A stretch of 64,000 bases of DNA, taken from contig CP049016.1 of NCBI GenBank assembly GCA_004376055.2, positions 1,922,001 to 1,986,000 on the forward strand. The letters are read 5' to 3'. The position numbers were made by a program, and so were the translations under genes. This DNA is from Nitrospirales bacterium LBB_01. GTDB lineage: Bacteria; Nitrospirota; Thermodesulfovibrionia; Thermodesulfovibrionales; Magnetobacteriaceae. Shown piece after piece: positions 1 to 64,000 of the stretch. The notes beneath the pieces were generated by a model. It was not told the origin of the DNA, did no database searches, and worked only from the letters and a program-made list of their open reading frames with translations. Positions within the stretch are counted from its first letter, which is position 1. Each line of letters opens with the position of its first letter.

Positions 1-126
1 TGAAAAACCAAACTGGCTGCATATCTCCCGTATTGTCGGGGGATACCCTATCGTTGTGATATGTCCCTTTATAAACTCAAGGACTTCGCTCTGCCTGAGC
101 GTCATTTCCTTTCCAACTCCTGCCAC
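1..126 (-). CDS. lexA: LexA repressor, N-terminal part (runs off the window)
   Basis: Only the first 42 codons are inside the window. They encode the LexA winged-helix DNA-binding start: 'MTLRQSEVLEFIKGH' followed by 'GYPPTIREI', the family's helix-turn-helix signature. LexA represses SOS genes and cleaves itself when RecA is activated. I chose GTG at 126-124 because AAGGAGG lies 7 nt upstream. An ATG seven codons later (105-103) also fits the usual family start. The promoter and candidate operators are directly upstream, so autoregulation is likely. The protease domain cannot be judged from here. Confidence 0.88.
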   Translation of the reverse strand, partial: MAGVGKEMTLRQSEVLEFIKGHITTIGYPPTIREICSQFGFS

Positions 127-149
127 GTTGCTGCCTCCTTATGTATAGC

Positions 150-189
150 GTACAATTGTACTATAATACATTTGTTCGGTATATGTCAA
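150..189 (-). promoter_or_regulatory. lexA promoter with overlapping candidate LexA boxes
   Basis: Reading leftward there is a perfect -35 TTGACA (189-184), an 18-nt spacer, and a -10 TATAGT (165-160). Inside the spacer is CGAACAAATGTA (178-167), which matches 11 of 12 positions of the CGAACRNRYGTT core of the Gram-positive-type LexA box. Just after the -10 is a perfect 12-bp palindrome, GTACAATTGTAC (161-150). Both sites would block RNA polymerase if bound. The box assignment is by consensus only. Confidence 0.6.
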
Positions 190-290
190 GAGTTTTTTTG
201 TTGGGTTTGGGTGGTTGTTTTTGCAGTATTTTTTTAAAAGTTTTTCTATAACATCAAAAAATCATAAGAAAGGATACAGAGAAAGGATTT

Positions 291-354
291 ATCCGCAGAT
301 TGCACAGACTCTCGCAGATTTTTTCATCTGTGTCCATCTGCGTCATCTGCGGAT
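291..354. repeat. Palindromic intergenic repeat with ATCTG units
   Basis: A perfect 10-bp inverted repeat, ATCCGCAGAT (291-300) and ATCTGCGGAT (345-354), encloses AT-rich sequence. Its right half holds three ATCTG(T/C)G units about 10 bp apart. It lies in the roughly 340-bp gap between lexA and ndk, in which I see no convincing gene. The form resembles dispersed REP-like sequences, but no second copy is visible in this window. Confidence 0.45.
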
Positions 355-466
355 TAATACTCACTTTTTTTGTAATTCCAATAGAAACCGTATAATTTAG
401 CTTAAACTCGCCGTCTTTGGGTACGTCAAGCACAAACTCAAGGATTCAGAAAAAGAATTTTACTCA

Positions 467-883
467 TCAGCCTACAATTTCAAGCGCTGAGAAGAAATAT
501 GGAATTTCAAAAGATGCGGACTCCGCTGAATCTGAGCCGTGTACAATGTTTCTTTCAACATTATCAGCAAAATCAGCTCTTATCGTGCCTGGTGCAGCGT
601 CTTTTGGGTTAGTCGCTCCCATCAATTCACGCACTTTATCTATCACTCCGTTTCCCTCAATTGCCATAACTACAACCGGCCCTTCGGACATAAAAGTGGT
701 CAGCTCACCATAAAACGGCCGTGCCTTGTGCACGATATAAAACCCCTCGGCTTCTCTTTTAGACATATGTATCATTTTTAGCGCAACTATTCTAAATCCC
801 TGTTTTTCAAACCGTCCGATAAGCTCTCCTATAAGGTTTTTCTTAACCCCGTCAGGTTTCACTATTGAAAGCGTTCTTTGCAT
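467..883 (-). CDS. ndk: Nucleoside diphosphate kinase
   Basis: 138 aa, the normal length. Ndk moves the gamma phosphate from ATP to other (d)NDPs through a phosphohistidine in the cytoplasm. The sequence has the N-terminal '[11 protein letters not shown]', the '[16 protein letters not shown]' segment and the active-site 'NIVHGSDS' with the catalytic His near residue 115. AGGAG sits just upstream of the ATG. It follows mdh with a 41-bp gap on the same strand and may be the last gene of the cyclophilin/VTT/mdh/ndk run. Confidence 0.97.
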
Positions 884-924
884 CTGGTATTCTCCTTATA
901 TTCTTTATATTTAACTTATAGTAT

Positions 925-1851
925 CTAACTTATTGACTTTACAAGCTCTCTTACTGCATTAACAGATTTCATAAAAGCGCTCATCTCATCATCATTAAGT
1001 TTAAGTTCAATGATTTTCTCTACTCCGCCGCTGCCTAAGACAGCGGGAACTCCGGCATACACGTGGTCAACCCCGTATTGTCCTTCAAGGCAGCAGGAGA
1101 CGGGAAGCACTTTTCGCTCATCAAGCAAAATAGACTTGACCATTTCATAAATTGAGGCGGCAGGCGCATAGTAGGCGCTCCCAGTCTTAAGCAGCGCCAC
1201 GATTTCAGCCCCTCCGTTTCTGGTTCGCTCTACAATAGCATCAATTTTCTCTTTAGGTAATAACTCCGTAACTGGTATCCCCCTGACAGTGGTAAATCTG
1301 GGAAGCGGTACCATCTGATCCCCATGACCACCCATCAGCATTGAGTTTATAACCTCAGGGGATACTTTAAGTTCTGCGGCAACAAATGAGCAAAACCTTG
1401 CAGCGTCCAATACCCCACCCATTCCCATCACCCGATTTGGCTTAAAACCTGTTGTCTTTAGCACAAGGTGAGCCATAACATCCATCGGGTTTGTTACCGC
1501 TATGACGATAGAATCTGGCGCATGTTTTAAAATCTCAGCAGCAGCGCCGCTTACGATTCCGGCATTGATTTTAAGCAGATCATCTCTTGACATACCTGGT
1601 TTTCTCGCCATTCCGGCAGTTACAACAACGATGTCAGAGCCTTTAATTGCAGCATAATCATTTGTGCCAAACACAGTGGCTGAGGAATTCCAAAGCGGAC
1701 ACGCTTCAGAAATATCAAGAGCTTTGCCCTGTGGCATTCCATCCACAATATCAAACAGTACGACATCACACAAGCCGCCCATAGCAAGCAACTGAGCCGT
1801 TGTTGCTCCAACATTACCTGCACCTATTACGGATACCTTTCGTTCTTTCAT
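925..1851 (-). CDS. mdh: Malate dehydrogenase (LDH-like type)
   Basis: 308 aa NAD-dependent enzyme interconverting malate and oxaloacetate. The Rossmann glycine motif 'GAGNVGATTA' is at residues 11-20, followed by 'AGMARKPGMSRDDLL' (mobile loop with substrate-binding Arg residues), 'VTNPMD', and the catalytic-His motif 'MGGHGDQMVPL'. The Arg-containing mobile loop and overall pattern fit the MDH group of the lactate/malate dehydrogenase family rather than LDH. The start overlaps the stop of the upstream VTT gene (ATGA), so the two are probably translationally coupled. Confidence 0.95.
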   Translation of the reverse strand: MKERKVSVIGAGNVGATTAQLLAMGGLCDVVLFDIVDGMPQGKALDISEACPLWNSSATVFGTNDYAAIKGSDIVVVTAGMARKPGMSRDDLLKINAGIVSGAAAEILKHAPDSIVIAVTNPMDVMAHLVLKTTGFKPNRVMGMGGVLDAARFCSFVAAELKVSPEVINSMLMGGHGDQMVPLPRFTTVRGIPVTELLPKEKIDAIVERTRNGGAEIVALLKTGSAYYAPAASIYEMVKSILLDERKVLPVSCCLEGQYGVDHVYAGVPAVLGSGGVEKIIELKLNDDEMSAFMKSVNAVRELVKSIS

Positions 1852-2435
1852 TTCCTCACCAGCTTTATTATTAAGATAATGACTACAATGGCTATTATAA
1901 CGGAAACCCCTATGATATGAAAAGACTTTTCTATGCGGGATTTAATACCTGGACCAAAAAAATAAAATGGAGCGACAAGTATAAAAAACTTAGCGCTTCT
2001 GCCTAAAACGGAGGCTATGATAAATACTACAAGGTCTCCTCTGAAAAATCCCGCAGCGATAGTAAAAATCTTATAAGGCACGGGGGTAAGTGCCGCTAAA
2101 AAAATTACCCAAGCCTCGTGGGTATGATATGTAAGGCGCACTGATTCAAATTTCTCGTGTGTCATGTAATGAAAAACTATTTTCTGCCCGATACTCCAAA
2201 ACTCAAGCCCTATGAGATAACCAAACAACCCGCCAAGCACTGAGGATATTGAGCAGACAAAGGCATAGTAAAATGACTTTTTGTGGCGGGAGAGGCATAG
2301 CGGAAACAGGATAACCTCCGGCATAATCGGTAAAAACGCAGATTCGGCAAATGACAGAATGAAGAGCGCCGGCACTCCGTATGATGTATAAGCCCAGTGC
2401 AAAACCCAGTCGTAGAATTTCTTTAAAAACTTCAA
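1848..2435 (-). CDS. YqaA/DedA-like VTT-domain membrane protein
   Basis: 195 aa with about five hydrophobic segments. The VTT (SNARE-associated, DedA-like) signature is visible: 'FAESAFLPIMPEVILFPLC', a 'GGLFGYLIGLEFW' segment, then 'ALTPVPYKIFTIAAG' and 'GRSAKFFILVAPFYFFG'. This pattern is the YqaA subfamily, whose exact function is unsettled; some DedA relatives are phospholipid scramblases or flippases. The start is TTG at 2435, two bases after the stop of the interrupted cyclophilin-like gene. It overlaps mdh by 4 bp. Confidence 0.85.
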   Translation of the reverse strand: MKFLKKFYDWVLHWAYTSYGVPALFILSFAESAFLPIMPEVILFPLCLSRHKKSFYYAFVCSISSVLGGLFGYLIGLEFWSIGQKIVFHYMTHEKFESVRLTYHTHEAWVIFLAALTPVPYKIFTIAAGFFRGDLVVFIIASVLGRSAKFFILVAPFYFFGPGIKSRIEKSFHIIGVSVIIAIVVIILIIKLVRK

Positions 2436-2614
2436 GATTACTTTATGTTAGAGAATGTTACTTTAATAACATCTTTAAGTATTCTTAGTGGTGATGGATC
2501 ATCAATCAGCTTTCCTACTGGATTAACCGAAGACGCAGCTCTGGGTTTATAGTGGATCCCAAATATGAGACAATCAGTTAAGATAGAGCTGGTTGTAATG
2601 AATGGGAGGATAAA

Positions 2615-2908
2615 ATGAAAAACAGACGGAAGTTTGGCAAAGAGTACAAAGCAAAAGTAGCAATAGAAGCGCTCAAAGGTCAGAGGACAGCCAATGAGAT
2701 AGCGCAGGAATTTGATATTCATGTGAACCAGGTGAATGAATGGAAAAAGCATTTAGTAGAAGGGGCGTCAACGTTATTTAATGGAGTGCAAGAAAATTCT
2801 CAGGCGGCATATGAATCAGAGCGAGAGCGGTTATATAGTCAAATAGGGAAGTTGCAAGTAGAAGTGGACTGGCTAAAAAAAAAGAGCCTGTTACTTGCGC
2901 AACGGTAA
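2615..2908 (+). CDS. IS3-family OrfA (helix-turn-helix subunit), copy 1
   Basis: 97 aa. The N-terminus 'RRKFGKEYKAKVAIEALKG' and 'NEIAQEFDIHVNQVNEWKK' form the helix-turn-helix of IS3-family OrfA, which binds the IS ends and dampens transposition. A C-terminal leucine-containing helix ('LQVEVDWLKKKSLLL') fits the dimerisation zipper. Codons CTA AAA AAA AAG (2873-2884) hold the A-AAA-AAG slippery heptamer, which allows a -1 shift into orfB. Confidence 0.93.
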   Translation: MKNRRKFGKEYKAKVAIEALKGQRTANEIAQEFDIHVNQVNEWKKHLVEGASTLFNGVQENSQAAYESERERLYSQIGKLQVEVDWLKKKSLLLAQR

Positions 2909-2922
2909 GTGAGAAACGAGCG

Positions 2923-3750
2923 ATGATAGAGCCAGCAAATAAGGAATTGAGTATTCGTCAGCAGTGTAACCTGCTAAGCCTTCCACGCTCCAGTTATTAT
3001 CGTCAGGCAGTACCGGAGAGCGAGGAGAATTTGAAGGTGATGAGGGCAATAGATGAGCAGTACACAATGCATCCATGGTATGGAAGCCGCACAATGGTTT
3101 ACATTCTTTTCCGAGCAGGATATAAAGTAAATCGCAAGCGAGTAAAGCGTTTGATGATGTTGATGGGTCTTGTATCTATAGCACCCAGAAAAAGAACGAC
3201 AGTACGGAATAAGCAACATAAAGTTTACCCTTATCTACTGCGATTATTAGATATTACTATCATCAACCAAGTCTGGTGCAGTGATATAACGTATATTCGA
3301 ATGAGACATGGCTTTGTGTATCTGACAGCAGTAATGGACTGGTATAGCCGCTATGTGCTGTCATGGGAGGTGTCAGTGACAATGGATGATGGTTTTTGCG
3401 TAAGTAGCCTTGAGCGAGCCCTTAGGCTCTATGGCAGTCCTGAGATATTCAACACAGATCAAGGCAGCCAGTATACAGGGGCAGCGTTTATCAATGTGCT
3501 TCAGAGCAATGGGATTCGGATAAGTATGGATGGCAGAGGACGGGCTATGGATAATATCATGATTGAGCGGCTGTGGCGCAGTGTCAAGTATGAGGAGGTT
3601 TATATAAAAGATTATGAAACTGTTGATGAGTTGATTAAAGCGCTAAGGAGCTATTTTGATTTTTATAACAATGAGCGTCCGCATTCTACGCTTAGAGGCA
3701 AAACACCTGCCGAGGTTTATAAAAGCTCTGATTTTGCGATGGCGGCGTAA
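2923..3750 (+). CDS. IS3-family OrfB / OrfAB transposase catalytic part, copy 1
   Basis: 275 aa counted from the internal ATG. The working product is probably OrfAB made by -1 frameshifting at 2875-2884, because the orfB frame stays open from there ('EPVTCATVSEKRAMIEP'). The rve integrase core has the three acidic residues in 'WCSDITYIR', 'FNTDQGSQYTG' and 'NIMIERLWRSVKYEEVY', the DDE triad. The C-terminal 'NERPHSTLRGKTPAEVY' is also standard for the family. No inactivating mutation is visible. Confidence 0.95.
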   Translation: MIEPANKELSIRQQCNLLSLPRSSYYRQAVPESEENLKVMRAIDEQYTMHPWYGSRTMVYILFRAGYKVNRKRVKRLMMLMGLVSIAPRKRTTVRNKQHKVYPYLLRLLDITIINQVWCSDITYIRMRHGFVYLTAVMDWYSRYVLSWEVSVTMDDGFCVSSLERALRLYGSPEIFNTDQGSQYTGAAFINVLQSNGIRISMDGRGRAMDNIMIERLWRSVKYEEVYIKDYETVDELIKALRSYFDFYNNERPHSTLRGKTPAEVYKSSDFAMAA

Positions 3751-4167
3751 GGATGCATTACCCTATCCCTTACCCTTATACTAACAGACTAAATACCCTC
3801 TTAGAGGGCTATACCTTAAGTCCACTAAAAAGTGGTCTTGACAATGGGGTCCACTATAGTTCATCACCAACACTGACAGGCGTTGGGCCAAAAAATATGC
3901 ACAAAGCATGTCCCACAGGCCATACGGCAAGCTCGCCAATTTCCATGTCGACCTTTGCTCCTGGCTCCGCCTCCACCCTGATGCCGCAATCCCCGTAGTA
4001 CTCATCCCCCCACCGGCTCATAGAAAATTGAAGCGGCAGCAACGATTTTAATTTTTTTGCTGTTTCAGAATCGTTAAGTTCCGCCTTTAGTTCAAGATTG
4101 CCTGTTGTTATTAATATCTTGTCTGACATATCTTTCTTGCTCCTTATTTAAGTGGTATAGAATTTAC

Positions 4168-4563
4168 TCAACGCTCTTTCTCCAAATTATCATCAACCCA
4201 TTTTACAACCATTTCGGCAATTTTTAATGCATCCTCGTACATATTTTTATCAACCTGCAAATAATCACCAGGATACCGTGTTTCAACAGCATAGTTTGTT
4301 AAGATTTTTGCTTGTTGTAGTTTCTGGGGTAGCTTTATGTTTGCCGTATCAAGCAAGTCAATAAGGTAGGATATGTCGTGAGCCCTGTTAAAATTTATCT
4401 CGTTAATGACACACACAGCTTTCATAGCCTTTTCAACAGCTTGCTGTGCATCAAAGCAGATATCCTCGTATAGTATTTCATCAGTAACCTTACCGAGGCG
4501 AGCTCGGGCAAGGTTACTTTTCGCTCTTTTAAGCCATTCCCTTGCTTTCAGGATATTTTTCAT
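4168..4563 (-). CDS. HEPN-domain protein (partner of the adjacent MNT protein)
   Basis: 131 aa if started at 'MKNILKAREWL'; a start ten codons upstream is possible but lies deeper inside the upstream gene. Helical HEPN features are 'DICFDAQQAVEKAMKAV' (residues 35-50), 'NRAHDISYL' (59-67) and 'TRYPGDY' (95-101). The gene overlaps the 3' end of the minimal nucleotidyltransferase by 35 bp, the usual order in MNT/HEPN pairs. In characterised pairs the HEPN protein is an RNase toxin and the MNT protein AMPylates or otherwise neutralises it. Toxin activity here is inferred only from this pairing. Confidence 0.85.
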   Translation of the reverse strand: MKNILKAREWLKRAKSNLARARLGKVTDEILYEDICFDAQQAVEKAMKAVCVINEINFNRAHDISYLIDLLDTANIKLPQKLQQAKILTNYAVETRYPGDYLQVDKNMYEDALKIAEMVVKWVDDNLEKER

Positions 4564-4909
4564 AGATAACCTTCCCATTTTTATCAGCCTCATAGTAAAT
4601 CATATACGGGTCATCTTTAAGCTCAGCAAATCTGTCAAGGTCTAACGCTAAAACATCAACAGGAGCTCCAATATTTTTAAAGTGCAGATATATCTTTTGC
4701 ACCAACTTTCTCTGGTCTTTTAGATTTTTTTTTAAAACAAGAAGGTCGTAATCACTGTAGGTGTTTTGTGTGCCAGCGGCGTAAGAACCAAAGAGGATTA
4801 TCTTGTCGGGTCTTGCCACCTGAACTATTGTCCTGATAGCATTTGCAAGCGGTAAGGGAAGCCCCGCACTACTTGCCACCCCTTCAATTTTGTCCAACTC
4901 TTTAATCAT
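4529..4909 (-). CDS. Minimal nucleotidyltransferase (MNT, antitoxin-type)
   Basis: 126 aa. The nucleotidyltransferase signature 'GSYAAGTQNTYSDYDLLV' spans residues 41-58 and supplies the G-S pair and the D-x-D metal ligands at 53/55. A third acidic residue is likely D85 in 'GAPVDVLAL'. All the catalytic residues are therefore present. It overlaps the HEPN gene and would be translated first. MntA-type proteins inactivate their HEPN partner by adenylylation; whether this one does so is inference. Confidence 0.88.
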   Translation of the reverse strand: MIKELDKIEGVASSAGLPLPLANAIRTIVQVARPDKIILFGSYAAGTQNTYSDYDLLVLKKNLKDQRKLVQKIYLHFKNIGAPVDVLALDLDRFAELKDDPYMIYYEADKNGKVIYEKYPESKGMA

Positions 4910-5155
4910 CTCAAAATCCCCTCACTTTCAGTCCTAATTTAGTATAACAGTTCGGAATTAAAATGACACATAGAAAATCAACGATAACTTTGGAACAGAA
5001 TTACCAAAATAATGCCGCTAAGATTAGTATATGCCAAATCTGCACATTTTAACTTAAAAAATTTAGGCTACTTTGAAACTGCAAAAATCAGGGTTAACCT
5101 GCGCAATCATCTCTTATATACTTTTATACCAGAGGCTTTGTAAAATACATTACAC

Positions 5156-6757
5156 ATGCTGGCTAAGAGGTTTCAATCAGGGAGGTTTCCATACAGCTAT
5201 AAGAATGAGATACTGGCTCTTACTGAGGCTGAATCTGGCGTTACTATAAAAAACCACGGCGGTAAGCACCGCGTCTGTCTTGCCTACCCAAACACCTATC
5301 ACGTGGGAATGTCAAATCTTGGTTTCAGGATAATCTATGCCCTCATTAACAAAATGGATGATGCACTATGCGAGCGCACTTTTCTCCCTGAACCGGACAC
5401 TTACAACGAGTTTAAAAGAACCGATACTGTGCTCTTTTCCTATGAATCACTCACTCCGCTTACATCGTTTGATATTATTGCTTTTTCTGTATCCTATGAA
5501 AATGACTATATAAATGTTTTAAAAATTCTTGACCTTGCCAAAATCCCTGTGTTTGCCAAAGACAGAACTGAAACTCATCCACTTGTTATTATGGGTGGGC
5601 CGTGTGCTTTTATGAATCCTGAGCCGCTTGCACCGTTTTTTGATATTATCTGTGTCGGCGAGGGTGAGCCGCTTATAGAGAGTTTTTTCTCTAAACTAAA
5701 AAATTCAACCTGCAAATCGGATTTTTTAAAATCACTAAGCTCTGAAGACGGTTTTTACATACCATCTGATACCGCTTCTAACGTAAAAAGAGTGTATGTC
5801 AAAGATCTAAATACGCTTGAGACACCCTCTCAGCTTATTACTGAACACACCGAGTTTTCAAATATGTACTTGGTTGAGGCCATGAGGGGCTGTCCGTGGA
5901 AATGCAGGTTTTGTGCTATCTCATCAATATACAACCCGCCGCGCAAACGACAACTTTCCAGAGTTTTGGAGGAAATTGACAGGGTTAAACCCAACTGCCT
6001 GAAAGTTGGACTTATAGGCCCCTCACTGACCGATTATCCTCGCCTTGAGGATGTACTAAACACTGGAGGCGTTGAGTTTTCAATAACATCCCTTCGGGCA
6101 AGCCGCAAAAGCGCTGAAATCCTACCGCTTATGAAAGATAAACAAAGTGTTTCTATTGCACCGGAGGCAGGCTCTGAGCGCCTTAGAAGTGTTATAAATA
6201 AAAAAATCACTCACGAGGATATTATAAGCACCTGCCAGTTGATTTTTGAAAATGGCATCAATTTGTTGAAACTCTACTTTATGGTCGGACTCCCTACGGA
6301 AACAAACATTGATATTTCAGAGATTATAAACCTTGTCAGAGAAGTGAGAGCGCTCTCTAAGCATGGACAGATTTCCCTAAGCGTGTCGCCGTTTGTACCA
6401 AAAGCCTTTACCCCTTTTCAGTGGCATCCTATGGAGAGCGCCCATGTGGTAAAGGAACGCCTGAAAACTTTGAAAAACGCTCTCAAAAAAGACGGGATAC
6501 AGGTGCATCACGATACAGCAGGTCAGGCTTATGTTGAAGGATTTTTTGCCCGCAGCGGTAAAGAGGCCTCACTGGTGCTTAACATCATGCTTAAGAAAAA
6601 ACTAAACCTTAAAGCCGCAGCAACAGAGGCACAAGTTGATTATGAAAAACGACTGTTTGAAAAATTAGTCTTTGACTCCCCGCTGCCGTGGGATTTTATT
6701 TACTCAACTACCGATAAACAAACACTCTGGAATGAATACATTGAGGCGTTACGATAA
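5156..6757 (+). CDS. B12-binding-domain-like radical SAM protein
   Basis: 533 aa. The N-terminal half has a cobalamin-binding-like fold ('VCLAYPNTYHVGMSNLGFR', later 'PLVIMGGPCAFMNPEP' and 'DIICVGEGEPLIE'). The radical SAM core starts at 'MRGCPWKCRFCAISSIY', whose CxxxCxxC should bind a 4Fe-4S cluster. Downstream 'SIAPEAGSERLRSVINKK' and 'LLKLYFMVGLPTE' are typical of the Elp3/MiaB-like core. The layout matches a widespread uncharacterised radical SAM family; the substrate is unknown. No DxHxxG corrinoid motif is evident, so B12 binding is doubtful. No strong ribosome-binding site precedes the ATG. The 3' end overlaps the convergent activator gene by 9 bp. Confidence 0.88.
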   Translation: MLAKRFQSGRFPYSYKNEILALTEAESGVTIKNHGGKHRVCLAYPNTYHVGMSNLGFRIIYALINKMDDALCERTFLPEPDTYNEFKRTDTVLFSYESLTPLTSFDIIAFSVSYENDYINVLKILDLAKIPVFAKDRTETHPLVIMGGPCAFMNPEPLAPFFDIICVGEGEPLIESFFSKLKNSTCKSDFLKSLSSEDGFYIPSDTASNVKRVYVKDLNTLETPSQLITEHTEFSNMYLVEAMRGCPWKCRFCAISSIYNPPRKRQLSRVLEEIDRVKPNCLKVGLIGPSLTDYPRLEDVLNTGGVEFSITSLRASRKSAEILPLMKDKQSVSIAPEAGSERLRSVINKKITHEDIISTCQLIFENGINLLKLYFMVGLPTETNIDISEIINLVREVRALSKHGQISLSVSPFVPKAFTPFQWHPMESAHVVKERLKTLKNALKKDGIQVHHDTAGQAYVEGFFARSGKEASLVLNIMLKKKLNLKAAATEAQVDYEKRLFEKLVFDSPLPWDFIYSTTDKQTLWNEYIEALR

Positions 6758-8161
6758 AATATTCTGATTTAGCCGGCGTCTTAGCGTGCGAAGTCCGATT
6801 TTCAATAATTCAGCGGCTTTTGTACGGTTACCGCCGGTGTATCTTAGTGTTTCAGCAATTAACATATCCTCCGCTTCAGAAAGAGGTGTGCCGATTGGAA
6901 TAAATATGCCGCTGCTTTCTGAGCTGTCCAGTTGCAGTGATGATGCTGGTTGTGTGAGGCTGTCAAGGTAAGGGATTATGTGAATTGGAAGCACCTGAGC
7001 GATAGTGCTTGGGATAAGAGTTGCCACGCGTGTCATGACGTTTCTCAGTTCTCTTACATTACCCCGCCACGGGTGTTTTTCAAGCACATCAATCGTGGCG
7101 GGGGAAAGGGCTGGGTATGGGGGAGGGATTCCTTGTTCTGTCATCGCACGCCCAAGAAAGTATATTGCCAGATATGGGATGTCCTCTATGCGTTCTCTTA
7201 ACGGTGGCAGATGTATCGGTAGAATGTTAAGCCTGTAGTAGAGGTCTTCTCTAAAAAGCCCATTTTGTACGGAGAGTTTTAGATCGCGGCCAGTGGCAGC
7301 AATGACTCTTGCATTTATAGAAACTGGAGATTCAGCGCCCACTCTGTAAATTTGTCCCTCCTCTAAGACCCTCAACAGTCTAACCTGAAGCGCCAGCGGC
7401 ATATCGCCAATCTCATCAAGAAACAGGGTGCCGTTTGCAGCCGTCTCAAACTTACCCTTACGCAAACGGAAAGCGCCCGTAAAAGCCCCCTTCTCATGCC
7501 CAAACAGTTCACCCTCTATCAGAGTTTCAGGAATAGCGGCACAGTTAACAGCTACAAATGGGCCCGATGACCTTTTACTTAGGACGTGTATAGAACGGGC
7601 TGTCATCTCCTTTCCTGTGCCTGTTTCACCGGAAATCAGCACAGTCTGTCCTGAACGGGCAATTGCAGGCAGATTGTTAAGCGCACGACGCATGGCCTCT
7701 GAGTGAAACTGAAAATACGGTCTGAGACGGGATACAAGAGGATCCATTAGTGTAAGCGAGGTGCTTTCCCCCTCTTGCCCCCTGCCAAACATCATCTCCG
7801 CCATCTGTGCAAACCTAAGTCCGGTTATATTGTTATGCAGATAATCCTCCACTCCGGGAGGAAGCACAGAGGCAGCAGCGCCTCTTAAATTATCCATTGT
7901 CAAGTAGATTATGGCGGCAGGATTTGTTGACTTACATTTTTCTATAAAAGCCGATACATCATCTCCGAGCGTTTTTAAATCTGCCAACACAATATCAATC
8001 CGCTCCTTAACTGACAAGTAAAGGGCAGCATCCGGTTCTGTTACAACGAAAGCTTTTCCTCCAAATTCTTCAAACCTCTCACAAACATCTTTAAATGAAA
8101 CGTTGCCGCCACTTACTATTAGCAGAGAAAGGCCTGTTAAATCTGGTTTAGTCTGCGTCAT
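6749..8161 (-). CDS. Sigma-54-dependent transcriptional activator with atypical receiver
   Basis: 470 aa. Residues 1-120 look like a receiver domain ('LSLLIVSGGN...DIVLADLKTL') that keeps a central Asp but lacks the N-terminal acidic pair, so normal phosphorylation is doubtful. The AAA+ core has Walker A 'GETGTGKE', the sigma-54 loop 'GAFTGAF', Walker B 'GTLFLDEIGDM' and 'RVIAATGRDL'. The C-terminus has 'WRGNVRELRNV' and a Fis-type helix-turn-helix 'GNRTKAAELLKIGLRTLRRR'. It should remodel RpoN holoenzyme at -24/-12 promoters. It follows the slipin gene by 50 bp on the same strand. Confidence 0.92.
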   Translation of the reverse strand: MTQTKPDLTGLSLLIVSGGNVSFKDVCERFEEFGGKAFVVTEPDAALYLSVKERIDIVLADLKTLGDDVSAFIEKCKSTNPAAIIYLTMDNLRGAAASVLPPGVEDYLHNNITGLRFAQMAEMMFGRGQEGESTSLTLMDPLVSRLRPYFQFHSEAMRRALNNLPAIARSGQTVLISGETGTGKEMTARSIHVLSKRSSGPFVAVNCAAIPETLIEGELFGHEKGAFTGAFRLRKGKFETAANGTLFLDEIGDMPLALQVRLLRVLEEGQIYRVGAESPVSINARVIAATGRDLKLSVQNGLFREDLYYRLNILPIHLPPLRERIEDIPYLAIYFLGRAMTEQGIPPPYPALSPATIDVLEKHPWRGNVRELRNVMTRVATLIPSTIAQVLPIHIIPYLDSLTQPASSLQLDSSESSGIFIPIGTPLSEAEDMLIAETLRYTGGNRTKAAELLKIGLRTLRRRLNQNILS

Positions 8162-8211
8162 GATGACCGTTGTGTTTTACTGCCCGTGTTGCCTCTTTGA
8201 GTATCCTGTTT

Positions 8212-8994
8212 TTAAGCGTCCTTCACGGGCAGATTCTGTTTGTCTTTAAAACGGTCAAGAAACGGAGTCAAAAGCTCAATTGGAAGAGGGAATATTATGG
8301 TTGAGTTTTTCTCAGCAGAAATCTCTGTTAGTGTTTGCAGGTATCTTAACTGTAGTGTGCCGGATTCCGATGAGATTATTTTAGCGGCATCGGCAAGTTT
8401 ATACGAGGCCTGAAGCTCACCCTCGGCGTGTATAATCTTAGCGCGTCTTTCCCTTTCAGCCTCAGCCTGCTTAGCGATTGCTCGCTGCATTTCAACGGGC
8501 AAATCCACGTTTTTAGTTTCCACTGCGGTCACCTTAATTCCCCACGGCTCCGTTTGCAGGTCTATTATCTTTTGAAGTTGAGCATTTATATCCTCTCGTT
8601 TGGAAAGAAGATCATCCAGTTGGCTCTGTCCGAGGGTACTTCTAAGGGTAGTTTGGGCTATCTGACTTGTCGCAAAATAAAAATTTTCTATTTCGGTTAT
8701 CGCCTTTATCGGATCCACTACTTTAAAATACACTACGGCATTGACCTTAACCGTTACGTTGTCCCTTGTAATCACGTCTTGTGATGGAACATCCATAGTC
8801 ACGGTTCTCAGGCTGACTCTCACAAGTTTGTCAATTATGGGTAAAATTATAACAAGCCCGGGGCCTTTTACGGGTATCACCCTGCCAAGCCTAAACACCA
8901 CACCTCTTTCGTATTCATTTAGTATTTTAATGGCGCTCCAGAAAAAAAACAAAACAGCCATTAATACCATCATTCCGGTGGACATATTGAACAT
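8212..8994 (-). CDS. Slipin / stomatin-like SPFH membrane protein
   Basis: 260 aa. One N-terminal membrane segment (about residues 5-20) is followed by '[14 protein letters not shown]', the standard opening of the SPFH/band-7 domain, then '[13 protein letters not shown]', '[19 protein letters not shown]' and '[19 protein letters not shown]'. These proteins form large oligomeric rings on the inner membrane. No NfeD partner gene is adjacent. It sits between two activator-type AAA+ genes on the same strand; GAGGAGG precedes its ATG. Confidence 0.92.
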
Positions 8995-9066
8995 GGATAG
9001 CCTCCTCTTACAAAATTAAAGGGTTATTAGTGCTTTTCTTACATCTTAGCTTAAATCCCGAATGAC

Positions 9067-10107
9067 TTAGAAAACTCTTTTAGCCCTCATGTCCAATCTG
9101 GGCGGCCTCAGTGTAAGCGGCTCTTTGGGGTAAATCAAATCATAATCCCTGATTTTATTGAAAAGTGTTTTGTAGTCAACCTGAAGGAGGCTGGCGGCCT
9201 TCTTTTTGTTACCATTTGTAATGTTAAGAGCGTGGCATATAGCGTCTCTTTCAACATACTCAATTGCCTTATTGGAAATATCCTTTAATGTTTTGTGTAT
9301 TCTCTCGCGGCGTCTGCCTGTTGCCGCCGGACGGTAGCCCTTTATATAAGCGCGCAGAAATAAAAGGTCGGCATGTTCTATTGTGCTGCCCTTACAGATT
9401 AAGATAGCCCTTTGTATGACATTTTTCATTTCCCTTAAGTTACCGGGTCAATCGTGAAAACCAAGCAGCGTAATTGCCTCATCGGTAAAGCTGTATATCT
9501 GTTTTTCCAGCTCACCAGTTATTTCCTCTAAAAACCTGTAGGCAAAGAATTTTATATCGTCTTTGCGGTTTCTTATTGCAGGTATTTTTATTGCATACTC
9601 TGTAATCTTTTTGTATAAATCAGCGCTAAAACAGTCATGCTTGACCAGTTCCTCAAGGCTTTTGTCTGTTGTTGCAATTATTCGTAAGTCAACATCTTTA
9701 GACTGTCTGGCTCCAAGTGGGGTAATTTTACCATCTTTAATGACCTGTAGCAGTTTGGTTTGAAGCTGTTTTGACACGGACTGAAGTTCATCCAAAACCA
9801 AAGTGCCATGGTTAGCCATCTCAAAAAACCCTGGCTTTCCGTTATCTGATCCAAACAATTCACTTTCCAGCAATGTCTCAGGAATAAGACTCAAATCCAC
9901 TTTAACAAACGGCTGGGTAGCTCTTTTGCCAAGCAGATGAATTAGCTTTGCTGTATAACGTTTCCCTGTGCCGGTCTCCCCCTCGATAAGCACCGTCTCA
10001 TCACTATCCGCCACTGTTAACACGTCATTGGTGATTCTGGACATTGTCTCGCTGTCACCCAGTTTGATCTTCAGTAACACACTCTTTAAATCCTTCTGTG
10101 CTGCCAT
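9067..10107 (-). pseudogene. AAA+ activator-like gene, interrupted by in-frame TGA and lacking GAFTGA
   Basis: The reading frame codes for 346 aa but has one TGA at 9450-9448. Around it the sequence reads 'LLGFHD*PGNLREMKNV', where the family has a Trp (WPGNxRE), so a TGG to TGA change explains it. The first part has Walker A 'GETGTGKR' and 'HGTLVLDELQS'. Between 'ELFGSDNGK' and 'PGFFEMANHG' the usual GAFTGA loop, which contacts sigma-54, is absent. The tail has a Fis-like helix-turn-helix ('GNKKKAASLLQVDYKTLFNK'). No receiver domain is present. A good ribosome-binding site (AAAGGAG) remains. Either it is a recent pseudogene, or the TGA is read through or is a sequencing error. Confidence 0.8.
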
Positions 10108-10277
10108 ATTGTTTTCTCCTTTGCTCTTGCATTATTTACCACAATATGCCTGCTACATGCTCCCCAAAGCAACAATGAGCGTTATTGCACTACTAACACT
10201 CCATGTGTACTATAAATACTTACAGGAAAAATAGTCAAGGGTTTTTCGTTATCCGGTTGATATAGTAGTCCTTAACC

Positions 10278-10832
10278 TTATCCCTGTTTTTTTAATTTGA
10301 AAGATTTCAACTCAGAATACTCAGCACCAGCAGGAAACAACTCGCTTTTCATAAGATACACCGTATCCACTGTCATATCTCCATAGAATGTGTCCCTATG
10401 AGGTTGTTTAGCAAAATCACTTAATCCAACTGTCACTCTGCCTATTGTAAGATGCGGCGAGAAGGCTCTTTCCTCTCGTTTAAAACCAACCACTGAAAGA
10501 CTATCCTCTATCATGCCTTGCAGCCTTACTAACCCCTCGGTATTAGTTACTCCAATCCATATAACTTTTGGTTTCCGCTCGTTTGGGAAAGCGCCAATGC
10601 CCTTAAAGCCAATGTCAAAAGCACTGCTCTTAGGCAATATCTCATTAAGCGTATCCACAACCTTATCTATTTCATTCTCAGAGATGCTGTCAAGGAATTT
10701 TAACGTCAAATGGAGGTTTTTTGCTCTTACCCACTTTACACCTGTCAGATTAAGCCCTGATATAGAGGCTGCGATTTTCCCCTTCAGCGCCTCATCAATG
10801 TTAACTGCAAGAAATGCCCTTACTTCTTTCAA
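10278..10832 (-). CDS. thpR: RNA 2',3'-cyclic phosphodiesterase
   Basis: 184 aa. The two catalytic HxTx motifs of the 2H phosphoesterase superfamily are visible: 'LHLTLKFL' at about residue 41 and 'PHLTIGRV' at about 125. The start 'VRAFLAVNI' is also typical of LigT/ThpR. The enzyme opens 2',3'-cyclic phosphate RNA ends. It overlaps the upstream pgpA stop by 4 bp and closes the rny-ymdB-osmC-pgpA-thpR run. Confidence 0.93.
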   Translation of the reverse strand: MKEVRAFLAVNIDEALKGKIAASISGLNLTGVKWVRAKNLHLTLKFLDSISENEIDKVVDTLNEILPKSSAFDIGFKGIGAFPNERKPKVIWIGVTNTEGLVRLQGMIEDSLSVVGFKREERAFSPHLTIGRVTVGLSDFAKQPHRDTFYGDMTVDTVYLMKSELFPAGAEYSELKSFKLKKQG

Positions 10833-11290
10833 AATTTCATACTCGTTGCTATCTGAAGCGCCACGTTAACATAAAGCCCTGCTGCTACATCATCCATCAT
10901 AACCCCGAGACCGCCGTTTAAGGACTTTTCTACATAATTAACCGGAGGCGGTTTTAAAATATCAAACGCACGAAACAAAAAAAACGCCAACACATAAACC
11001 GTCATCGAACTCTCCACATAGATTATGGATACAAAATATCCGACTACCTCATCTATTATGATGTGCCCCGAGTCCTTTTTGCCAAGTGTTTTTTCGGCCG
11101 AGTGTGCAGCTATAGTTCCCACAACAAGCAGCGCCAAAGTGATAATCAGCAGGGTACGATTACCGGGTCTATATAAAATTACAAACAAAAAAGCAACAAA
11201 CGTTCCTGCTGTTCCCGGCGCTATCGGAAAAAAACCTACTTTCCACAGAGTTGCTATATGTTGTAGAAGTGTTCGCAGTTTACTCTTCAA
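10829..11290 (-). CDS. pgpA: Phosphatidylglycerophosphatase A
   Basis: 153 aa membrane enzyme that removes the phosphate from phosphatidylglycerol phosphate in PG synthesis. The diagnostic start 'GFFPIAPGTAGTF' lies at residues 19-31, followed by 'KDSGHIIIDEVVGYFVS', containing acidic metal ligands, and the C-terminal 'GGLGVMMDDVAAGLYVN'. Several hydrophobic segments are present. It overlaps the osmC gene by 11 bp and thpR by 4 bp, so it is clearly cotranscribed. Confidence 0.95.
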   Translation of the reverse strand: MKSKLRTLLQHIATLWKVGFFPIAPGTAGTFVAFLFVILYRPGNRTLLIITLALLVVGTIAAHSAEKTLGKKDSGHIIIDEVVGYFVSIIYVESSMTVYVLAFFLFRAFDILKPPPVNYVEKSLNGGLGVMMDDVAAGLYVNVALQIATSMKF

Positions 11291-11696
11291 TGACCCTATA
11301 AGTGTATTCTATGGGTACTCCCCCCTCAAGAGTTGCCTTCACAGAGCAGTACTTGGTCATGGAGAGTTCCACAGCCCTTTGTACTGCCTCTGTGGATATA
11401 TTTTTGCCCTTAAAAACATACTCAACGACAATTTTCTCAAACTTTTTGGGATGTGTCTGAACCTTGCTGCCGTTTACGTTTATCTCAAAACCTGTGACAT
11501 GCTGCTGTTTTTTCTTCATAATAGAAATAACATCCATAGCGGAACAGCCGCCAAGGGCTATTAGCAGGAGCTCTGAGGGTCTAAGCCCTGAGTCGTTGCC
11601 GCCATGCTCATGGTCGCCATCGACCACAATGGCATGACCGCTTGATGCTTCTCCCACAAATTTCATTCCACTTACATACGTTAGTTTTGCCTCCAT
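11280..11696 (-). CDS. OsmC-family protein
   Basis: 138 aa, normal for OsmC/YhfA-like thiol peroxidases. The first redox Cys lies in 'LLIALGGCSAMDVISI' (residues 45-60) and the second in 'MTKYCSVKATLEGG', which fits the two-Cys pattern of the family. These enzymes reduce organic hydroperoxides; the YhfA branch has no proven substrate. AGGAGG precedes the ATG. It lies between ymdB and pgpA in the operon. Confidence 0.9.
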   Translation of the reverse strand: MEAKLTYVSGMKFVGEASSGHAIVVDGDHEHGGNDSGLRPSELLLIALGGCSAMDVISIMKKKQQHVTGFEINVNGSKVQTHPKKFEKIVVEYVFKGKNISTEAVQRAVELSMTKYCSVKATLEGGVPIEYTYRVIEE

Positions 11697-11717
11697 GTTT
11701 TCCCTCCTATATTGGTA

Positions 11718-12497
11718 TTACTCATTCACTAAGAGTCTTTCTATACCGGTAGCCTTGCCAGTCTGGTTGTCTATGTCAATAACAACTCCACAGAAGAAGC
11801 AGCTGCCCTTTGCCACATCGTACTTTTGAGGTATCTGATTAAGGAACTTCCTCACTATTTGCTCAACTTGTACTCCTATCACTGACACCATAGGCCCTAC
11901 CATCCCCACATCTGTTATGTATGCCGTACCATATGGGAGAATCTTTTCGTCAGATGTTTGAACATGCGTGTGTGTTCCAACCACAGCGCTCACTTTGCCG
12001 TCTAGGTAGTAGCTGAGCGCCTGTTTTTCTGAGGTTGCCTCGGCGTGCATATCAACGATTATGATGTTGGTTATCTTTTTTATTTTCTCTATCTCAGGTA
12101 TAACTGCTCTGAAAGGACAGTCCGAAAGGTTCATAAAAACACGTCCAATCAGATTGATAACGCCTACTTTCAGGCCGTTTTTAAGGTTAAACACAATGCT
12201 TCCAAAGCCAGGCACATCAGGCGGGAAATTCAACGGGCGCAATATTTTATTCTCACTGAAAAGATACTGCACAGTCTCCTTTTTGTCCCACACATGATTA
12301 CCGGTAGTGATTACTTGCACACCCATAGCAAACAGCTCATTTGCCGTTTTTTCAGTTATTCCAAAGCCGCCGGCAGCGTTCTCGCCGTTTGCTATAACGA
12401 AGTCTATACTCCGATTATGCACTATCCCAGACAAAAGACTCTTAAGGAACAGCCTCCCCGGCCGCCCTATCACATCCCCTATAAACAGAACTTTCAC
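11718..12497 (-). CDS. YmdB-family metallophosphoesterase
   Basis: 259 aa, the full length of the TIGR00282/YmdB family. The metal-binding motifs are 'FIGDVIGRPGR' (residues 5-15), 'NGENAAGGFGIT', 'TTGNHVWDKKE', 'VDMHAEATSEK' and 'VGTHTHVQTSDEKILP'. In Bacillus the homologue is a phosphodiesterase affecting RNA turnover and biofilm choice and is commonly next to rny, as here (11-bp gap). Confidence 0.94.
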   Translation of the reverse strand: MKVLFIGDVIGRPGRLFLKSLLSGIVHNRSIDFVIANGENAAGGFGITEKTANELFAMGVQVITTGNHVWDKKETVQYLFSENKILRPLNFPPDVPGFGSIVFNLKNGLKVGVINLIGRVFMNLSDCPFRAVIPEIEKIKKITNIIIVDMHAEATSEKQALSYYLDGKVSAVVGTHTHVQTSDEKILPYGTAYITDVGMVGPMVSVIGVQVEQIVRKFLNQIPQKYDVAKGSCFFCGVVIDIDNQTGKATGIERLLVNE

Positions 12498-12508
12498 TGT
12501 GTCAGCAT

Positions 12509-14071
12509 CTATCTCGCATACTCTACAAAACGCGACTCTCTTATCACGGTTATCTTAATCTGTCCCGGATAGGTCATCTCAGCTTCAACTTTCTTTGCGA
12601 TTTCTCTTGAAATCAGATATGACATATCATCGGAGGTCTCATCTGGTTTGACTATTATGCGTATCTCACGCCCCGCCTGTATAGCGTAACACTTATCTAC
12701 ACCGGCATAGGACATGGCAATTTCCTCAAGTTTTTCAAGACGCTTAATGTAGTTTTCAATGCTTTCACGGCGCACACCGGGGCGTGCCGCTGAAAGTGCA
12801 TCCGCTGCCGTAACAAGCGCTGACTCAACACAAATCGGGTCACCGTCTCCGTGATGGACAAGCATTGCGTTAATGACGCGCTCATCCTCGCCGTACTTTT
12901 TAGCTATTGCGGCTCCTATCTCGTGATGCGGTCCCTCAACCTCCTGATCCACCGCTTTTCCTATGTCATGAAGCAGACCCGATCTTTTGGCAAGTTTCAC
13001 ATCAGCCTTAAGCTCTCCTGCCATCATGCCGGCAAAGTACGCTACCTCGCGGGAGTGCTGAAGCACGTTTTGTCCGTAAGAAGTTCTATATTTAAGCCGC
13101 CCCAGAAGTTTTATAAATTCAGGATGTACGCCGGTTAGCCCAAGATCAAAGACGGCCTTTTCGCCCTCTTCTCTCATAGCGTTATTTACCTCTTTTCTGA
13201 CCTTTTCTACGATTTCCTCAATACGAGCCGGGTGAATTCTGCCATCAGTTATCAGCCTTTCAAGGGAAATCCTTGCTATTTCACGCCGCACCGGATCAAA
13301 CCCCGACAATGTGACAGCCTCCGGTGTGTCGTCAACTATAAAGTCCACCCCTGTGGCAGCCTCAAGCGCCCGGATGTTTCTGCCCTCTCTGCCGATTATC
13401 CGTCCCTTCATTTCCTCATTAGGCAATGTCACGGCAGTTACTGTAGCGTCGCTTACGTAATCGGAGGCGTATCTTTGAATGGCAAGCCCTATGATGTTGC
13501 GGGAGTGCTTTTCCACCTCTTCTTTAGTCTCGTGGTCTATTTGCTTTATGAGTCTGGCCTGCTCAAAACGCACTTCCTCCTCAACCTTTCTAAGGAGTTG
13601 GGATTTAGCCTCCTCTGTGGTTATTCCGGAGATTTTTTCCAGCCTTTCGGTCTCTAACTGAATCAGTTTGTCGTAGTGTTTTTCCTTATCTGCAATTGTC
13701 TGCTCTTTTTTGGAAAAGTCCTTTTCGCGCTTCATAAAATCGCCTTCACGCTTTTCAAACTGATCTAGTTTTTTATCAAGGCTCTCCTCCTTGTGTCTGA
13801 GGCGTTTTTCCATCTGGTTAAGCTCAAACTTCTTTTCTTTTACTTCTCGTTCGCCCTCTGACTTTGTCTGATACTTGATGTCTTTAGCCTCAATGAGAGC
13901 CTCTTTTTTAATCCTCTCGGCGTCTCTTTCAGCCTCTTTGACTATTTCCTCTTTTTTTCTGTCAAGTTCACTGGATTTTTTGTTTAATGTTCTCTTAAAC
14001 AAAAATGCAAGCAGCACTCCTGTGAAAGCCCCTGCCGCTATGGCTATTAGTATGTAAACTACGCTGGTCAT
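12509..14071 (-). CDS. rny: Ribonuclease Y
   Basis: 520 aa endoribonuclease starting mRNA decay. The order is an N-terminal membrane anchor (about residues 4-25), a long Lys/Glu-rich coiled coil (about 30-200), a KH domain with '[15 protein letters not shown]', an HD domain with '[14 protein letters not shown]' containing the catalytic His-Asp, and the C-terminal conserved '[12 protein letters not shown]'. It is the first clear gene of the leftward rny-ymdB-osmC-pgpA-thpR operon. The ATG is preceded by AGGAGG. Confidence 0.97.
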
Positions 14072-14223
14072 TACGCCTCCTGTCTGCTAATCTTTTTCAA
14101 GCCCATTTTCTCGTGCCCGTGTGGTAAAAAATTTAATAGATCCGTACATCTTAAAGCCTTTTTTTTAAAGGTGATTCCTGTGAGGAGTATTGGAAAAGAG
14201 ATATCCGATGAGATACAAACCCG

Positions 14224-14336
14224 CCTCAGCGTTTCACATTCGCCATGTCTTACAAATAGTTCCAAAACCTCTTGTCCTCCGTTTAAACTAAAAGAAGGCC
14301 CAGGACTTAACAACCGGAACTATAAACTCTCTGAGG
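14224..14336 (-). ncRNA. Candidate structured RNA upstream of rny (6S-like shape, unproven)
   Basis: On the leftward strand three nested perfect stems are visible: CCTCAG (14336-14331) with CTGAGG (14229-14224); ATAGTTCC (14323-14316) with GGAACTAT (14263-14256); and GTCCT (14306-14302) with AGGAC (14278-14274). The 3' side of the large internal loop could form a small ACAU/AUGU hairpin. A rod with an open central bubble recalls 6S RNA, and from memory 6S RNA genes can lie near rny. At about 113 nt it is shorter than usual 6S RNA, and no sequence signature confirms it. It could instead be a leader element of rny. Confidence 0.35.
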
Positions 14337-14655
14337 ACTTTTTTATCTTATAAAAACTAACTGTTTTTCTTATGTATAACAAAATTAGTTTATTTACAAA
14401 ATAATCAAAAAACATGCCGCTTTCACCACTGGCATTTATGTTCATTTTCCTCATTTTCAGTCCGGTCATTACTCTTAGGCCTGCCATTTTAAGTATGTTA
14501 AATCCCGCCCTTGCGGTGAGAGAGGAAAAATTAGATCCCATGTTCATAGGTGGGTGCTCTATGGAAAGGCTATAGCCTCCGGTTTCCCGGCACGCACTCA
14601 CCATAACCAGAATCAAGCTCCCATAAAAATCTAATTGTCGGTCTAACTTCTCCAT
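14320..14655 (-). CDS. Hypothetical protein, doubtful
   Basis: A 111-aa frame beginning 'MEKLDRQLDFYGSLIL' with no family I recognise and no membrane or repeat features. Its ribosome-binding site is weak. It fills part of the otherwise gene-free 14314-14773 gap, and its end overlaps the candidate RNA. Codon choice is not clearly random, but coding status is uncertain. Apart from this frame and the candidate RNA I see nothing in the gap. Confidence 0.25.
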   Translation of the reverse strand: MEKLDRQLDFYGSLILVMVSACRETGGYSLSIEHPPMNMGSNFSSLTARAGFNILKMAGLRVMTGLKMRKMNINASGESGMFFDYFVNKLILLYIRKTVSFYKIKKSSESL

Positions 14656-14773
14656 CTGCTAACACCTGCAGGGCAGGTACACTCCTGTTTCATAATCTTT
14701 GCCCTCAGCTTTATTATATAACAATACAGCACAAAAAGAGCAATTAATTTGTTTGCAACAATTTTCATACAAA

Positions 14774-15430
14774 CTATTTCCTTTTTAACTTACCCGATAC
14801 CTTATCCACAATCATAAAAGACGCCCGCAGAAACTCATCATACATGCTGATTCCTACAAGAAACGCTGTGCACATAATGGCAAATCCCATCACAAAAAAC
14901 CAGTGGTTAAACACAAGAAAAATGTCTGGGAAGGTCACCTTGCCAAGGTTTATGTAGTTAATTATGTGTTCAAGTTTAGAACCATCAAAAACCTCTGCAT
15001 AAACTATCGAGCCAAACACAATGCCTACCATAGCAGCAAGGGCATCAATGTGTCCTTCACCCAGCGCCCCTGCGGCAATGGCCGGACAGTATCCGGCTAT
15101 AGCAAGACCTGCGCCAAATATTACCCCTCCAATTAATTGAGCAAGCACAACAGTGGCGGGAACGTGAAGCTCTACAATTCCCAGATCTTTAAACAGAAAC
15201 ACAACAATCATGCCTATCATAAGAAGAGGAGTGCCAATTCTCCAGAAAGTGAAATCCTGAAGCCTGAACATTCCTGAGACAACATCATACTTGCACAACC
15301 TGCCTTTTTGTAAAATAATACCGAGCAGGGAGCCAAGTATAAACCCTCCGTAGAGGCTTGCAGGGCCTGAGATGGTAGAAATAGTGGATGGGTCAAAAGT
15401 ATCTTTAAGCCGTAACAGAATCTGATCCAT
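14774..15430 (-). CDS. YeeE/YedE-family half transporter (C-terminal half)
   Basis: 218 aa with about five or six membrane segments. Family cysteine motifs are 'KGRLCKYDVVSG' (about residue 45) and 'GYCPAIAAGALGEG' (about 118). YeeE/YedE (TsuA) proteins carry thiosulfate or other small sulfur species through conserved Cys residues. The usual protein is one chain; here a second gene immediately upstream (6-bp gap) supplies the other half. Transported species inferred from family only. Confidence 0.88.
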   Translation of the reverse strand: MDQILLRLKDTFDPSTISTISGPASLYGGFILGSLLGIILQKGRLCKYDVVSGMFRLQDFTFWRIGTPLLMIGMIVVFLFKDLGIVELHVPATVVLAQLIGGVIFGAGLAIAGYCPAIAAGALGEGHIDALAAMVGIVFGSIVYAEVFDGSKLEHIINYINLGKVTFPDIFLVFNHWFFVMGFAIMCTAFLVGISMYDEFLRASFMIVDKVSGKLKRK

Positions 15431-15436
15431 AGTGCG

Positions 15437-15991
15437 CTATCCCCTCCTGAAAGTGAATGTTTTGAGCCTGTAGAAAATGGCTGTAGCGCCAAGACCACCC
15501 ATCCAAAGAGACATCATAAAGATAAACCCGGCCGGAGCAAGCTGAATAACGCCTGCTATCAACATGCCAAGTGTACAGCCCATAGCAAGCCTTGAGCCAA
15601 AACCTACCAGTGCGCCGCCAATGAATGCCCATAGAAAACGCTTTGCAACCGAGCCTTTCACCGTGTTTTTCCACATATCGGGAACCAGTGTCAACTTAAA
15701 CTGCCCGGACAGAATAGAGGACAAAAAGCTGCCAAACACAATACCAAGGATTAAGGTCACTGTCCACTCGATGTATGGCTCGTATGACTGCCAGTAGGCG
15801 ACTTTTTGCGCATGTGCCGGAAAAAAAACATACTCAACTATAGAACCTATTGTGGTATATCCTCGGGAGGAGCCCAGTGGACGGTCTGACATGTAAAACG
15901 AAAGAACCTCCAAAAGAGCAAACAAAATTCCTGTTCCTATCGGCATCCACTCTTTTCTTCTCAAAAAAAACATATTCTTAGTCTCCTGCAC
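15437..15991 (-). CDS. YeeE/YedE-family half transporter (N-terminal half)
   Basis: 184 aa with about four membrane segments. The conserved 'SRLAMGCTLGMLIAG' (residues 136-150) carries the family's GC(T/S)xG cysteine motif. A 6-bp gap to the downstream YeeE gene suggests the two products assemble into one sulfur-compound transporter. No sulfurtransferase (TusA-like) gene is adjacent. The 446-bp gap upstream, up to gpsA, contains MITE-like repeat A and no gene. Confidence 0.87.
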   Translation of the reverse strand: MQETKNMFFLRRKEWMPIGTGILFALLEVLSFYMSDRPLGSSRGYTTIGSIVEYVFFPAHAQKVAYWQSYEPYIEWTVTLILGIVFGSFLSSILSGQFKLTLVPDMWKNTVKGSVAKRFLWAFIGGALVGFGSRLAMGCTLGMLIAGVIQLAPAGFIFMMSLWMGGLGATAIFYRLKTFTFRRG

Positions 15992-16089
15992 TTTTTACTT
16001 TTTCACAGCCACTGCGGAACTAACTCCGCAAAGGCAACCGGTTAATTATAAATTAAATCAAAGTAATTAGTCGCTAATTAATTTTTTAT

Positions 16090-16280
16090 TGCTTATGCCC
16101 TTAGCTCCGCAAAGAAAAAAAACTGGATTCCTGCTTTCGCAGGAATGACAAGAAAAAAAGGAATGACAGAAAAAAGAAGCGCACGCCCCTTTGTCATTCC
16201 CGCCTACGAGCGGGAATCCAGTCCTTTAAATATATCATTTGCTGACAGAAAATCCTCCGCCAGAGTTAACTCAATAAGCA
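16090..16280. repeat. MITE-like dispersed repeat, copy A (191 bp)
   Basis: It starts TGCTTAT and ends ATAAGCA, with an imperfect inverted repeat of about 24 bp at the ends (inner parts TTAGCTCCGC and AGAGTTAACT). Inside are two hairpins, ATTCCTGC/GCAGGAAT and ATTCCCGC/GCGGGAAT, and outward-pointing CTGGATTCC / GGAATCCAG arms. The second hairpin recalls the ATTCCC-N-GGGAAT core of Neisseria dRS3. Copies B, C and D lie elsewhere in the window. No ORF is present. A short look-alike of one end (TGCGGAACTAACTCCGCA) lies about 75 bp to the left. Confidence 0.85.
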
Positions 16281-16454
16281 TTAAAATCTTAAAAAAAACT
16301 CTCTTAAAATAGAATCTGTAACGAAACTGTCTTTTGCTTATTTTACAGAAACTACATGGCTAATAGCAGACTTTATAATAATACTTTTTTTAACAGCAAC
16401 AAGGGGTAACGGTTTTATTTTCCACGCATCTTCATATATACTAAATAGCCGGGT

Positions 16455-17444
16455 ATGGAAAAGATAACTGTAATAGGAGCTGGGAGCTGGGGAACAGTGC
16501 TTGCCAATATGCTTGCCCTTAAAGGCCATACGGTTACGCTTTGGGCTTATGAGACCGAAACTGTTCAAACCATATTAAAAACCGGTGTAAATGAAACCTT
16601 TATGCCGGAGCTTAAGCTTTCGCCAAATGTAAAACCCACCAACGACATAAATGTGGCAGTTGATTCGGTAAAGTATGTGATTTTTACAGTACCGTCGCAA
16701 TTTTTACGTAAAGTGCTCAGTCTTGTGGAGTCAAAATTATCATCTGAAGCGATACTGGTAACTGCCGTCAAAGGCATTGAGAAGGTGACTCTTATGACGG
16801 CAAGCACTATAATCCGTGATTTCTTGCCTAATGAGATAGCGGCTTTGTCCGGACCCAGTTTTGCAAACGAGGTGGCGCTTAAAAAACCGGCTGCCGTCTC
16901 CCTTGGCGTTACAAACGACGGCGTTGGACATACGTTGCAGGACATATTTAACACAGAGTATTTTCGCGTTTATACAAATGATGATATTGTTGGCGTAGAG
17001 TTGGGAGGCGCTTTAAAAAATGTAATAGCCATAGCATCCGGCATATCGGATGGCCTGTCACTGGGGTTTAATGCGCGTGCAGCACTGATTACCAGAGGAC
17101 TTTCAGAAATTGTAAGACTGGGAGTAAAAATGGGAGCCCGTGAGCGCACATTTTCAGGATTAAGCGGCATTGGGGATTTGGTTTTAACATGCACAGGGGC
17201 ACTTTCAAGAAACTACAGCGTTGGAAAGAAACTTGGGATTGGCATGACCCCGGATGAGATAGTTAAAAGCATGAAAGCCGTAGCCGAGGGTGTTGAGACC
17301 TCGTTGTCCGCTTATGAGTTATCAGTAAAACATGCCGTTGAGATGCCGATAGTGGAACAGGTGTATAAAGTTATCCATCATGGCAAAGACCCCGGCTCTG
17401 CCGTTAAGGAATTAATGTCCAGAGAGTTAAAGCGGGAGTTTTAG
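16455..17444 (+). CDS. gpsA: NAD(P)H-dependent glycerol-3-phosphate dehydrogenase
   Basis: 329 aa. It makes sn-glycerol 3-phosphate from dihydroxyacetone phosphate for phospholipid synthesis. The nucleotide-binding start is 'ITVIGAGSWGTVLANMLA' (residues 3-20), then 'VTAVKGIE', 'LSGPSFANEVALKKP', 'GVELGGALKNVIAIASGI' with the catalytic Lys, and 'TFSGLSGIGDLVLTC'. It begins a rightward run with larB (8-bp gap) and the pilB-like gene. Confidence 0.97.
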   Translation: MEKITVIGAGSWGTVLANMLALKGHTVTLWAYETETVQTILKTGVNETFMPELKLSPNVKPTNDINVAVDSVKYVIFTVPSQFLRKVLSLVESKLSSEAILVTAVKGIEKVTLMTASTIIRDFLPNEIAALSGPSFANEVALKKPAAVSLGVTNDGVGHTLQDIFNTEYFRVYTNDDIVGVELGGALKNVIAIASGISDGLSLGFNARAALITRGLSEIVRLGVKMGARERTFSGLSGIGDLVLTCTGALSRNYSVGKKLGIGMTPDEIVKSMKAVAEGVETSLSAYELSVKHAVEMPIVEQVYKVIHHGKDPGSAVKELMSRELKREF

Positions 17445-17452
17445 CCTGACTA

Positions 17453-18202
17453 ATGGATACAGAATCGTTAAAGAATCTCTTAAACTCCTTCAAAATCGGC
17501 ACTGCAAGCCTTGACGATGTGCTTAAAACTCTTAAACACATGCCGTATGAGGATTTGGAATTTGCCCGTGTTGACCATCATAGGGCGCTTATTTCCGGTA
17601 TAGCTGAGGTAGTTTTTGGCGAAGGGAAAAAAACGGAGGACTCAATTGCCATAGCTCATAGGATTTATGAAAAAAGCGGCAAAGTCCTGTTAACCCGTGT
17701 AAATGAGGACGTCTATACAGGACTAAACATAGAGGGTGCCTCATATGACAGAGATGCACGCCTTATTACGGCAAGTGCCAAAAGTATTGAGCAAAAGGGT
17801 AAGGTGCTGATAATATCAGCCGGCACGGCAGACATACCCATTGCAAAGGAGGCGGCACTTACTGCATCATTTTTGGGCAGCGCCGTTGAAACCCTGTTTG
17901 ACGCCGGTGTGGCAGGGCTTCATAGGATACTAAAAAACATGGGACTTTTTGATTCTGCTAACGCAATAGTTGTAATTGCCGGCATGGAGGGTGCGCTCCC
18001 TTCAGTGGTTGGCGCTCTTACTGACAAACCCATAATAGCCGTTCCAACATCGGTAGGATACGGCACATCGCTTGGTGGTTTAACCGCTCTGTTTGCTATG
18101 CTGAATTCCTGCGTTCCCGGCATAGCAGTTATGAATATAGATAATGGTTTTGGGGCAGGATGTTTTGCCCATAAAATAAACATGTTGTCAGTCAAGGAAT
18201 AA
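17453..18202 (+). CDS. larB: Nickel-pincer cofactor biosynthesis protein LarB
   Basis: 249 aa. The signature 'ARVDHHRALISGIAEVVFG' (residues 38-56) and the C-terminal PurE-like domain ('IISAGTADIPIAKEAA', 'GMEGALPSVVGAL', 'PTSVGYG') identify LarB. It carboxylates and hydrolyses nicotinic acid adenine dinucleotide in the first step to the Ni-pincer cofactor of lactate racemase-type enzymes. No larC, larE or larA is in the window. Its stop codon directly abuts the next start. Confidence 0.92.
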   Translation: MDTESLKNLLNSFKIGTASLDDVLKTLKHMPYEDLEFARVDHHRALISGIAEVVFGEGKKTEDSIAIAHRIYEKSGKVLLTRVNEDVYTGLNIEGASYDRDARLITASAKSIEQKGKVLIISAGTADIPIAKEAALTASFLGSAVETLFDAGVAGLHRILKNMGLFDSANAIVVIAGMEGALPSVVGALTDKPIIAVPTSVGYGTSLGGLTALFAMLNSCVPGIAVMNIDNGFGAGCFAHKINMLSVKE

Positions 18203-20008
18203 ATGAGTACCGAGAAACCCTCAAAACCTCAGCGTCTTACGATGGATTTTGTAGTTAATGCGCTCCTTGCTCAGCGTATAATCAGCAAAGAGCAAGCTCA
18301 AACTATTTCCAAAGAGTATGAAATCAGACGGATGCGTCTCCAGAAAGTTCTTGACTCTACTTTGGCGGGAAAATCCGGCAGCGTACGTGAGATAGTCTCC
18401 CCTGCCGAGGTGATTGCGTCTTACGAGCTTGAAATGCTGGAAACTCCCGGGAAACTCATTAACGAGGATGTAATAACAGAGGCATTAGCTAAGGAAATAC
18501 CAATGCCTTACAAGAAACTTGACCCATTAAAACTTGACCTTGCCGTTGTAACCGGACACGTGCCGCGCCCATTTGCGCTTAAATACACACTGACCCCTAT
18601 TGAGGAAACCGGAGACACTGTTGTCATAGCTCTTGCCGATCCATTTAATATGGAGGGCATAGACAGCTTAAAGCAGTTGAAGAAACTAAAACCGCAGTTG
18701 GTGTTAAGTTCCCGCACAGATATAATTAAAATAGTGCGTGAGTTTTTCGGGTTTCATTCCTCCGTAGCCGCAGCAAACGCCCAACTGAAACCAACCAGCG
18801 ATTTGGGCAATCTTGAGCAGTATGTGAAAATGAAGGGACAAGGTGAGATAGAGGTGACCGATTCGCATGTAATTAACGCAGTTGAATATCTGATGCAGTA
18901 TGCCTTTGACCAGAGGGCAAGCGATATTCACATTGAACCCAAGCGGGATAAGTCAGTGGTAAGGCTTCGGATAGACGGCGTTATGCACTATGTGCACTCA
19001 ATGCCAAAACCTGTTCATGCGCCTGTGACCTCCCGTCTTAAGATGATGTCAAGGATGGATATAACAGAACGCCGCCGCCCACAAGACGGCAGAATCAAAA
19101 CAACATATAAAAACAAAGAACTTGAACTTAGAGTTTCCACACTCCCTGTAGCATTCGGAGAAAAAATCGTAATTAGGATTTTTGACCCCGATGTTCTTAT
19201 GCAGACGGTGGAAAATCTGGGTTTTTATCCAAAGGAGTATCAACAGTACAGTTCGTTTCTGAGCAGACCTAACGGTATAATTATGGTGACAGGCCCCACA
19301 GGAAGCGGTAAGACCACCACGTTGTACTCCTCGCTGAGGGCGCTTTCCTCACCTGAGGTCAACATCATAACGATAGAGGATCCGATAGAGATGGTGTTGG
19401 AGGAGTTTAACCAGGTGGGAGTACAGGCAGGTATTGGAGTAACGTTTGCTAATATTTTACGCACCGTACTTAGACAAGACCCTGACATCATAATGGTTGG
19501 TGAAATAAGAGACAAAGAGACCGCTGACAATGCCATTCAATCGGCCCTTACCGGGCATCTCGTACTTTCCACACTTCACACAAACGATGCTCCGTCAACA
19601 ATAACCCGACTACTTGATTTGGGGATTCAGGCGTTTCTGATCTCATCAACTATAATTGGGGTAGTGGCTCAACGGCTTGTCCGTAAAATCTGTCAGCACT
19701 GTAAACGGGAAAGAAGGATGATTTCCGATGAGATAGACTACTTGCAGCTTAAACCCGGCAATTATTTGGTGCACTATGGCGAGGGCTGTGTCGAGTGCAG
19801 AGGAACAGGGTATATGGGGCGGACGGCAATATTTGAAATCATGGAATTAACCGAGAAATTTAAGCTGATTTTGACACCTAACGCAGACGCAGCAGACCTC
19901 TACAAAGCGGCAAGAGCAGACGGAATGGTAACGCTTCGGGAATCGGCTGTAAGAAAAATGCTTGACGGAGTTACAACCTACGAGGAGGTCGTTTCAATGA
20001 CCGGGTGA
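18203..20008 (+). CDS. GspE/PilB-type secretion/pilus assembly ATPase
   Basis: 601 aa. The N-terminus (to about residue 170) is a MshEN-type domain ('LVVALADPFN'-like segment 'VVIALADPFNMEGID'). The ATPase core has 'ASDIHIEPKRD', Walker A 'GPTGSGKTTTLYSS', 'ITIEDPIEMVLEEFNQ', Walker B 'RQDPDIIMVGEIRDKETA' and 'LTGHLVLSTLHTND'. A four-Cys zinc site is made by 'CQHCKRE' and 'CVECRGTGYMGR'. This domain set fits type IV pilus PilB or type II GspE; no neighbouring pilus gene decides between them. The 3' end overlaps the convergent methyltransferase by 15 bp. Confidence 0.93.
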   Translation: MSTEKPSKPQRLTMDFVVNALLAQRIISKEQAQTISKEYEIRRMRLQKVLDSTLAGKSGSVREIVSPAEVIASYELEMLETPGKLINEDVITEALAKEIPMPYKKLDPLKLDLAVVTGHVPRPFALKYTLTPIEETGDTVVIALADPFNMEGIDSLKQLKKLKPQLVLSSRTDIIKIVREFFGFHSSVAAANAQLKPTSDLGNLEQYVKMKGQGEIEVTDSHVINAVEYLMQYAFDQRASDIHIEPKRDKSVVRLRIDGVMHYVHSMPKPVHAPVTSRLKMMSRMDITERRRPQDGRIKTTYKNKELELRVSTLPVAFGEKIVIRIFDPDVLMQTVENLGFYPKEYQQYSSFLSRPNGIIMVTGPTGSGKTTTLYSSLRALSSPEVNIITIEDPIEMVLEEFNQVGVQAGIGVTFANILRTVLRQDPDIIMVGEIRDKETADNAIQSALTGHLVLSTLHTNDAPSTITRLLDLGIQAFLISSTIIGVVAQRLVRKICQHCKRERRMISDEIDYLQLKPGNYLVHYGEGCVECRGTGYMGRTAIFEIMELTEKFKLILTPNADAADLYKAARADGMVTLRESAVRKMLDGVTTYEEVVSMTG

Positions 20009-21007
20009 TGCTTTCCTCTTACCGCGTCCTTCTATTCCGTTATAACCGTAGTGGATTTCCACATCGTCAAGGTCTGCTTCTTTAAAAAGCGCTCTTACCT
20101 GCTCTAAGTTAAGCGGATTATCGTAGGCTGCCGAGAGAAAGTCAAACGTATCCAACACCGCCCATTCCTTTAATACACTCTCGCTGAGATTATATATCCC
20201 CCTGTAGTCAGCCATACTAAAGATTAGGCTGAGTTTTCTGCTGCTTATTCCTGTTAGTTTGTGAAACATACCGGTTATCGGATATAGGAAATTAACGTAC
20301 TTTTCGCAAAATTTGTACAGTGTCTCAGGCGAAAGACGCGTCGTAACAGGCCGAATGTAATACTTTGTCATGAGAAGGTCTTTGTACCACTTATCAAACT
20401 TACAGTAAATGTCAATCGTCAGTCGCCCACCCGGTTTTAAGCATGGAGGCAAAGCAAGAAACGCTCCCCTGACATCCGGTGTGTGCTGAAGGACTCCGAT
20501 ACACAGCAATTTATCAAAAAAATCCCTTCTAACAGGTAGATTATATATGTCCCCCTGCACAATAAGAAGATTCTCCCTGTCACCGTGAGTGGCATAATTA
20601 GCCTCAACAGCGTTACTGTAATCAATTGATACGATAAACGCTCCGGTTGTAAGCGCAATCTCTGTGTAACGCCCGGCCCCTGAGCCAATCTCCAATATGG
20701 TTTCATTTTGGAGATTTCTCTCCCACTTTGTCTCGTTAAAAAACCTCTCCTCAGTTATCTTAAGCCCTGTGTAGGAATCCAACAGCGTCTTTGGATGCCT
20801 GTTCCATTCAAAGCCAAAACTGGCGGCATAGTTGTCAATAGGTACAAAGCGAGGAATAAATCTGATTATCTGATACACCCCTCCACAGCCATTACACCGA
20901 AGTGTACCCTCTTTAATTTTATGTCCAACACTTTCATCCACTTGCTGGATGTCCAGAGTGCCCCTGCACTCTGGACAGCGTAAATACTCTAAATGTGCTT
21001 TTCTCAC
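19994..21007 (-). CDS. SAM-dependent methyltransferase with N-terminal zinc ribbon
   Basis: 337 aa starting at GTG (21007), directly after the stop of the secreted-repeat gene. The N-terminus has a Trm112-like zinc ribbon, 'LRCPECRGTL' and 'LRCNGCGGVYQ'. The class I methyltransferase core follows: 'ILEIGSGAGRYTEIA' (about residues 104-118), 'GDIYNLP', and 'FDKLLCIGVLQHTPD'. The arrangement occurs in methyltransferases acting on cell-surface sugars or small molecules; the substrate cannot be told. Confidence 0.85.
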   Translation of the reverse strand: MRKAHLEYLRCPECRGTLDIQQVDESVGHKIKEGTLRCNGCGGVYQIIRFIPRFVPIDNYAASFGFEWNRHPKTLLDSYTGLKITEERFFNETKWERNLQNETILEIGSGAGRYTEIALTTGAFIVSIDYSNAVEANYATHGDRENLLIVQGDIYNLPVRRDFFDKLLCIGVLQHTPDVRGAFLALPPCLKPGGRLTIDIYCKFDKWYKDLLMTKYYIRPVTTRLSPETLYKFCEKYVNFLYPITGMFHKLTGISSRKLSLIFSMADYRGIYNLSESVLKEWAVLDTFDFLSAAYDNPLNLEQVRALFKEADLDDVEIHYGYNGIEGRGKRKASPGH

Positions 21008-21397
21008 TTACGGCCTTTTGGGTGCTTTACCTACAGGCGGCTTAGCATTAGGATTTCTGCCTGGTGCCGGAGCATTTAGTTTTTTGGCTTGACCCGGAGC
21101 ATTTGGGTTTTTACCAGGCCCGCGAAAATTTGGGTTTTTCCCTTGCGGCTGCGCCCCTGGAGCTTTCTTCTTAGGCGGCCTCTCAGCAACCAATACGCTT
21201 GTACTGTAAGTTTTGCCAGTAAGAGCATCTTTTAAAGCAACTGGTGATACTCCATCGGCAGCAAACTCAAAGGATACATCAGTAGAAAAAACACTGCCCG
21301 GCGTGTACTTATCGCCTGTGGAATTATTAACGCTTGCTGAGGCTGCAACTGAAAAAAACACCGTCACAAACAGTACACACAAAGTAAACTTCTTCAT
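21008..21397 (-). CDS. Secreted protein with Pro/Asn/Lys-rich repeats
   Basis: 129 aa. A clear signal peptide ('MKKFTLCVLFVTVFFSVAA', likely cut near residue 22) leads a short globular stretch of about 50 residues and a low-complexity tail of imperfect GKNPN / GRNPN units rich in Pro, Gly, Lys and Asn. The tail is strongly basic and probably disordered. I recognise no family. A good ribosome-binding site precedes the ATG. The neighbouring methyltransferase abuts it and may be cotranscribed. Confidence 0.7.
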   Translation of the reverse strand: MKKFTLCVLFVTVFFSVAASASVNNSTGDKYTPGSVFSTDVSFEFAADGVSPVALKDALTGKTYSTSVLVAERPPKKKAPGAQPQGKNPNFRGPGKNPNAPGQAKKLNAPAPGRNPNAKPPVGKAPKRP

Positions 21398-21470
21398 ACT
21401 TTTACCCCCCTTATCAGATTAACTTAAACTACTTTATGAAATTTTTATAAAATCTGTCAATATGTGATCC

Positions 21471-21499
21471 AAAAAAACACACTTACTGAGAGTGTGTTT
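21471..21499 (-). terminator. Intrinsic terminator facing left
   Basis: Reading leftward, AAACACACT (21499-21491) pairs with AGTGTGTTT (21483-21475) around a 7-nt loop, and the stem continues into a run of seven T (21477-21471). It would stop leftward transcripts coming through from the hybrid kinase side before they reach the secreted-repeat gene. Confidence 0.6.
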
Positions 21500-21609
21500 A
21501 TTGCGTATTTTCAAGGATGTATGTTAGTATTAGTTCGTGATGAGTGCTTATGCAGACAGGTTTAATGTGGAGCTGTTGATGATACCAAAAAACAAAGGAG
21601 GTTTTAACT

Positions 21610-22014
21610 GTGAGAATATTGGTAGCGGATGACGATTTTGCAAGCCGCACAATGTTGCAGCGTTTTTTAGAGGATTACGGCGATGTAGATGTCGTAGTAA
21701 ACGGCGCTGAAGCGGTTACCGCTTTCACACTTGCTTTGGATAATAATCAACCCTATGGTCTCGTTTGTCTTGATGTTATGATGCCTGAGATGGATGGCGT
21801 TACAGCATTGGGGAGGATTCGGATTAAAGAAAAATCAATGAAAGTTGCATCAGACAAAGAAGTCAAAATTATTATGACCACATCGTTGGAATTTTATAAA
21901 GACAGCCTAACTATCGGTCATAAGCATCTTGTCAGGTGTAATGATTATATTACAAAACCGATTGATTTAGATAAGTTGGCTGAAATACTTGAAAAATATG
22001 GGTTCTCTAAATAA
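21610..22014 (+). CDS. CheY-like single-domain response regulator
   Basis: 134 aa, a lone receiver domain. 'RILVADDDFASRTML' gives the acidic pocket, 'GLVCLDVMMPEMDG' the phosphorylated Asp near residue 56, 'IIMTTS' the switch Thr, and 'YITKPID' the conserved Lys. No output domain, so it acts by protein contact. The GTG start has AAGGAGG 8 nt upstream. It points toward the 3' end of the hybrid kinase gene, whose Hpt domain could be its phosphodonor. Confidence 0.93.
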   Translation: MRILVADDDFASRTMLQRFLEDYGDVDVVVNGAEAVTAFTLALDNNQPYGLVCLDVMMPEMDGVTALGRIRIKEKSMKVASDKEVKIIMTTSLEFYKDSLTIGHKHLVRCNDYITKPIDLDKLAEILEKYGFSK

Positions 22015-22039
22015 TAAGCAGCATATCGGTAACTGAATT

Positions 22040-24295
22040 TTAGAACATCTTACCATGCGGTTTTAAAAGGTAAATGTTAATTTCCTTTAAAACTTTATCT
22101 AATTCAAGTTGTATATTTTCTACAAAAGTTTTTATTTTTGTCTCATCTTCAGACATGTCATTACTTTCTGATAGAGCTATCTCCATTCTAAAGACTTCGC
22201 TTTTAAGAGCCGTTGCGCCAACATTGGCAGACATTCCCTTAATCAAATGAACCTGCTTTTTCAACTCCCCTAAATTCCTTGCCTCAAATAGTTTTTTAAG
22301 AAAAGCTGTCTGCACTGGAGCATCTTCAACAAACGCCTGCCACATGTCTCTAATAATCCCCTCATCATTTTTAACTCTCTTTAGCAGTTTCTCTATATTT
22401 AGCGATATTGCTGAGGTTCGTTGTGCTGGACGGTTCATATCGATAGGTTGTTCAGACATATTATCAGAGGACAATGCTTTCAGCCTTGCCTGTCCGTAGG
22501 CACTATATTTTTCTACTAAAGCATATAACTCATCGGCATCCAGAGGTTTTGAAATATAATCGTTCATTCCAGCTTCAATGTAGCGCTCTCTGTCTCCTCT
22601 TAGAGCATTGGCAGTCATCGCAATTACAGGCACTTCCCTATTAATCTCACAGCCATCTGCAGTTCTGAGAAGTTTTGTTGCTTCTATGCCATCCATCTCA
22701 GGCATCTGTACATCCATAAAAACTATATCAAAACTGGTTTTAGAGAGTTTTTTTAATGCTTCATGTCCATTCCCTGCTACTTGCGGCATAACCCCATGTC
22801 TTTCCAGCAATTTAACTGCAAGCGTTTGATTTACCACGTTATCGTCCACTATCAATACATTGAGAGACTTTCGTGACTCCAGCACCTTGTGGCGAGTCAA
22901 TAACGGCACCTCAGGGTTATCCCAGTTAGCTGCCAGCATTGACAGGACGTCCATTAAGTCAGATTTGTAGATTGGTTTGACAATATAACCAGAGACGCCA
23001 AGAGCACGGCACTGTGCATCGTCTCCTCTTAAGCCGGCACTAACCAACATAATCACCTTAACCTGTGACAGCTTCTCCATGGATTTCATATTTCTTGCAA
23101 ACTCAAATCCATCCATGTCTGTCAGTTGGAAATCTAAAATCACTATATCATATTGTACAGTTGAAAAAGTAAGTTTGCCTGATGCCTCGTAACCGCTTAA
23201 TGCCGTATCAACTAAAAACCCCTCCCCTTTTAGCATATCTGCGATTCTCTGGTTTGTTGTAACATTACTGTCCACTACCAGTATGTGTTTATTCTTAAAT
23301 TCAATCTTTTCTGACTGTTGGGCGGTTGCAGGCGTTGTTAACGATTTTAAAAACTTAGCAGTGAAATAAAAGGCACTGCCCTTGCCTAAGTCGCTTTCAA
23401 CCCAAATTTCACCTTTAAGCATCGCAACAATCTTTTTTACTATGGCAAGCCCCAGCCCAGTGCCTTCAAATCTCTTAGTTGTAACATCCTCAAGCATGGT
23501 AAAGGTGTCAAAAATTATGTCCTGTTTTTCTTTGGGTATTCCTATCCCAGTGTCAGACACTGAAAATTGCAGCATCTGTAATTTATCGTCTGTTGTATGG
23601 TCAGACTCAGGACAAGCCATGTTCACTTTTAACTCTATTTTGCCCTTGTCTGTAAATTTTATCGAATTGCCTATTAGATTAACTAACACCTGTCTTAAAA
23701 GTCCTACGTCTCCTACTAATGCAGTTGGTACATCCGGCGATATTTCTACATTCATTTGCAGCCCTTTGTTGCGCGCTGTAATCGCTAAAGGCTCTACAGT
23801 GGTTTTTATTGCAGTAATCAAATCAAAATCCATGTTCTTTAGTTCAATCTTACCGGCTTCTATTTTGGATAAATCCAATACATCGTTTAAAATATCAAGC
23901 AGATGCTTTGATGAGTTCTTAACTATGGTAAGGTACTCTCTCTGCTCTGTATCAAGCAGAGTGTCAAGCGCAAGATTAGTCATTCCTATTATACCGTTCA
24001 TAGGGGTACGGAACTCATGACTCATATTGGCTAAGAATGTACTTTTTGCCCTGTTAGCCTCCTCTGCCAACTCCTTTGCCTTGCGTAGTTTTTCAGTTTC
24101 AAGTAATACCTGTGCCTGAAGGTCTGTGTTTAAGATTCTTAAACGGTTTTCACTATCTTTCAATGCCTCCTTGTGGTGCTCATCTGCTATTATTAGCTTC
24201 TTGCCTTTTTTATAAATAACAAATGCGCCGGCAAGTCCTAAAATTAAAAACACAATGTGTGACAACGCAATAAGAATTATGGAACGTCTTTCCAT
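22040..24295 (-). CDS. Hybrid histidine kinase HisKA-HATPase-REC-REC-Hpt (detached from its sensor)
   Basis: 751 aa. One N-terminal membrane segment (about residues 6-27), a coiled linker, HisKA with '[18 protein letters not shown]', an ATP-binding domain ending '[16 protein letters not shown]', two receivers ('[11 protein letters not shown]' with '[13 protein letters not shown]'; '[11 protein letters not shown]' with '[13 protein letters not shown]') and a C-terminal Hpt ('[15 protein letters not shown]'). The first receiver lacks one acidic pocket residue (DS in place of DD). The sensor half is the next gene upstream. The two become one frame if a single G is added to a G6 run at 24338-24333. 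Confidence 0.93.
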
Positions 24296-24327
24296 CTTAA
24301 GATAATGCGTTAATGGTAAAGATATGC

Positions 24328-24978
24328 CTATACCCCCCGAACATCACCTTCTTTATAACCCTGATGGCCATGGCATTTTAAGCAACTTTTCTTTGTAAAC
24401 AAAGGACGCATGAGACGCAAATGAGGTTCGCCATTAATTGAGCTTACCTCAAATACCTCCTTCGTGCCGGATTCAAATGCCCTCAGCGCTCTGATTTCCC
24501 ACTCGTCAGGTTTATTCATGGGGTTTAAGTACTTAAGACTAGTGATACGCCCTTGTACGCCATATACTGCAGAGTACTCATTCATTGCATGCCGTAACAT
24601 ATAAGCAGGATTCATAAGCGTTAACTTCTTTCCGGTATTTGTTACTACATCTCTGTCAGGGACATTGGTAAGATAGGGGCTTGGCGGTGTGCTGTTATCT
24701 GGAGAAACATAAACGCCTCCACGGTCTGAAGCCCAATTCCTAAACGCAACGTCTTTATTGAAGTTTGTTACAGCCTCTCTCTTTGCGGAGTTCATGGTAT
24801 CTTGATGTACATCAAAAATACTCCTCGCAAGTGACGCCAATACTATGATTGTCCAAAGAACAGAAACTAAAACTATGATTTTAAGAAGATATGAATAATT
24901 CAGCTTATATCTGTCAGCTGCTTTCATTTTGTAGGGACCCCCTGCCTTATACTTAATACTATAAAAAGTAAAGGACAT
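24328..24978 (-). CDS. DUF3365 (Tll0287-like) heme sensor domain, severed from the kinase
   Basis: 216 aa. An N-terminal membrane segment (about residues 30-50) leads into a periplasmic DUF3365 domain: '[20 protein letters not shown]' and the c-type heme site '[10 protein letters not shown]' (CxxCH). The frame ends abruptly at TAG just after a G6 run. With one more G it would continue '[19 protein letters not shown]' straight into the kinase, which is how this family is normally built. It is therefore the sensing half of a frameshifted or phase-varying redox/ligand sensor kinase. Confidence 0.85.
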
Positions 24979-25019
24979 AAGTCAATGGATTTTTACTTAT
25001 TGAGTGGAATTATTCTTAT

Positions 25020-25239
25020 TGCTTATGCCCTTAGCTCCGCAAAGAAAAAACTGGATTCCTGCCTTCGCAGGAATGACAAAAAAAGGAATGACACTAACCT
25101 ACAAGGGGATTCCCCTGTAAAGGAATGACAGGAAAAGAAGGTCACCTCCTCTGTCATTCCCGCCCCCGAGCGGGAATCCAGTCCTTTAAATATATTATTT
25201 GCTGCAGAAAACCCTCTGCCTGAGTTAACTCAATAAGCA
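25020..25239. repeat. MITE-like dispersed repeat, copy B (220 bp)
   Basis: Same family as copy A: TGCTTAT...ATAAGCA ends, TTAGCTCCGC / GAGTTAACTC inner arms, and the ATTCCTGC and ATTCCCGC hairpins. It has an extra hairpin in the middle, AGGGGATTCCCCT (about 25103-25115), flanked by a repeated GGAATGACA. It fills most of the 348-bp gap between the heme sensor gene and pheA. Confidence 0.85.
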
Positions 25240-25326
25240 CATAAAATATTTTTAAATAAAAATAAAATATACTTGAATTAAAAGAAAAAATATTGTTACA
25301 ATGTATAATTGTCAGGAAGGGATTGG

Positions 25327-26418
25327 ATGGTAATGGATAACAATATATTAACGCCTTTAAGAGAGAAAATAGATGTAATTGACGAAAGGATTTTGGAGCT
25401 TCTGAATGACAGGGCTCAAATAGCGCTTGAAATTGCAGAAATAAAGAAAAGTCACAAGCTTGATTTCTATAATCCCAAAAGAGAGCAGGAAATCCTTGAG
25501 CGGCTTGTAAAAACAAACAAAGGAATCTTCCCTAACGATACCCTTAAGATAATATTCAAAGAAGTGTTCTGTGCGACCCTCTCTTTGGAAAAGCCGCTGA
25601 CTGTAGCGTACTTCGGCCCGCAGGCCACCTACACCCATATGGCCACAATGAGATATTTTAGCTCCTCGTGCTCATACATGCCAACAGGCAGCATAAGGGA
25701 GGTGTTTGAACACGTAGCCACAGGAAAGGCTGTCTTTGGCGTTGTGCCAATTGAGAATTCCAACGAGGGCGCTATAAACTACACTCTTGACATGTTTATT
25801 GATTACGATCTCAGTGTTTATGCCGAGATTCTTATGTACGTTCACCATCACCTGCTGTCTAAGTGCAACGAAAGGTCTGAGATAAAGAAAATTTACTCAT
25901 TCCCACTTGTGACGGCACAGTGCAGAAAGTGGCTTGAGGCAAACATGCTCGGAGTTCCTATTTTTGAAGCCACAAGCACGGCTCAGGCTGCTGACACCGC
26001 AAGTGGTGAGGAGGGAGCTGCCGCAATCAGCAGCGATCTTGCTGCTAAAATCTATAATCTAAACTTTATTGAAAGAAATATTGAAAATATTAAAGACAAC
26101 GTGACACGGTTTCTTGTAATTTCAAAAGAATCTCAGGAGCGTACAGGTCATGACAAGTCTCTAATCATGTTTTCCGCCAAAGACCAGCCTGGCTCTCTCT
26201 ACGAGATTCTAACCCCGTTTAAAAAACAAAACATAAACCTCACCATGATAGAGTCCCGACCCTCTAAGAGAAAGGCATGGGAGTACATATTTTTTGCTGA
26301 GTTTGAGGGACACATTGACGATAAGAAAGTCAAGAAAGCACTCGATGCCGTTAAAAAACGAAGCACTTTTTTGAAGATTTTAGGGTCGTATCCCCAGGTG
26401 GATACGATTGAAAAATAG
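25327..26418 (+). CDS. pheA: Chorismate mutase / prephenate dehydratase (P-protein)
   Basis: 363 aa from ATG 25327, which AGGAAGG precedes at suitable spacing; ATG 25333 is possible. Residues 1-90 are an AroQ chorismate mutase ('LREKIDVIDERILELLNDRA'), 95-275 the prephenate dehydratase ('AYFGPQATYTHMA', 'VPIENSNEGAINYTLDMF', 'NVTRFLVIS'), and the C-terminus an ACT domain with the Phe-binding 'IESRPSKRKAWEY'. Phe feedback is therefore likely. It starts the long aromatic-acid operon. Confidence 0.95.
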   Translation: MVMDNNILTPLREKIDVIDERILELLNDRAQIALEIAEIKKSHKLDFYNPKREQEILERLVKTNKGIFPNDTLKIIFKEVFCATLSLEKPLTVAYFGPQATYTHMATMRYFSSSCSYMPTGSIREVFEHVATGKAVFGVVPIENSNEGAINYTLDMFIDYDLSVYAEILMYVHHHLLSKCNERSEIKKIYSFPLVTAQCRKWLEANMLGVPIFEATSTAQAADTASGEEGAAAISSDLAAKIYNLNFIERNIENIKDNVTRFLVISKESQERTGHDKSLIMFSAKDQPGSLYEILTPFKKQNINLTMIESRPSKRKAWEYIFFAEFEGHIDDKKVKKALDAVKKRSTFLKILGSYPQVDTIEK

Positions 26419-26495
26419 ACAACTTTTAGAACCATTACTTTTAAGCCGTCAATTCAATGCAAGTCTGTCTATGTTAACTGGAGGTCTTTTAGGTC

Positions 26496-27569
26496 TTGAT
26501 TAAAGCGCCTAGACATATAACAGAGATTAATCCCTACGTGCCTGGAAAACCAATAGAGGAGCTTGAAAGAGAGCTGGGAATCAAAGGCTCTATTAAACTG
26601 GCTTCAAATGAAAACCCGCTGGGGCCGTCTCCACATGCAGTAGCTGAAGCACAAAAGGTTATTGCCTCCGTAAACCGTTACCCGGATGGCGGCAGTTACC
26701 GCTTGATTTCTGCGCTGTCTGCCCATCTAAACGTCAGGCAGGAGGAGATAATAATTGGACACGGTTCAAACGAACTGCTGGATATTGCAGCACGAACCTT
26801 CATGCTGCCCGGGGATGAGGCTGTAATGGGACACCCGTCCTTTGTTGTTTATCCAAATTCCACGCAGAAAGTTAACGGCGTGCCTGTTAAGGTTGCTCTC
26901 ACCTCAGACAAGCGTCATGATCTCAGGGCAATGGCTGATAAAATTACCCCTAAAACGAAAATCGTGTTTATCGCAAACCCCAATAACCCTACCGGCACAA
27001 TTGTAACCACAGATGAGTTTGACGCCTTTATGGATAGCATCAGAGACGATATTCTTGTAGTCATTGATGAGGCCTATTTTGAATACGTAACAGATACCAT
27101 GTATGCCGACAGCATGAAACATTTCAGAGGCGGCAAGACCGTTTTGATACTGAGGACGTTTTCAAAAATCTATGGGCTGGCTGGGCTTAGAATCGGCTAT
27201 GGCGTTGCAAACCCTAAGATAATAGCCGAGATGAACAAAGTCAGAGAGCCGTTTAATACTAACTCATTGGCACAGGCTGGCGCAGTTGCCGCCCTTACCG
27301 ATACCGAACACGTTACACGCTCGGTAGCCTTAAATGAGGCAGGGAAAGCGTTTCTTTATGAAGAGCTAACGAAAATGAACTTGGATTTCACTAAAACACA
27401 CGCTAATTTCATATATATAGACATAAAAAAAGATGCGAAAGAGGTATATAAAAAAATGCTGCAAAAAGGTATGATAGTACGCCCTATGGGTGAAAATGCA
27501 CTAAGGGTAACAGTGGGATTACCAAAAGAAAATGAAACTTTCATTAGAATATTCAAGGAGGTTATATAA
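26496..27569 (+). CDS. hisC: Histidinol-phosphate / aromatic aminotransferase
   Basis: 357 aa from TTG at 26496, with GGAGG about 11 nt upstream; the family N-terminus begins right there. PLP fold type I motifs are 'SNENPLGPSP', 'ANPNNPTG', 'VIDEAYFEY' and the PLP-Lys motif 'TFSKIYGLAGLRIGYG'. HisC-type enzymes also transaminate aromatic keto acids. Its place between pheA and aroF suggests a role in Phe/Tyr synthesis in addition to, or instead of, histidine synthesis. Confidence 0.92.
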   Translation: MIKAPRHITEINPYVPGKPIEELERELGIKGSIKLASNENPLGPSPHAVAEAQKVIASVNRYPDGGSYRLISALSAHLNVRQEEIIIGHGSNELLDIAARTFMLPGDEAVMGHPSFVVYPNSTQKVNGVPVKVALTSDKRHDLRAMADKITPKTKIVFIANPNNPTGTIVTTDEFDAFMDSIRDDILVVIDEAYFEYVTDTMYADSMKHFRGGKTVLILRTFSKIYGLAGLRIGYGVANPKIIAEMNKVREPFNTNSLAQAGAVAALTDTEHVTRSVALNEAGKAFLYEELTKMNLDFTKTHANFIYIDIKKDAKEVYKKMLQKGMIVRPMGENALRVTVGLPKENETFIRIFKEVI

Positions 27570-27572
27570 AAG

Positions 27573-28598
27573 ATGGACATTATCGTATTAAAAAAGACTG
27601 CTACACAGGATTCCATGGACAACTTAATAAAGAAAGTTGAAAGTAAGGGATTGTCAGTGAACATCTCAAAGGGTACTGAGCGAACAGTTTTAGGAGTAAT
27701 AGGGGACACGTCAAAGTTTTCCGACGATGAGGTCAACGCTATCCGCTCCATGCACGGGGTTGAAGACGTTATGCGCATCGTTAAACCCTATAAGCTTGCC
27801 AGCCGTGACTTTAAGAAAGAAAACACGGTAATAGACGTTCGGGGGATAAAAATCGGCGGTAACAAAGTGCCGGTTATTGCAGGGCCCTGTGCCATAGAAG
27901 GCCGTGATATATTAATTAACATAGCGCAACTGGTAAAACAGGCAGGGGCCTCCTTTATAAGAGGGGGCGCTTACAAGCCGCGCACGTCGCCCTATACGTT
28001 TCAAGGAATGGGAGAAGAAGGGCTTGAGATTTTAGCCGAAGCTCGTGAAAAAACCGGAATGCCGATTGTGACAGAACTGATGGATCCCAGAGACCTGCCC
28101 ACTATGCAGAAATACACCGACATAATACAGATAGGTACCAGAAATATGCAGAATTTCCGCCTCCTTCTTGAGGTTGGCTCATGCGATAAACCGGTGCTGC
28201 TAAAACGCGGCCTCAGTGCCACAATAAAAGAGTGGCTCATGGCTGCCGAGTACATAATGTCGCGCGGTAACCATAACGTGATACTTTGTGAAAGAGGCAT
28301 CAGGACATTTGAGACGACAACAAGAAACACGCTGGATTTAAGCTGTGTGCCGGTGCTTAAGCAGTTAACCCATCTTCCGATTATTGTTGACCCCTCTCAT
28401 GCAGTAGGACGTTGGGACTTGGTGTCTCCAATGTCACTGGCAGCAGTAGCCGCAGGAACAGATGGTCTTATAATTGAGGTTCACACAAACCCTGAGGAGG
28501 CATTCTCTGACGGTGAGCAATCACTAAGACCGGAGGTCTTTAGTGCCATGATGCAGCAGCTAAAACCAATAGCCGCAGCTGTTGGACGGGAAATATAA
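27573..28598 (+). CDS. aroF: 3-deoxy-7-phosphoheptulonate synthase (DAHP synthase)
   Basis: 341 aa. It condenses PEP and erythrose 4-phosphate in the first shikimate step. The N-terminal 75 residues form the ferredoxin-like regulatory domain of the type I-beta group. The barrel has '[10 protein letters not shown]', '[18 protein letters not shown]' and '[12 protein letters not shown]'. Three bases separate it from hisC and 22 from the likely tyrA start. Confidence 0.95.
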
Positions 28599-28620
28599 GG
28601 GACTTAAGGGTTATAGCTCA

Positions 28621-29511
28621 TTGTATTTTGAAAAGATAGCAATCCTTGGCGTAGGGCTAATGGGCGCATCTTTTGCCAAAGCTGTCAGAAAACTTGGCAT
28701 TACAGCTAAGATTTGCGGCTATGGCAGAAATGAAACCACTTTGGCGTGGGCTAAGGAAAACACTATTATAGACTGTTATGACACAACCTTAAGTGGATTG
28801 GCAAAGGGTGCTGACCTGATTATTCTTGCAACGCCTGTAGGAACGTTTGAGAAGCTGGCTGTTGAAATCAGCCCGTTTTTAAAGCAGGGCGCTATTGTCA
28901 CCGATGTGGGTTCTGTTAAAGGTTCTCTGGTTTACACACTTGAGGGGCTAATGCCAAAGGGTGTGCACTTTGTAGGAGCGCACCCAATTGCAGGCAAAGA
29001 CCAATCCGGCATGAAAGCCTCCTCTGACATACTCTATAAAGGTGCGCTCTGTATTGTAACCCCTACGGATAACACAGACCTAACTGCCCTTGAAACTGTA
29101 AAAGCCCTATGGAGTGCCATAGGCTGTTCAGTTAAAACCCTGACTCCTGAAAAGCATGATGAGATTTTCTCATCCATAAGTCACCTGCCTCACATCGCAG
29201 CCTATGCAATGATCAACGTCATAGCGGAAATTAGTGACACTTTTTTTGAATATGCTGGTAAAGGTTTTAAAGACACTACAAGGATAGCCGGAAGCTCTCC
29301 CGATATTTGGAGCGACATCTGTCTCCTGAACAAGGAAAATATTACATCTCACATAGGTATTTATATTGAAAAACTAAATGCAATACTAACTCATATAAAA
29401 AATTCCAGCAAAGACGGTCTTATTAAGGAATTTGACAATGCAAGAGCGTTAAGAAAAAAAATGAACGACTGTTTACACTCAAACATAGAGGACTGTATAG
29501 ACAATGTCTGA
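28621..29511 (+). CDS. tyrA: Prephenate dehydrogenase
   Basis: 296 aa from TTG 28621, chosen because AAGGG lies 10 nt upstream and the family usually starts just before 'KIAILGVGLMGASFAKA'. The frame is open further upstream into aroF. Other motifs are 'ATPVGTF', 'DVGSVKGSL', 'GAHPIAGKDQSGM' and 'ISHLPHIAAYA'. It oxidatively decarboxylates prephenate to 4-hydroxyphenylpyruvate. The stop overlaps the aroA start by 8 bp. Confidence 0.93.
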   Translation: MYFEKIAILGVGLMGASFAKAVRKLGITAKICGYGRNETTLAWAKENTIIDCYDTTLSGLAKGADLIILATPVGTFEKLAVEISPFLKQGAIVTDVGSVKGSLVYTLEGLMPKGVHFVGAHPIAGKDQSGMKASSDILYKGALCIVTPTDNTDLTALETVKALWSAIGCSVKTLTPEKHDEIFSSISHLPHIAAYAMINVIAEISDTFFEYAGKGFKDTTRIAGSSPDIWSDICLLNKENITSHIGIYIEKLNAILTHIKNSSKDGLIKEFDNARALRKKMNDCLHSNIEDCIDNV

Positions 29512-30796
29512 TAGCATTAATGTACAAAAAGTCAACGGCTTAAAAGGAGAGCTTACACCGCCTCCGGATAAGTCCATATCGCATCGTGCTGTGTTTATCT
29601 CATCCATTGCCGAGGGCACATCTTATGTTAAGAATTTCCTTAATGCCCGTGACCCGGAGGCTACAGTAAATGCCTTTAGAGCGCTTGGAGTTGAGATAAC
29701 AGAGCGTAAGAATGAACTTGTTATCGTTGGCAAAGGTCTAATTGGATTAAGAGAACCCAATGATATAATTGATTGCATGAACTCTGGAACCACGATGAGG
29801 CTTTTGATGGGAGTGTTTTCCGGGTGCCAGTTTTTTTCGGTACTGACAGGAGACAGCTCCTTAAGAAACAGACCGATGGCAAGAGTAACGGAGCCGCTAA
29901 GGCTTATGGGTGCTCAACTTATGGGACGGGAGGATGGCAGATATCCTCCGATAGCAGTAAGGGGCTGCAAACTTAACGGAATAACCTACAAGATGCCGAT
30001 TCCCTCGGCGCAGGTTAAGTCCTCAGTGCTTCTAGCTGGTTTAAATGCCGATGGCTGCACCACAGTTACGGAATCAGCAAAGTCCCGTGACCACACCGAA
30101 CGGATGCTTAAAACATTCGGGGCTGATATATCTGTCGATGGACTTAGTGTAAAAATATCTGGCACAAATAAATTAACAGCCTCAGAGATAACAGTGCCGG
30201 GAGACATTTCCTCGGCTGCTTTTTTCCTTGCCGGAGCCGCTCTTGTTACTGGCTCTGAGGTAGTCGTAAAAGGTGTTGGTTTAAATGAAACAAGAACCGG
30301 ATTTCTTGATGCGCTTAAAGCCATGGGAGCTGACGCAGCAGTTCAAATTGACAGCGATCACCGTGATGAGCCTCAAGGCGACATTAGGGTTAAATACACT
30401 GAGGGGTTAAAGGCTGTAACGCTTGGCCGCTCCGATATTCCGGCTTTAATAGATGAATTCCCCATCCTGTGTGTGTTAGGACTGCGCGCTCATGGGGTAA
30501 CAGAGATACGCGGCGCTGAGGAGTTAAGGGTTAAGGAGTCGGACAGGATAGCGGCAATGGTCACAGAATTAAGAAAAATGGGAGCCGTAATAGAGGAATA
30601 TCCAGATGGTGTTGCTATGGAGGGCCCGCAGGAGCTTCATGGCGCCACCGTAGAAAGCCACGGAGATCACCGCATAGCGATGGCGCTTTCAATTGCCGCA
30701 CTTATTGCAAACGGTGAGACAACAATAAATGGGATATCCTCAGTGGAAATATCGTATCCAGGCTTTTTTGAACAATTAAGGAAATTACTCGTATAA
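29504..30796 (+). CDS. aroA: 3-phosphoshikimate 1-carboxyvinyltransferase (EPSP synthase)
   Basis: 430 aa. Diagnostic motifs are 'PPDKSISHRAVFISSIA' (residues 19-35), 'DCMNSGTTMRLLMG', 'IPSAQVKSSVLLAGLNADG', 'LIDEFPILCVLG' and 'LRVKESDRIAAM'. It joins PEP to shikimate 3-phosphate. The gene overlaps tyrA and precedes cmk by 5 bp. Confidence 0.97.
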   Translation: MSDSINVQKVNGLKGELTPPPDKSISHRAVFISSIAEGTSYVKNFLNARDPEATVNAFRALGVEITERKNELVIVGKGLIGLREPNDIIDCMNSGTTMRLLMGVFSGCQFFSVLTGDSSLRNRPMARVTEPLRLMGAQLMGREDGRYPPIAVRGCKLNGITYKMPIPSAQVKSSVLLAGLNADGCTTVTESAKSRDHTERMLKTFGADISVDGLSVKISGTNKLTASEITVPGDISSAAFFLAGAALVTGSEVVVKGVGLNETRTGFLDALKAMGADAAVQIDSDHRDEPQGDIRVKYTEGLKAVTLGRSDIPALIDEFPILCVLGLRAHGVTEIRGAEELRVKESDRIAAMVTELRKMGAVIEEYPDGVAMEGPQELHGATVESHGDHRIAMALSIAALIANGETTINGISSVEISYPGFFEQLRKLLV

Positions 30797-30801
30797 ACAC
30801 T

Positions 30802-31443
30802 ATGCCAAGAAAGGTGATAGCGATAGACGGCCCTGCCGGGGCCGGAAAAAGCACAGTGGCAAAAGAACTTGCCAAACGTTTGGGGTATGATTATCTGGAC
30901 TCCGGCGCTCTCTACCGGGCAGCCGCCCTTAAGCTCATGACGGCAAAACTTGACGGCGACGCTTCTGATGATAAGATAATGGAAATACTAAAAGACACAC
31001 ATATAGAGTTTTCTAATGGCAAGGTGTATCTCGATAGGGCAGATGTCTCAGAGCGTATCCGAACACCGGAGACAGGGCATTATACATCAGTGTTTTCAAC
31101 AAAAAAAGTGGTCAGAGATTTTTTACAGGTATTGCAAAAGGCGGTTGGTAACACTGCAGACCTTGTTGCTGAGGGAAGGGATATGGCAACGGTAGTGTTT
31201 CCCAATGCCTACAGAAAATTCTTTATAACGGCAAATGAGGATATACGCGCACAAAGGCGTTTTAACCAGTTAAACGGTAAAGTGAGTTTTACTGATGCGC
31301 TTAAAGATGTCAGAGAGCGGGATAAGCGTGATTCCGAGCGCACAGTGGCTCCGCTTATGAAAGCCCCCGATGCAATTGAAATAGACACCTCCAATAAGGA
31401 CATAGAGACGGTACTAAGTGAAATAATGAGAGAACTTGCATGA
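30802..31443 (+). CDS. cmk: Cytidylate kinase
   Basis: 213 aa. P-loop 'IDGPAGAGKSTVAKELAKR' (residues 7-25), 'YLDSGALYRAAAL' for nucleotide binding, 'VAEGRDMATVVFP' and 'RDKRDSERTVAPL' are all typical of bacterial CMP kinase. The order aroA-cmk-ispH-rpsA is common in bacteria. The stop overlaps the ispH start (ATGA). Confidence 0.97.
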   Translation: MPRKVIAIDGPAGAGKSTVAKELAKRLGYDYLDSGALYRAAALKLMTAKLDGDASDDKIMEILKDTHIEFSNGKVYLDRADVSERIRTPETGHYTSVFSTKKVVRDFLQVLQKAVGNTADLVAEGRDMATVVFPNAYRKFFITANEDIRAQRRFNQLNGKVSFTDALKDVRERDKRDSERTVAPLMKAPDAIEIDTSNKDIETVLSEIMRELA

Positions 31444-32291
31444 AAGTAACGGTGGCAAAGCGCGCTGGATTTTGTTTTGGTGTAAAGAGGGCTGTGGATA
31501 TTGCCTTTGACATGGCCTCAAAACGAGACGGTGTGTGTACGCTTGGGCCTATAATTCATAACCCTCAGGTTGTAGAGCGGCTAGCTGAAAAGGGACTAAA
31601 AAGTGTGACAGAACCTGAGCCCGACACAAAATCGCTGATAATCCGCACACATGGCGTTCCACTTGACATGTACGAAAAGATTTCAAATACCGGGCTTGAA
31701 ATTGTCGATGCAACGTGCCCGTTTGTAAAAAAAGCCCAGCAATATGCTAAACTTCTAAGAGAGGAAAATTATCAGGTGATAGTGCTTGGTGACAGGGACC
31801 ATCCGGAGGTAAAGTCAATCATGAGTTACGCAGGCACAGATGCTATTGTGCTGAAAGAGGGCGAAGTGCCCGGCAAACTAAAAATGAAAGTCGGCGTCGT
31901 AGTTCAGACAACGCAGCCGGTGTCGGCACTGACAAAATTACTCTCAAGTATCGTCGACAGAGTCAAAGAGTTAAAAGTCTTTAACACGATATGTAATTCC
32001 ACAGCGCTCAGACTCAAAGAGACAAGCGAGATATCCTCTAACGTTGACGTGATGATAATAGCCGGTGGCAAAAACAGCGCCAACACCACCCAGCTTGCCA
32101 ACCATAGCCGTGTGTTGGGCGTCAAAACATACCATATAGAGACCTCTCTTGAGCTTATGCCTGAGTGGTTTAGTGAAGTCAAGCATGTAGGTATTACAGC
32201 CGGAGCATCTACTCCGGATTGGATAATAGATGAGATAGTAGAAAGAATTAATCATATAGGGGGCATAACAGGTAATGGAATTACAGAATAA
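31440..32291 (+). CDS. ispH: 4-hydroxy-3-methylbut-2-enyl diphosphate reductase
   Basis: 283 aa 4Fe-4S enzyme, the last step of the MEP isoprenoid pathway. The three cluster Cys residues are in 'AGFCFGVKRAVDIA' (residue 12), 'DATCPFVKKAQ' and 'NTICNSTALRLKE'. 'HNPQVVERL' and 'AGASTPDWIIDEIV' are also family motifs. The 3' end overlaps rpsA by 17 bp. Confidence 0.97.
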   Translation: MKVTVAKRAGFCFGVKRAVDIAFDMASKRDGVCTLGPIIHNPQVVERLAEKGLKSVTEPEPDTKSLIIRTHGVPLDMYEKISNTGLEIVDATCPFVKKAQQYAKLLREENYQVIVLGDRDHPEVKSIMSYAGTDAIVLKEGEVPGKLKMKVGVVVQTTQPVSALTKLLSSIVDRVKELKVFNTICNSTALRLKETSEISSNVDVMIIAGGKNSANTTQLANHSRVLGVKTYHIETSLELMPEWFSEVKHVGITAGASTPDWIIDEIVERINHIGGITGNGITE

Positions 32292-33843
32292 CGATTTAGA
32301 ACAACTCTACGCCGGGACTTTTAAGACTATAAGCCCAGGCATGATACTGACCGGTAAGGTGGTATCAAAAAAACACGACGCAATTGTCGTGGATATCGGC
32401 TATAAGTCTGAGGGGTTTATTCCGATTGACGATTTCACGGCAGATGAGCTTCTGGAGTTACAGGAGGGGGGCGATATTGAAGTGCTGGTCTCCTCCATAA
32501 AGGACTCCGAGGGTACAATTACTCTTTCAAAGAGCAAGGCAAAGATACTTAAGACTCAGAAGCGTCTCCAGCGTTCCTTAGAAGAGGGCACGGTGCTTGA
32601 GGGCAAAATTGTGGAAAAAACCAAGGGAGGCTTTTTTGTTGACATATCCGGCGTAAAGGCGTTTTTGCCGGGGTCGCAGTACGACGTAAAGCAGTTGAAA
32701 TCGTATGACGATGCTATCGGGCAAAATTGCAGGTTCAAAGTGCTCAAACTCAACAATAAACTCAACAACGTGATAGTGTCACGGCGTGCGGTGATTGAAG
32801 AGGAGAGGCACAAAAAGAAAAGCGTCACGCTTGAGCTTATTAAAGAGGGTGAGATTCTTTCCGGCTCGGTTAAAAATATAACCGATTACGGTGTGTTTGT
32901 TGATTTGGGAGAGGTGGACGGTCTGCTGCATATCTCAGACATTTCGTGGGGTAGGATAAACCATCCTTCGGATTATTTTAAAGTCGGCGACGTGATAGAC
33001 GTACTTGTGCTTAAGTATGAGCCGGAATCAGAGAAAGTCACATTGGGGTACAAGCAGAAAAAAGCCGACCCGTGGATTGATATTGATGCAAGATACACAG
33101 AGGGTAACACGGTTGAAGGTAAGGTGGTGGGAATAACTGATTACGGCGCTTTTGTGGAGCTTGAAGACGGTGTGGAGGGGCTTGTCCACGTATCTGAGCT
33201 TGACTGGTCACCTAGACCGGGGCATCCTTCTAAATATTTAGAGATTGGACAGCAGGTCAGCGCTGTTATACTTAAAATAGAAAATGCTCAGAGGCGTATT
33301 TCTTTGGGCATTAAGCAGCTTAAACCCAAACCGTGGGAGGTTGTGGCTCAAAAGTACGCTGTTGGACAGAAGGTTATCGGAAAAGTCCGCACAATCACGG
33401 ACTTTGGAGTTTTTGTCGGAATGCCCGAGGGAGTGGATGCTTTGATTCATATTTCTGACATTTCGTGGACTAAACACATAAAACATCCGTCTGAGGTGTT
33501 TAGGCTAAAGCAGAAGGTGGAGGCTGTGGTGTTATCTCTGGAGCCTGAGAAAAAACGAATGCTCCTTGGAATCAAGCAGATGAAGCCCGACCCGTGGGTA
33601 AGCGATATTCCACAGAGGTTTAAAGTTGGCGACAATGTTAACTGCAAGGTGCTGAGAGTTACCGAGTTTGGGCTGTTTGTAGAAATTGAGGACAGCGTTG
33701 AGGGACTGGTGTATGCCTCAGAGGTGGTTAAAGACGGAGATGAGGATTACATAGAGGGCAGTTTACTTGAGTCAACCATCATAAAACTTGATTTTGAACA
33801 GAGAAAAATCGGCTTAAGTATGCTTGGGCTAAAGGGCAAGTAA
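32275..33843 (+). CDS. rpsA: 30S ribosomal protein S1
   Basis: 522 aa. Six consecutive S1 RNA-binding repeats are visible, with units such as 'GKVVSKKHDAIVVDIGYKSEGFI', 'ITDYGVFVDLGEVDGLLHIS' (split here for length; about residues 200-220), 'ITDYGAFVELEDGVEGLVHVS' and 'ITDFGVFVGMPEGVDALIHIS'. It unwinds and anchors mRNA on the small subunit. The start lies inside ispH; a GGGGG-containing site precedes it. Confidence 0.97.
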   Translation: MELQNNDLEQLYAGTFKTISPGMILTGKVVSKKHDAIVVDIGYKSEGFIPIDDFTADELLELQEGGDIEVLVSSIKDSEGTITLSKSKAKILKTQKRLQRSLEEGTVLEGKIVEKTKGGFFVDISGVKAFLPGSQYDVKQLKSYDDAIGQNCRFKVLKLNNKLNNVIVSRRAVIEEERHKKKSVTLELIKEGEILSGSVKNITDYGVFVDLGEVDGLLHISDISWGRINHPSDYFKVGDVIDVLVLKYEPESEKVTLGYKQKKADPWIDIDARYTEGNTVEGKVVGITDYGAFVELEDGVEGLVHVSELDWSPRPGHPSKYLEIGQQVSAVILKIENAQRRISLGIKQLKPKPWEVVAQKYAVGQKVIGKVRTITDFGVFVGMPEGVDALIHISDISWTKHIKHPSEVFRLKQKVEAVVLSLEPEKKRMLLGIKQMKPDPWVSDIPQRFKVGDNVNCKVLRVTEFGLFVEIEDSVEGLVYASEVVKDGDEDYIEGSLLESTIIKLDFEQRKIGLSMLGLKGK

Positions 33844-33851
33844 AACATAGA

Positions 33852-34703
33852 ATGAGTAAGAACAGGAAAATCATATTGTTTTTTCTGGGGCTCTTTATAA
33901 CATTAGCGGCAGTGGCCTTTGTGCTTACATCACTTTCTGACAATGTACCGTTGGGTGAGAAGATAGCGCTTGTCAAGGTTGAGGGCGTTATTTTAAGCTC
34001 TAAAGAGACAGTTAAGGAGCTTAAAAAGTACAGAGAAGACTCATCAATAAAAGCTATAGTGGTAAGAGTAAACAGTCCCGGCGGCGCTGTAGTGCCATCT
34101 CAAGAAATATACAGCGAGATAAAGAAAACCGTCGGGAAAAAGAAAATTGTGGTGATTTCCATGGGTTCATTGGCCGCAAGCGGAGGCTACTACATATCGG
34201 CGCCTGCTACTAAAATCATAGCCAATCATGGCACCATCACTGGCTCCATAGGGGTAATAATGGAGACATTAAATGTTGGCGGGCTTATGTTAAAACTGGG
34301 AGTGAGCAGCGAGGTGGTAAAAAGCGGCAGATTTAAAGACATTGCCTCCATGTACAGGGGAATTGGTAAAGAGGAGCGGGTAATTTTGCAGGGCGTGCTT
34401 GACGACACGCACAGTCAGTTCATAGAGGCTGTAGCGGAGGGACGTCATATACCCATAGAGAGAGTCAGAGAGATGGCAGATGGCAGAATTTTTACCGGCA
34501 GACAGGCGCTTGCCCTTGGTCTTGTTGACAAACTCGGCACACTGCAGGACGCCATATATGAGGCCGCTAAAATGGCAGGAATTAAGGGAGAGCCGCATGT
34601 GGTGACAAAGAAAGAGGATTTCTCACTGACGGATTTGCTTTCTAGTAAGCTTAATTTAAACCTGCTGCCCGGGTTAAAGATAAATTACCTGATGAGTTTT
34701 TGA
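33852..34703 (+). CDS. sppA: Signal peptide peptidase SppA (short form)
   Basis: 283 aa, S49 peptidase. One N-terminal membrane segment (about residues 6-25), then 'VVRVNSPGGAVVPSQEIY', the catalytic Ser in 'SMGSLAASGGYYISAPA', 'GTITGSIGVI', and the catalytic Lys in 'VKSGRFKDIAS'. It clears signal-peptide remnants in the membrane. It follows rpsA by 8 bp. Confidence 0.94.
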   Translation: MSKNRKIILFFLGLFITLAAVAFVLTSLSDNVPLGEKIALVKVEGVILSSKETVKELKKYREDSSIKAIVVRVNSPGGAVVPSQEIYSEIKKTVGKKKIVVISMGSLAASGGYYISAPATKIIANHGTITGSIGVIMETLNVGGLMLKLGVSSEVVKSGRFKDIASMYRGIGKEERVILQGVLDDTHSQFIEAVAEGRHIPIERVREMADGRIFTGRQALALGLVDKLGTLQDAIYEAAKMAGIKGEPHVVTKKEDFSLTDLLSSKLNLNLLPGLKINYLMSF

Positions 34704-34759
34704 TTTTCTTGTGATAATAGTTTTTTAAAATAATTATATATATAAATATTGGGGGATGT

Positions 34760-35044
34760 ATGACAAAATCAGAGCTTATAAATGTGATTACTGAAAAAAC
34801 CTCCGGCTTAACCAGAGGTCAGACCGAGATAATAGTCGAAACGTTTTTTCAAAGCATGATGGACGCACTTGGAAGAGGGGAAAAAATCGAAATACGTGGT
34901 TTCGGGAATTTTAGGTTGAAAGAACGGTTGGCACGAAAGGCCAGAAATCCTAAAACTGGTGAAGTAGTTGATGTAGCTGCCAAAAAAATCCTCCATTTCA
35001 AAATTGGCAAGGAACTTAGGGAAATGATAAATAGTAAGCCCTGA
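34760..35044 (+). CDS. Integration host factor / HU-family DNA-bending protein
   Basis: 94 aa. The start 'TKSELINVITEKTSGLTRGQ' and the beta-arm 'GFGNFRLKERLARKARNPKT' are standard IHF/HU. 'GFGNFRL' and 'ARNPKTGE' favour the IHF beta type; the alpha-type partner may be the gene at 49736. The upstream 56-bp gap is AT-rich and GGGGG precedes the ATG. Confidence 0.9.
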   Translation: MTKSELINVITEKTSGLTRGQTEIIVETFFQSMMDALGRGEKIEIRGFGNFRLKERLARKARNPKTGEVVDVAAKKILHFKIGKELREMINSKP

Positions 35045-35057
35045 CGGTAAGGCTTAA

Positions 35058-35522
35058 GTGATACGAAGGGAATTTATCAAAAAACTGATAAAGGGGTTTT
35101 TCGCTTTAACAGCTACAGTTGGTACAATTATTATAGCGTGGTTTTCATATCCCTCAGGTATAAGACAAAAAAAATATACATTTTTTGATTTAATGGATGA
35201 GGAGGCACTTCCTGTAAGAGGAGTTAAGAGGCTTGACTACCTGTTTAAGGTTGACCAATTAGGGTCAAAACTATCCAGAGACCTGGCTGGCGTAGTATAT
35301 ATTGTAAACAACACAAGGAAAATCTATGCACTGTCTCCGGTTTGCACACATTTGGGATGTTTTGTCACCTTTAACCGACACAAGAATGAATTTACCTGTC
35401 CGTGTCACGGCGGGCGGTATGACACAGAGGGTGTGGTACTTGGCGGTCCTCCACCCGAGCCTCTGACACGACTACCCCTCAAAGTTGAAAACGGAAAGGT
35501 TTTTGTAGGATTTAAGATATGA
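35058..35522 (+). CDS. Rieske 2Fe-2S protein of a b6/bc-type complex
   Basis: 154 aa, GTG start. A single N-terminal membrane anchor (about residues 12-30) exports the Rieske domain. Its cluster ligands are 'CTHLGC' (about 96-101) and 'CPCHGG' (about 115-120). It would pass electrons from quinol to a cytochrome c. It is followed 11 bp later by a cytochrome b6-type gene. Confidence 0.95.
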   Translation: MIRREFIKKLIKGFFALTATVGTIIIAWFSYPSGIRQKKYTFFDLMDEEALPVRGVKRLDYLFKVDQLGSKLSRDLAGVVYIVNNTRKIYALSPVCTHLGCFVTFNRHKNEFTCPCHGGRYDTEGVVLGGPPPEPLTRLPLKVENGKVFVGFKI

Positions 35523-35533
35523 AGGGTTTTTAA

Positions 35534-36184
35534 ATGGGAAAACTATTTGATTGGATAGACGGTGTGTTCCATGTAAAGAAACCTCACCGAAGGTTTCTTA
35601 AGCGCTCAATTATTCCTGAGAGGTTAAACTATTTTTATTGTCTTGGGGGGGCTGCTTTTACATCGTATCTGCTTTTGTTTGCTACCGGATTGCTTCTATC
35701 TTTATACTATATTCCGTCAGAGCATGAGGCATTCTCAAGTATAGTAAAAATTCAGAGAGAGGTGCATCTGGGCTGGTTTATTCGCTCCGTTCATAAGTGG
35801 TCAGCGACCTTTATTATAGTGTTCATTCTTAGTCACACACTGAGAGTATTTGTTTCCGGGGCGTACAGTAAACCAAAGGAACTTAACTGGGTTATCGGCT
35901 CTTTAACTCTGTTGTTTGCCTTTGCCTCGGGCTTTACAGGCTATCTGCTGCCGTGGGATCAAAAAGCATACTGGGCAACTGAGGTTGGAACATCTATGGG
36001 AGGAACCGTGCCCTTTATAGGTCGTCACATCGTGTATCTTATACGTGGCGGCACCGATTTAGACGGCGCAACTTTAATCAGATTTTACAGTATGCACGTC
36101 CTTTGGTTCCCTCTTTGTATGTCAATGCTGCTTTGGGCACATTTTCACATGATTAAACGACAGGGGATAAAGGTTAACTTGTAA
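35534..36184 (+). CDS. Cytochrome b6-type subunit
   Basis: 216 aa, the length of the b6 half with four transmembrane helices. Heme-ligating His pairs are present in helix B ('RSVHKWSATF...ILSHTLRVF') and helix D ('YSMHVLWF...WAHFHMIKRQG'). 'GFTGYLLPWDQKAYWA' is diagnostic. No subunit-IV-like C-terminal half and no cytochrome c follows; the next gene is convergent. The rest of the complex must be encoded elsewhere. Confidence 0.95.
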   Translation: MGKLFDWIDGVFHVKKPHRRFLKRSIIPERLNYFYCLGGAAFTSYLLLFATGLLLSLYYIPSEHEAFSSIVKIQREVHLGWFIRSVHKWSATFIIVFILSHTLRVFVSGAYSKPKELNWVIGSLTLLFAFASGFTGYLLPWDQKAYWATEVGTSMGGTVPFIGRHIVYLIRGGTDLDGATLIRFYSMHVLWFPLCMSMLLWAHFHMIKRQGIKVNL

Positions 36185-36199
36185 CAGTAACAATATATT

Positions 36200-36610
36200 T
36201 TATTTGATTAGCTTACTGTTTAGAATTACAGGCACTAAAAATACTGAAAGAACTATTAACACCATAATAGTGATGTAAAGATATGTTCTGCTTCTTGATG
36301 TGCTCTTGACATCATCAAGTTGAAATTTGAGAGGCTTGACACACTGTGGCAACGCTTTTTTGTGAAGTTTTACACCGTTTCCCCCGTTACTGCTGTATAT
36401 CCTTACAGCTTCTGTTGGGTCTAATTCAAGCGATTTAACATAAGAAGTTATAAACCCCTTAATATACAACTCAGAAGGCAGTTCACTATAGTTTTCATAC
36501 TCAAGTGCTGACAGGTAACTCAACTTAATATTAGTCCTCAACGATATTTCCTCTAAGGAAACATCGCTTTCCTCACGTAGTGTCTTTAGATAATCACCTA
36601 TCATAATCAT
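36200..36610 (-). CDS. RodZ-like helix-turn-helix membrane protein
   Basis: 136 aa. An N-terminal HTH_25 domain, 'GDYLKTLREESDVSLEEIS' followed by 'LSYLSALEYENYSELPSE' and 'YIKGFITSYVKSLELDP', is the RodZ/YmfM pattern. A transmembrane segment is near the C-terminus (about residues 111-130). The periplasmic domain is almost absent, so it is a short form. RodZ links MreB to the membrane; whether this short protein does so is open. Confidence 0.85.
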   Translation of the reverse strand: MIMIGDYLKTLREESDVSLEEISLRTNIKLSYLSALEYENYSELPSELYIKGFITSYVKSLELDPTEAVRIYSSNGGNGVKLHKKALPQCVKPLKFQLDDVKSTSRSRTYLYITIMVLIVLSVFLVPVILNSKLIK

Positions 36611-36677
36611 CCATATTAATATAGATATACGCTATCACGATAAAAATAAAAAAGTCAAGAGGGTAAATTAAAAAAAT

Positions 36678-36851
36678 TGCATATGAAGTTAGCTCCGCAA
36701 ACAAAAAACTGTATTCCTGCTTTCGCAGGAATGACAAGAAAACAGAATGGCGACCCTTTTTTGTCATTCCCGCCTACGAGCGGGAATCCAGTCATTTTCA
36801 ACAGAGACATGGATGATATAAAACCCTCTTTCGGAGTTAACTAAATAAGCA
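36678..36851. repeat. MITE-like dispersed repeat, copy C (174 bp)
   Basis: Same family: TGCATAT...ATAAGCA ends, AGTTAGCTCCGC and CGGAGTTAACT arms forming a clear inverted repeat, then the ATTCCTGC and ATTCCCGC hairpins. It is the shortest copy, lacking part of the middle. It lies in the 286-bp gap between the RodZ-like gene and the glycosyltransferase gene and may act as a terminator for the leftward glgC-neu run. Confidence 0.85.
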
Positions 36852-36896
36852 TTTAAAAAATTTTTGAATAGTTAACAATAAGTATCTTGAGAAACA

Positions 36897-38204
36897 TTAG
36901 TTACAATTTTTTATCAACTCTTGAAATCTGGTTCTGACAACGGAGTCGGAGTGATTTTTTGCGGCAATCTCACGGGCTTTTTTTGATAGAGTTTGTCTTA
37001 ACTCGTTATTATTGATTAATTCAACAAGTCCCTTTTTAATGTTTTCTACACCCCTTTGGCTGACAACATATCCCCAGCCCTCATGCGCTGCATACTTTAC
37101 CTGAGCTACTTCTGTGGGGCCATAGACAAGTATAGGAGTTCCGCTTGCCAGATAAAACGGTACCTTAGTTGGCATTGAAAGTTTTATATAATTTACGCTT
37201 TTTTTGTCAAAATTTACCGGCAGGAGCAAAATTGCCGCATCCCTGAGAACATTCATACACTGATTGCCAAAAAGCGCATCAAACACTCTCACAACACCCG
37301 CAGATTTTGGCAGCTCACCAGAAATGTCCTTATAAATTTCCAAAGCAGTGTAAATATTCAGGCTTATGTTGTATCCCTCTTGTGCTAATTCAATAACGCA
37401 TTGGCAGCAGTTTTTTAAACTTTCAAGTTGAGCATAAGAAAAAATAGAACCGGAATAGACTACACGTGTTTCTTTAGTAAGCACTTTGTCATTGTGTGGC
37501 AGCGACAACAATTCATCACTAACCGTACTCTGAAAATAATTAAACGGATACCCATATCTCTTTTCATACTCCTCAGCCATCTCTCTGCAAATAGCAATAC
37601 GTACTGAGGCTCCCCTCATTATTAACTCAATGGTTTCATTAAACTTTCTCATTGTATAGAAACTAAAAACTCCGGTTAAATTGGGCGCAATCACCCCGTC
37701 ATCCATGATGTGAAGGACAATCGGAATTTTGAATTTTTCATGCACTTTAAGAACCAACTCAGGGTAGCCGATGCTGCCTGTTATTGTGTAGATTACATCC
37801 GGTTTAAACTCTTCAATCCATTTAGTTAGTTCTGAGGTAAGACAACCTGTCTCCGGCACCCCGGCGCTGCCAAATATTTTTCTGCTGAGAGTATGTAATA
37901 ACCTTTTGTCAGTTATAGGTTGAACTATTTTTTGTTCAGGATCTTTAACTTTCCCTTCTTTAGCAGAAATCATTTTTTTTACAATGTTAAATGGGAACAT
38001 TTTGGGGAGTTCGGCATCTGTCAGAAAATAATAATTTGAACAGACGTCTTTTGTAACTCTAACAGTATCGCCGGTTGCCACAGCAAGATTTTCCTTTGGC
38101 CAACCGTAAAACAAATTTGAAAAAGTTATACCGGTTCCTGTTATATGATTAAAAGCGCAGGGGGAGATGATAAGAATTTTTGGATAGGCTACTTTAGGGG
38201 GCAA
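36897..38204 (-). CDS. Glycosyltransferase (GT-B type)
   Basis: 435 aa. The N-terminal Rossmann part begins 'KILIISPCAFNHITGTGITF'. The C-terminal part has 'TRVVYSGSIFSYAQLE', 'AAILLLPVNF' and 'TKVPFYLASGTPILVYGP', the nucleotide-sugar half of GT4-like enzymes. It overlaps neuA by 11 bp and ends the operon. It could attach the nonulosonic acid or another sugar to a surface glycan or flagellin. Donor and acceptor are unknown. Confidence 0.8.
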   Translation of the reverse strand: MPPKVAYPKILIISPCAFNHITGTGITFSNLFYGWPKENLAVATGDTVRVTKDVCSNYYFLTDAELPKMFPFNIVKKMISAKEGKVKDPEQKIVQPITDKRLLHTLSRKIFGSAGVPETGCLTSELTKWIEEFKPDVIYTITGSIGYPELVLKVHEKFKIPIVLHIMDDGVIAPNLTGVFSFYTMRKFNETIELIMRGASVRIAICREMAEEYEKRYGYPFNYFQSTVSDELLSLPHNDKVLTKETRVVYSGSIFSYAQLESLKNCCQCVIELAQEGYNISLNIYTALEIYKDISGELPKSAGVVRVFDALFGNQCMNVLRDAAILLLPVNFDKKSVNYIKLSMPTKVPFYLASGTPILVYGPTEVAQVKYAAHEGWGYVVSQRGVENIKKGLVELINNNELRQTLSKKAREIAAKNHSDSVVRTRFQELIKNCN

Positions 38205-38913
38205 TGTCTTTTGCCCTCTGTGAAATTAATGTTTCAGCTACAAAAAAATCAAACTCATCATCTATGTCAATACTTTCCTCTTTTTTCATAAAATATGGGA
38301 GCACTGTGTCTCCAAAGAAACTTTTTTTTGCCATAAGGCATTCATAGGTAGCAGCGTATATGGCTGCACCGTTACGTGCATAAAAGCTGGGTTTTAGCTG
38401 TCTCAGGTTTTTACTCTCATCGTATTGCATAAACGGCTGAAGATACCTGCCGTCGTATTTCATAATTGAAAACGGATTACAGTTGTGCGGTAGTTCCACC
38501 ACACTTACAACTGAATCGGCCTCATTGTGAGTCAGCAGCAGTTGCAGCGCCTCATCAATATGAATGTGAGTTCTTAGCGGGGATGTTGGCTGAAGGAGCA
38601 CAATGTAGTCTGGGCGATAATTTTGAGAGTTCTCTAAAAACTCCACAGCATGTGCAACGACAGGCAGCATGGGGGTGTCGTCACGTGCAAGCTCAGGGGG
38701 TCTCTTAAAGGGGATTTCTATATATGGAAAACTCCGGCAGGTCTCAATAATCTCATCACTATCCGTGGTAAGAATTGCTTTTGTAATGGTCTTGCTTTCG
38801 CTTACAGCTTCTAACGTGTAATGTATGAGGGGTTTTCCACACAATGGTCTCAGGTTTTTCCTGGGCAATCCCTTTGAACCCCCTCTGGCAGGAATTATGG
38901 CAAGAACATCCAC
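38194..38913 (-). CDS. neuA: CMP-nonulosonate (sialic/legionaminic acid) cytidylyltransferase
   Basis: 239 aa. 'IIPARGGSKGLPRKNLRPLCGKP' (split across residues 5-27) is the CTP-binding signature. 'ILTTDSDEI', 'LLQPTSPLRT' and 'FYARNGAAIYAATYE' are standard for NeuA-type enzymes. It activates the acid sugar to its CMP form. Similar sequences act on Neu5Ac and legionaminic acid, and sequence alone cannot decide. Confidence 0.88.
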   Translation of the reverse strand: MDVLAIIPARGGSKGLPRKNLRPLCGKPLIHYTLEAVSESKTITKAILTTDSDEIIETCRSFPYIEIPFKRPPELARDDTPMLPVVAHAVEFLENSQNYRPDYIVLLQPTSPLRTHIHIDEALQLLLTHNEADSVVSVVELPHNCNPFSIMKYDGRYLQPFMQYDESKNLRQLKPSFYARNGAAIYAATYECLMAKKSFFGDTVLPYFMKKEESIDIDDEFDFFVAETLISQRAKDIAP

Positions 38914-38922
38914 CTAATTACC

Positions 38923-40110
38923 TCAGTACATTATTTGTTTCTGTACAGGAATGCTTGTTAAATCCGTTTCAGATAATATTTTAGCAATCTGAACCCCTGC
39001 ATTTCCATCGCCATACAGATTGTCGGCAGGATATTTTACCTTACTCAATTGTGCCTTGACCGCGTCATAAATTTCCCCTGCATTATTGTCAACATCCATA
39101 ACATTTAAACCTCTGCATCTGCCGGATTGCCTTGAGCCAACGTTTACCGCGGGGACCCCTACAATTGCGCCCTCACGTATTGCGCTGCTTGAATTTCCCA
39201 CCATGCAGGCACATAAATCCATAAGCCTTATAAAAATATCCATTGGCAGATTTTTAAACAGATGCAGCCATTCGTTAGTTTTATATTTTTCCCTGAATGT
39301 TCTGATTTCTTTTGAAATCTCATCGGAGCCAGCATCAGCGTTTGGCCAAAGCATTATCACTGGCATCTTAAGTTTCTGTAAAGCCGATAATGTTTCAGAC
39401 ATGTGTTTTCTGTTAGCTTCAAACTCAGTTGTCACAGGGTGCTGCATAACAAGAAGAAATTTCTCCTTTTTTATTGAAAAGAACCCACCCACGCCACCGT
39501 ATTTTTTCCAAAACAACTCCTCTTCTATGCCGTCTCCGGCTCTGTTAGCGTCAATAATTTCCTTAACAACATCTATGCGCGGACAGCCGGTGACAAATAC
39601 GTGAGCCGGATTTTCGCCCATTTTTCTTATTCTTTCCGCCGCTTTTTCATTGGCCGGAAAGTGTATGTGGGCAAACTTTGTTACAGCATGTCGTATGGAC
39701 TCATCTATTGTGCCTGAGACCTCACCGCCCATAGTGTGTGCCAGATGGATGTTCAGATAGGCTGCCGATATTGCGGTTGACATGGTTTCAAAGCGATCCC
39801 CAACAGTAACAACCACATCGGGGCGGTTATTTTGAAATATACCGGAGAGTTTTATAATGCCAAGACCGGTTGACATTGCCATAGTCTCAGGTGTTTCGCC
39901 TTCAATCAACATGTAAAATCTTTCGTTAACACAGAGTCCATCAGCTTCAAGGATAGGCTCAATTTTGCCGTACTTATCCAGAAGCGCAGACGCCCCAAGG
40001 TAAATTTGCAGTTCAACATTAGTTTTGTTTTTTAGCTCCCTGAGCACAGACTTTATACTGGCATAGTTTGCTCTTGAACCCAACACTACTGCTATTTTTC
40101 GTTTTGCCAT
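38923..40110 (-). CDS. neuC: UDP-sugar 2-epimerase (hydrolysing), NeuC/LegG type
   Basis: 395 aa. 'IAVVLGSRANYASIKSVL' opens the family fold; 'VTVGDRFETM', 'HTMGGEVSGTIDESIRHAVTK', 'VTGCPRIDV' and 'MVGNSSSAIREGA' are conserved. It releases UDP and forms ManNAc or a diamino analogue for NeuB. It lies 2 bp downstream of neuB. The diamino-sugar genes needed for legionaminic acid are not in the window. Confidence 0.9.
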   Translation of the reverse strand: MAKRKIAVVLGSRANYASIKSVLRELKNKTNVELQIYLGASALLDKYGKIEPILEADGLCVNERFYMLIEGETPETMAMSTGLGIIKLSGIFQNNRPDVVVTVGDRFETMSTAISAAYLNIHLAHTMGGEVSGTIDESIRHAVTKFAHIHFPANEKAAERIRKMGENPAHVFVTGCPRIDVVKEIIDANRAGDGIEEELFWKKYGGVGGFFSIKKEKFLLVMQHPVTTEFEANRKHMSETLSALQKLKMPVIMLWPNADAGSDEISKEIRTFREKYKTNEWLHLFKNLPMDIFIRLMDLCACMVGNSSSAIREGAIVGVPAVNVGSRQSGRCRGLNVMDVDNNAGEIYDAVKAQLSKVKYPADNLYGDGNAGVQIAKILSETDLTSIPVQKQIMY

Positions 40111-40112
40111 AT

Positions 40113-41126
40113 TTAGTAAAAATCCTCTTGCGCGAATTTATGATCTTTTTTCACCGCTTTATTTAATTTTCTGCCTGAAACTGATTCATACTGTGCCGCA
40201 GGAATGCCGTCACCGGGCTTTTTAAATGCCATATTTTCTAAAGACAGCACAGTGCCCTCAGACATATCAAAGGCAGCAACAATGCTCTTTTCAAAAATCA
40301 TTTTCATGCTACCAAGCCCTCTGACTTTCTCATCTTTATCCACACTTGTGTTTAGCATAATCTCAGCTGCCCGTATGCCCTCAACAAGCGTTCTCATCTC
40401 ATTAGGCTCAATGGAAAATTTGGCGTCAGGACCGTACATTTCCTTACTTAGAGTATAATGCCTCTCTATCACAACAGCTCCCAGAGCCACAGCAGTCAGT
40501 GAGGCATAGATAGTTTGTGTGTGATCGGACAGTCCCACAGGCAAGCCATAGCGTTGCCTCATCTCAGAGATTAAATTAAGCCCGACCTCATCGTAACCGC
40601 ATGGATACGATGACGTACATTGAAGGACAGTAAGGTTGTCGTTAAATTTTCTGACAGCATTAACCGCCCTGTCCAACTCCTCCCAACTACTCATCCCAGA
40701 GGAAAGCAATATTCTCTTACCGGTCTTTGCTACTTTCTCAAGCAGCGGAGTGTTAGAGACCTCACCAGATGGGATTTTATAGACTTCAAGAGCAATATCT
40801 TCAAGTAAATCAACAGCTTCAAGTGAAAACGGAGACGATATAAAGACAACTCCTCTGGATTGTGCATGTTTTTTAAGCACCATCCATTCATCTTTGGTAA
40901 AAGATGTTCTTTTAAAAAATTCTTTTCTTGATTCAGATTTAAAGTACTCAGGGGCCGGAGCATCAGGGAGGCTTTCTGCTTCAAATATATGGGTTTGAAA
41001 CTTAACCGCATCAACGCCGCAGCCACAGGCGCTATCTATAATTGCCTTAGCCTGCCCAAACGACCCGTCATGGTTCATCCCTATTTCGGCGATTATAAAT
41101 ACTTTTGATTGAGAACTACTTAAAAT
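40113..41126 (-). CDS. neuB: N-acetylneuraminate-type synthase, apparently with a non-AUG start
   Basis: Condenses PEP with ManNAc (or an analogue). Motifs include 'MNHDGSFGQAKAIID', 'AVKFQTH', 'VYKIPSGEVSNTPLLEKVA', 'LLSSGMSSWEELDRAV' and 'LQCTSSYPC'. The first ATG is at 41078, but the conserved beta-strand 'KVFIIAEIG' lies in frame just before it. No ATG, GTG or TTG precedes that strand before the in-frame stop at 41141-41139. AAGGA at 41140-41136 points to ATA (41129) or ATT (41126) as start. I therefore set 41126 as the likely start, giving 337 aa. A C-terminal SAF domain is recognisable from 'DMSEGTVLSLENMAFKKPG'. Confidence 0.85.
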   Translation of the reverse strand: MLSSSQSKVFIIAEIGMNHDGSFGQAKAIIDSACGCGVDAVKFQTHIFEAESLPDAPAPEYFKSESRKEFFKRTSFTKDEWMVLKKHAQSRGVVFISSPFSLEAVDLLEDIALEVYKIPSGEVSNTPLLEKVAKTGKRILLSSGMSSWEELDRAVNAVRKFNDNLTVLQCTSSYPCGYDEVGLNLISEMRQRYGLPVGLSDHTQTIYASLTAVALGAVVIERHYTLSKEMYGPDAKFSIEPNEMRTLVEGIRAAEIMLNTSVDKDEKVRGLGSMKMIFEKSIVAAFDMSEGTVLSLENMAFKKPGDGIPAAQYESVSGRKLNKAVKKDHKFAQEDFY

Positions 41127-41400
41127 TATAGTGTTTCCTTACGGCCTCTTTAATTTCCCAACTGCACGCAAGCCCTTTTGGGAAAGTAACGAAATCTCCC
41201 TTTCCAAACTCAACTTTTTTTCCGTCTTTTGTTACAACCTCCACTTTTCCCTCTAAGATGTAACACTCCTCAGTGTCGTCATAAAACCAGTCAAATTTCG
41301 AAGCCTCTTTGCTCCATATCGGCCAGCTATTAACTCCACGGTCTTTTAGCTCTTTCTCGTCAGGTTTGACTACTGAAACGTCCATTTGCAATACCTCCAT
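41116..41400 (-). CDS. Small cupin-domain protein
   Basis: 94 aa. 'WSKEASKFDWFYDDTEECYILEGKVEV' (split, about residues 29-55) and 'GDFVTFPKGLACSWEI' match the DUF861/cupin_3 group. The usual metal His pair is missing, so it is probably not a metalloenzyme. It sits between yjbQ (1 bp away) and neuB, whose start lies in its last codons. Role unknown. Confidence 0.82.
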   Translation of the reverse strand: MEVLQMDVSVVKPDEKELKDRGVNSWPIWSKEASKFDWFYDDTEECYILEGKVEVVTKDGKKVEFGKGDFVTFPKGLACSWEIKEAVRKHYNFK

Positions 41401-41401
41401 T

Positions 41402-41821
41402 TTATCCCCCGATAATGTTTACAACTATGCTTCTGTTTCTCGGCCTGTTGTCAAAATCGGCAAGTACGATCTGCTGCCACGTGCCCAAATACATGGAGCC
41501 GTCTTCAAAGGGAATGGTCAAAGATGGCCCGGTAAAGGCTGCCCGAATGTGGCTAAACCCATTAGCATCGCCCCATGTGGCATCATGCGAATATGAGGAC
41601 TTAGAGGGCGCTATCTTTTCATATAAATCCGTCATATCCTTAATTAACCCCGGCTCGTACTCAAAAGTGGTTATGCCTGCCGTTGACCCCACAACAAACA
41701 CCGTCACAGTGCCTTGCCTGATACCGGAACGCGTTAACACATCTGCGACATGCTCTGTTATGTTTATCAAATCACAGCGTCCTCTTGTGCTAAAAGTCAG
41801 GGTTTCATTTATTACGGTCAT
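41402..41821 (-). CDS. YjbQ-family (UPF0047) protein
   Basis: 139 aa, full length for the family. Conserved 'YSHDATWGDANGFSHIRAA' and 'GTWQQIVLADFDNRPRNR' carry the metal-binding His and the Arg-rich tail. Homologues are described as secondary thiamine-phosphate synthases; the physiological role is unsure. It is 3 bp downstream of glgC. Confidence 0.93.
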   Translation of the reverse strand: MTVINETLTFSTRGRCDLINITEHVADVLTRSGIRQGTVTVFVVGSTAGITTFEYEPGLIKDMTDLYEKIAPSKSSYSHDATWGDANGFSHIRAAFTGPSLTIPFEDGSMYLGTWQQIVLADFDNRPRNRSIVVNIIGG

Positions 41822-41824
41822 AAT

Positions 41825-43030
41825 TTATATAGAACCTGTCTTTGGCAAAATACCGATGCCGCACTCATCTATGTGCATTTTAAATCTGTCCTTGTCTTTG
41901 TCAAATCCGAGTTTTTCACCCTCCCCTACTGTGTTGCCCTTGTCTATTATGACTTTGTTGAGTTTACATCCTTTTTTAAGATGTACGTTTTCTAAAATTA
42001 TTGAATCTGTTACCTCAACACCGTCTTCAATTTTTACGCTGCTTCTTATAAATGAGTTTTTAATAACTGCACCTTTTATCGTTACACCGTCTGAGATAAA
42101 GGAGTTTTCAATATGACCGCTTATAATTTTAGCTGGCGGCACAAGTGAAAGCGCCGGATGTATAGGCCATTTGGGATTTGATATGTCAAAGATGGGGGTT
42201 TCACCAAGCATATCCATGTGAGACTCCCAGAAGGCTTTTATCGTACCGACATCACGCCAGTAGCCAGGCTCTTCGGTTGGAGCTGTGCCGGGAATTACGT
42301 TTTGAGAAAAATCGTAGGAATAGAGATTAATCTTATCAACCAGATGCGGCAATATGTGGCCGCCAAAGTCGTTTTCATTTCTTTTTTGCGCCTCAGCCAG
42401 AGATTCAATTAAAGTGTCAGTGTTAAAGATATAATTTCCCATTGAAATATACGCTTTTGTGGGGTCTCCTGGCATGTGAGACGGATTTTTTGGTTTTTCT
42501 TCAAATCTTTCAATTTTACCGTCTGGAGCGGTCTTAATGACTCCAAACGCTGAGGCCTCCTCAATAGGGACTGGTCTTGAGGCCACCGTTACTTTAGCAT
42601 TTGACTTAATATGAAAATCCAGCATCTGGCTAATGTCCATCCTGTAGATATGGTCTGCGCCAAAGATAACAACATGCGTAGGATTATACTGCTGAATTAG
42701 ATTTACGTTTTGCAAAACGGCATCTGCCGTGCCCTGAAACCACTCAAGCCCTTTACGCATCTGAGGAGGCACGATGGTAATAAACTGATCTTTTGAGACT
42801 GAAGTTTGGCTCCAGTTTTCCTGCACATGCTTAATCAAAGACTGAGACTTATACTGCACCAAAAGATATGTAGAATATATACCGGAATTAATCATGTTAC
42901 TCAGTACGAAATCGACGATTCTGTATCTTCCGCCAAAAGGCACCGATGGCTTTGATCTTATGGCCGTAAGCGGAAATAATCGTCTCCCCTCACCGCCTGC
43001 TAAAATAACTGCTAACAATCTCTGATGCAT
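41825..43030 (-). CDS. glgC: Glucose-1-phosphate adenylyltransferase
   Basis: 401 aa. It makes ADP-glucose for glycogen. 'VILAGGEGRRLFPLTAIRSK' (residues 8-27) is the nucleotide-binding start, with 'PFGGRYRIVDFVLSN', 'GADHIYRMD', 'FEEKP' and the C-terminal left-handed beta-helix ('NSFIRSSVKIEDGVEVTDSI'). It heads the leftward run to neuA. The 240-bp region upstream to the restriction gene is AT-rich; no clear promoter picked. Confidence 0.95.
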   Translation of the reverse strand: MHQRLLAVILAGGEGRRLFPLTAIRSKPSVPFGGRYRIVDFVLSNMINSGIYSTYLLVQYKSQSLIKHVQENWSQTSVSKDQFITIVPPQMRKGLEWFQGTADAVLQNVNLIQQYNPTHVVIFGADHIYRMDISQMLDFHIKSNAKVTVASRPVPIEEASAFGVIKTAPDGKIERFEEKPKNPSHMPGDPTKAYISMGNYIFNTDTLIESLAEAQKRNENDFGGHILPHLVDKINLYSYDFSQNVIPGTAPTEEPGYWRDVGTIKAFWESHMDMLGETPIFDISNPKWPIHPALSLVPPAKIISGHIENSFISDGVTIKGAVIKNSFIRSSVKIEDGVEVTDSIILENVHLKKGCKLNKVIIDKGNTVGEGEKLGFDKDKDRFKMHIDECGIGILPKTGSI

Positions 43031-43611
43031 GATACCTCCTTATATTCTAATCTTTTTTCAGTTTTTATCTGCTTTCGTCATCCATAAGCATGCTATATAA
43101 TATGGCCTTAAGACGAATCAGTTAAATTATAACATATACTGTTAATACAAGTGAAAGAGGGATTTGAAAAAATTAAAGGAATTGAAAATCTTTTAATAAG
43201 CAATTATACAAAAATCTGTGTTAAAATAAAAAAATATATATGAACACTATGCTTGCAACCAATATAACTTATGACAATATTTGAAAAAGGTGACTATAAA
43301 CCTGTATCTGCAGACTTTAGAACGTTAGGTATTCTCTCATTACAAGAACTTACGAAGTTTCAGGAAAAGTTTAAAATATATGATACCGACACAACCATAA
43401 ACTCAATTCGTGACGCAATTGTTGCTAACTACATGGGGTTTGATTTGTTGAACTTTGACAAACACGGTTTTGATGCAAAAAAGAGTCATAAAGATGAGTT
43501 TCTTGAAATAAAACAATGTTCAATTTCATCAGGCAGGCTTGGTGTATAGTGGATCCCAAATATGAGACAATCAGTTAAGATAGAGCTGGTTGTAATGAAT
43601 GGGAGGATAAA

Positions 43612-43905
43612 ATGAAAAACAGACGGAAGTTTGGCAAAGAGTACAAAGCAAAAGTAGCAATAGAAGCGCTCAAAGGTCAGAGGACAGCCAATGAGATAGC
43701 GCAGGAATTTGATATTCATGTGAACCAGGTGAATGAATGGAAAAAGCATTTAGTAGAAGGGGCGTCAACGTTATTTAATGGAGTGCAAGAAAATTCTCAG
43801 GCGGCATATGAATCAGAGCGAGAGCGGTTATATAGTCAAATAGGGAAGTTGCAAGTAGAAGTGGACTGGCTAAAAAAAAAGAGCCTGTTACTTGCGCAAC
43901 GGTAA
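43612..43905 (+). CDS. IS3-family OrfA, copy 2
   Basis: 97 aa, identical to the OrfA of copy 1: helix-turn-helix ('NEIAQEFDIHVNQVNEWKK') and leucine-rich tail ending at the A9 slippery run. It is expected to bind the IS ends and to be the N-terminal part of the OrfAB fusion transposase. Confidence 0.93.
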   Translation: MKNRRKFGKEYKAKVAIEALKGQRTANEIAQEFDIHVNQVNEWKKHLVEGASTLFNGVQENSQAAYESERERLYSQIGKLQVEVDWLKKKSLLLAQR

Positions 43906-43919
43906 GTGAGAAACGAGCG

Positions 43920-44747
43920 ATGATAGAGCCAGCAAATAAGGAATTGAGTATTCGTCAGCAGTGTAACCTGCTAAGCCTTCCACGCTCCAGTTATTATCGT
44001 CAGGCAGTACCGGAGAGCGAGGAGAATTTGAAGGTGATGAGGGCAATAGATGAGCAGTACACAATGCATCCATGGTATGGAAGCCGCACAATGGTTTACA
44101 TTCTTTTCCGAGCAGGATATAAAGTAAATCGCAAGCGAGTAAAGCGTTTGATGATGTTGATGGGTCTTGTATCTATAGCACCCAGAAAAAGAACGACAGT
44201 ACGGAATAAGCAACATAAAGTTTACCCTTATCTACTGCGATTATTAGATATTACTATCATCAACCAAGTCTGGTGCAGTGATATAACGTATATTCGAATG
44301 AGACATGGCTTTGTGTATCTGACAGCAGTAATGGACTGGTATAGCCGCTATGTGCTGTCATGGGAGGTGTCAGTGACAATGGATGATGGTTTTTGCGTAA
44401 GTAGCCTTGAGCGAGCCCTTAGGCTCTATGGCAGTCCTGAGATATTCAACACAGATCAAGGCAGCCAGTATACAGGGGCAGCGTTTATCAATGTGCTTCA
44501 GAGCAATGGGATTCGGATAAGTATGGATGGCAGAGGACGGGCTATGGATAATATCATGATTGAGCGGCTGTGGCGCAGTGTCAAGTATGAGGAGGTTTAT
44601 ATAAAAGATTATGAAACTGTTGATGAGTTGATTAAAGCGCTAAGGAGCTATTTTGATTTTTATAACAATGAGCGTCCGCATTCTACGCTTAGAGGCAAAA
44701 CACCTGCCGAGGTTTATAAAAGCTCTGATTTTGCGATGGCGGCGTAA
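43920..44747 (+). CDS. IS3-family OrfB / OrfAB transposase, copy 2
   Basis: 275 aa, identical to OrfB of copy 1, with an intact DDE triad in 'WCSDITYIR', 'FNTDQGSQYTG' and 'MIERLWRSVK'. Expression as OrfAB needs a -1 shift at A-AAA-AAG in the end of orfA. Both copies appear able to move. Confidence 0.95.
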   Translation: MIEPANKELSIRQQCNLLSLPRSSYYRQAVPESEENLKVMRAIDEQYTMHPWYGSRTMVYILFRAGYKVNRKRVKRLMMLMGLVSIAPRKRTTVRNKQHKVYPYLLRLLDITIINQVWCSDITYIRMRHGFVYLTAVMDWYSRYVLSWEVSVTMDDGFCVSSLERALRLYGSPEIFNTDQGSQYTGAAFINVLQSNGIRISMDGRGRAMDNIMIERLWRSVKYEEVYIKDYETVDELIKALRSYFDFYNNERPHSTLRGKTPAEVYKSSDFAMAA

Positions 44748-45164
44748 GGATGCATTACCCTATCCCTTACCCTTATACTAACAGACTAAATACCCTCTTA
44801 GAGGGCTATACCTTAAGTCCACTAAAAAGTGGTCTTGACAATGGGGTCCACTATAGTGGGACATGGAACGACACAAACGAGGAAAAAGCAAAAGCATTTA
44901 GCGACAATAGGTTATATACCGCAGTTGCAATTTGGAAAGGTGCGAGTGAATTACAATTTATTGTCTACGGACAAAATGTAGAGTTAGGTAAATATTTATT
45001 AGAGCGGGTAATTGCCGTTCAAAACACAAGTACAAGGTCAACTCAAAGTGTTGGTATTGATAAACTAATAAAAGATTATAATTTTTCTGTTGTTTGTCCG
45101 CCCGATAAAGAGGTGGATTTAATTCTTCAGTTAATCGTTAGTTATAACAGAACCTTAGCGGAGT

Positions 45165-46166
45165 ATGTCAATAAATCAAACATTAAAAGAATACAAGATT
45201 TTCAATAAGAGTTGCTACGGATTACCAGAAGTACTAGACAACTCAATTGAAGCTGTCATTACTGACCCGCCATACGGTATTTCGTATCAAAACAATTATT
45301 GGGACAAAGATCTTCCAAACAAGCAAATTTGGCAAGACTGTTATAGAACACTAAAACCAGGCGCATTTTGTGCCATATTTTCTTCTGTTCGTTTGATGCA
45401 CAGGTTAATGGTCAATTTAGAAGACAGTGGTTTTTTGATAAAAGATGTGATGTTTTGGGCTTACTTAAATGGAATGCCAAAAAGCAGAGATATAGCATTA
45501 GACATAGACAGAGAATTAGACGTAGAAAGCAAAAAAATTGGAACATATAAATATGTTCAAGGGTATAAAAAAAATGGTGCTGACAGCTACAAAACCAGTC
45601 ACGAAAAAAACATATTTGAGCCTGTATCTGAATTAGGAGTTTTATATAAAGGCGCAGGGCTTGGCATTAAACCTGCGTACGAACCGATAATTTTAATTCA
45701 GAAACCTATTGAACAAAACCTTACAGTGGCACAGAATATTATTAAGCATGGAACAGGCGCATTAAACATTGAACAGACAAGGATACCGTATGACAGGGGT
45801 GAAAGCAAAGTAGGACATAATCCACATCCAGACGGAAGAGTAACATCAAATATTTTACGGACAGATACACTTAATGATGGTTATGATAAGTTTTTTGCTG
45901 TTCCAAAAGTCAGACAACACGCTGATGATTTTAACAATCATCCTACATTAAAACCGGTTGAGCTAATGCATCACATCGTTAAGCTTTTAACTTGGGAGGA
46001 GCAAATCATTTTAGACCCTTTTATGGGTAGTGGAAGTACAGGGATTTCAAGTTTAATTCTTAAAAGAAATTTCATTGGCTATGAGCTTGACAAAGATTAT
46101 TATGATATTGCAGAAAGACGAATTAGCAATGCAGTAACAGATTTAAACATACCTACTCTGTTTTAA
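45165..46166 (+). CDS. Type II DNA methyltransferase (DPPY, beta-class order), now without its nuclease
   Basis: 333 aa. Motif IV 'AVITDPPYGISYQNNYW' is near the N-terminus (about residues 29-45). The SAM-binding motif I 'LDPFMGSGSTGISSLIL' lies near the C-terminus, followed by 'NFIGYELDKDYYDIAERRI'. That order is the beta class, making N6-adenine or N4-cytosine methylation; DPPY favours adenine. It starts inside the restriction gene. With the nuclease disrupted it is functionally an orphan methyltransferase. The R-M region is AT-richer than its neighbours, suggesting transfer. Confidence 0.92.
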   Translation: MSINQTLKEYKIFNKSCYGLPEVLDNSIEAVITDPPYGISYQNNYWDKDLPNKQIWQDCYRTLKPGAFCAIFSSVRLMHRLMVNLEDSGFLIKDVMFWAYLNGMPKSRDIALDIDRELDVESKKIGTYKYVQGYKKNGADSYKTSHEKNIFEPVSELGVLYKGAGLGIKPAYEPIILIQKPIEQNLTVAQNIIKHGTGALNIEQTRIPYDRGESKVGHNPHPDGRVTSNILRTDTLNDGYDKFFAVPKVRQHADDFNNHPTLKPVELMHHIVKLLTWEEQIILDPFMGSGSTGISSLILKRNFIGYELDKDYYDIAERRISNAVTDLNIPTLF

Positions 46167-46183
46167 CTGATTATCTCATTTTA

Positions 46184-46227
46184 GTGATTTTCTTTAACAG
46201 ATGTTAAAGGAAAACGTAGAAAATCAC
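46184..46227. other. Nested inverted repeat after the methyltransferase gene
   Basis: GTGATTTTCT (46184-46193) pairs perfectly with AGAAAATCAC (46218-46227), and inside it TTTAACA/TGTTAAA form a second palindrome. No T run follows on either strand, so it is not a standard terminator. It could be an operator, an RNA-stabilising hairpin or a remnant of the R-M island border. Confidence 0.45.
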
Positions 46228-46274
46228 GATAATAAAGGTAATTTATGGAAAGCTTTGAGAGTCGGAGGCCTTAA

Positions 46275-47711
46275 GTGTTAAGGGCGTTTTTTATCGTTTT
46301 TTTTATTTTAACTCCGGCTTTCGTGGCTTCAACTTCTTCATTAAGCACCTCTGAGGCAGGTGATGTCTTTGTGCTTTTTGATGCAACAGGGTTTGATGAG
46401 CACATAGATGACGCCGTCTCAGGAGCTAAAATGTTTATCAATCTCCTTGATACCAACGACAGAGTGGGATTATCTGCTTTGAGTGATAACCACTCTATTA
46501 CAGTAGCTTTGAGCAAGCTTGACAGTGGCAGCACCCTCATGAAGTCTTTGGATAATTTAAATTCATCCGGCAATTGCTCAAAAAACTTACACACTGCAAT
46601 AAGTGATACCATCAATTACTTAAACTCTGTAAATCTGCCCGGTAATAATGGTTTGACTCTTGTGGTGTTTAGCGGTAAATCATGTAAAGAAGAAATAATT
46701 GACGATGAGATAATTGCCAATCTTACAGAAACTTTAATAAAAAAACAAATAAAAATTTACGGAATAGGCATGGTCAGGAATAATCCTGTTGTTGAACTTG
46801 CATCGGAAACTCGCGGTCAGTTTATCCCTGTTGCAGAAAAAGAAAGCTACACATCAAACGCAGTGATTCTTTATGAGGCGCTTAAATCACCTGAGTTAAT
46901 CCCCTTTCAAAGAGGCAAATTTATAGTTGATGAGTCAATTTATGAGGTAACTCTTTTCGGCGAAAAAATAAGTAAAGACAGTACGTTATTCTTGTACTCT
47001 CCTGATAATAAAAAATATACAAACAAGGAAAGCCCTGAATTCGTTAAATGGCACTCATACAATAAATATGATATAGTACGGATTACAAGCCCAGAGCCCG
47101 GCCCATGGTCACTTCAATTCGTAACCGGTAAGGGAAACAGGGCTTATGTTAACTCAAGCTTCAAGGTAGTGTCCTATTTTGATGCTCCGTATGTTCCTGT
47201 AAATGGCAACACAGTTATTAATGCACGGCTTAGGATGGATAACTTATACGTTAAAGACCCTGATATCCTTAAAAATATGGAATTTACCATGCTAACGGCT
47301 AAAAAGGATGAGGAAGAGACAGAGACTGATCTCAAGGTAGAAAAAACAGGAAATTTAAAAGGACTTTTCAGTCCATCAGAAGAGGGTCTCTACAGGATTA
47401 CATTTAATGCCTCAAGTAAAACATTAACAAGAGGTAAGTCGTTTGTTGTTATGGCCGAGAAGAAATTGAAAATACCTTCTCACACAATTAAGAAAAAGCA
47501 TAAAAAGACGGAAATGACTTTCACTGAGGCTGTGATGGTGTTTCTTTCTGTTAACCTTATTTTCATAATAGCTGCCTGGGGTTATATTAAAAAAGAGACG
47601 ATTAAAGTTTTGCTGCATCAGCTTTTAAGCATTTTTGCAAAAGTTGAAGATGTAAAGGTTTTTATACATCAACTATTAAACAGGAAAAGGCAGGCACATA
47701 AGCATGGTTAG
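46275..47711 (+). CDS. Membrane-anchored VWA-domain protein with degenerate metal site
   Basis: 478 aa, GTG start. A signal peptide (residues 1-18) leads an extracytoplasmic VWA domain (about 28-200), then beta-rich domains, and a C-terminal membrane segment (about 415-440) with a short basic tail. The MIDAS motif DxSxS reads 'DATGF' here, and the usual 'SDG' position reads 'FSGKS', so metal binding is probably lost. It overlaps the next gene by 8 bp, implying a partnership. Function unknown; overall build resembles uncharacterised VWA-TM proteins. Confidence 0.75.
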   Translation: MLRAFFIVFFILTPAFVASTSSLSTSEAGDVFVLFDATGFDEHIDDAVSGAKMFINLLDTNDRVGLSALSDNHSITVALSKLDSGSTLMKSLDNLNSSGNCSKNLHTAISDTINYLNSVNLPGNNGLTLVVFSGKSCKEEIIDDEIIANLTETLIKKQIKIYGIGMVRNNPVVELASETRGQFIPVAEKESYTSNAVILYEALKSPELIPFQRGKFIVDESIYEVTLFGEKISKDSTLFLYSPDNKKYTNKESPEFVKWHSYNKYDIVRITSPEPGPWSLQFVTGKGNRAYVNSSFKVVSYFDAPYVPVNGNTVINARLRMDNLYVKDPDILKNMEFTMLTAKKDEEETETDLKVEKTGNLKGLFSPSEEGLYRITFNASSKTLTRGKSFVVMAEKKLKIPSHTIKKKHKKTEMTFTEAVMVFLSVNLIFIIAAWGYIKKETIKVLLHQLLSIFAKVEDVKVFIHQLLNRKRQAHKHG

Positions 47712-48591
47712 GGTAAACTATATATTTTTCTTATTCTTAATAGAGTTTTGTGTTTTATTTTTTGGTCTTAGCATCCTTTTTTTTATCAGGGGAAAACGTA
47801 TAACTGTAAAAATGAAAAGTGCCGACAACAACCTTGGTGTAGAGGAATTCAAGGATACTCTTAACTCTGAACTAAAGAAGATTATGGAAAATGCGTATAA
47901 GTCATCGGAAACATTCAGTGAGGATGACGTAAAACTTATAATAGAACACCACGTTAATGAAGCAAAACGGGATTTTGTTAACTCAGCTCTTAAATCATTA
48001 GACGAGAGCAAAGGCGACTATCATAACCTGTGGCACAACCTCTACGGTTTATACGAAAGTGTGCTTGAGGCAATCTTTACAAAGCTGCAGGTCGTTAGCG
48101 GAGATGCTGCAACTCAACAAGACGATAATACAACAGACACACCACGGCTGTCTGATGAACAAATTCGTGCACTTCTTGCTACCCAAAAAAGACAAATGAT
48201 AGATTTACTTGGCTATAAGGAGGTATTTACAGAGCTTCTTGATGAATTTGATAAAATAAAGGGGTTTAACAATAAGATAATGGAGGCAATTGAGGAGCAG
48301 GCCGTTAATTCCGAAGAACTTCAGATAGTGCTTATGGACTTTGAAAAAGTAAACAAGTTCATAGACAAATGCCTCAAAGCGCTCGGTAAAAATATAGAAA
48401 GTATAAGCTCTAAAATAGAAACTTCAGAACACGAACAAGAATCCTCACAGATGGCGTCCCAGATTCTGAGAACTCAGACAAGGGAGCAAATAAAATCAGA
48501 CGATGATTCTGCAGGGGACAGTTTTTCTGGAACCTCCTTGATGGATACCGGCAGCAAAGAGAATTTGTTTGAGGAACAAATGCAAATATAA
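47704..48591 (+). CDS. Membrane-anchored coiled-coil protein, partner of the VWA protein
   Basis: 295 aa. One N-terminal membrane segment (about residues 6-28) with a short basic stretch, then a highly charged, mostly helical cytoplasmic region rich in Glu, Lys and Asp with coiled-coil character, and a Ser/Asp-rich tail. No family is recognised. It starts inside the last codons of the VWA gene, so the two are translationally coupled and likely form a membrane complex spanning both faces. Confidence 0.65.
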   Translation: MVRVNYIFFLFLIEFCVLFFGLSILFFIRGKRITVKMKSADNNLGVEEFKDTLNSELKKIMENAYKSSETFSEDDVKLIIEHHVNEAKRDFVNSALKSLDESKGDYHNLWHNLYGLYESVLEAIFTKLQVVSGDAATQQDDNTTDTPRLSDEQIRALLATQKRQMIDLLGYKEVFTELLDEFDKIKGFNNKIMEAIEEQAVNSEELQIVLMDFEKVNKFIDKCLKALGKNIESISSKIETSEHEQESSQMASQILRTQTREQIKSDDDSAGDSFSGTSLMDTGSKENLFEEQMQI

Positions 48592-48705
48592 TCTGTAGGA
48601 TTTTAGTATTTTTTTTTATTTTCAGTACATATTGATTTTAAAAGTCTTTTTATGTCAAAATCGTAGTGTAATAACTAAGCAAATGTCGCAAAGGAGGGAA
48701 ATATT

Positions 48706-49671
48706 ATTATAAGAAAGAGCCTGGTGGCGGCGGTTTTGGTTTATGTGCTGGCTGTTTCCATAAATTCTGATGCAGTGATGCTTGATCATGTGGTTGCCGT
48801 AATTGATAAGGACGTCATAACGTGGAGTGATCTATATAAGATGATGGAATTTGAGATGTCCGACAAATTAAAGGGTATGAAGCAGAGCGAAAAGCAGGCG
48901 TTGTTAAAAACAACAGAGCGGCAGGCGCTAGATAAGTTAATAGAGATGAGGCTGATACTGTCTGAGGCGTATAGGAGAGGAATTGGAGTCATGCCAAAGG
49001 AGTTGGATGCCGCAATTGACGACATAAAAGCTAAGTATAAAGTAACACAGGATGAGTTTGTTGAATTGCTGAAAAAGGAGGGCTTCACCTTTGAGGAGTA
49101 TAAGAGACGACTTATTGAACAGATTATTATACAAAAGGTAACGACAACCGAAATATATGGGAAAGTAATGGTGACGGATGAGGATGTCAAAGAGCACATG
49201 AACAGCGGCAGTGCTGCCTCCAACACCGGCTCAGACCATGTGAGATACAGAATACGATTGATTTTGATTGAAAAGAAAAATAATCCGCAAGAAAACAAAA
49301 AGATAGAAGATAAGATGGCAGAGATATATTCTGAGTTAACAAAAGGCGCTGATTTTGGAAAACTTGCTGCGCAGTACTCAGAGGGCCCAAATGTTTTAAA
49401 CGGAGGTGACATCGGATTTGTCAACAAGGAGGATATGGAGAAGGACGTTTCAGTCGTAGTGGTTGGAATGAAAGCCGGTGAATTTAGTAAGATAATAAAT
49501 TCAAAAAACAGCTTTAAAATAGTGCAGCTGATTGAAAAACAATCGGAGGATGTACCCGAGAAATATAAAGAAGGCGTCAAGAAAGAAGTTTTCGATGAAA
49601 AATCAAAAAAGCTTTATAAGGCTTTTATAAAATCTTTAAAAGACAAAAGAGTTATCAAAATTTTACTATAA
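48706..49671 (+). CDS. SurA-like periplasmic chaperone / parvulin, apparently with a non-AUG start
   Basis: About 321 aa. A SurA N-terminal helical domain ('HVVAVIDKDVITWSDLYKMM', 'LDKLIEMRLILSEAYRRGI') is followed by a parvulin PPIase domain ('IYSELTKGADFGKLAAQYSEG', about residues 205-225 and 'LNGGDIGFV'). The only standard start (GTG 48724) would drop the positive n-region. The in-frame codons before it, ATT ATA AGA AAG AGC CTG, complete a signal peptide '(M)IRKSLVAAVLVYVLAV'. AAGGAGGG at 48691-48698 points to ATT 48706 (8-nt spacing) or the neighbouring ATT/ATA. It probably escorts outer-membrane proteins. Confidence 0.82.
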   Translation: MIRKSLVAAVLVYVLAVSINSDAVMLDHVVAVIDKDVITWSDLYKMMEFEMSDKLKGMKQSEKQALLKTTERQALDKLIEMRLILSEAYRRGIGVMPKELDAAIDDIKAKYKVTQDEFVELLKKEGFTFEEYKRRLIEQIIIQKVTTTEIYGKVMVTDEDVKEHMNSGSAASNTGSDHVRYRIRLILIEKKNNPQENKKIEDKMAEIYSELTKGADFGKLAAQYSEGPNVLNGGDIGFVNKEDMEKDVSVVVVGMKAGEFSKIINSKNSFKIVQLIEKQSEDVPEKYKEGVKKEVFDEKSKKLYKAFIKSLKDKRVIKILL

Positions 49672-49735
49672 TGATAGTAAGTTGATTCTTTGTCAATAGA
49701 TGGAATTTTTTGTAGGCAGCCGGAGGAATATATAT

Positions 49736-50008
49736 ATGACCAAAGTGGATTTGATAGACGTATTGTTTGATAATGTGGGGCTTCTCAGAAATGAAGCGGA
49801 GGATCTCGTCGAGACTATACTACAGACAATGAAACAGACTCTTGCCGGTGGTGAGTCAATAAAAATATCTGGTTTTGGAACATTCAATGTAAGGAAAAAG
49901 AGGTCGAGACGGGGTAGAAATCCTAAAACCGGTGAGGATATTGAAATAACGCCGCGGGTTGTTGTGACCTTTCATCCATCTAACGGGTTAAAAAGTATGG
50001 TGGAGTAG
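49736..50008 (+). CDS. Integration host factor alpha-type subunit
   Basis: 90 aa from ATG 49736, chosen because CGGAGGA lies at 49721-49727 with normal spacing; an ATG 12 codons earlier lacks a site. 'TKVDLIDVLFDNVGLLRNEA', 'IKISGFGTFNVRKKRSRRGR' and 'NPKTGEDIEITPR' are typical of IhfA. The order ihfA then a small MerR gene is common in bacteria. The second IHF/HU gene in the window is at 34760. Confidence 0.92.
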   Translation: MTKVDLIDVLFDNVGLLRNEAEDLVETILQTMKQTLAGGESIKISGFGTFNVRKKRSRRGRNPKTGEDIEITPRVVVTFHPSNGLKSMVE

Positions 50009-50013
50009 CAAAG

Positions 50014-50445
50014 ATGTTAAAGCCAAGCCAGACAGTAAAGCCTGCAGCATCAAAAGATGCAGAACCATCGGGTGCACTTCAAAAGTTGTTCTATAAAATA
50101 GGCGAGGTCAGTAATATAACCGGACTTGAGCCGTATGTTTTAAGGTACTGGGAAACCGAGTTTGATTTCTTAAGACCTCGTAAGGGTAAATCTAAGCAGC
50201 GGATGTACCAGAAAAGAGATATAGAACTGCTGCTTGATATAAAGCGGTTACTGTACGAAGAGCGATTTACTATAGAGGGAGTGAGAAAAAAACTTGCCGG
50301 TAAATTTGTGGATGAAGAGACGTTGCAGCCGGAGATTGTTATTGTAAAGAATGCCGGAGACGTCAAGGCAACGATAGAGTCAGTCAAAGGGCGGCTTAGA
50401 AGTCTGCTTGAGGTGTTAGATCGGGGCGTAGCGCAGCCTGGATAG
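50014..50445 (+). CDS. MerR-family transcriptional regulator
   Basis: 143 aa. The MerR winged helix begins 'FYKIGEVSNITGLEPYVLRYWETEF' (about residues 30-54), then 'QRMYQKRDIELLLDIKRLLYEERFTIEGVRK'. No effector-binding Cys is visible and the C-terminal coiled coil is short. The gene starts 5 bp after ihfA. Its last eight codons lie inside tRNA-Pro (from 50422), so the two share sequence. Confidence 0.9.
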   Translation: MLKPSQTVKPAASKDAEPSGALQKLFYKIGEVSNITGLEPYVLRYWETEFDFLRPRKGKSKQRMYQKRDIELLLDIKRLLYEERFTIEGVRKKLAGKFVDEETLQPEIVIVKNAGDVKATIESVKGRLRSLLEVLDRGVAQPG

Positions 50446-50499
50446 CGCACTCGCTTGGGGTGCGAGTGGTCGCCCGTTCAAATCGGGTCGCCCCGACCA
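50422..50499 (+). tRNA. tRNA-Pro (GGG), CCA encoded
   Basis: Acceptor arms CGGGGCG (50422-50428) and CGCCCCG (50489-50495) pair fully. The D stem is GCGC/GCGC. The anticodon stem CTCGC/GCGAG encloses TTGGGGT, placing GGG at 50457-50459. The T loop is TTCAAAT. Discriminator A and CCA (50497-50499) are encoded. Its 5' third overlaps the 3' end of the MerR gene. Confidence 0.96.
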
Positions 50500-50525
50500 A
50501 TGATTTAATGAAGTAGGAGGGTATC

Positions 50526-50906
50526 ATGGATCTGTACAGAAAACCGGCAAAAACGGAAAAGCGCAGGCGTCGTAATCCTATCAGCAAGTTTGTGTTTGTT
50601 GTCTCTGTGATATGTTGGCTTTTATTTGTAGTCACCCTTGTATATATCGGCATGGCAATGCCTCAGCGCCCTACAATCTTCGATCCTAAGGGCATATATA
50701 CCACCGCCCGTACATATTGGGATACGGAGATGATTTCAAATGCGTTTGCATCTCTGAACATTACCCTTGCCATGTCTCTAATTGGGCTTGCCTTAAATGC
50801 CATTAGAATGAAAAGAGCCTCAGATAAAATTAACCCCTCGCTTTTGTTTATGACGGTTCTTTCTCTGACCGGAATTCTGATAATTTACTTCAATTTCAAT
50901 TTCTGA
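50526..50906 (+). CDS. Small membrane protein of unknown function
   Basis: 126 aa. A basic start ('YRKPAKTEKRRRRNPISK') precedes three hydrophobic segments at about residues 24-45, 74-92 and 105-124. GGAGGG lies upstream of the ATG. The sequence between segments 1 and 2 ('RPTIFDPKGIYTTARTYWD') is probably periplasmic. I recognise no family. It is alone between tRNA-Pro and a convergent kinase gene. Confidence 0.75.
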   Translation: MDLYRKPAKTEKRRRRNPISKFVFVVSVICWLLFVVTLVYIGMAMPQRPTIFDPKGIYTTARTYWDTEMISNAFASLNITLAMSLIGLALNAIRMKRASDKINPSLLFMTVLSLTGILIIYFNFNF

Positions 50907-50951
50907 AAAATAAGAGTTCAAGAGCAAACTTGTAATGTATTCTACTTAACT

Positions 50952-53420
50952 TTAATTTTCTTTAAACCTCAAAATAAACGCTGTTCCATTTGTTCTGTCT
51001 AACTTGATTGTCCCGCTGAGCTGTTTAACAAGCACAGAGACTATTTGCATACCAAGAGCTTTTCCTTCTTCTAAATCTATATCCTCTGGTACTCCCACAC
51101 CATTGTCGCTTATAATTAACTCAATCTCATTGTTGTCTAATTTGTGAACTGACAATTTTATCACGCCGTCTCTGTAGTCTGTAAAGGCGTGTTTTAAAAT
51201 ATTGGTAAAAAGTTCATTTATTATTAATCCGCATGGAATTGCAACATCTATCCCAATAGTGATATCTTCTATGTCCAGCTTTAAACTGATTTTATTTTTA
51301 CCGGCTCCTAATGAGAGAAAAATATCTTGTGCAAGACTTGTTATGTATATTTTGAAATCAATCTCAGCCAGCCTATCCGTACGATATAGTTTTTCATGTA
51401 TCAAAGAAATTGAATGAATTCTGTTGCGGCTCTCTATAAACATGTCTCTGTAGGTCTCATCCTTAACATAGTCAAGCTGAAGGGCAATAAGACCGGAAAC
51501 CAGTTGCAGGTTATTTTTTACCCTGTGATGCAGCTCCCGAAGGAGGACATCCCTTTCTATAAGGGAGTTTTTAAGTGACTGCTCTAAAATCATCATCTGT
51601 TCAATTTTATCCTCTACAGCTTTACGTTCAATCACTCCTGCCAGTATATCTGCAACTGATATTAAAAAGTTTTCCTCCGACTTGTCATACTGATGTCCCT
51701 CCTTTACGTATATATTTATAACCCCTAACACCAAACCTTTTGATTTGATTGGCACACAGTAGTGTCCATGACGTGTCATACCTTCAAACTGAAACTCATG
51801 GCCTGTGTCAACGACAGATTTAAATACGGTTTTACCAGTTTGTGCGGCAGTCCCGCATAAACATTTGCCAAGAGGCAGGGTGCTGCACGTTGTAAATGAT
51901 TGTAAAGGCATCTGTCTGTGGGCTTTCATTACAAGCATAGCAGGAGTACCTTCTACTAAAAAGATACAGCCCATTGAGGAGGCTGCTGAAATCCACGATA
52001 TATTACTGACTATGTCAAGCACTTTTTGCAACTTTTTATCCAATGGTATAAGCTCTAACGACACGTTCAATATAAGATTTATAACACCCTGAGTTAAGGC
52101 GCCCTCATGAATTTTTTCCTCTGATTTTTTTCTGACTATTACTCCAGCTATAGTGTTTGCAACAGTTTTTAAAAAGACCTCTTCATTGTGATTTCTGATA
52201 TGCCCATGATTTAAATAAACTGTCAGTATTCCCAGAAGTCTATCCTCTAAGGTAATAGGAACACAATAATGCCCGTGAGGTTCCATATTTTTATATACGG
52301 TTGAGTGCCGCTCATCTGAGGAATCGGATGAGAACACTATATCCTTCAATGAGGCAGACAACCCGCACAGGCATAAACCCATATGAACTGTTGAACATGT
52401 TGCTAATTGATCATAAGTAAAATTATGAGAGGCTGCAATTTTTAATCTGTTGAGCTTTTCGTCAAAAAGAAATATCCCTCCTTTTTTTTGTGAAGAAACC
52501 CATGGAATTGATATTAAAATTGCCAAAATCTTCTCCATCTGTTGCTCCAAAGAAACAGACAACAGCGATACATTTAGTATTGAATTTACTAACTCCTGCA
52601 GTTTCGTGTTTTGAATTATGTTGTCTTTTCGCAGGCGTAATTCGTATACTACTTCTTGCAGCCGCGTTTTTGATTCATAATCAAACAGTTTAACTACGCC
52701 AACCATGGAAAAAGCGATAATTATGGCAGCAACAGCTCTGAATACCTGGACTGGGATATTGACAAAAGACAGAAACTCCTCGGCATTTAGGATATTTGAG
52801 GGGAAAAAATCGCCTTTTGGAACAACCACTCCTGCTAAAAAACCGTATGCTATGAAAAATATTGCGGAGATTAAAAAATATTTTTCAATCTTCTCCTTTC
52901 CAATTATATAGGTTTCTTTGCAGTGTAGCCTTAAACCTACGGCAGTAAGTATAGCGCCAGGAAACGCAAGGAAATATCTTGACAATATTTGAGCGGTTCT
53001 TAGTGACGCCTCAGAGTAATAAGAAATAGTCAAAATAATCACTGTAATTGCCGGCACTAACCACCATTTCAAACACTGAGAAATATACTTAATAGTCACA
53101 TCCTCGCATGTTCTCAATGTCCTACTACCAAACTCAAGCAGAAAACAAAATGACGTAATAAGAAAAATAAGACTGGTTACTTTTAATATTTCATTGGAGG
53201 GGTGGCTAAGCAACAACATATCCAGCCATTCGTTAGCGCCATGAAATATTGCAAATAAAGACAACAGCCATATAACCTTTGAAAGTTTAAACTGCCCGTC
53301 ACTTTTTGGCTGCACAACAATAGCAATACCCATAAAGACAAAAGCTAATCCATAAACAAAAAACACGTAATGCATGTTGTGCATGAATAATAGCTCTACA
53401 AGTTCCATAGTGCCCCCCAC
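50952..53420 (-). CDS. Multi-span GAF-GAF sensor histidine kinase (HisKA_2 type)
   Basis: 822 aa. About seven or eight membrane helices (residues 10-240) are followed by two GAF domains (about 280-430 and 455-605) and a HisKA_2 kinase with the H-box 'LLRELHHRVKNNLQLVSG' and an HATPase ('INELFTNILKHAF', 'IISDNGVGVPED'). Both GAF domains contain the same pattern: CST, then G-x-C-L-C-G, then HGHYCVPI. That Cys/Cys/Cys plus His/His/Cys set could bind a metal or heme. No response regulator is adjacent. Ligand unknown. Confidence 0.9.
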   Translation of the reverse strand: MGGTMELVELLFMHNMHYVFFVYGLAFVFMGIAIVVQPKSDGQFKLSKVIWLLSLFAIFHGANEWLDMLLLSHPSNEILKVTSLIFLITSFCFLLEFGSRTLRTCEDVTIKYISQCLKWWLVPAITVIILTISYYSEASLRTAQILSRYFLAFPGAILTAVGLRLHCKETYIIGKEKIEKYFLISAIFFIAYGFLAGVVVPKGDFFPSNILNAEEFLSFVNIPVQVFRAVAAIIIAFSMVGVVKLFDYESKTRLQEVVYELRLRKDNIIQNTKLQELVNSILNVSLLSVSLEQQMEKILAILISIPWVSSQKKGGIFLFDEKLNRLKIAASHNFTYDQLATCSTVHMGLCLCGLSASLKDIVFSSDSSDERHSTVYKNMEPHGHYCVPITLEDRLLGILTVYLNHGHIRNHNEEVFLKTVANTIAGVIVRKKSEEKIHEGALTQGVINLILNVSLELIPLDKKLQKVLDIVSNISWISAASSMGCIFLVEGTPAMLVMKAHRQMPLQSFTTCSTLPLGKCLCGTAAQTGKTVFKSVVDTGHEFQFEGMTRHGHYCVPIKSKGLVLGVINIYVKEGHQYDKSEENFLISVADILAGVIERKAVEDKIEQMMILEQSLKNSLIERDVLLRELHHRVKNNLQLVSGLIALQLDYVKDETYRDMFIESRNRIHSISLIHEKLYRTDRLAEIDFKIYITSLAQDIFLSLGAGKNKISLKLDIEDITIGIDVAIPCGLIINELFTNILKHAFTDYRDGVIKLSVHKLDNNEIELIISDNGVGVPEDIDLEEGKALGMQIVSVLVKQLSGTIKLDRTNGTAFILRFKEN

Positions 53421-53513
53421 GTTACATACTACAGCTTCGCTACAGTTATGTCCCCACTCCTAACTGGCATACATTGTAACATAATCAAATGTCAACATGA
53501 TAATATTTTTTAT

Positions 53514-53747
53514 TGATAATGCAGTTAGCTCCGCAAAGAAAAAACTGGATTCCTGCCTTCGCAGGAATGACAAGAAAAAAAGGAATGACAGAAAAAAGAA
53601 GCTCACTCTCCTTTGTCATTCCCGCCTCTTCCCTTTGTCATTCCCGCCTCTTCCCTTTGTCATTCCCGCCTCCGAGCGGGAATCCAGTCCTTTTTTATGT
53701 ATCTTTAGCTGAAATAAAACTATGTACCTGAGTTAAGTATACAAGCA
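53514..53747. repeat. MITE-like dispersed repeat, copy D (234 bp)
   Basis: Same family: AGTTAGCTCCGC left arm, GAGTTAAG right arm and AAGCA end, ATTCCTGC/GCAGGAAT hairpin. A 22-bp unit beginning CTTTGTCATTCCCGCCTCTT is repeated so that GTCATTCCCGCC occurs three times (about 53614-53670), a copy-specific expansion. It lies in the 560-bp gap that also holds tRNA-Gln; nothing else is seen there. Confidence 0.85.
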
Positions 53748-53818
53748 TTTTGTTTATTTTGACAATTTTACTACTATTCATATACAATACGATTCTATGG
53801 GTTTTAGTGGGATGCTGA

Positions 53819-53890
53819 TGGGGCGTCGACAAACGGCAAGTCAGGAGTTTTTGGAGCTCCCATGTGGAGGTTCGAATCCTCCCGCCCCAG
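53819..53890 (+). tRNA. tRNA-Gln (TTG)
   Basis: Acceptor arms TGGGGCG (53819-53825) and CGCCCCA (53883-53889) pair fully, with discriminator G at 53890. The anticodon stem GGAGT/GCTCC encloses TTTTGGA, putting TTG at 53851-53853. The T arm is GGAGG-TTCGAAT-CCTCC. CCA is not encoded, unlike in tRNA-Pro of this window. Confidence 0.95.
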
Positions 53891-53983
53891 GTGCGTACTT
53901 TCGTATTTGTCGGTTATAGTGTAAAATAGAAGCAGGTTAATTGAATTATTAGTAAATTACCTTAAATATATGAGGAGAGCGGT

Positions 53984-54928
53984 ATGTTAAAAGAAATAAA
54001 GATAATTACCGGCAACTCCAACCGTCAGTTATCCGCAGATGTTGCAGAGTTTCTGAAAGTTGGGCTTACTGACACAATTGTTAAGACATTTGGAGATGGT
54101 GAGATTTCCGTCCAGGTTAATGAAAATGTCAGAGGACATGACGTGTTTGTAATTCAATCTATGTGCAGTCCTGTTAACAATAATTTAATGGAATTGCTTC
54201 TTATAGTTGATGCCTTAAAGAGAGCCTCAGCTGGCAGAATAACCGCCGTTATCCCCTACTTTGGTTACGCCCGACAGGACAGGAAAGTTCAGCCCCGTGT
54301 GCCCATATCGTCTAAGCTTGTGGCTGATTTAATAACCGTAGCTGGTTGCCACAGGGTTTTAACCATTGACTTACACGCAGGCCAGATACAGGGGTTTTTC
54401 AATATCCCTGTTGACCATCTTTACGCTATCCCTGTGCTGCTTAGTTATATTAGGGAAAATCTTCCTGTAAAAAACCTTACTATCGTATCCCCTGATGCAG
54501 GGGGTGTTGAAAGAGCGCGCTCTTTTGCAAGACGGCTTAAGTGCTCTCTTGCCATTATTGATAAGCGCCGTGAAAACGCTAATGAATGCACGGCTGAAAA
54601 TGTTATCGGAGAGGTACAGGGAAAAGATGTTTTGATTCTGGACGATATGATTGATACGGCTGGAACGACAGTGCAGGCTGCAAGCATACTGAAATATAAC
54701 GGAGCGCTAAACGTCTATGCCGCTTGTTCTCATGCGGTTCTATCAGGCCCTGCAATTGAAAGAATCAATAACTCAGTGATTGAGCAGGTGATAACCACAA
54801 ACACCATTCCTATTAACGGCAAGACTGATAAGTGTCCAAAGCTTGTGGTGCTTTCAGTTGCCGTGCTAATGGGTGAGGCTATTAGAAGAATATACGAGGA
54901 ATCGTCAATAAGTTCACTGTTTGTATAG
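53984..54928 (+). CDS. prs: Ribose-phosphate pyrophosphokinase
   Basis: 314 aa. It makes PRPP from ribose 5-phosphate and ATP. 'KIITGNSNRQLSADVA' opens the chain; 'FGDGEISVQVNENVRGHDVF', 'IPYFGYARQDRK' and 'DLHAGQIQGFFNIPVDHL' are active-site parts, and 'VLILDDMIDTAGTTVQAA' is the PRPP loop. It heads the prs-rplY-pth run and has GAGGAGAG upstream. Confidence 0.97.
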   Translation: MLKEIKIITGNSNRQLSADVAEFLKVGLTDTIVKTFGDGEISVQVNENVRGHDVFVIQSMCSPVNNNLMELLLIVDALKRASAGRITAVIPYFGYARQDRKVQPRVPISSKLVADLITVAGCHRVLTIDLHAGQIQGFFNIPVDHLYAIPVLLSYIRENLPVKNLTIVSPDAGGVERARSFARRLKCSLAIIDKRRENANECTAENVIGEVQGKDVLILDDMIDTAGTTVQAASILKYNGALNVYAACSHAVLSGPAIERINNSVIEQVITTNTIPINGKTDKCPKLVVLSVAVLMGEAIRRIYEESSISSLFV

Positions 54929-54945
54929 ATTACGAGGAGGATGTA

Positions 54946-55593
54946 ATGGAAAGAGTTAATTTAGCAGTACAAAAGCGTGAGGGTATCGGCAAGGGTGCTG
55001 CCCGAACAAATCGCAGAGACGGAATGATTCCTGCCGTTATGTATAAAAAGGGACAATCAACACCGATACGTTTTAGCAGAAAGGAGATAGTTCCTTTTGT
55101 TAATGCCTCAGCACATGAGCAGATTTTGGTAAACCTTAATTTTTCAGACGGTACTACGGCAGTTGCCTTGATGAAGGATCATCAGGTAGAGCCGCTTACA
55201 GGTGAGCTGCTTCACTTGGATTTTCAGGAAATATCCCTTCTGGAAATGGTCAGAGTTAATGTCGCCATAATATTAAAGGGTACTCCTATAGGCGTAAAAC
55301 GAGACGGCGGCCTTCTGCAAACCGGAATAAGAGACATCGAAATAGAGAGTCTGCCCGATGATATACCGGCTCACATTGAGCTTGACGTCACAAAACTTGA
55401 GCTTGGGGATTCCCTCCATGTCTCTGATATTAAGCCGGATGAGAAAATAAAGATTCTGACCGATCCCAGTGAGTCTATCTGTACAGTGACGGCAACGGCG
55501 ATACTTGAATCTGCACATGCTGAAGATGGTGCAGCAACAACAAAAGAGCCTGAGGTAGTGAAGAAGGGTAAGCAGGAGACTAAGGATAAGTAA
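54946..55593 (+). CDS. rplY: 50S ribosomal protein L25/general stress protein Ctc
   Basis: 215 aa. N-terminal L25 domain ('REGIGKGAARTNRRDGMIPAV', about residues 9-29) that binds 5S rRNA, followed by the TL5/Ctc C-terminal beta domain ('GVKRDGGLLQTGIRDIEIES', 'DVTKLELGDSLHVSDI') and a charged tail. GAGGAGG precedes it. The prs-rplY-pth order is widely conserved. Confidence 0.95.
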   Translation: MERVNLAVQKREGIGKGAARTNRRDGMIPAVMYKKGQSTPIRFSRKEIVPFVNASAHEQILVNLNFSDGTTAVALMKDHQVEPLTGELLHLDFQEISLLEMVRVNVAIILKGTPIGVKRDGGLLQTGIRDIEIESLPDDIPAHIELDVTKLELGDSLHVSDIKPDEKIKILTDPSESICTVTATAILESAHAEDGAATTKEPEVVKKGKQETKDK

Positions 55594-55595
55594 CT

Positions 55596-56168
55596 TTGTG
55601 GGTAGTTGTTGGATTGGGAAATCCTGGCTGCAAGTACAAAAAAACCAGGCATAACGTTGGTTTTATGGTAATTGATGAGCTTGCTCTGCGCTTTAATGTT
55701 GACATGAAGGGTGGGAAAGCTCAAGTGGTCACAGGTAGCTGCCAAATAGCCGGCGAGGAGGTTTCTTTACTAAAACCCCTTACCTTTATGAATTTATCCG
55801 GCACGGCGGTTGGCAGACTGGTCAGGATGGCGTCAGAGAGAGCCATCATTGTTCAGGACGACGTTGATATGCCTCTGGGCAGGTTAAAGATAAAATATGG
55901 AGGTAGCTCAGGCGGCCACAGAGGGGTTGCCTCCATTATAGAACATGCAGCGACGAAGGATTTTTATCGGGTCAAAATTGGCATAGGTAAGGATCCATAC
56001 GTGCCGGTAGAGGACTACGTGCTTGGTAAGTTTACCTCTAAAGAGTTCCCTTTAATAGTTGATGCCGTAAATGAAGCCATGGAGGCCATTGAGTGTATAA
56101 TATCAGAGGGGCCGCAAAAGGCAATGAATCTTTATAACAGGAGGGATGCGTCAAATGGCGGCAATTGA
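55596..56168 (+). CDS. pth: Peptidyl-tRNA hydrolase
   Basis: 190 aa from TTG 55596, with AAGGA about 9 nt upstream. 'VGLGNPGCKYKKTRHNVGFM' has the catalytic His and tRNA-binding Asn; 'PLTFMNLSG', 'IVQDDVDMPLGRLK' (catalytic Asp) and 'GSSGGHRGVASI' follow. It frees tRNAs stuck to abandoned peptides. The 3' end overlaps the next gene by 14 bp. Confidence 0.96.
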   Translation: MWVVVGLGNPGCKYKKTRHNVGFMVIDELALRFNVDMKGGKAQVVTGSCQIAGEEVSLLKPLTFMNLSGTAVGRLVRMASERAIIVQDDVDMPLGRLKIKYGGSSGGHRGVASIIEHAATKDFYRVKIGIGKDPYVPVEDYVLGKFTSKEFPLIVDAVNEAMEAIECIISEGPQKAMNLYNRRDASNGGN

Positions 56169-56733
56169 AAAAAAGATTTACTATTTTGAAAAACCCGGGA
56201 AAGAAAACACTGATGATTGCCTGAAATTCTCTCTTGATGCTGTCACTCAGATGGACATAAGAGATGTCGTTGTCGCTACAACTGGAGGCGATACAGGGCT
56301 TATCTATTCTGAGGCATTTAATGGAAAAAGCATAAATCTGGTAGCGGTAACTCATAGTCACGGATTTAAGGAGGCAAACACGTTTGAAATGCCGCCTGAT
56401 ATTGCCTCAAAGATAAAACAAAACGGAGCTATCCTCTACACTGGCACTATGGTGACCCATTCACTTGAATCCGCTTTTTCTCAAAAATTTAACGGTTTGT
56501 ATCCGACACTGATTGTGGCGCAGTCGTTGAGGCGTTTTGGAGAGGGCACAAAAGTGTGCTGTGAGATTGTTATGATGGCAACAGATGCCGGACTTATTAC
56601 TGAGGGAGCTGATGTTTTAGCTGTGGCAGGCACTGGCAGAGGGGCAGATACTGTTTTAGTTATACGAAGTGCCGCCTCAAAAAGATTTTTCGATTTAAAA
56701 ATACTTGAGATTATTGCTAAACCCCGGCTATAA
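56155..56733 (+). CDS. Stand-alone pyruvate kinase C-terminal (alpha/beta) domain protein
   Basis: 192 aa from ATG 56155; AGGAGGG ends 9 nt upstream, whereas it touches the ATG at 56146. 'VVVATTGGDTGLIYSEAF', 'LVAVTHSHGF', 'TGTMVTHSLESAFSQKF' and 'VLAVAGTGRGADTVLVIRSA' fit the PK_C domain family seen as a separate protein. No pyruvate kinase catalytic barrel is present. It is coupled to pth by overlap. The function of such single domains is not established. Confidence 0.85.
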   Translation: MAAIEKKIYYFEKPGKENTDDCLKFSLDAVTQMDIRDVVVATTGGDTGLIYSEAFNGKSINLVAVTHSHGFKEANTFEMPPDIASKIKQNGAILYTGTMVTHSLESAFSQKFNGLYPTLIVAQSLRRFGEGTKVCCEIVMMATDAGLITEGADVLAVAGTGRGADTVLVIRSAASKRFFDLKILEIIAKPRL

Positions 56734-56762
56734 CCCGTTTGATATTGCGATGTCTTTTCTGA

Positions 56763-57620
56763 TTATTTAAAATCGCTTACATTAAGAGATTTCAGCATCT
56801 CGTTGACAGCGGCAATGCCTATCTTATCATTCAGTCCCTGATATGACAACAATGCCCGCTTGAAATATGTTGCTGCTTCTTTCATATCACCATCCTTATA
56901 AAACGTTGTGCCCAATCCCATTAAGTCAGCGGCAACCTTCTGTCCCTCGCCCAAATCCTTGTCCATTTGCAGGGCAAGCGTGTAGTATTTGACGGCATCT
57001 GTAAATCTATCTAAGTTTTCGTATCCCTCAGCCATTATGCGGTAGGAATTTGAAAGCTCATTTTTTTGTTCCTGAATACTGTTTAACTCTGAACCCTTTT
57101 TAGCCAAAAGCAGCGAATCAGTGTATAGCTTTTGAGCAAGGGCAAGTCTGGATTTTAAATTATAGATTTTTCCTGATATTGTACAAGTGCTTATACAATT
57201 ACTAAGGGCGGTATCCGCCCATTTTTCAGCAGATATTATGTTATTCTCTTCAAAATAAATCATCCCGTTTAAAAAAGCAGCCTCAGATAAAACATCATTT
57301 GGGAGCGTAAGCGGTATTTTCACAAAAAGTGTTTCAAGAAATCTGTGTGCCTCATTAGGTTTACCAGCCTTTCTATAGACCCGCGCTATGTTTATTATAT
57401 TTACCCCTATTCCATATTCGTTTTCACAGGAGTAGTCCACATCAAGTGCTGCCTCATAAAGTTTAAGCGCTCTTTGGTAGTTACCGCTCTTAAATTCAGT
57501 GTCAGCCTCAGTGACAAGTTTAACCGCTTTAGCCTCAGAATCAGATACAACCGGAGGCGCCGATCCGCACCCTGTAAAAGTTATAAGCAATGCTGCCAAT
57601 ACCAACATCTTGATTTTCAT
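56763..57620 (-). CDS. TPR-repeat lipoprotein of the Mce/Mla operon
   Basis: 285 aa. A lipoprotein signal with lipobox 'LLITFTGC' (Cys about residue 18). Several TPR units follow, such as 'EFKSGNYQRALKLYEAALD', 'YENLDRFTDAVKYYTLALQ' and 'FYKDGDMKEAATYFKRALL'. It is 2 bp downstream of the MCE gene, so it is probably an outer-membrane or periplasmic scaffold of the lipid-transport system. It takes the place of MlaA/MlaC-type partners, which are not seen. Confidence 0.85.
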   Translation of the reverse strand: MKIKMLVLAALLITFTGCGSAPPVVSDSEAKAVKLVTEADTEFKSGNYQRALKLYEAALDVDYSCENEYGIGVNIINIARVYRKAGKPNEAHRFLETLFVKIPLTLPNDVLSEAAFLNGMIYFEENNIISAEKWADTALSNCISTCTISGKIYNLKSRLALAQKLYTDSLLLAKKGSELNSIQEQKNELSNSYRIMAEGYENLDRFTDAVKYYTLALQMDKDLGEGQKVAADLMGLGTTFYKDGDMKEAATYFKRALLSYQGLNDKIGIAAVNEMLKSLNVSDFK

Positions 57621-57622
57621 GT

Positions 57623-58564
57623 CTATTTTAAACCGCTGCTGTCTGTGTTAGGGAGTTTTTGCGCCGCAGGAGTTAAATATGAGCTAAATGGCCACATTTT
57701 CTTAGCCGAATCCAACAAATCATCCGTGCTCCCTGCGATTGTCTTTGCTTTTTTCACAATGGCAGGAACATCTTCAGAAGCAGCTTCTGTCATCTTACTG
57801 ACATCTTGAGTTATTTTATTTAGATCATCTATGCTCTTGTCTATTTTCTTAATTATTGGCGGCAGAGATGCGTCCACCTTTTGTACTAATTGGTTGGTAC
57901 TTTGCATCACATCTGCTAATTCTTTATTTTTAGATTTAACGAGGTCATCGGCATTGCTGAGCAAAATATTCAGCTGTTGACCGGTTTTGGTCAACTCTGA
58001 TGTAAACACATGCAGGTTAGCGATGGTTAGTTTTAAGTCTCCATCAGGATCCTTTATGTACTTAATTATATCTTTTATATCAATAAGCACAGGCACTATC
58101 TCATCACGAAGCTCCGTTATCATCTCCTTAAAATCCTTATCAGCCACAAACTCAAGGGCGTCATACTCCTTGACACTACCGCTGACAATTTTACCCGTGC
58201 TTATATCTATCACAGAGTCACCTATTAAACTATCCTTAGTCAAAGTCACAGTGGAGTCTCTCTTTATCCATTTCAGGTATTTTGTCTTTATTGACATTGA
58301 TACTTTTATTTTGGCAATATCGTCCAAGTATAGTTTCTCTACGTTACCTATGGAAAATCCGCTTATCCTGACTGGCTGTCCCTCGTAAAGCCCTTTACCG
58401 CTGCTGGTGTAGAAATATATAATTTTCTTAGTGGTAAAGAACTCCTGTTTATATGCCATGTACATAAGCGCAATGAAAATACCAATCAGTCCAATAAGAA
58501 TGAACAGTCCTACTTTTCGTTCTATGTGCTCAAATCTTTGGTCAGTCCTTTTTAGGATGTCCAT
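57623..58564 (-). CDS. MCE-domain protein (MlaD type)
   Basis: 313 aa. One N-terminal membrane helix (about residues 17-36), then the MCE domain with 'SSGKGLYEGQPVRISGFSIG' (about 53-72) and 'DSTVTLTKDSLIGDSVIDIS', and a long C-terminal coiled-coil region. MCE proteins form hexameric lipid channels between membranes. It overlaps the ABC-like gene by 13 bp. Confidence 0.93.
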   Translation of the reverse strand: MDILKRTDQRFEHIERKVGLFILIGLIGIFIALMYMAYKQEFFTTKKIIYFYTSSGKGLYEGQPVRISGFSIGNVEKLYLDDIAKIKVSMSIKTKYLKWIKRDSTVTLTKDSLIGDSVIDISTGKIVSGSVKEYDALEFVADKDFKEMITELRDEIVPVLIDIKDIIKYIKDPDGDLKLTIANLHVFTSELTKTGQQLNILLSNADDLVKSKNKELADVMQSTNQLVQKVDASLPPIIKKIDKSIDDLNKITQDVSKMTEAASEDVPAIVKKAKTIAGSTDDLLDSAKKMWPFSSYLTPAAQKLPNTDSSGLK

Positions 58565-59223
58565 TTCACAAATCCTTCGTCTGTCTGCTTAAACGCTGTG
58601 CAATCGGGTATGTCTTTCAACGTATGTTCCTGAGTTGATATATAAAGTGAAACCCTCCCTGGCATCCTAAAATGGTAGTCCATAGTCAGTGTTAGCATCC
58701 TCTTCATTAAATCAACGCTTAAGCCAGCAAACACAGAATCATACACAATTATCCTGCAATTGTTCAACAGTGCTCTTAAAAGCGCCGTTATTTGTTTCTC
58801 CTCACTACTAAGCGTAGATGGCAGTCTTAAAACATAACCCCTTAAGCCCTCTTTGTCAAGCCCAAGCACCTCATAGAAAACTACCAATCGGTTCTCAATC
58901 TCTTTTAATTTTACCCCTTGATGATATTTTACCGGAAGCGTTATGTTTTCAATAATACTAAGGTTACTGATAAAGGTTAACTCTGCCGATGCTATCGCCA
59001 AACTTTTTAACATCTTATATTTTTCTTTTTCAGGCAAAGCACCGATATCACTCTCTGCGATGAAAACCTTACCGGAGTCCGGCACATTAACGCCAGTTAG
59101 AAGAGACAAAAAGGCAGCCCTGTCACCATTTGACCTTAAAAGCACCTTACACACAGAACCTCCGTTTAGCTCAAAAGAGACATTTTTAAATCCGCCATAA
59201 TAAACATTTTCAAACTTAATCAT
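58552..59223 (-). CDS. ABC-ATPase-like subunit (MlaF position) with lost catalytic motifs
   Basis: 223 aa with the length and order of MlaF-type ATPases. Walker A should be GxxGxGK(S/T) but reads 'LLRSNGDRAAFLSLL'. The signature LSGGQ reads 'LSSEEKQ'. Walker B keeps the Asp but the catalytic Glu is Ser ('IIVYDSVFAGLS'). The switch His region reads 'ISTQEHT'. ATP hydrolysis is therefore very unlikely, yet the frame is intact and overlaps both neighbours, so it is kept. It probably serves as a structural partner of the permease. Confidence 0.85.
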   Translation of the reverse strand: MIKFENVYYGGFKNVSFELNGGSVCKVLLRSNGDRAAFLSLLTGVNVPDSGKVFIAESDIGALPEKEKYKMLKSLAIASAELTFISNLSIIENITLPVKYHQGVKLKEIENRLVVFYEVLGLDKEGLRGYVLRLPSTLSSEEKQITALLRALLNNCRIIVYDSVFAGLSVDLMKRMLTLTMDYHFRMPGRVSLYISTQEHTLKDIPDCTAFKQTDEGFVKWTS

Positions 59224-60005
59224 AATTGTGAGAAGCTCAGGGTTATCAGTCCCTCCAGAAAAAACAGTACAAACACGCTCTGCATCACAGTTGCCACAGT
59301 AGCCCTTGGGATTTCCCTTATAGAGGACTTAACCATCATGCCCTGATAACACGCTATGGTTGATATTGCAACACCAAAGAAAAAACTCTTAATAAATGAG
59401 ATAACAATAGCTTTCATACTTAAGACAGAAATTATACTTTTTAGATATTTTAAAAAAGACACATCAAGCATAAACGAAAACATTAAGATGCCGCTCCCTA
59501 TAGAAACAATCTGCAAATAAAAGGTAAGCATGACAACAGAAATGGTAATTCCTACAATTCTGGGTAGTATCAAGTACTCAAGAGGCTCAATTCCCATAAT
59601 ATGGATACTTTCCATCTCCTTATTAATGGTCATAGAGCCAAGCTCAGAGGCTACAGCGGCAGAGCTCCGAATTACTACCAGAAAAGCGGCAAGAAGCGGC
59701 CCTATCCCGTTTACAACAGTGCCAATAAGGAGTTTACCGGTCAGCACCGCATCTGAACCCACTATGCTTTTAACCTGCCAAACAATTAACACCCCGATAA
59801 ACGCCCCAATGAGCGCAATCTTACTAAAGGCCTCAATACCGGTAAAGTATATCTGTCTGTACAGCAAACTTCTGACAGGCCCTACACGCAGAGCAGGCAG
59901 ACGTATTATGGTTACAAGGAAAAAAGTAAAAAAATGCACCAAATATGCGAACGAATTGGTTATTGATTTCCCAATGCTTTGCGCTGTCTTTAGAAATAGT
60001 CTCAT
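59220..60005 (-). CDS. MlaE-type ABC transporter permease
   Basis: 261 aa with about five or six membrane helices. Family motifs: 'YRQIYFTGIEAFSKIALIGAF' (about residues 49-69), 'GPLLAAFLVVIRSSAAVASELG', 'GIEPLEYLILPRIVG' and 'YQGMMVKSSIREIPRATVATV'. It is the membrane part of an Mla/Mce lipid transporter, overlapping the ABC-like gene by 4 bp. Confidence 0.93.
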   Translation of the reverse strand: MRLFLKTAQSIGKSITNSFAYLVHFFTFFLVTIIRLPALRVGPVRSLLYRQIYFTGIEAFSKIALIGAFIGVLIVWQVKSIVGSDAVLTGKLLIGTVVNGIGPLLAAFLVVIRSSAAVASELGSMTINKEMESIHIMGIEPLEYLILPRIVGITISVVMLTFYLQIVSIGSGILMFSFMLDVSFLKYLKSIISVLSMKAIVISFIKSFFFGVAISTIACYQGMMVKSSIREIPRATVATVMQSVFVLFFLEGLITLSFSQL

Positions 60006-60016
60006 CTAAAACACTC

Positions 60017-61927
60017 TCATGCAAGTCCGCCTATTCTATAGACGACGATTTTTTCCGTCTTACCTTTAAGAGACGCCTCTCCGACCTGTTTAGCGTAGAA
60101 CTTGTCACCGGTATATTTGTACGTGGACTGACCTATTAAAATTCTGCACGGTCTGCCTGCAAACTCACCGTCAGGAAGATCCTTATCAAAACTCTCAAGC
60201 CTTGAGGCAGTGTTAACCGTATCCCCTATTACCGTGTATTCAAGACGTTCGGAGCTTCCAAGACATCCGGCTATCAGAGGTCCTGTAAATATCCCCACTC
60301 TCATACTGGTCTTAGGGAGTCCCTGTTTTTCCCATTTCTCGTTTAACTTTACAAGCTCCTGTTCCATGCCAAGTGCGCAGTGTACAGCGTTTACAGCGTC
60401 CTCTGAAATTTCCGCATCTGTAGTTCTCTCTACCGGCACGCCAAATATTGCCATAACCGCATCCCCTATGTATTTATTAACGACCCCTCCGTTATTTAAA
60501 ACCATACCGGCCATAGCGTCCATGTACTCATTAAGCCAGTCCATAAGGCCTGCGGCGTCAAATTTTTCAGAGACGGAGGTAAACCCTTTTAAGTCGGTAA
60601 AAAGCACGGTAGCAATCAGTTTCTTAGGACAGGGTCTGCCGTCTTTTATAAATTCGTCTCTGTTTTCCCAAAGCGACTGTGCCACGGTCTTAGAGACGTG
60701 TTTACCGAATAGGTTCATAAGCATGTTTCTTTCAGCTTTTTCTTTTTTAGACATATAAGTTGTGATTACGGCCCCGGAAAAGATGAATGACATAATGGGC
60801 ACACCGCCTGGAATCCACCATCCTGATGCAAAACCTAAAAACGTTACGGCTACAATCACAGACAAGCTGACAAGAAGCGCTGCGATTAATCTTGAAAACG
60901 TTCTGAAAACAAATCCGAGCATGCCTCCGATTATTCCCCAAACAATAATCCAAACTCTGACAGCAGTTTCAGTCGGAAATTTTAGAGGACTATTCTCTCC
61001 GCCGGCGTATCTGATTAGCTCGCTTGTTACATGAGCATGAAGGTGCATTCCAGGCGTACCCTCTCCCATATTACTACCGCCAAGAGGAGTGTAAACAAAA
61101 TCCTTCATACTGCCTGCCGTAACTCCTACAATTACAACCTTGTCCTTCAAAGCATGCGGAGGAATTTTATCGGAAAGAACATCTGTCAGTGTGAACATTT
61201 TAAACGGTCCGCCTTTAAAATCAATTAGAAACAGATACCCTCCCATATCCGACACCTTGTATCCGCCATCGCCCTGTTTAAGCGGCACAAAGACAGCTTT
61301 ACCGAGTTTCATAAACCCTGTGGCATTGTCGGCCCCCGGCAAAATTGACTTGGATTTGAGGTAAATTGCAGCCAGCCTCATAGCAAAGGATGTTGAAAAT
61401 GTCTCCCCATCATCAAGAAACAGAAGTCCTCGCCGAATTATACCGTCCGTGTCGACAGGCATGTCGTTAAACCCTGCCCGTTCTGGGTCTTTCAGCACAT
61501 AGGGGGCGGCGATGGGGGGATTTGAGGCATCTCCTAATTTCTTAATCGCTATGATGTTATTATGCTCCTGAAACACTCTCAGCAGCTCCTCACCGCCGGG
61601 AGGCACGGGAATATCTCTGAATATATCAAGCCCTACAACGCAAGGCTCTTGCTTTAGGATATTTTTAAACATCTGAGCCATTGTTGCATCATTCATAGGC
61701 CACATCTGAAGCTTTTGGATATCACCCTCAGTAGCTTCTACTACCACTACTCTGTCATCTGCTTTTGTGCCTGAGAGGCTGTATCTAAGGTATCGGTCGT
61801 AGATTAAAAGCTCTACCTTGTCTGTAAATCCTCTCTCTCTTGCCAAAATAACAAACAGCGACATAACCGCCATTAAGACAAAACAGACAAAATGTTTTGA
61901 TTTGATAAATTTTATAACGTGGCGCAT
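60017..61927 (-). CDS. CHASE2-domain class III adenylate cyclase
   Basis: 636 aa. A membrane segment (about residues 12-28), a large extracytoplasmic CHASE2 domain ('DRVVVVEATEGDIQKLQMWP', 'VVGLDIFRDIPVP', 'PPHALKDKVVIVGVTAGSMKDF'), three membrane helices (about 330-410), and a cyclase domain: 'ATVLFTDLKGFTSVSEKFDA' with the metal Asp, 'NKYIGDAVMAIFGVP' and 'YTVIGDTVNTASRLESF'. The substrate-binding Lys favours ATP, so cAMP is expected. It is 11 bp upstream of the mlaE gene and heads the Mce operon. The 265-bp region upstream to the YdjM-like gene has no gene. Confidence 0.93.
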   Translation of the reverse strand: MRHVIKFIKSKHFVCFVLMAVMSLFVILARERGFTDKVELLIYDRYLRYSLSGTKADDRVVVVEATEGDIQKLQMWPMNDATMAQMFKNILKQEPCVVGLDIFRDIPVPPGGEELLRVFQEHNNIIAIKKLGDASNPPIAAPYVLKDPERAGFNDMPVDTDGIIRRGLLFLDDGETFSTSFAMRLAAIYLKSKSILPGADNATGFMKLGKAVFVPLKQGDGGYKVSDMGGYLFLIDFKGGPFKMFTLTDVLSDKIPPHALKDKVVIVGVTAGSMKDFVYTPLGGSNMGEGTPGMHLHAHVTSELIRYAGGENSPLKFPTETAVRVWIIVWGIIGGMLGFVFRTFSRLIAALLVSLSVIVAVTFLGFASGWWIPGGVPIMSFIFSGAVITTYMSKKEKAERNMLMNLFGKHVSKTVAQSLWENRDEFIKDGRPCPKKLIATVLFTDLKGFTSVSEKFDAAGLMDWLNEYMDAMAGMVLNNGGVVNKYIGDAVMAIFGVPVERTTDAEISEDAVNAVHCALGMEQELVKLNEKWEKQGLPKTSMRVGIFTGPLIAGCLGSSERLEYTVIGDTVNTASRLESFDKDLPDGEFAGRPCRILIGQSTYKYTGDKFYAKQVGEASLKGKTEKIVVYRIGGLA

Positions 61928-62134
61928 AATCTAATGAGTCATCCTTAAAGAAGCTCTCATCTGCCTGTTTTTCAAAACAATCCTCCCAATCCACTTTTAT
62001 ACTAAGCATACAGAGGGCAGCTTGCCATAGTATAATTCCCCGAATTCAGGCAATACTATCATATCACATGACAAAAAAACAAGAGGTGGGAGGTGGCAGC
62101 TTTGACTATTTTATAGGCTCCAGCAACATTCTCC

Positions 62135-62161
62135 TTGAATTTTTCCTCAAGTAGATATAAT
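62135..62161 (+). promoter_or_regulatory. Possible promoter of the YdjM-like gene
   Basis: TTGAAT (62135-62140) and a perfect TATAAT (62156-62161) are separated by 15 bp, shorter than the ideal 17. The spacing leaves a leader of about 25 nt before the ATG at 62193, with CAGGAG as ribosome-binding site. Confidence 0.35.
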
Positions 62162-62192
62162 ATCATTTAGGTTATTCTTACTCAGGAGCACA

Positions 62193-62855
62193 ATGCCGGG
62201 ATTTAAAGAGCATCTAACATTTGGACTGATAACTGGGGTGGCGGTCTCGCTCCCTGCGGTTACTATGCACTATGTTAAAAATTCCTTAGCGCTTCCAATT
62301 ATTGCGTGCACATCTGTTGGAGCATTGATTGCTGATTTTGATTCTGAGTCCTCAGTTCCTTTTCACGTTGCATCTTCAGTATTTGCTGCCATAACAGGAG
62401 TTTTTGTGTTTCTCTATTTGAAACGGACAACGCCTGAAATTGGCGACCTCTTGATATGGACTGTATGCTCTGTGCTTGCCGCCAAATTTCTTATCAGCCC
62501 AATTATTAAAAAAATGACAACTCACAGAGGCATTTGGCATTCAATTCCGGCGGCGGTTATTTCATTTTTGGCAGCATTTCTTCTGCTGCAAAGAGTCAAC
62601 ATGGAAACTGACTCAAGATTTTACTTAACCCTGTCTATTGGTATAGGTTATATAAGCCATCTTGTGCTTGATGAGGGGAAATCGCTGTTTCACTTTAAAT
62701 TTCTTATTTTTTGGTCACCCAAAAAATCGATTGGCTCAGCGCTAAAGTTTATCGGGCAATCAAAGATAATCACATTGTTTACGTATTTGATTTTGGTCTA
62801 TCTGGCCATTGAGTCGTATCCATACCTACTAAAAGTTCAAACACGCATCTTTTAG
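62193..62855 (+). CDS. YdjM/DUF457-family inner-membrane hydrolase-like protein
   Basis: 220 aa with about five membrane segments. The family's metal-site motifs are 'KEHLTFGLITG' (His about residue 7), 'ALIADFDSESSVP', 'THRGIWHSIPAA' and 'GYISHLVLDEGKSLF'. YdjM of E. coli is LexA-regulated; no LexA box was seen here. The enzymatic role of the family is unproven. Confidence 0.88.
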   Translation: MPGFKEHLTFGLITGVAVSLPAVTMHYVKNSLALPIIACTSVGALIADFDSESSVPFHVASSVFAAITGVFVFLYLKRTTPEIGDLLIWTVCSVLAAKFLISPIIKKMTTHRGIWHSIPAAVISFLAAFLLLQRVNMETDSRFYLTLSIGIGYISHLVLDEGKSLFHFKFLIFWSPKKSIGSALKFIGQSKIITLFTYLILVYLAIESYPYLLKVQTRIF

Positions 62856-63044
62856 TTATTTATTTCTACTGAATTGCTTCCAAAAAATATAAATTCAAAA
62901 ATAGATTACATTATTTTATAAATTACCTTTAGATATGGAATACTTTTGTGTTATAGTTTGTTGTGTTGTAAATCTTGTGATTTTCATCACAGGGTATTTA
63001 CGATTTATTTGTATCTATTAACAATTCAAAAAGGGAGGTCAGAG

Positions 63045-63881
63045 ATGTCCATTAGGGTATTTGTAATCAAAACTATTTTCGTGTTATCCGCGATTTTAGT
63101 TACAATATGTCCCGCCGTTACCTTTGCTGAAACCACAGACACTGTAACCAGCATGGTTTTTGTGCCCGTAAAATGCGGGTGTTTTGAAATGGGGGATACG
63201 GTTGGAGATGGCGATCCAAACGAGCGGCCTGCCCGTGAGGTATGCGTAAATGATTTTTCCATGGGAAAATATGAAGTTACAAACGAACAGTTCAGAAAAT
63301 TCCGCCCTGACCATGACAGCGGTAAATTTGAAGGGCTAACCTTAAACGAGGATAAACAGCCTGTCGTGAATGTTTCATGGGAGGATGCAACAGAGTTTGC
63401 CAAATGGCTTTCAAAAAAATCTGGGCATACTTACAGACTGCCTTCAGAGGCCGAGTGGGAATATGCTGCACGCTCCGGAACAAAAACGAGTCATTATTGG
63501 GGAAATGACACAGCGGAGGCATGTACGTACGCAAACGTGTCGGATGTCACTGCTCAGAAACGTTTCTCTAAATGGAGGTCTTTTAATTGTGACGACGGGT
63601 TTTTAGTGGCGGCGCCGGTTGGCAGTTTTAAGCCAAATGCGTATGGGCTTTACGATATGCTGGGAAATGCGTGGGAGTGGGTACAAGACATTTATAACGC
63701 CGAGGCTTACAGTAAACTCCCTAAAAATAACCCTGTGTATGAAGGTAGTGGCGAGTATCGTGTTGAGCGCGGCGGCGGTTGGAGCAACGGCCCAATGGGT
63801 GTCAGAAGCTCGCACCGCATAGGGCTTACCCCTACTTTTGGCCATCGTTCGCTGGGTTTTCGCCTTGTGATGGAGAAATAA
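63045..63881 (+). CDS. Secreted FGE/SUMF1-fold protein without the catalytic cysteines
   Basis: 278 aa from ATG 63045, chosen because GGGAGG precedes it and a signal peptide ('SIRVFVIKTIFVLSAIL', cut near residue 27) follows. The FGE-sulfatase fold is clear: 'MVFVPVKCGCFEMGDTVGDG', 'YEVTNEQFRKF', 'PVVNVSWEDATEFAKWLS', 'YRLPSEAEWEYAAR', 'NAYGLYDMLGNAWEWVQD' and the final 'GHRSLGFRLV'. The two active-site Cys expected after 'ERGGGWSNG' are absent, so it is probably not a formylglycine generator but a binding or other-activity member of the family. Confidence 0.9.
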   Translation: MSIRVFVIKTIFVLSAILVTICPAVTFAETTDTVTSMVFVPVKCGCFEMGDTVGDGDPNERPAREVCVNDFSMGKYEVTNEQFRKFRPDHDSGKFEGLTLNEDKQPVVNVSWEDATEFAKWLSKKSGHTYRLPSEAEWEYAARSGTKTSHYWGNDTAEACTYANVSDVTAQKRFSKWRSFNCDDGFLVAAPVGSFKPNAYGLYDMLGNAWEWVQDIYNAEAYSKLPKNNPVYEGSGEYRVERGGGWSNGPMGVRSSHRIGLTPTFGHRSLGFRLVMEK

Positions 63882-63946
63882 CTTTTAAAATAGCATAATT
63901 CAGAAATGAATATAGTAATCAATTGATACTCCTAAGGAGGTAGTAA

Positions 63947-64000
63947 ATGAGCAAGAAGAAGAAATATATAATTCCGTTTTTACTCATAATCGTCTTTCTT
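63947..64000 (+). CDS. Start of a protein with N-terminal membrane/signal segment (runs off the window)
   Basis: AAGGAGG precedes ATG 63947 by 7 nt. The 18 visible codons read 'MSKKKKYIIPFLLIIVFL', a basic n-region followed by a hydrophobic stretch, as in a signal peptide or membrane anchor. It lies 65 bp downstream of the FGE-fold gene. Function cannot be told. Confidence 0.7.
   Translation, partial: MSKKKKYIIPFLLIIVFL

Follow-up and report, generated by a model that had tools for sequence, protein, structure and literature searches.

What defines an ABC transporter is its pair of ATP-hydrolysing nucleotide-binding domains (NBDs), and the operon described here raises the question of what such a subunit does in a lipid transporter when its ATP site is gone. 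The gene occupies positions 58552..59223 on the minus strand of the window (the whole analysed stretch of 64,000 nucleotides from Nitrospirales bacterium LBB_01). It encodes a dead MlaF-like nucleotide-binding subunit of 223 aa, recognized by Pfam ABC_tran (30.3 bits), the motif table, AlphaFold2 (AF2) and a match to the MlaF fold. The reading frame is intact and overlaps the MlaE gene by 4 bp and the MlaD gene by 13 bp, exactly as given in the preliminary description.

The alignment to canonical MlaF demonstrates the degeneration of the motifs (all coordinates on the minus strand). The Walker A position (59116..59139) reads LRSNGDRA versus canonical GxSGxGKS, and the signature (58789..58812) is LSSEEKQI in place of LSGGMxKR. 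Walker B (58732..58752) is IIVYDSV versus IxxFDEP, with the Asp retained and the catalytic Glu changed to Ser. The H-loop (58624..58644) is YISTQEH, its His being lost, and the Gln of the Q-loop is gone as well. None of the features of an enzymatic MlaF (Walker A GxxGxGK(S/T), LSGG, Walker B Glu and H-loop His) is present; judged by its sequence, the subunit is devoid of every motif of the standard ATP hydrolysis site. The preliminary description had called it catalytically dead by the simultaneous loss of Walker A, signature and Walker B Glu. The alignment confirms this and shows that the loss was even understated, the changes in the Q-loop and H-loop having passed unnoticed. The NCBIfam MlaF model scores the protein at 46.8 bits with a cut-off of 441, and no NCBIfam model names it.

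The subunit belongs to a cassette of four genes, all on the minus strand. The MlaE-type permease (59220..60005; Pfam MlaE PF02405, 165 bits) represents, according to the MlaE tree and co-segregation, a subtype whose NBD partners in the sample were all dead or partly degenerate. The MlaD-type MCE protein of 313 aa (57623..58564; Pfam MlaD PF02470, 53 bits) consists of one TM helix, one MCE domain and a mostly helical tail of ~150 residues, which in the alignment terminates in a conserved Trp-containing motif. In the AF2 model of the monomer the MCE part is confident, and the tail is helical with low confidence. The fourth gene (56763..57620) encodes a TPR lipoprotein, assigned by Pfam TPR and by the lipobox-like N-terminus LITFTGCG. 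With an MlaE permease and an MlaD MCE protein in one operon the cassette is of the MlaFED type; its membrane subunit is MlaE and not the LetA/PqiA protein that distinguishes LetAB/PqiABC. A gene of a CHASE2-adenylate/guanylate cyclase (60017-61927, minus strand) lies upstream of mlaE, with 11 bp between its end and mlaE, and is possibly cotranscribed with it. It was rejected as a fixed partner of the cassette, being directly upstream only in the window and in a sister genome (L034).

The preliminary description had proposed to search for orthologues with the same losses in the same operon, to check the selection pressure and to predict the structure. Orthologues were found in 10 of 60 relatives besides the genome of the window, with a score gap to ordinary ABC proteins; two share the genus of the window (72% and 67%), and the other eight, spread over several families, reach 31–35%. 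The gene is distributed unevenly and is missing from one genome of the genus whose listed completeness is 100%. Among 198 genomes of the phylum 12 had a match of ~296 bits or more, and the next best match scored 132 bits. The family alignment, run against 84,980 species, gave 79 loci. By motif and neighbourhood 72 of them are MlaE/dead NBD/MlaD cassettes, spanning Nitrospirota, Geobacteraceae, other Deltaproteobacteria, Gallionellaceae, other Proteobacteria, Verrucomicrobia and Ignavibacteria; the remaining 7 are one canonical MlaF (L099) and unrelated ABC proteins. MlaE homologues were detected in 67 of the 72 loci, MlaD was there in 71 and 66 had a TPR protein; nearly all loci place MlaE upstream and MlaD downstream of the NBD, and the orthologue of the TPR gene of the window lies directly downstream of MlaD in 64–66. 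A loss private to the genome of the window is ruled out by the same losses in ~70 orthologous loci.

The dN/dS ratio of the NBD gene (pairwise Nei-Gojobori, 16 close pairs) is 0.12–0.26, i.e. purifying selection; it is higher than that of MlaE (0.05–0.15) and close to those of MlaD and TPR. AlphaFold2 predicts a complete NBD fold (pLDDT 93.1, pTM 0.90). The match of the model to E. coli MlaF 6xgz has Z 24.6 over 216 residues with rmsd of 2.3 (Foldseek, VIA-align) and is tied with YbbA, LolD and FtsE. By profile the subunit stands nearest to MlaF, for the PDB sequences matched best by the family profile belong to an ABC ATP-binding protein (7d06, 6z5u; MlaF-type) and to Pseudomonas MlaF 7ch8. 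Since the losses recur in ~70 orthologous loci with an intact frame and under purifying selection, they are more than chance. The claim of a conserved but dead subunit is thus strongly supported by the motif loss across phyla, the four-gene cassette, the dN/dS values and the full NBD fold. The combination that would speak against it, namely orthologues with normal motifs together with relaxed selection in the copy of the window, was sought and not found.

How the ATP site may have been given up is suggested by the motif states. The canonical MlaF set, encoded beside MlaE in genomes of the same kinds, is complete in all 33 proteins: the Lys-Ser/Thr of Walker A, SGG, the Asp-Glu of Walker B, H and Q are all there. 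By alignment column, the dead class retains SGG in 0/68, Walker A Lys-Ser/Thr in 18/68, Walker B Asp-Glu in 1/68, the His in 1/68 and the Gln in 7/68 proteins. The members keeping Walker A are mostly Deltaproteobacterial, and nucleotide binding may persist in these 18, as their Lys-Ser/Thr pair suggests. Intermediate forms were retrieved by searching with the MlaE subtype in another phylum (148 genomes, phylum of G217). In these sister cassettes Walker A and the Q-loop are intact, the signature is LSLG or ISxG and not LSGG, Walker B is DE(P/I) or DD, and the H-loop His is replaced by Asn, Gly or Ser. Three of them were read further and have the order MlaE-NBD-MlaD-TPR, as in the dead cassettes. 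Partly degenerate MlaF proteins of this kind, with LSLG/ISxG and an intact Walker A but without the H-loop His, were observed in the MlaE-NBD-MlaD cassettes of L161-L168 and L209; possibly they are slow ATPases.

The state of the NBD goes together with the type of permease: the dead-subtype permease (240 bits or more) was always accompanied by a degenerate NBD, and canonical MlaE (~135–165 bits) always by an intact one. No cassette of this MlaE subtype with an intact NBD was seen either in the 148 genomes or, with an intermediate NBD as the query, in 198 genomes; only the partly degenerate intermediates turned up. Two apparent cases of MlaE alone (L160, L168) were rejected, for the genomes concerned have a degenerate NBD beside MlaD at another locus. 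In G321 (L160/L208) the dead-subtype MlaE is separated by ~12 kb from the dead NBD-MlaD-TPR genes.

In the NBD tree a single branch (100/100, bootstrap and SH-aLRT) parts canonical MlaF from the dead class, and the intermediates, when added, are placed between the two (SH-aLRT only). After removal of the motif columns the canonical proteins still stand apart (96) and the group keeping Walker A stays together (97), the order of the intermediates being weakly supported. The MlaE tree gives the same split, with the partners of canonical MlaF on one side (100). The simplest reading of these sequences, although not proven, is that the H-loop and signature were lost before the Walker B Glu, and the Walker B Glu before Walker A; loss of Walker A probably happened on more than one occasion. 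It is quite conceivable, with the balance slightly on the side of doubt, that a widespread branch of MCE systems gave up ATP stepwise and kept the NBD as an obligatory structural subunit, i.e. that it is a transporter of ABC architecture working without ATP hydrolysis.

What has been kept in place of the ATP site is seen from the conservation analysis. The most conserved segment, ISNLSIIENITLPVKYH (58921..58971, minus strand), follows just after the Q-loop. The columns of highest conservation (ISNLKVWENxxLPLxYH) are located here, with the reservation that their conservation is partly inflated by the use of ISNL..EN as the retrieval pattern, while LPxxYH is outside the pattern. Most Walker A columns are weak (median conservation rank 136 of 223). 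The intermediates retrieved via MlaE share ALISN..LPLRYH, and canonical MlaF has GALFDSMTVxENVAFPLxE at this place. In the architecture of ABC transporters the part of the NBD following the Q-loop receives the coupling helix of the permease. In MlaE the coupling helix is the helix between TM2 and TM3 (PMC7790496). Its region is MkvnxEIxxLexMGIdP in the dead class versus MKITEQIDALxxMxxNP in the canonical one, so that in the dead class a distinct coupling helix and a distinct post-Q-loop segment of the NBD go together. By analogy, the ISNLSIIENITLPVKYH segment is expected to dock the coupling helix of MlaE. A conserved dock combined with a lost engine is the pattern that a scaffold would show.

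We consider it probable, though by no means certain, that the subunit does not hydrolyse ATP and serves as a structural scaffold of an MCE lipid conduit, the conduit being passive or otherwise driven, and that the cassette represents a distinct branch of the MlaFED type. The transporter would be built of four proteins: MlaE, dead MlaF, the long MlaD and the TPR lipoprotein. Two copies of the dead NBD would dock on the coupling helices of the MlaE dimer and hold it together, and the movement of lipids between inner membrane and MlaD channel would be passive or would draw its drive from a source other than the dead subunit. The TPR lipoprotein might, speculatively, anchor or organise the distal end. 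Passive transport is what we infer from absence. MCE transport without an ATPase exists in the LetA and PqiA systems (LetAB, PqiABC; PMC12436622), which makes it plausible that an MlaE conduit, too, is passive or driven in another way. In A. baumannii, substitution of Leu for the Walker A Lys is by itself enough to render MlaF dominant-negative (PMC6365058). In canonical systems a dead NBD would, by this analogy, block transport rather than permit it, which counts against the scaffold; since the Walker A mutant is dominant-negative there, MlaE of the dead systems must have adapted.

An unlikely, yet the best surviving, alternative is that the dead subunit serves as a regulator or assembly factor and that the energy for the same MlaE comes from a normal MlaF encoded elsewhere, which takes the place of the dead subunit or takes turns with it, in the way that a single MceG serves several Mce systems in mycobacteria. 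All 17 genomes checked hold 2–4 MlaE loci, and in most of these loci a normal MlaF adjoins MlaE; the genome of the window (G000) itself has an mlaE-mlaF pair with intact motifs at ~3.044 Mb. Because of these further loci, replacement in trans is possible. G000 also contains, outside the window (contig 1, ~1905500–1906500, L153), a pair of a STAS (MlaB-like) protein and MlaE with neither ATPase nor MlaD adjoining. The matching MlaE genes of two sister species (L144, L145) likewise have no ATPase nearby. A shared MlaF is conceivable for this pair, which is a candidate for MlaF sharing in trans. In the dead class, however, the coupling helix and the docking segment of the NBD both differ from those of canonical MlaE/MlaF and go together, which suggests specific pairing, and the tight overlap of the genes implies that the dead subunit is supplied equally. 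Furthermore, as the dead subunit is without Walker A and signature, no complete composite site would form either in its homodimer or in a mixed dimer with normal MlaF, and the single-site rescue known from asymmetric ABC transporters is therefore unavailable. The preliminary description had offered passive or otherwise powered lipid transfer or an ATPase supplied from elsewhere; its dead and conserved part is borne out, and these options have to be weighed together with the other MlaE loci carried by the genomes checked.

Somewhat less likely still is a role as a sensor, in which a nucleotide or some other ligand still occupies the old pocket and the subunit gates the lipid channel without hydrolysis. 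Such a role would be in line with the Lys-Ser/Thr pair kept by part of the dead class, with the Walker A and Q-loop retained by the intermediates and with an acidic residue, Asp or Glu, in the Walker B Asp column of roughly nine tenths of the weighted family. It fits poorly to the protein of the window and its Nitrospirota relatives, which no longer have Walker A, and to the rather low conservation of the Walker A columns in the family. A decaying pseudogene, a frameshift or a sequencing artefact, with which the motif loss alone and the faster evolution of the NBD relative to MlaE would be compatible, is ruled out for practical purposes by the unbroken frames of three species in the genus and of ~70 loci, the low dN/dS, the orthologues, the intact predicted fold and the conserved gene order and overlaps.

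The cassette shares with MlaFEDB and minimal MlaEFD (E. coli, Acinetobacter, Veillonella) the presence of MlaE, an NBD of the MlaF fold and MlaD in one operon, and its long MlaD resembles that of three-component Mla systems (PMC10665443). In contrast to them, its NBD is without catalytic motifs, its MlaE subtype has another coupling-helix sequence, and its fourth gene is a TPR lipoprotein, with no MlaB or MlaC in the cassette. Like LetAB (YebST) and PqiABC it is an MCE system without a working ATPase (PMC12436622), and PqiC is also a lipoprotein; but LetA/PqiA are not MlaE and these systems have no NBD at all, whereas the cassette of the window keeps a dead NBD and an MlaD with one MCE domain. 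The phylogenomic survey of Mla systems regards MlaEFD as ancestral and the annotation of MlaF as uncertain, and the word "degenerate" is absent from its text (PMC10665443). No description of a dead or degenerate MlaF was found in the open-access literature searched, most subscription journals being outside this scope, and the novelty of the class is provisional. Heterodimeric ABC transporters (ABCG5/G8, TM287/288) also retain a degenerate NBD under selection, with the partner completing one site. Here, unlike in those, the only NBD of the operon is without Walker A and signature, which precludes a complete site.

A fully dead NBD as the sole NBD of an operon, found across phyla and with intermediates preserved, would be very unusual if true. 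Pipelines and surveys that name any ABC_tran match beside MlaE "MlaF" count such dead subunits as ATPases. The finding suggests that a whole class of lipid transporters kept the shape of the motor and gave up its fuel. It bears on a standing question of the MCE field, namely whether and by what energy phospholipids are moved from membrane to membrane and which way they go, and offers a natural control for it: MlaE with versus without an ATPase.
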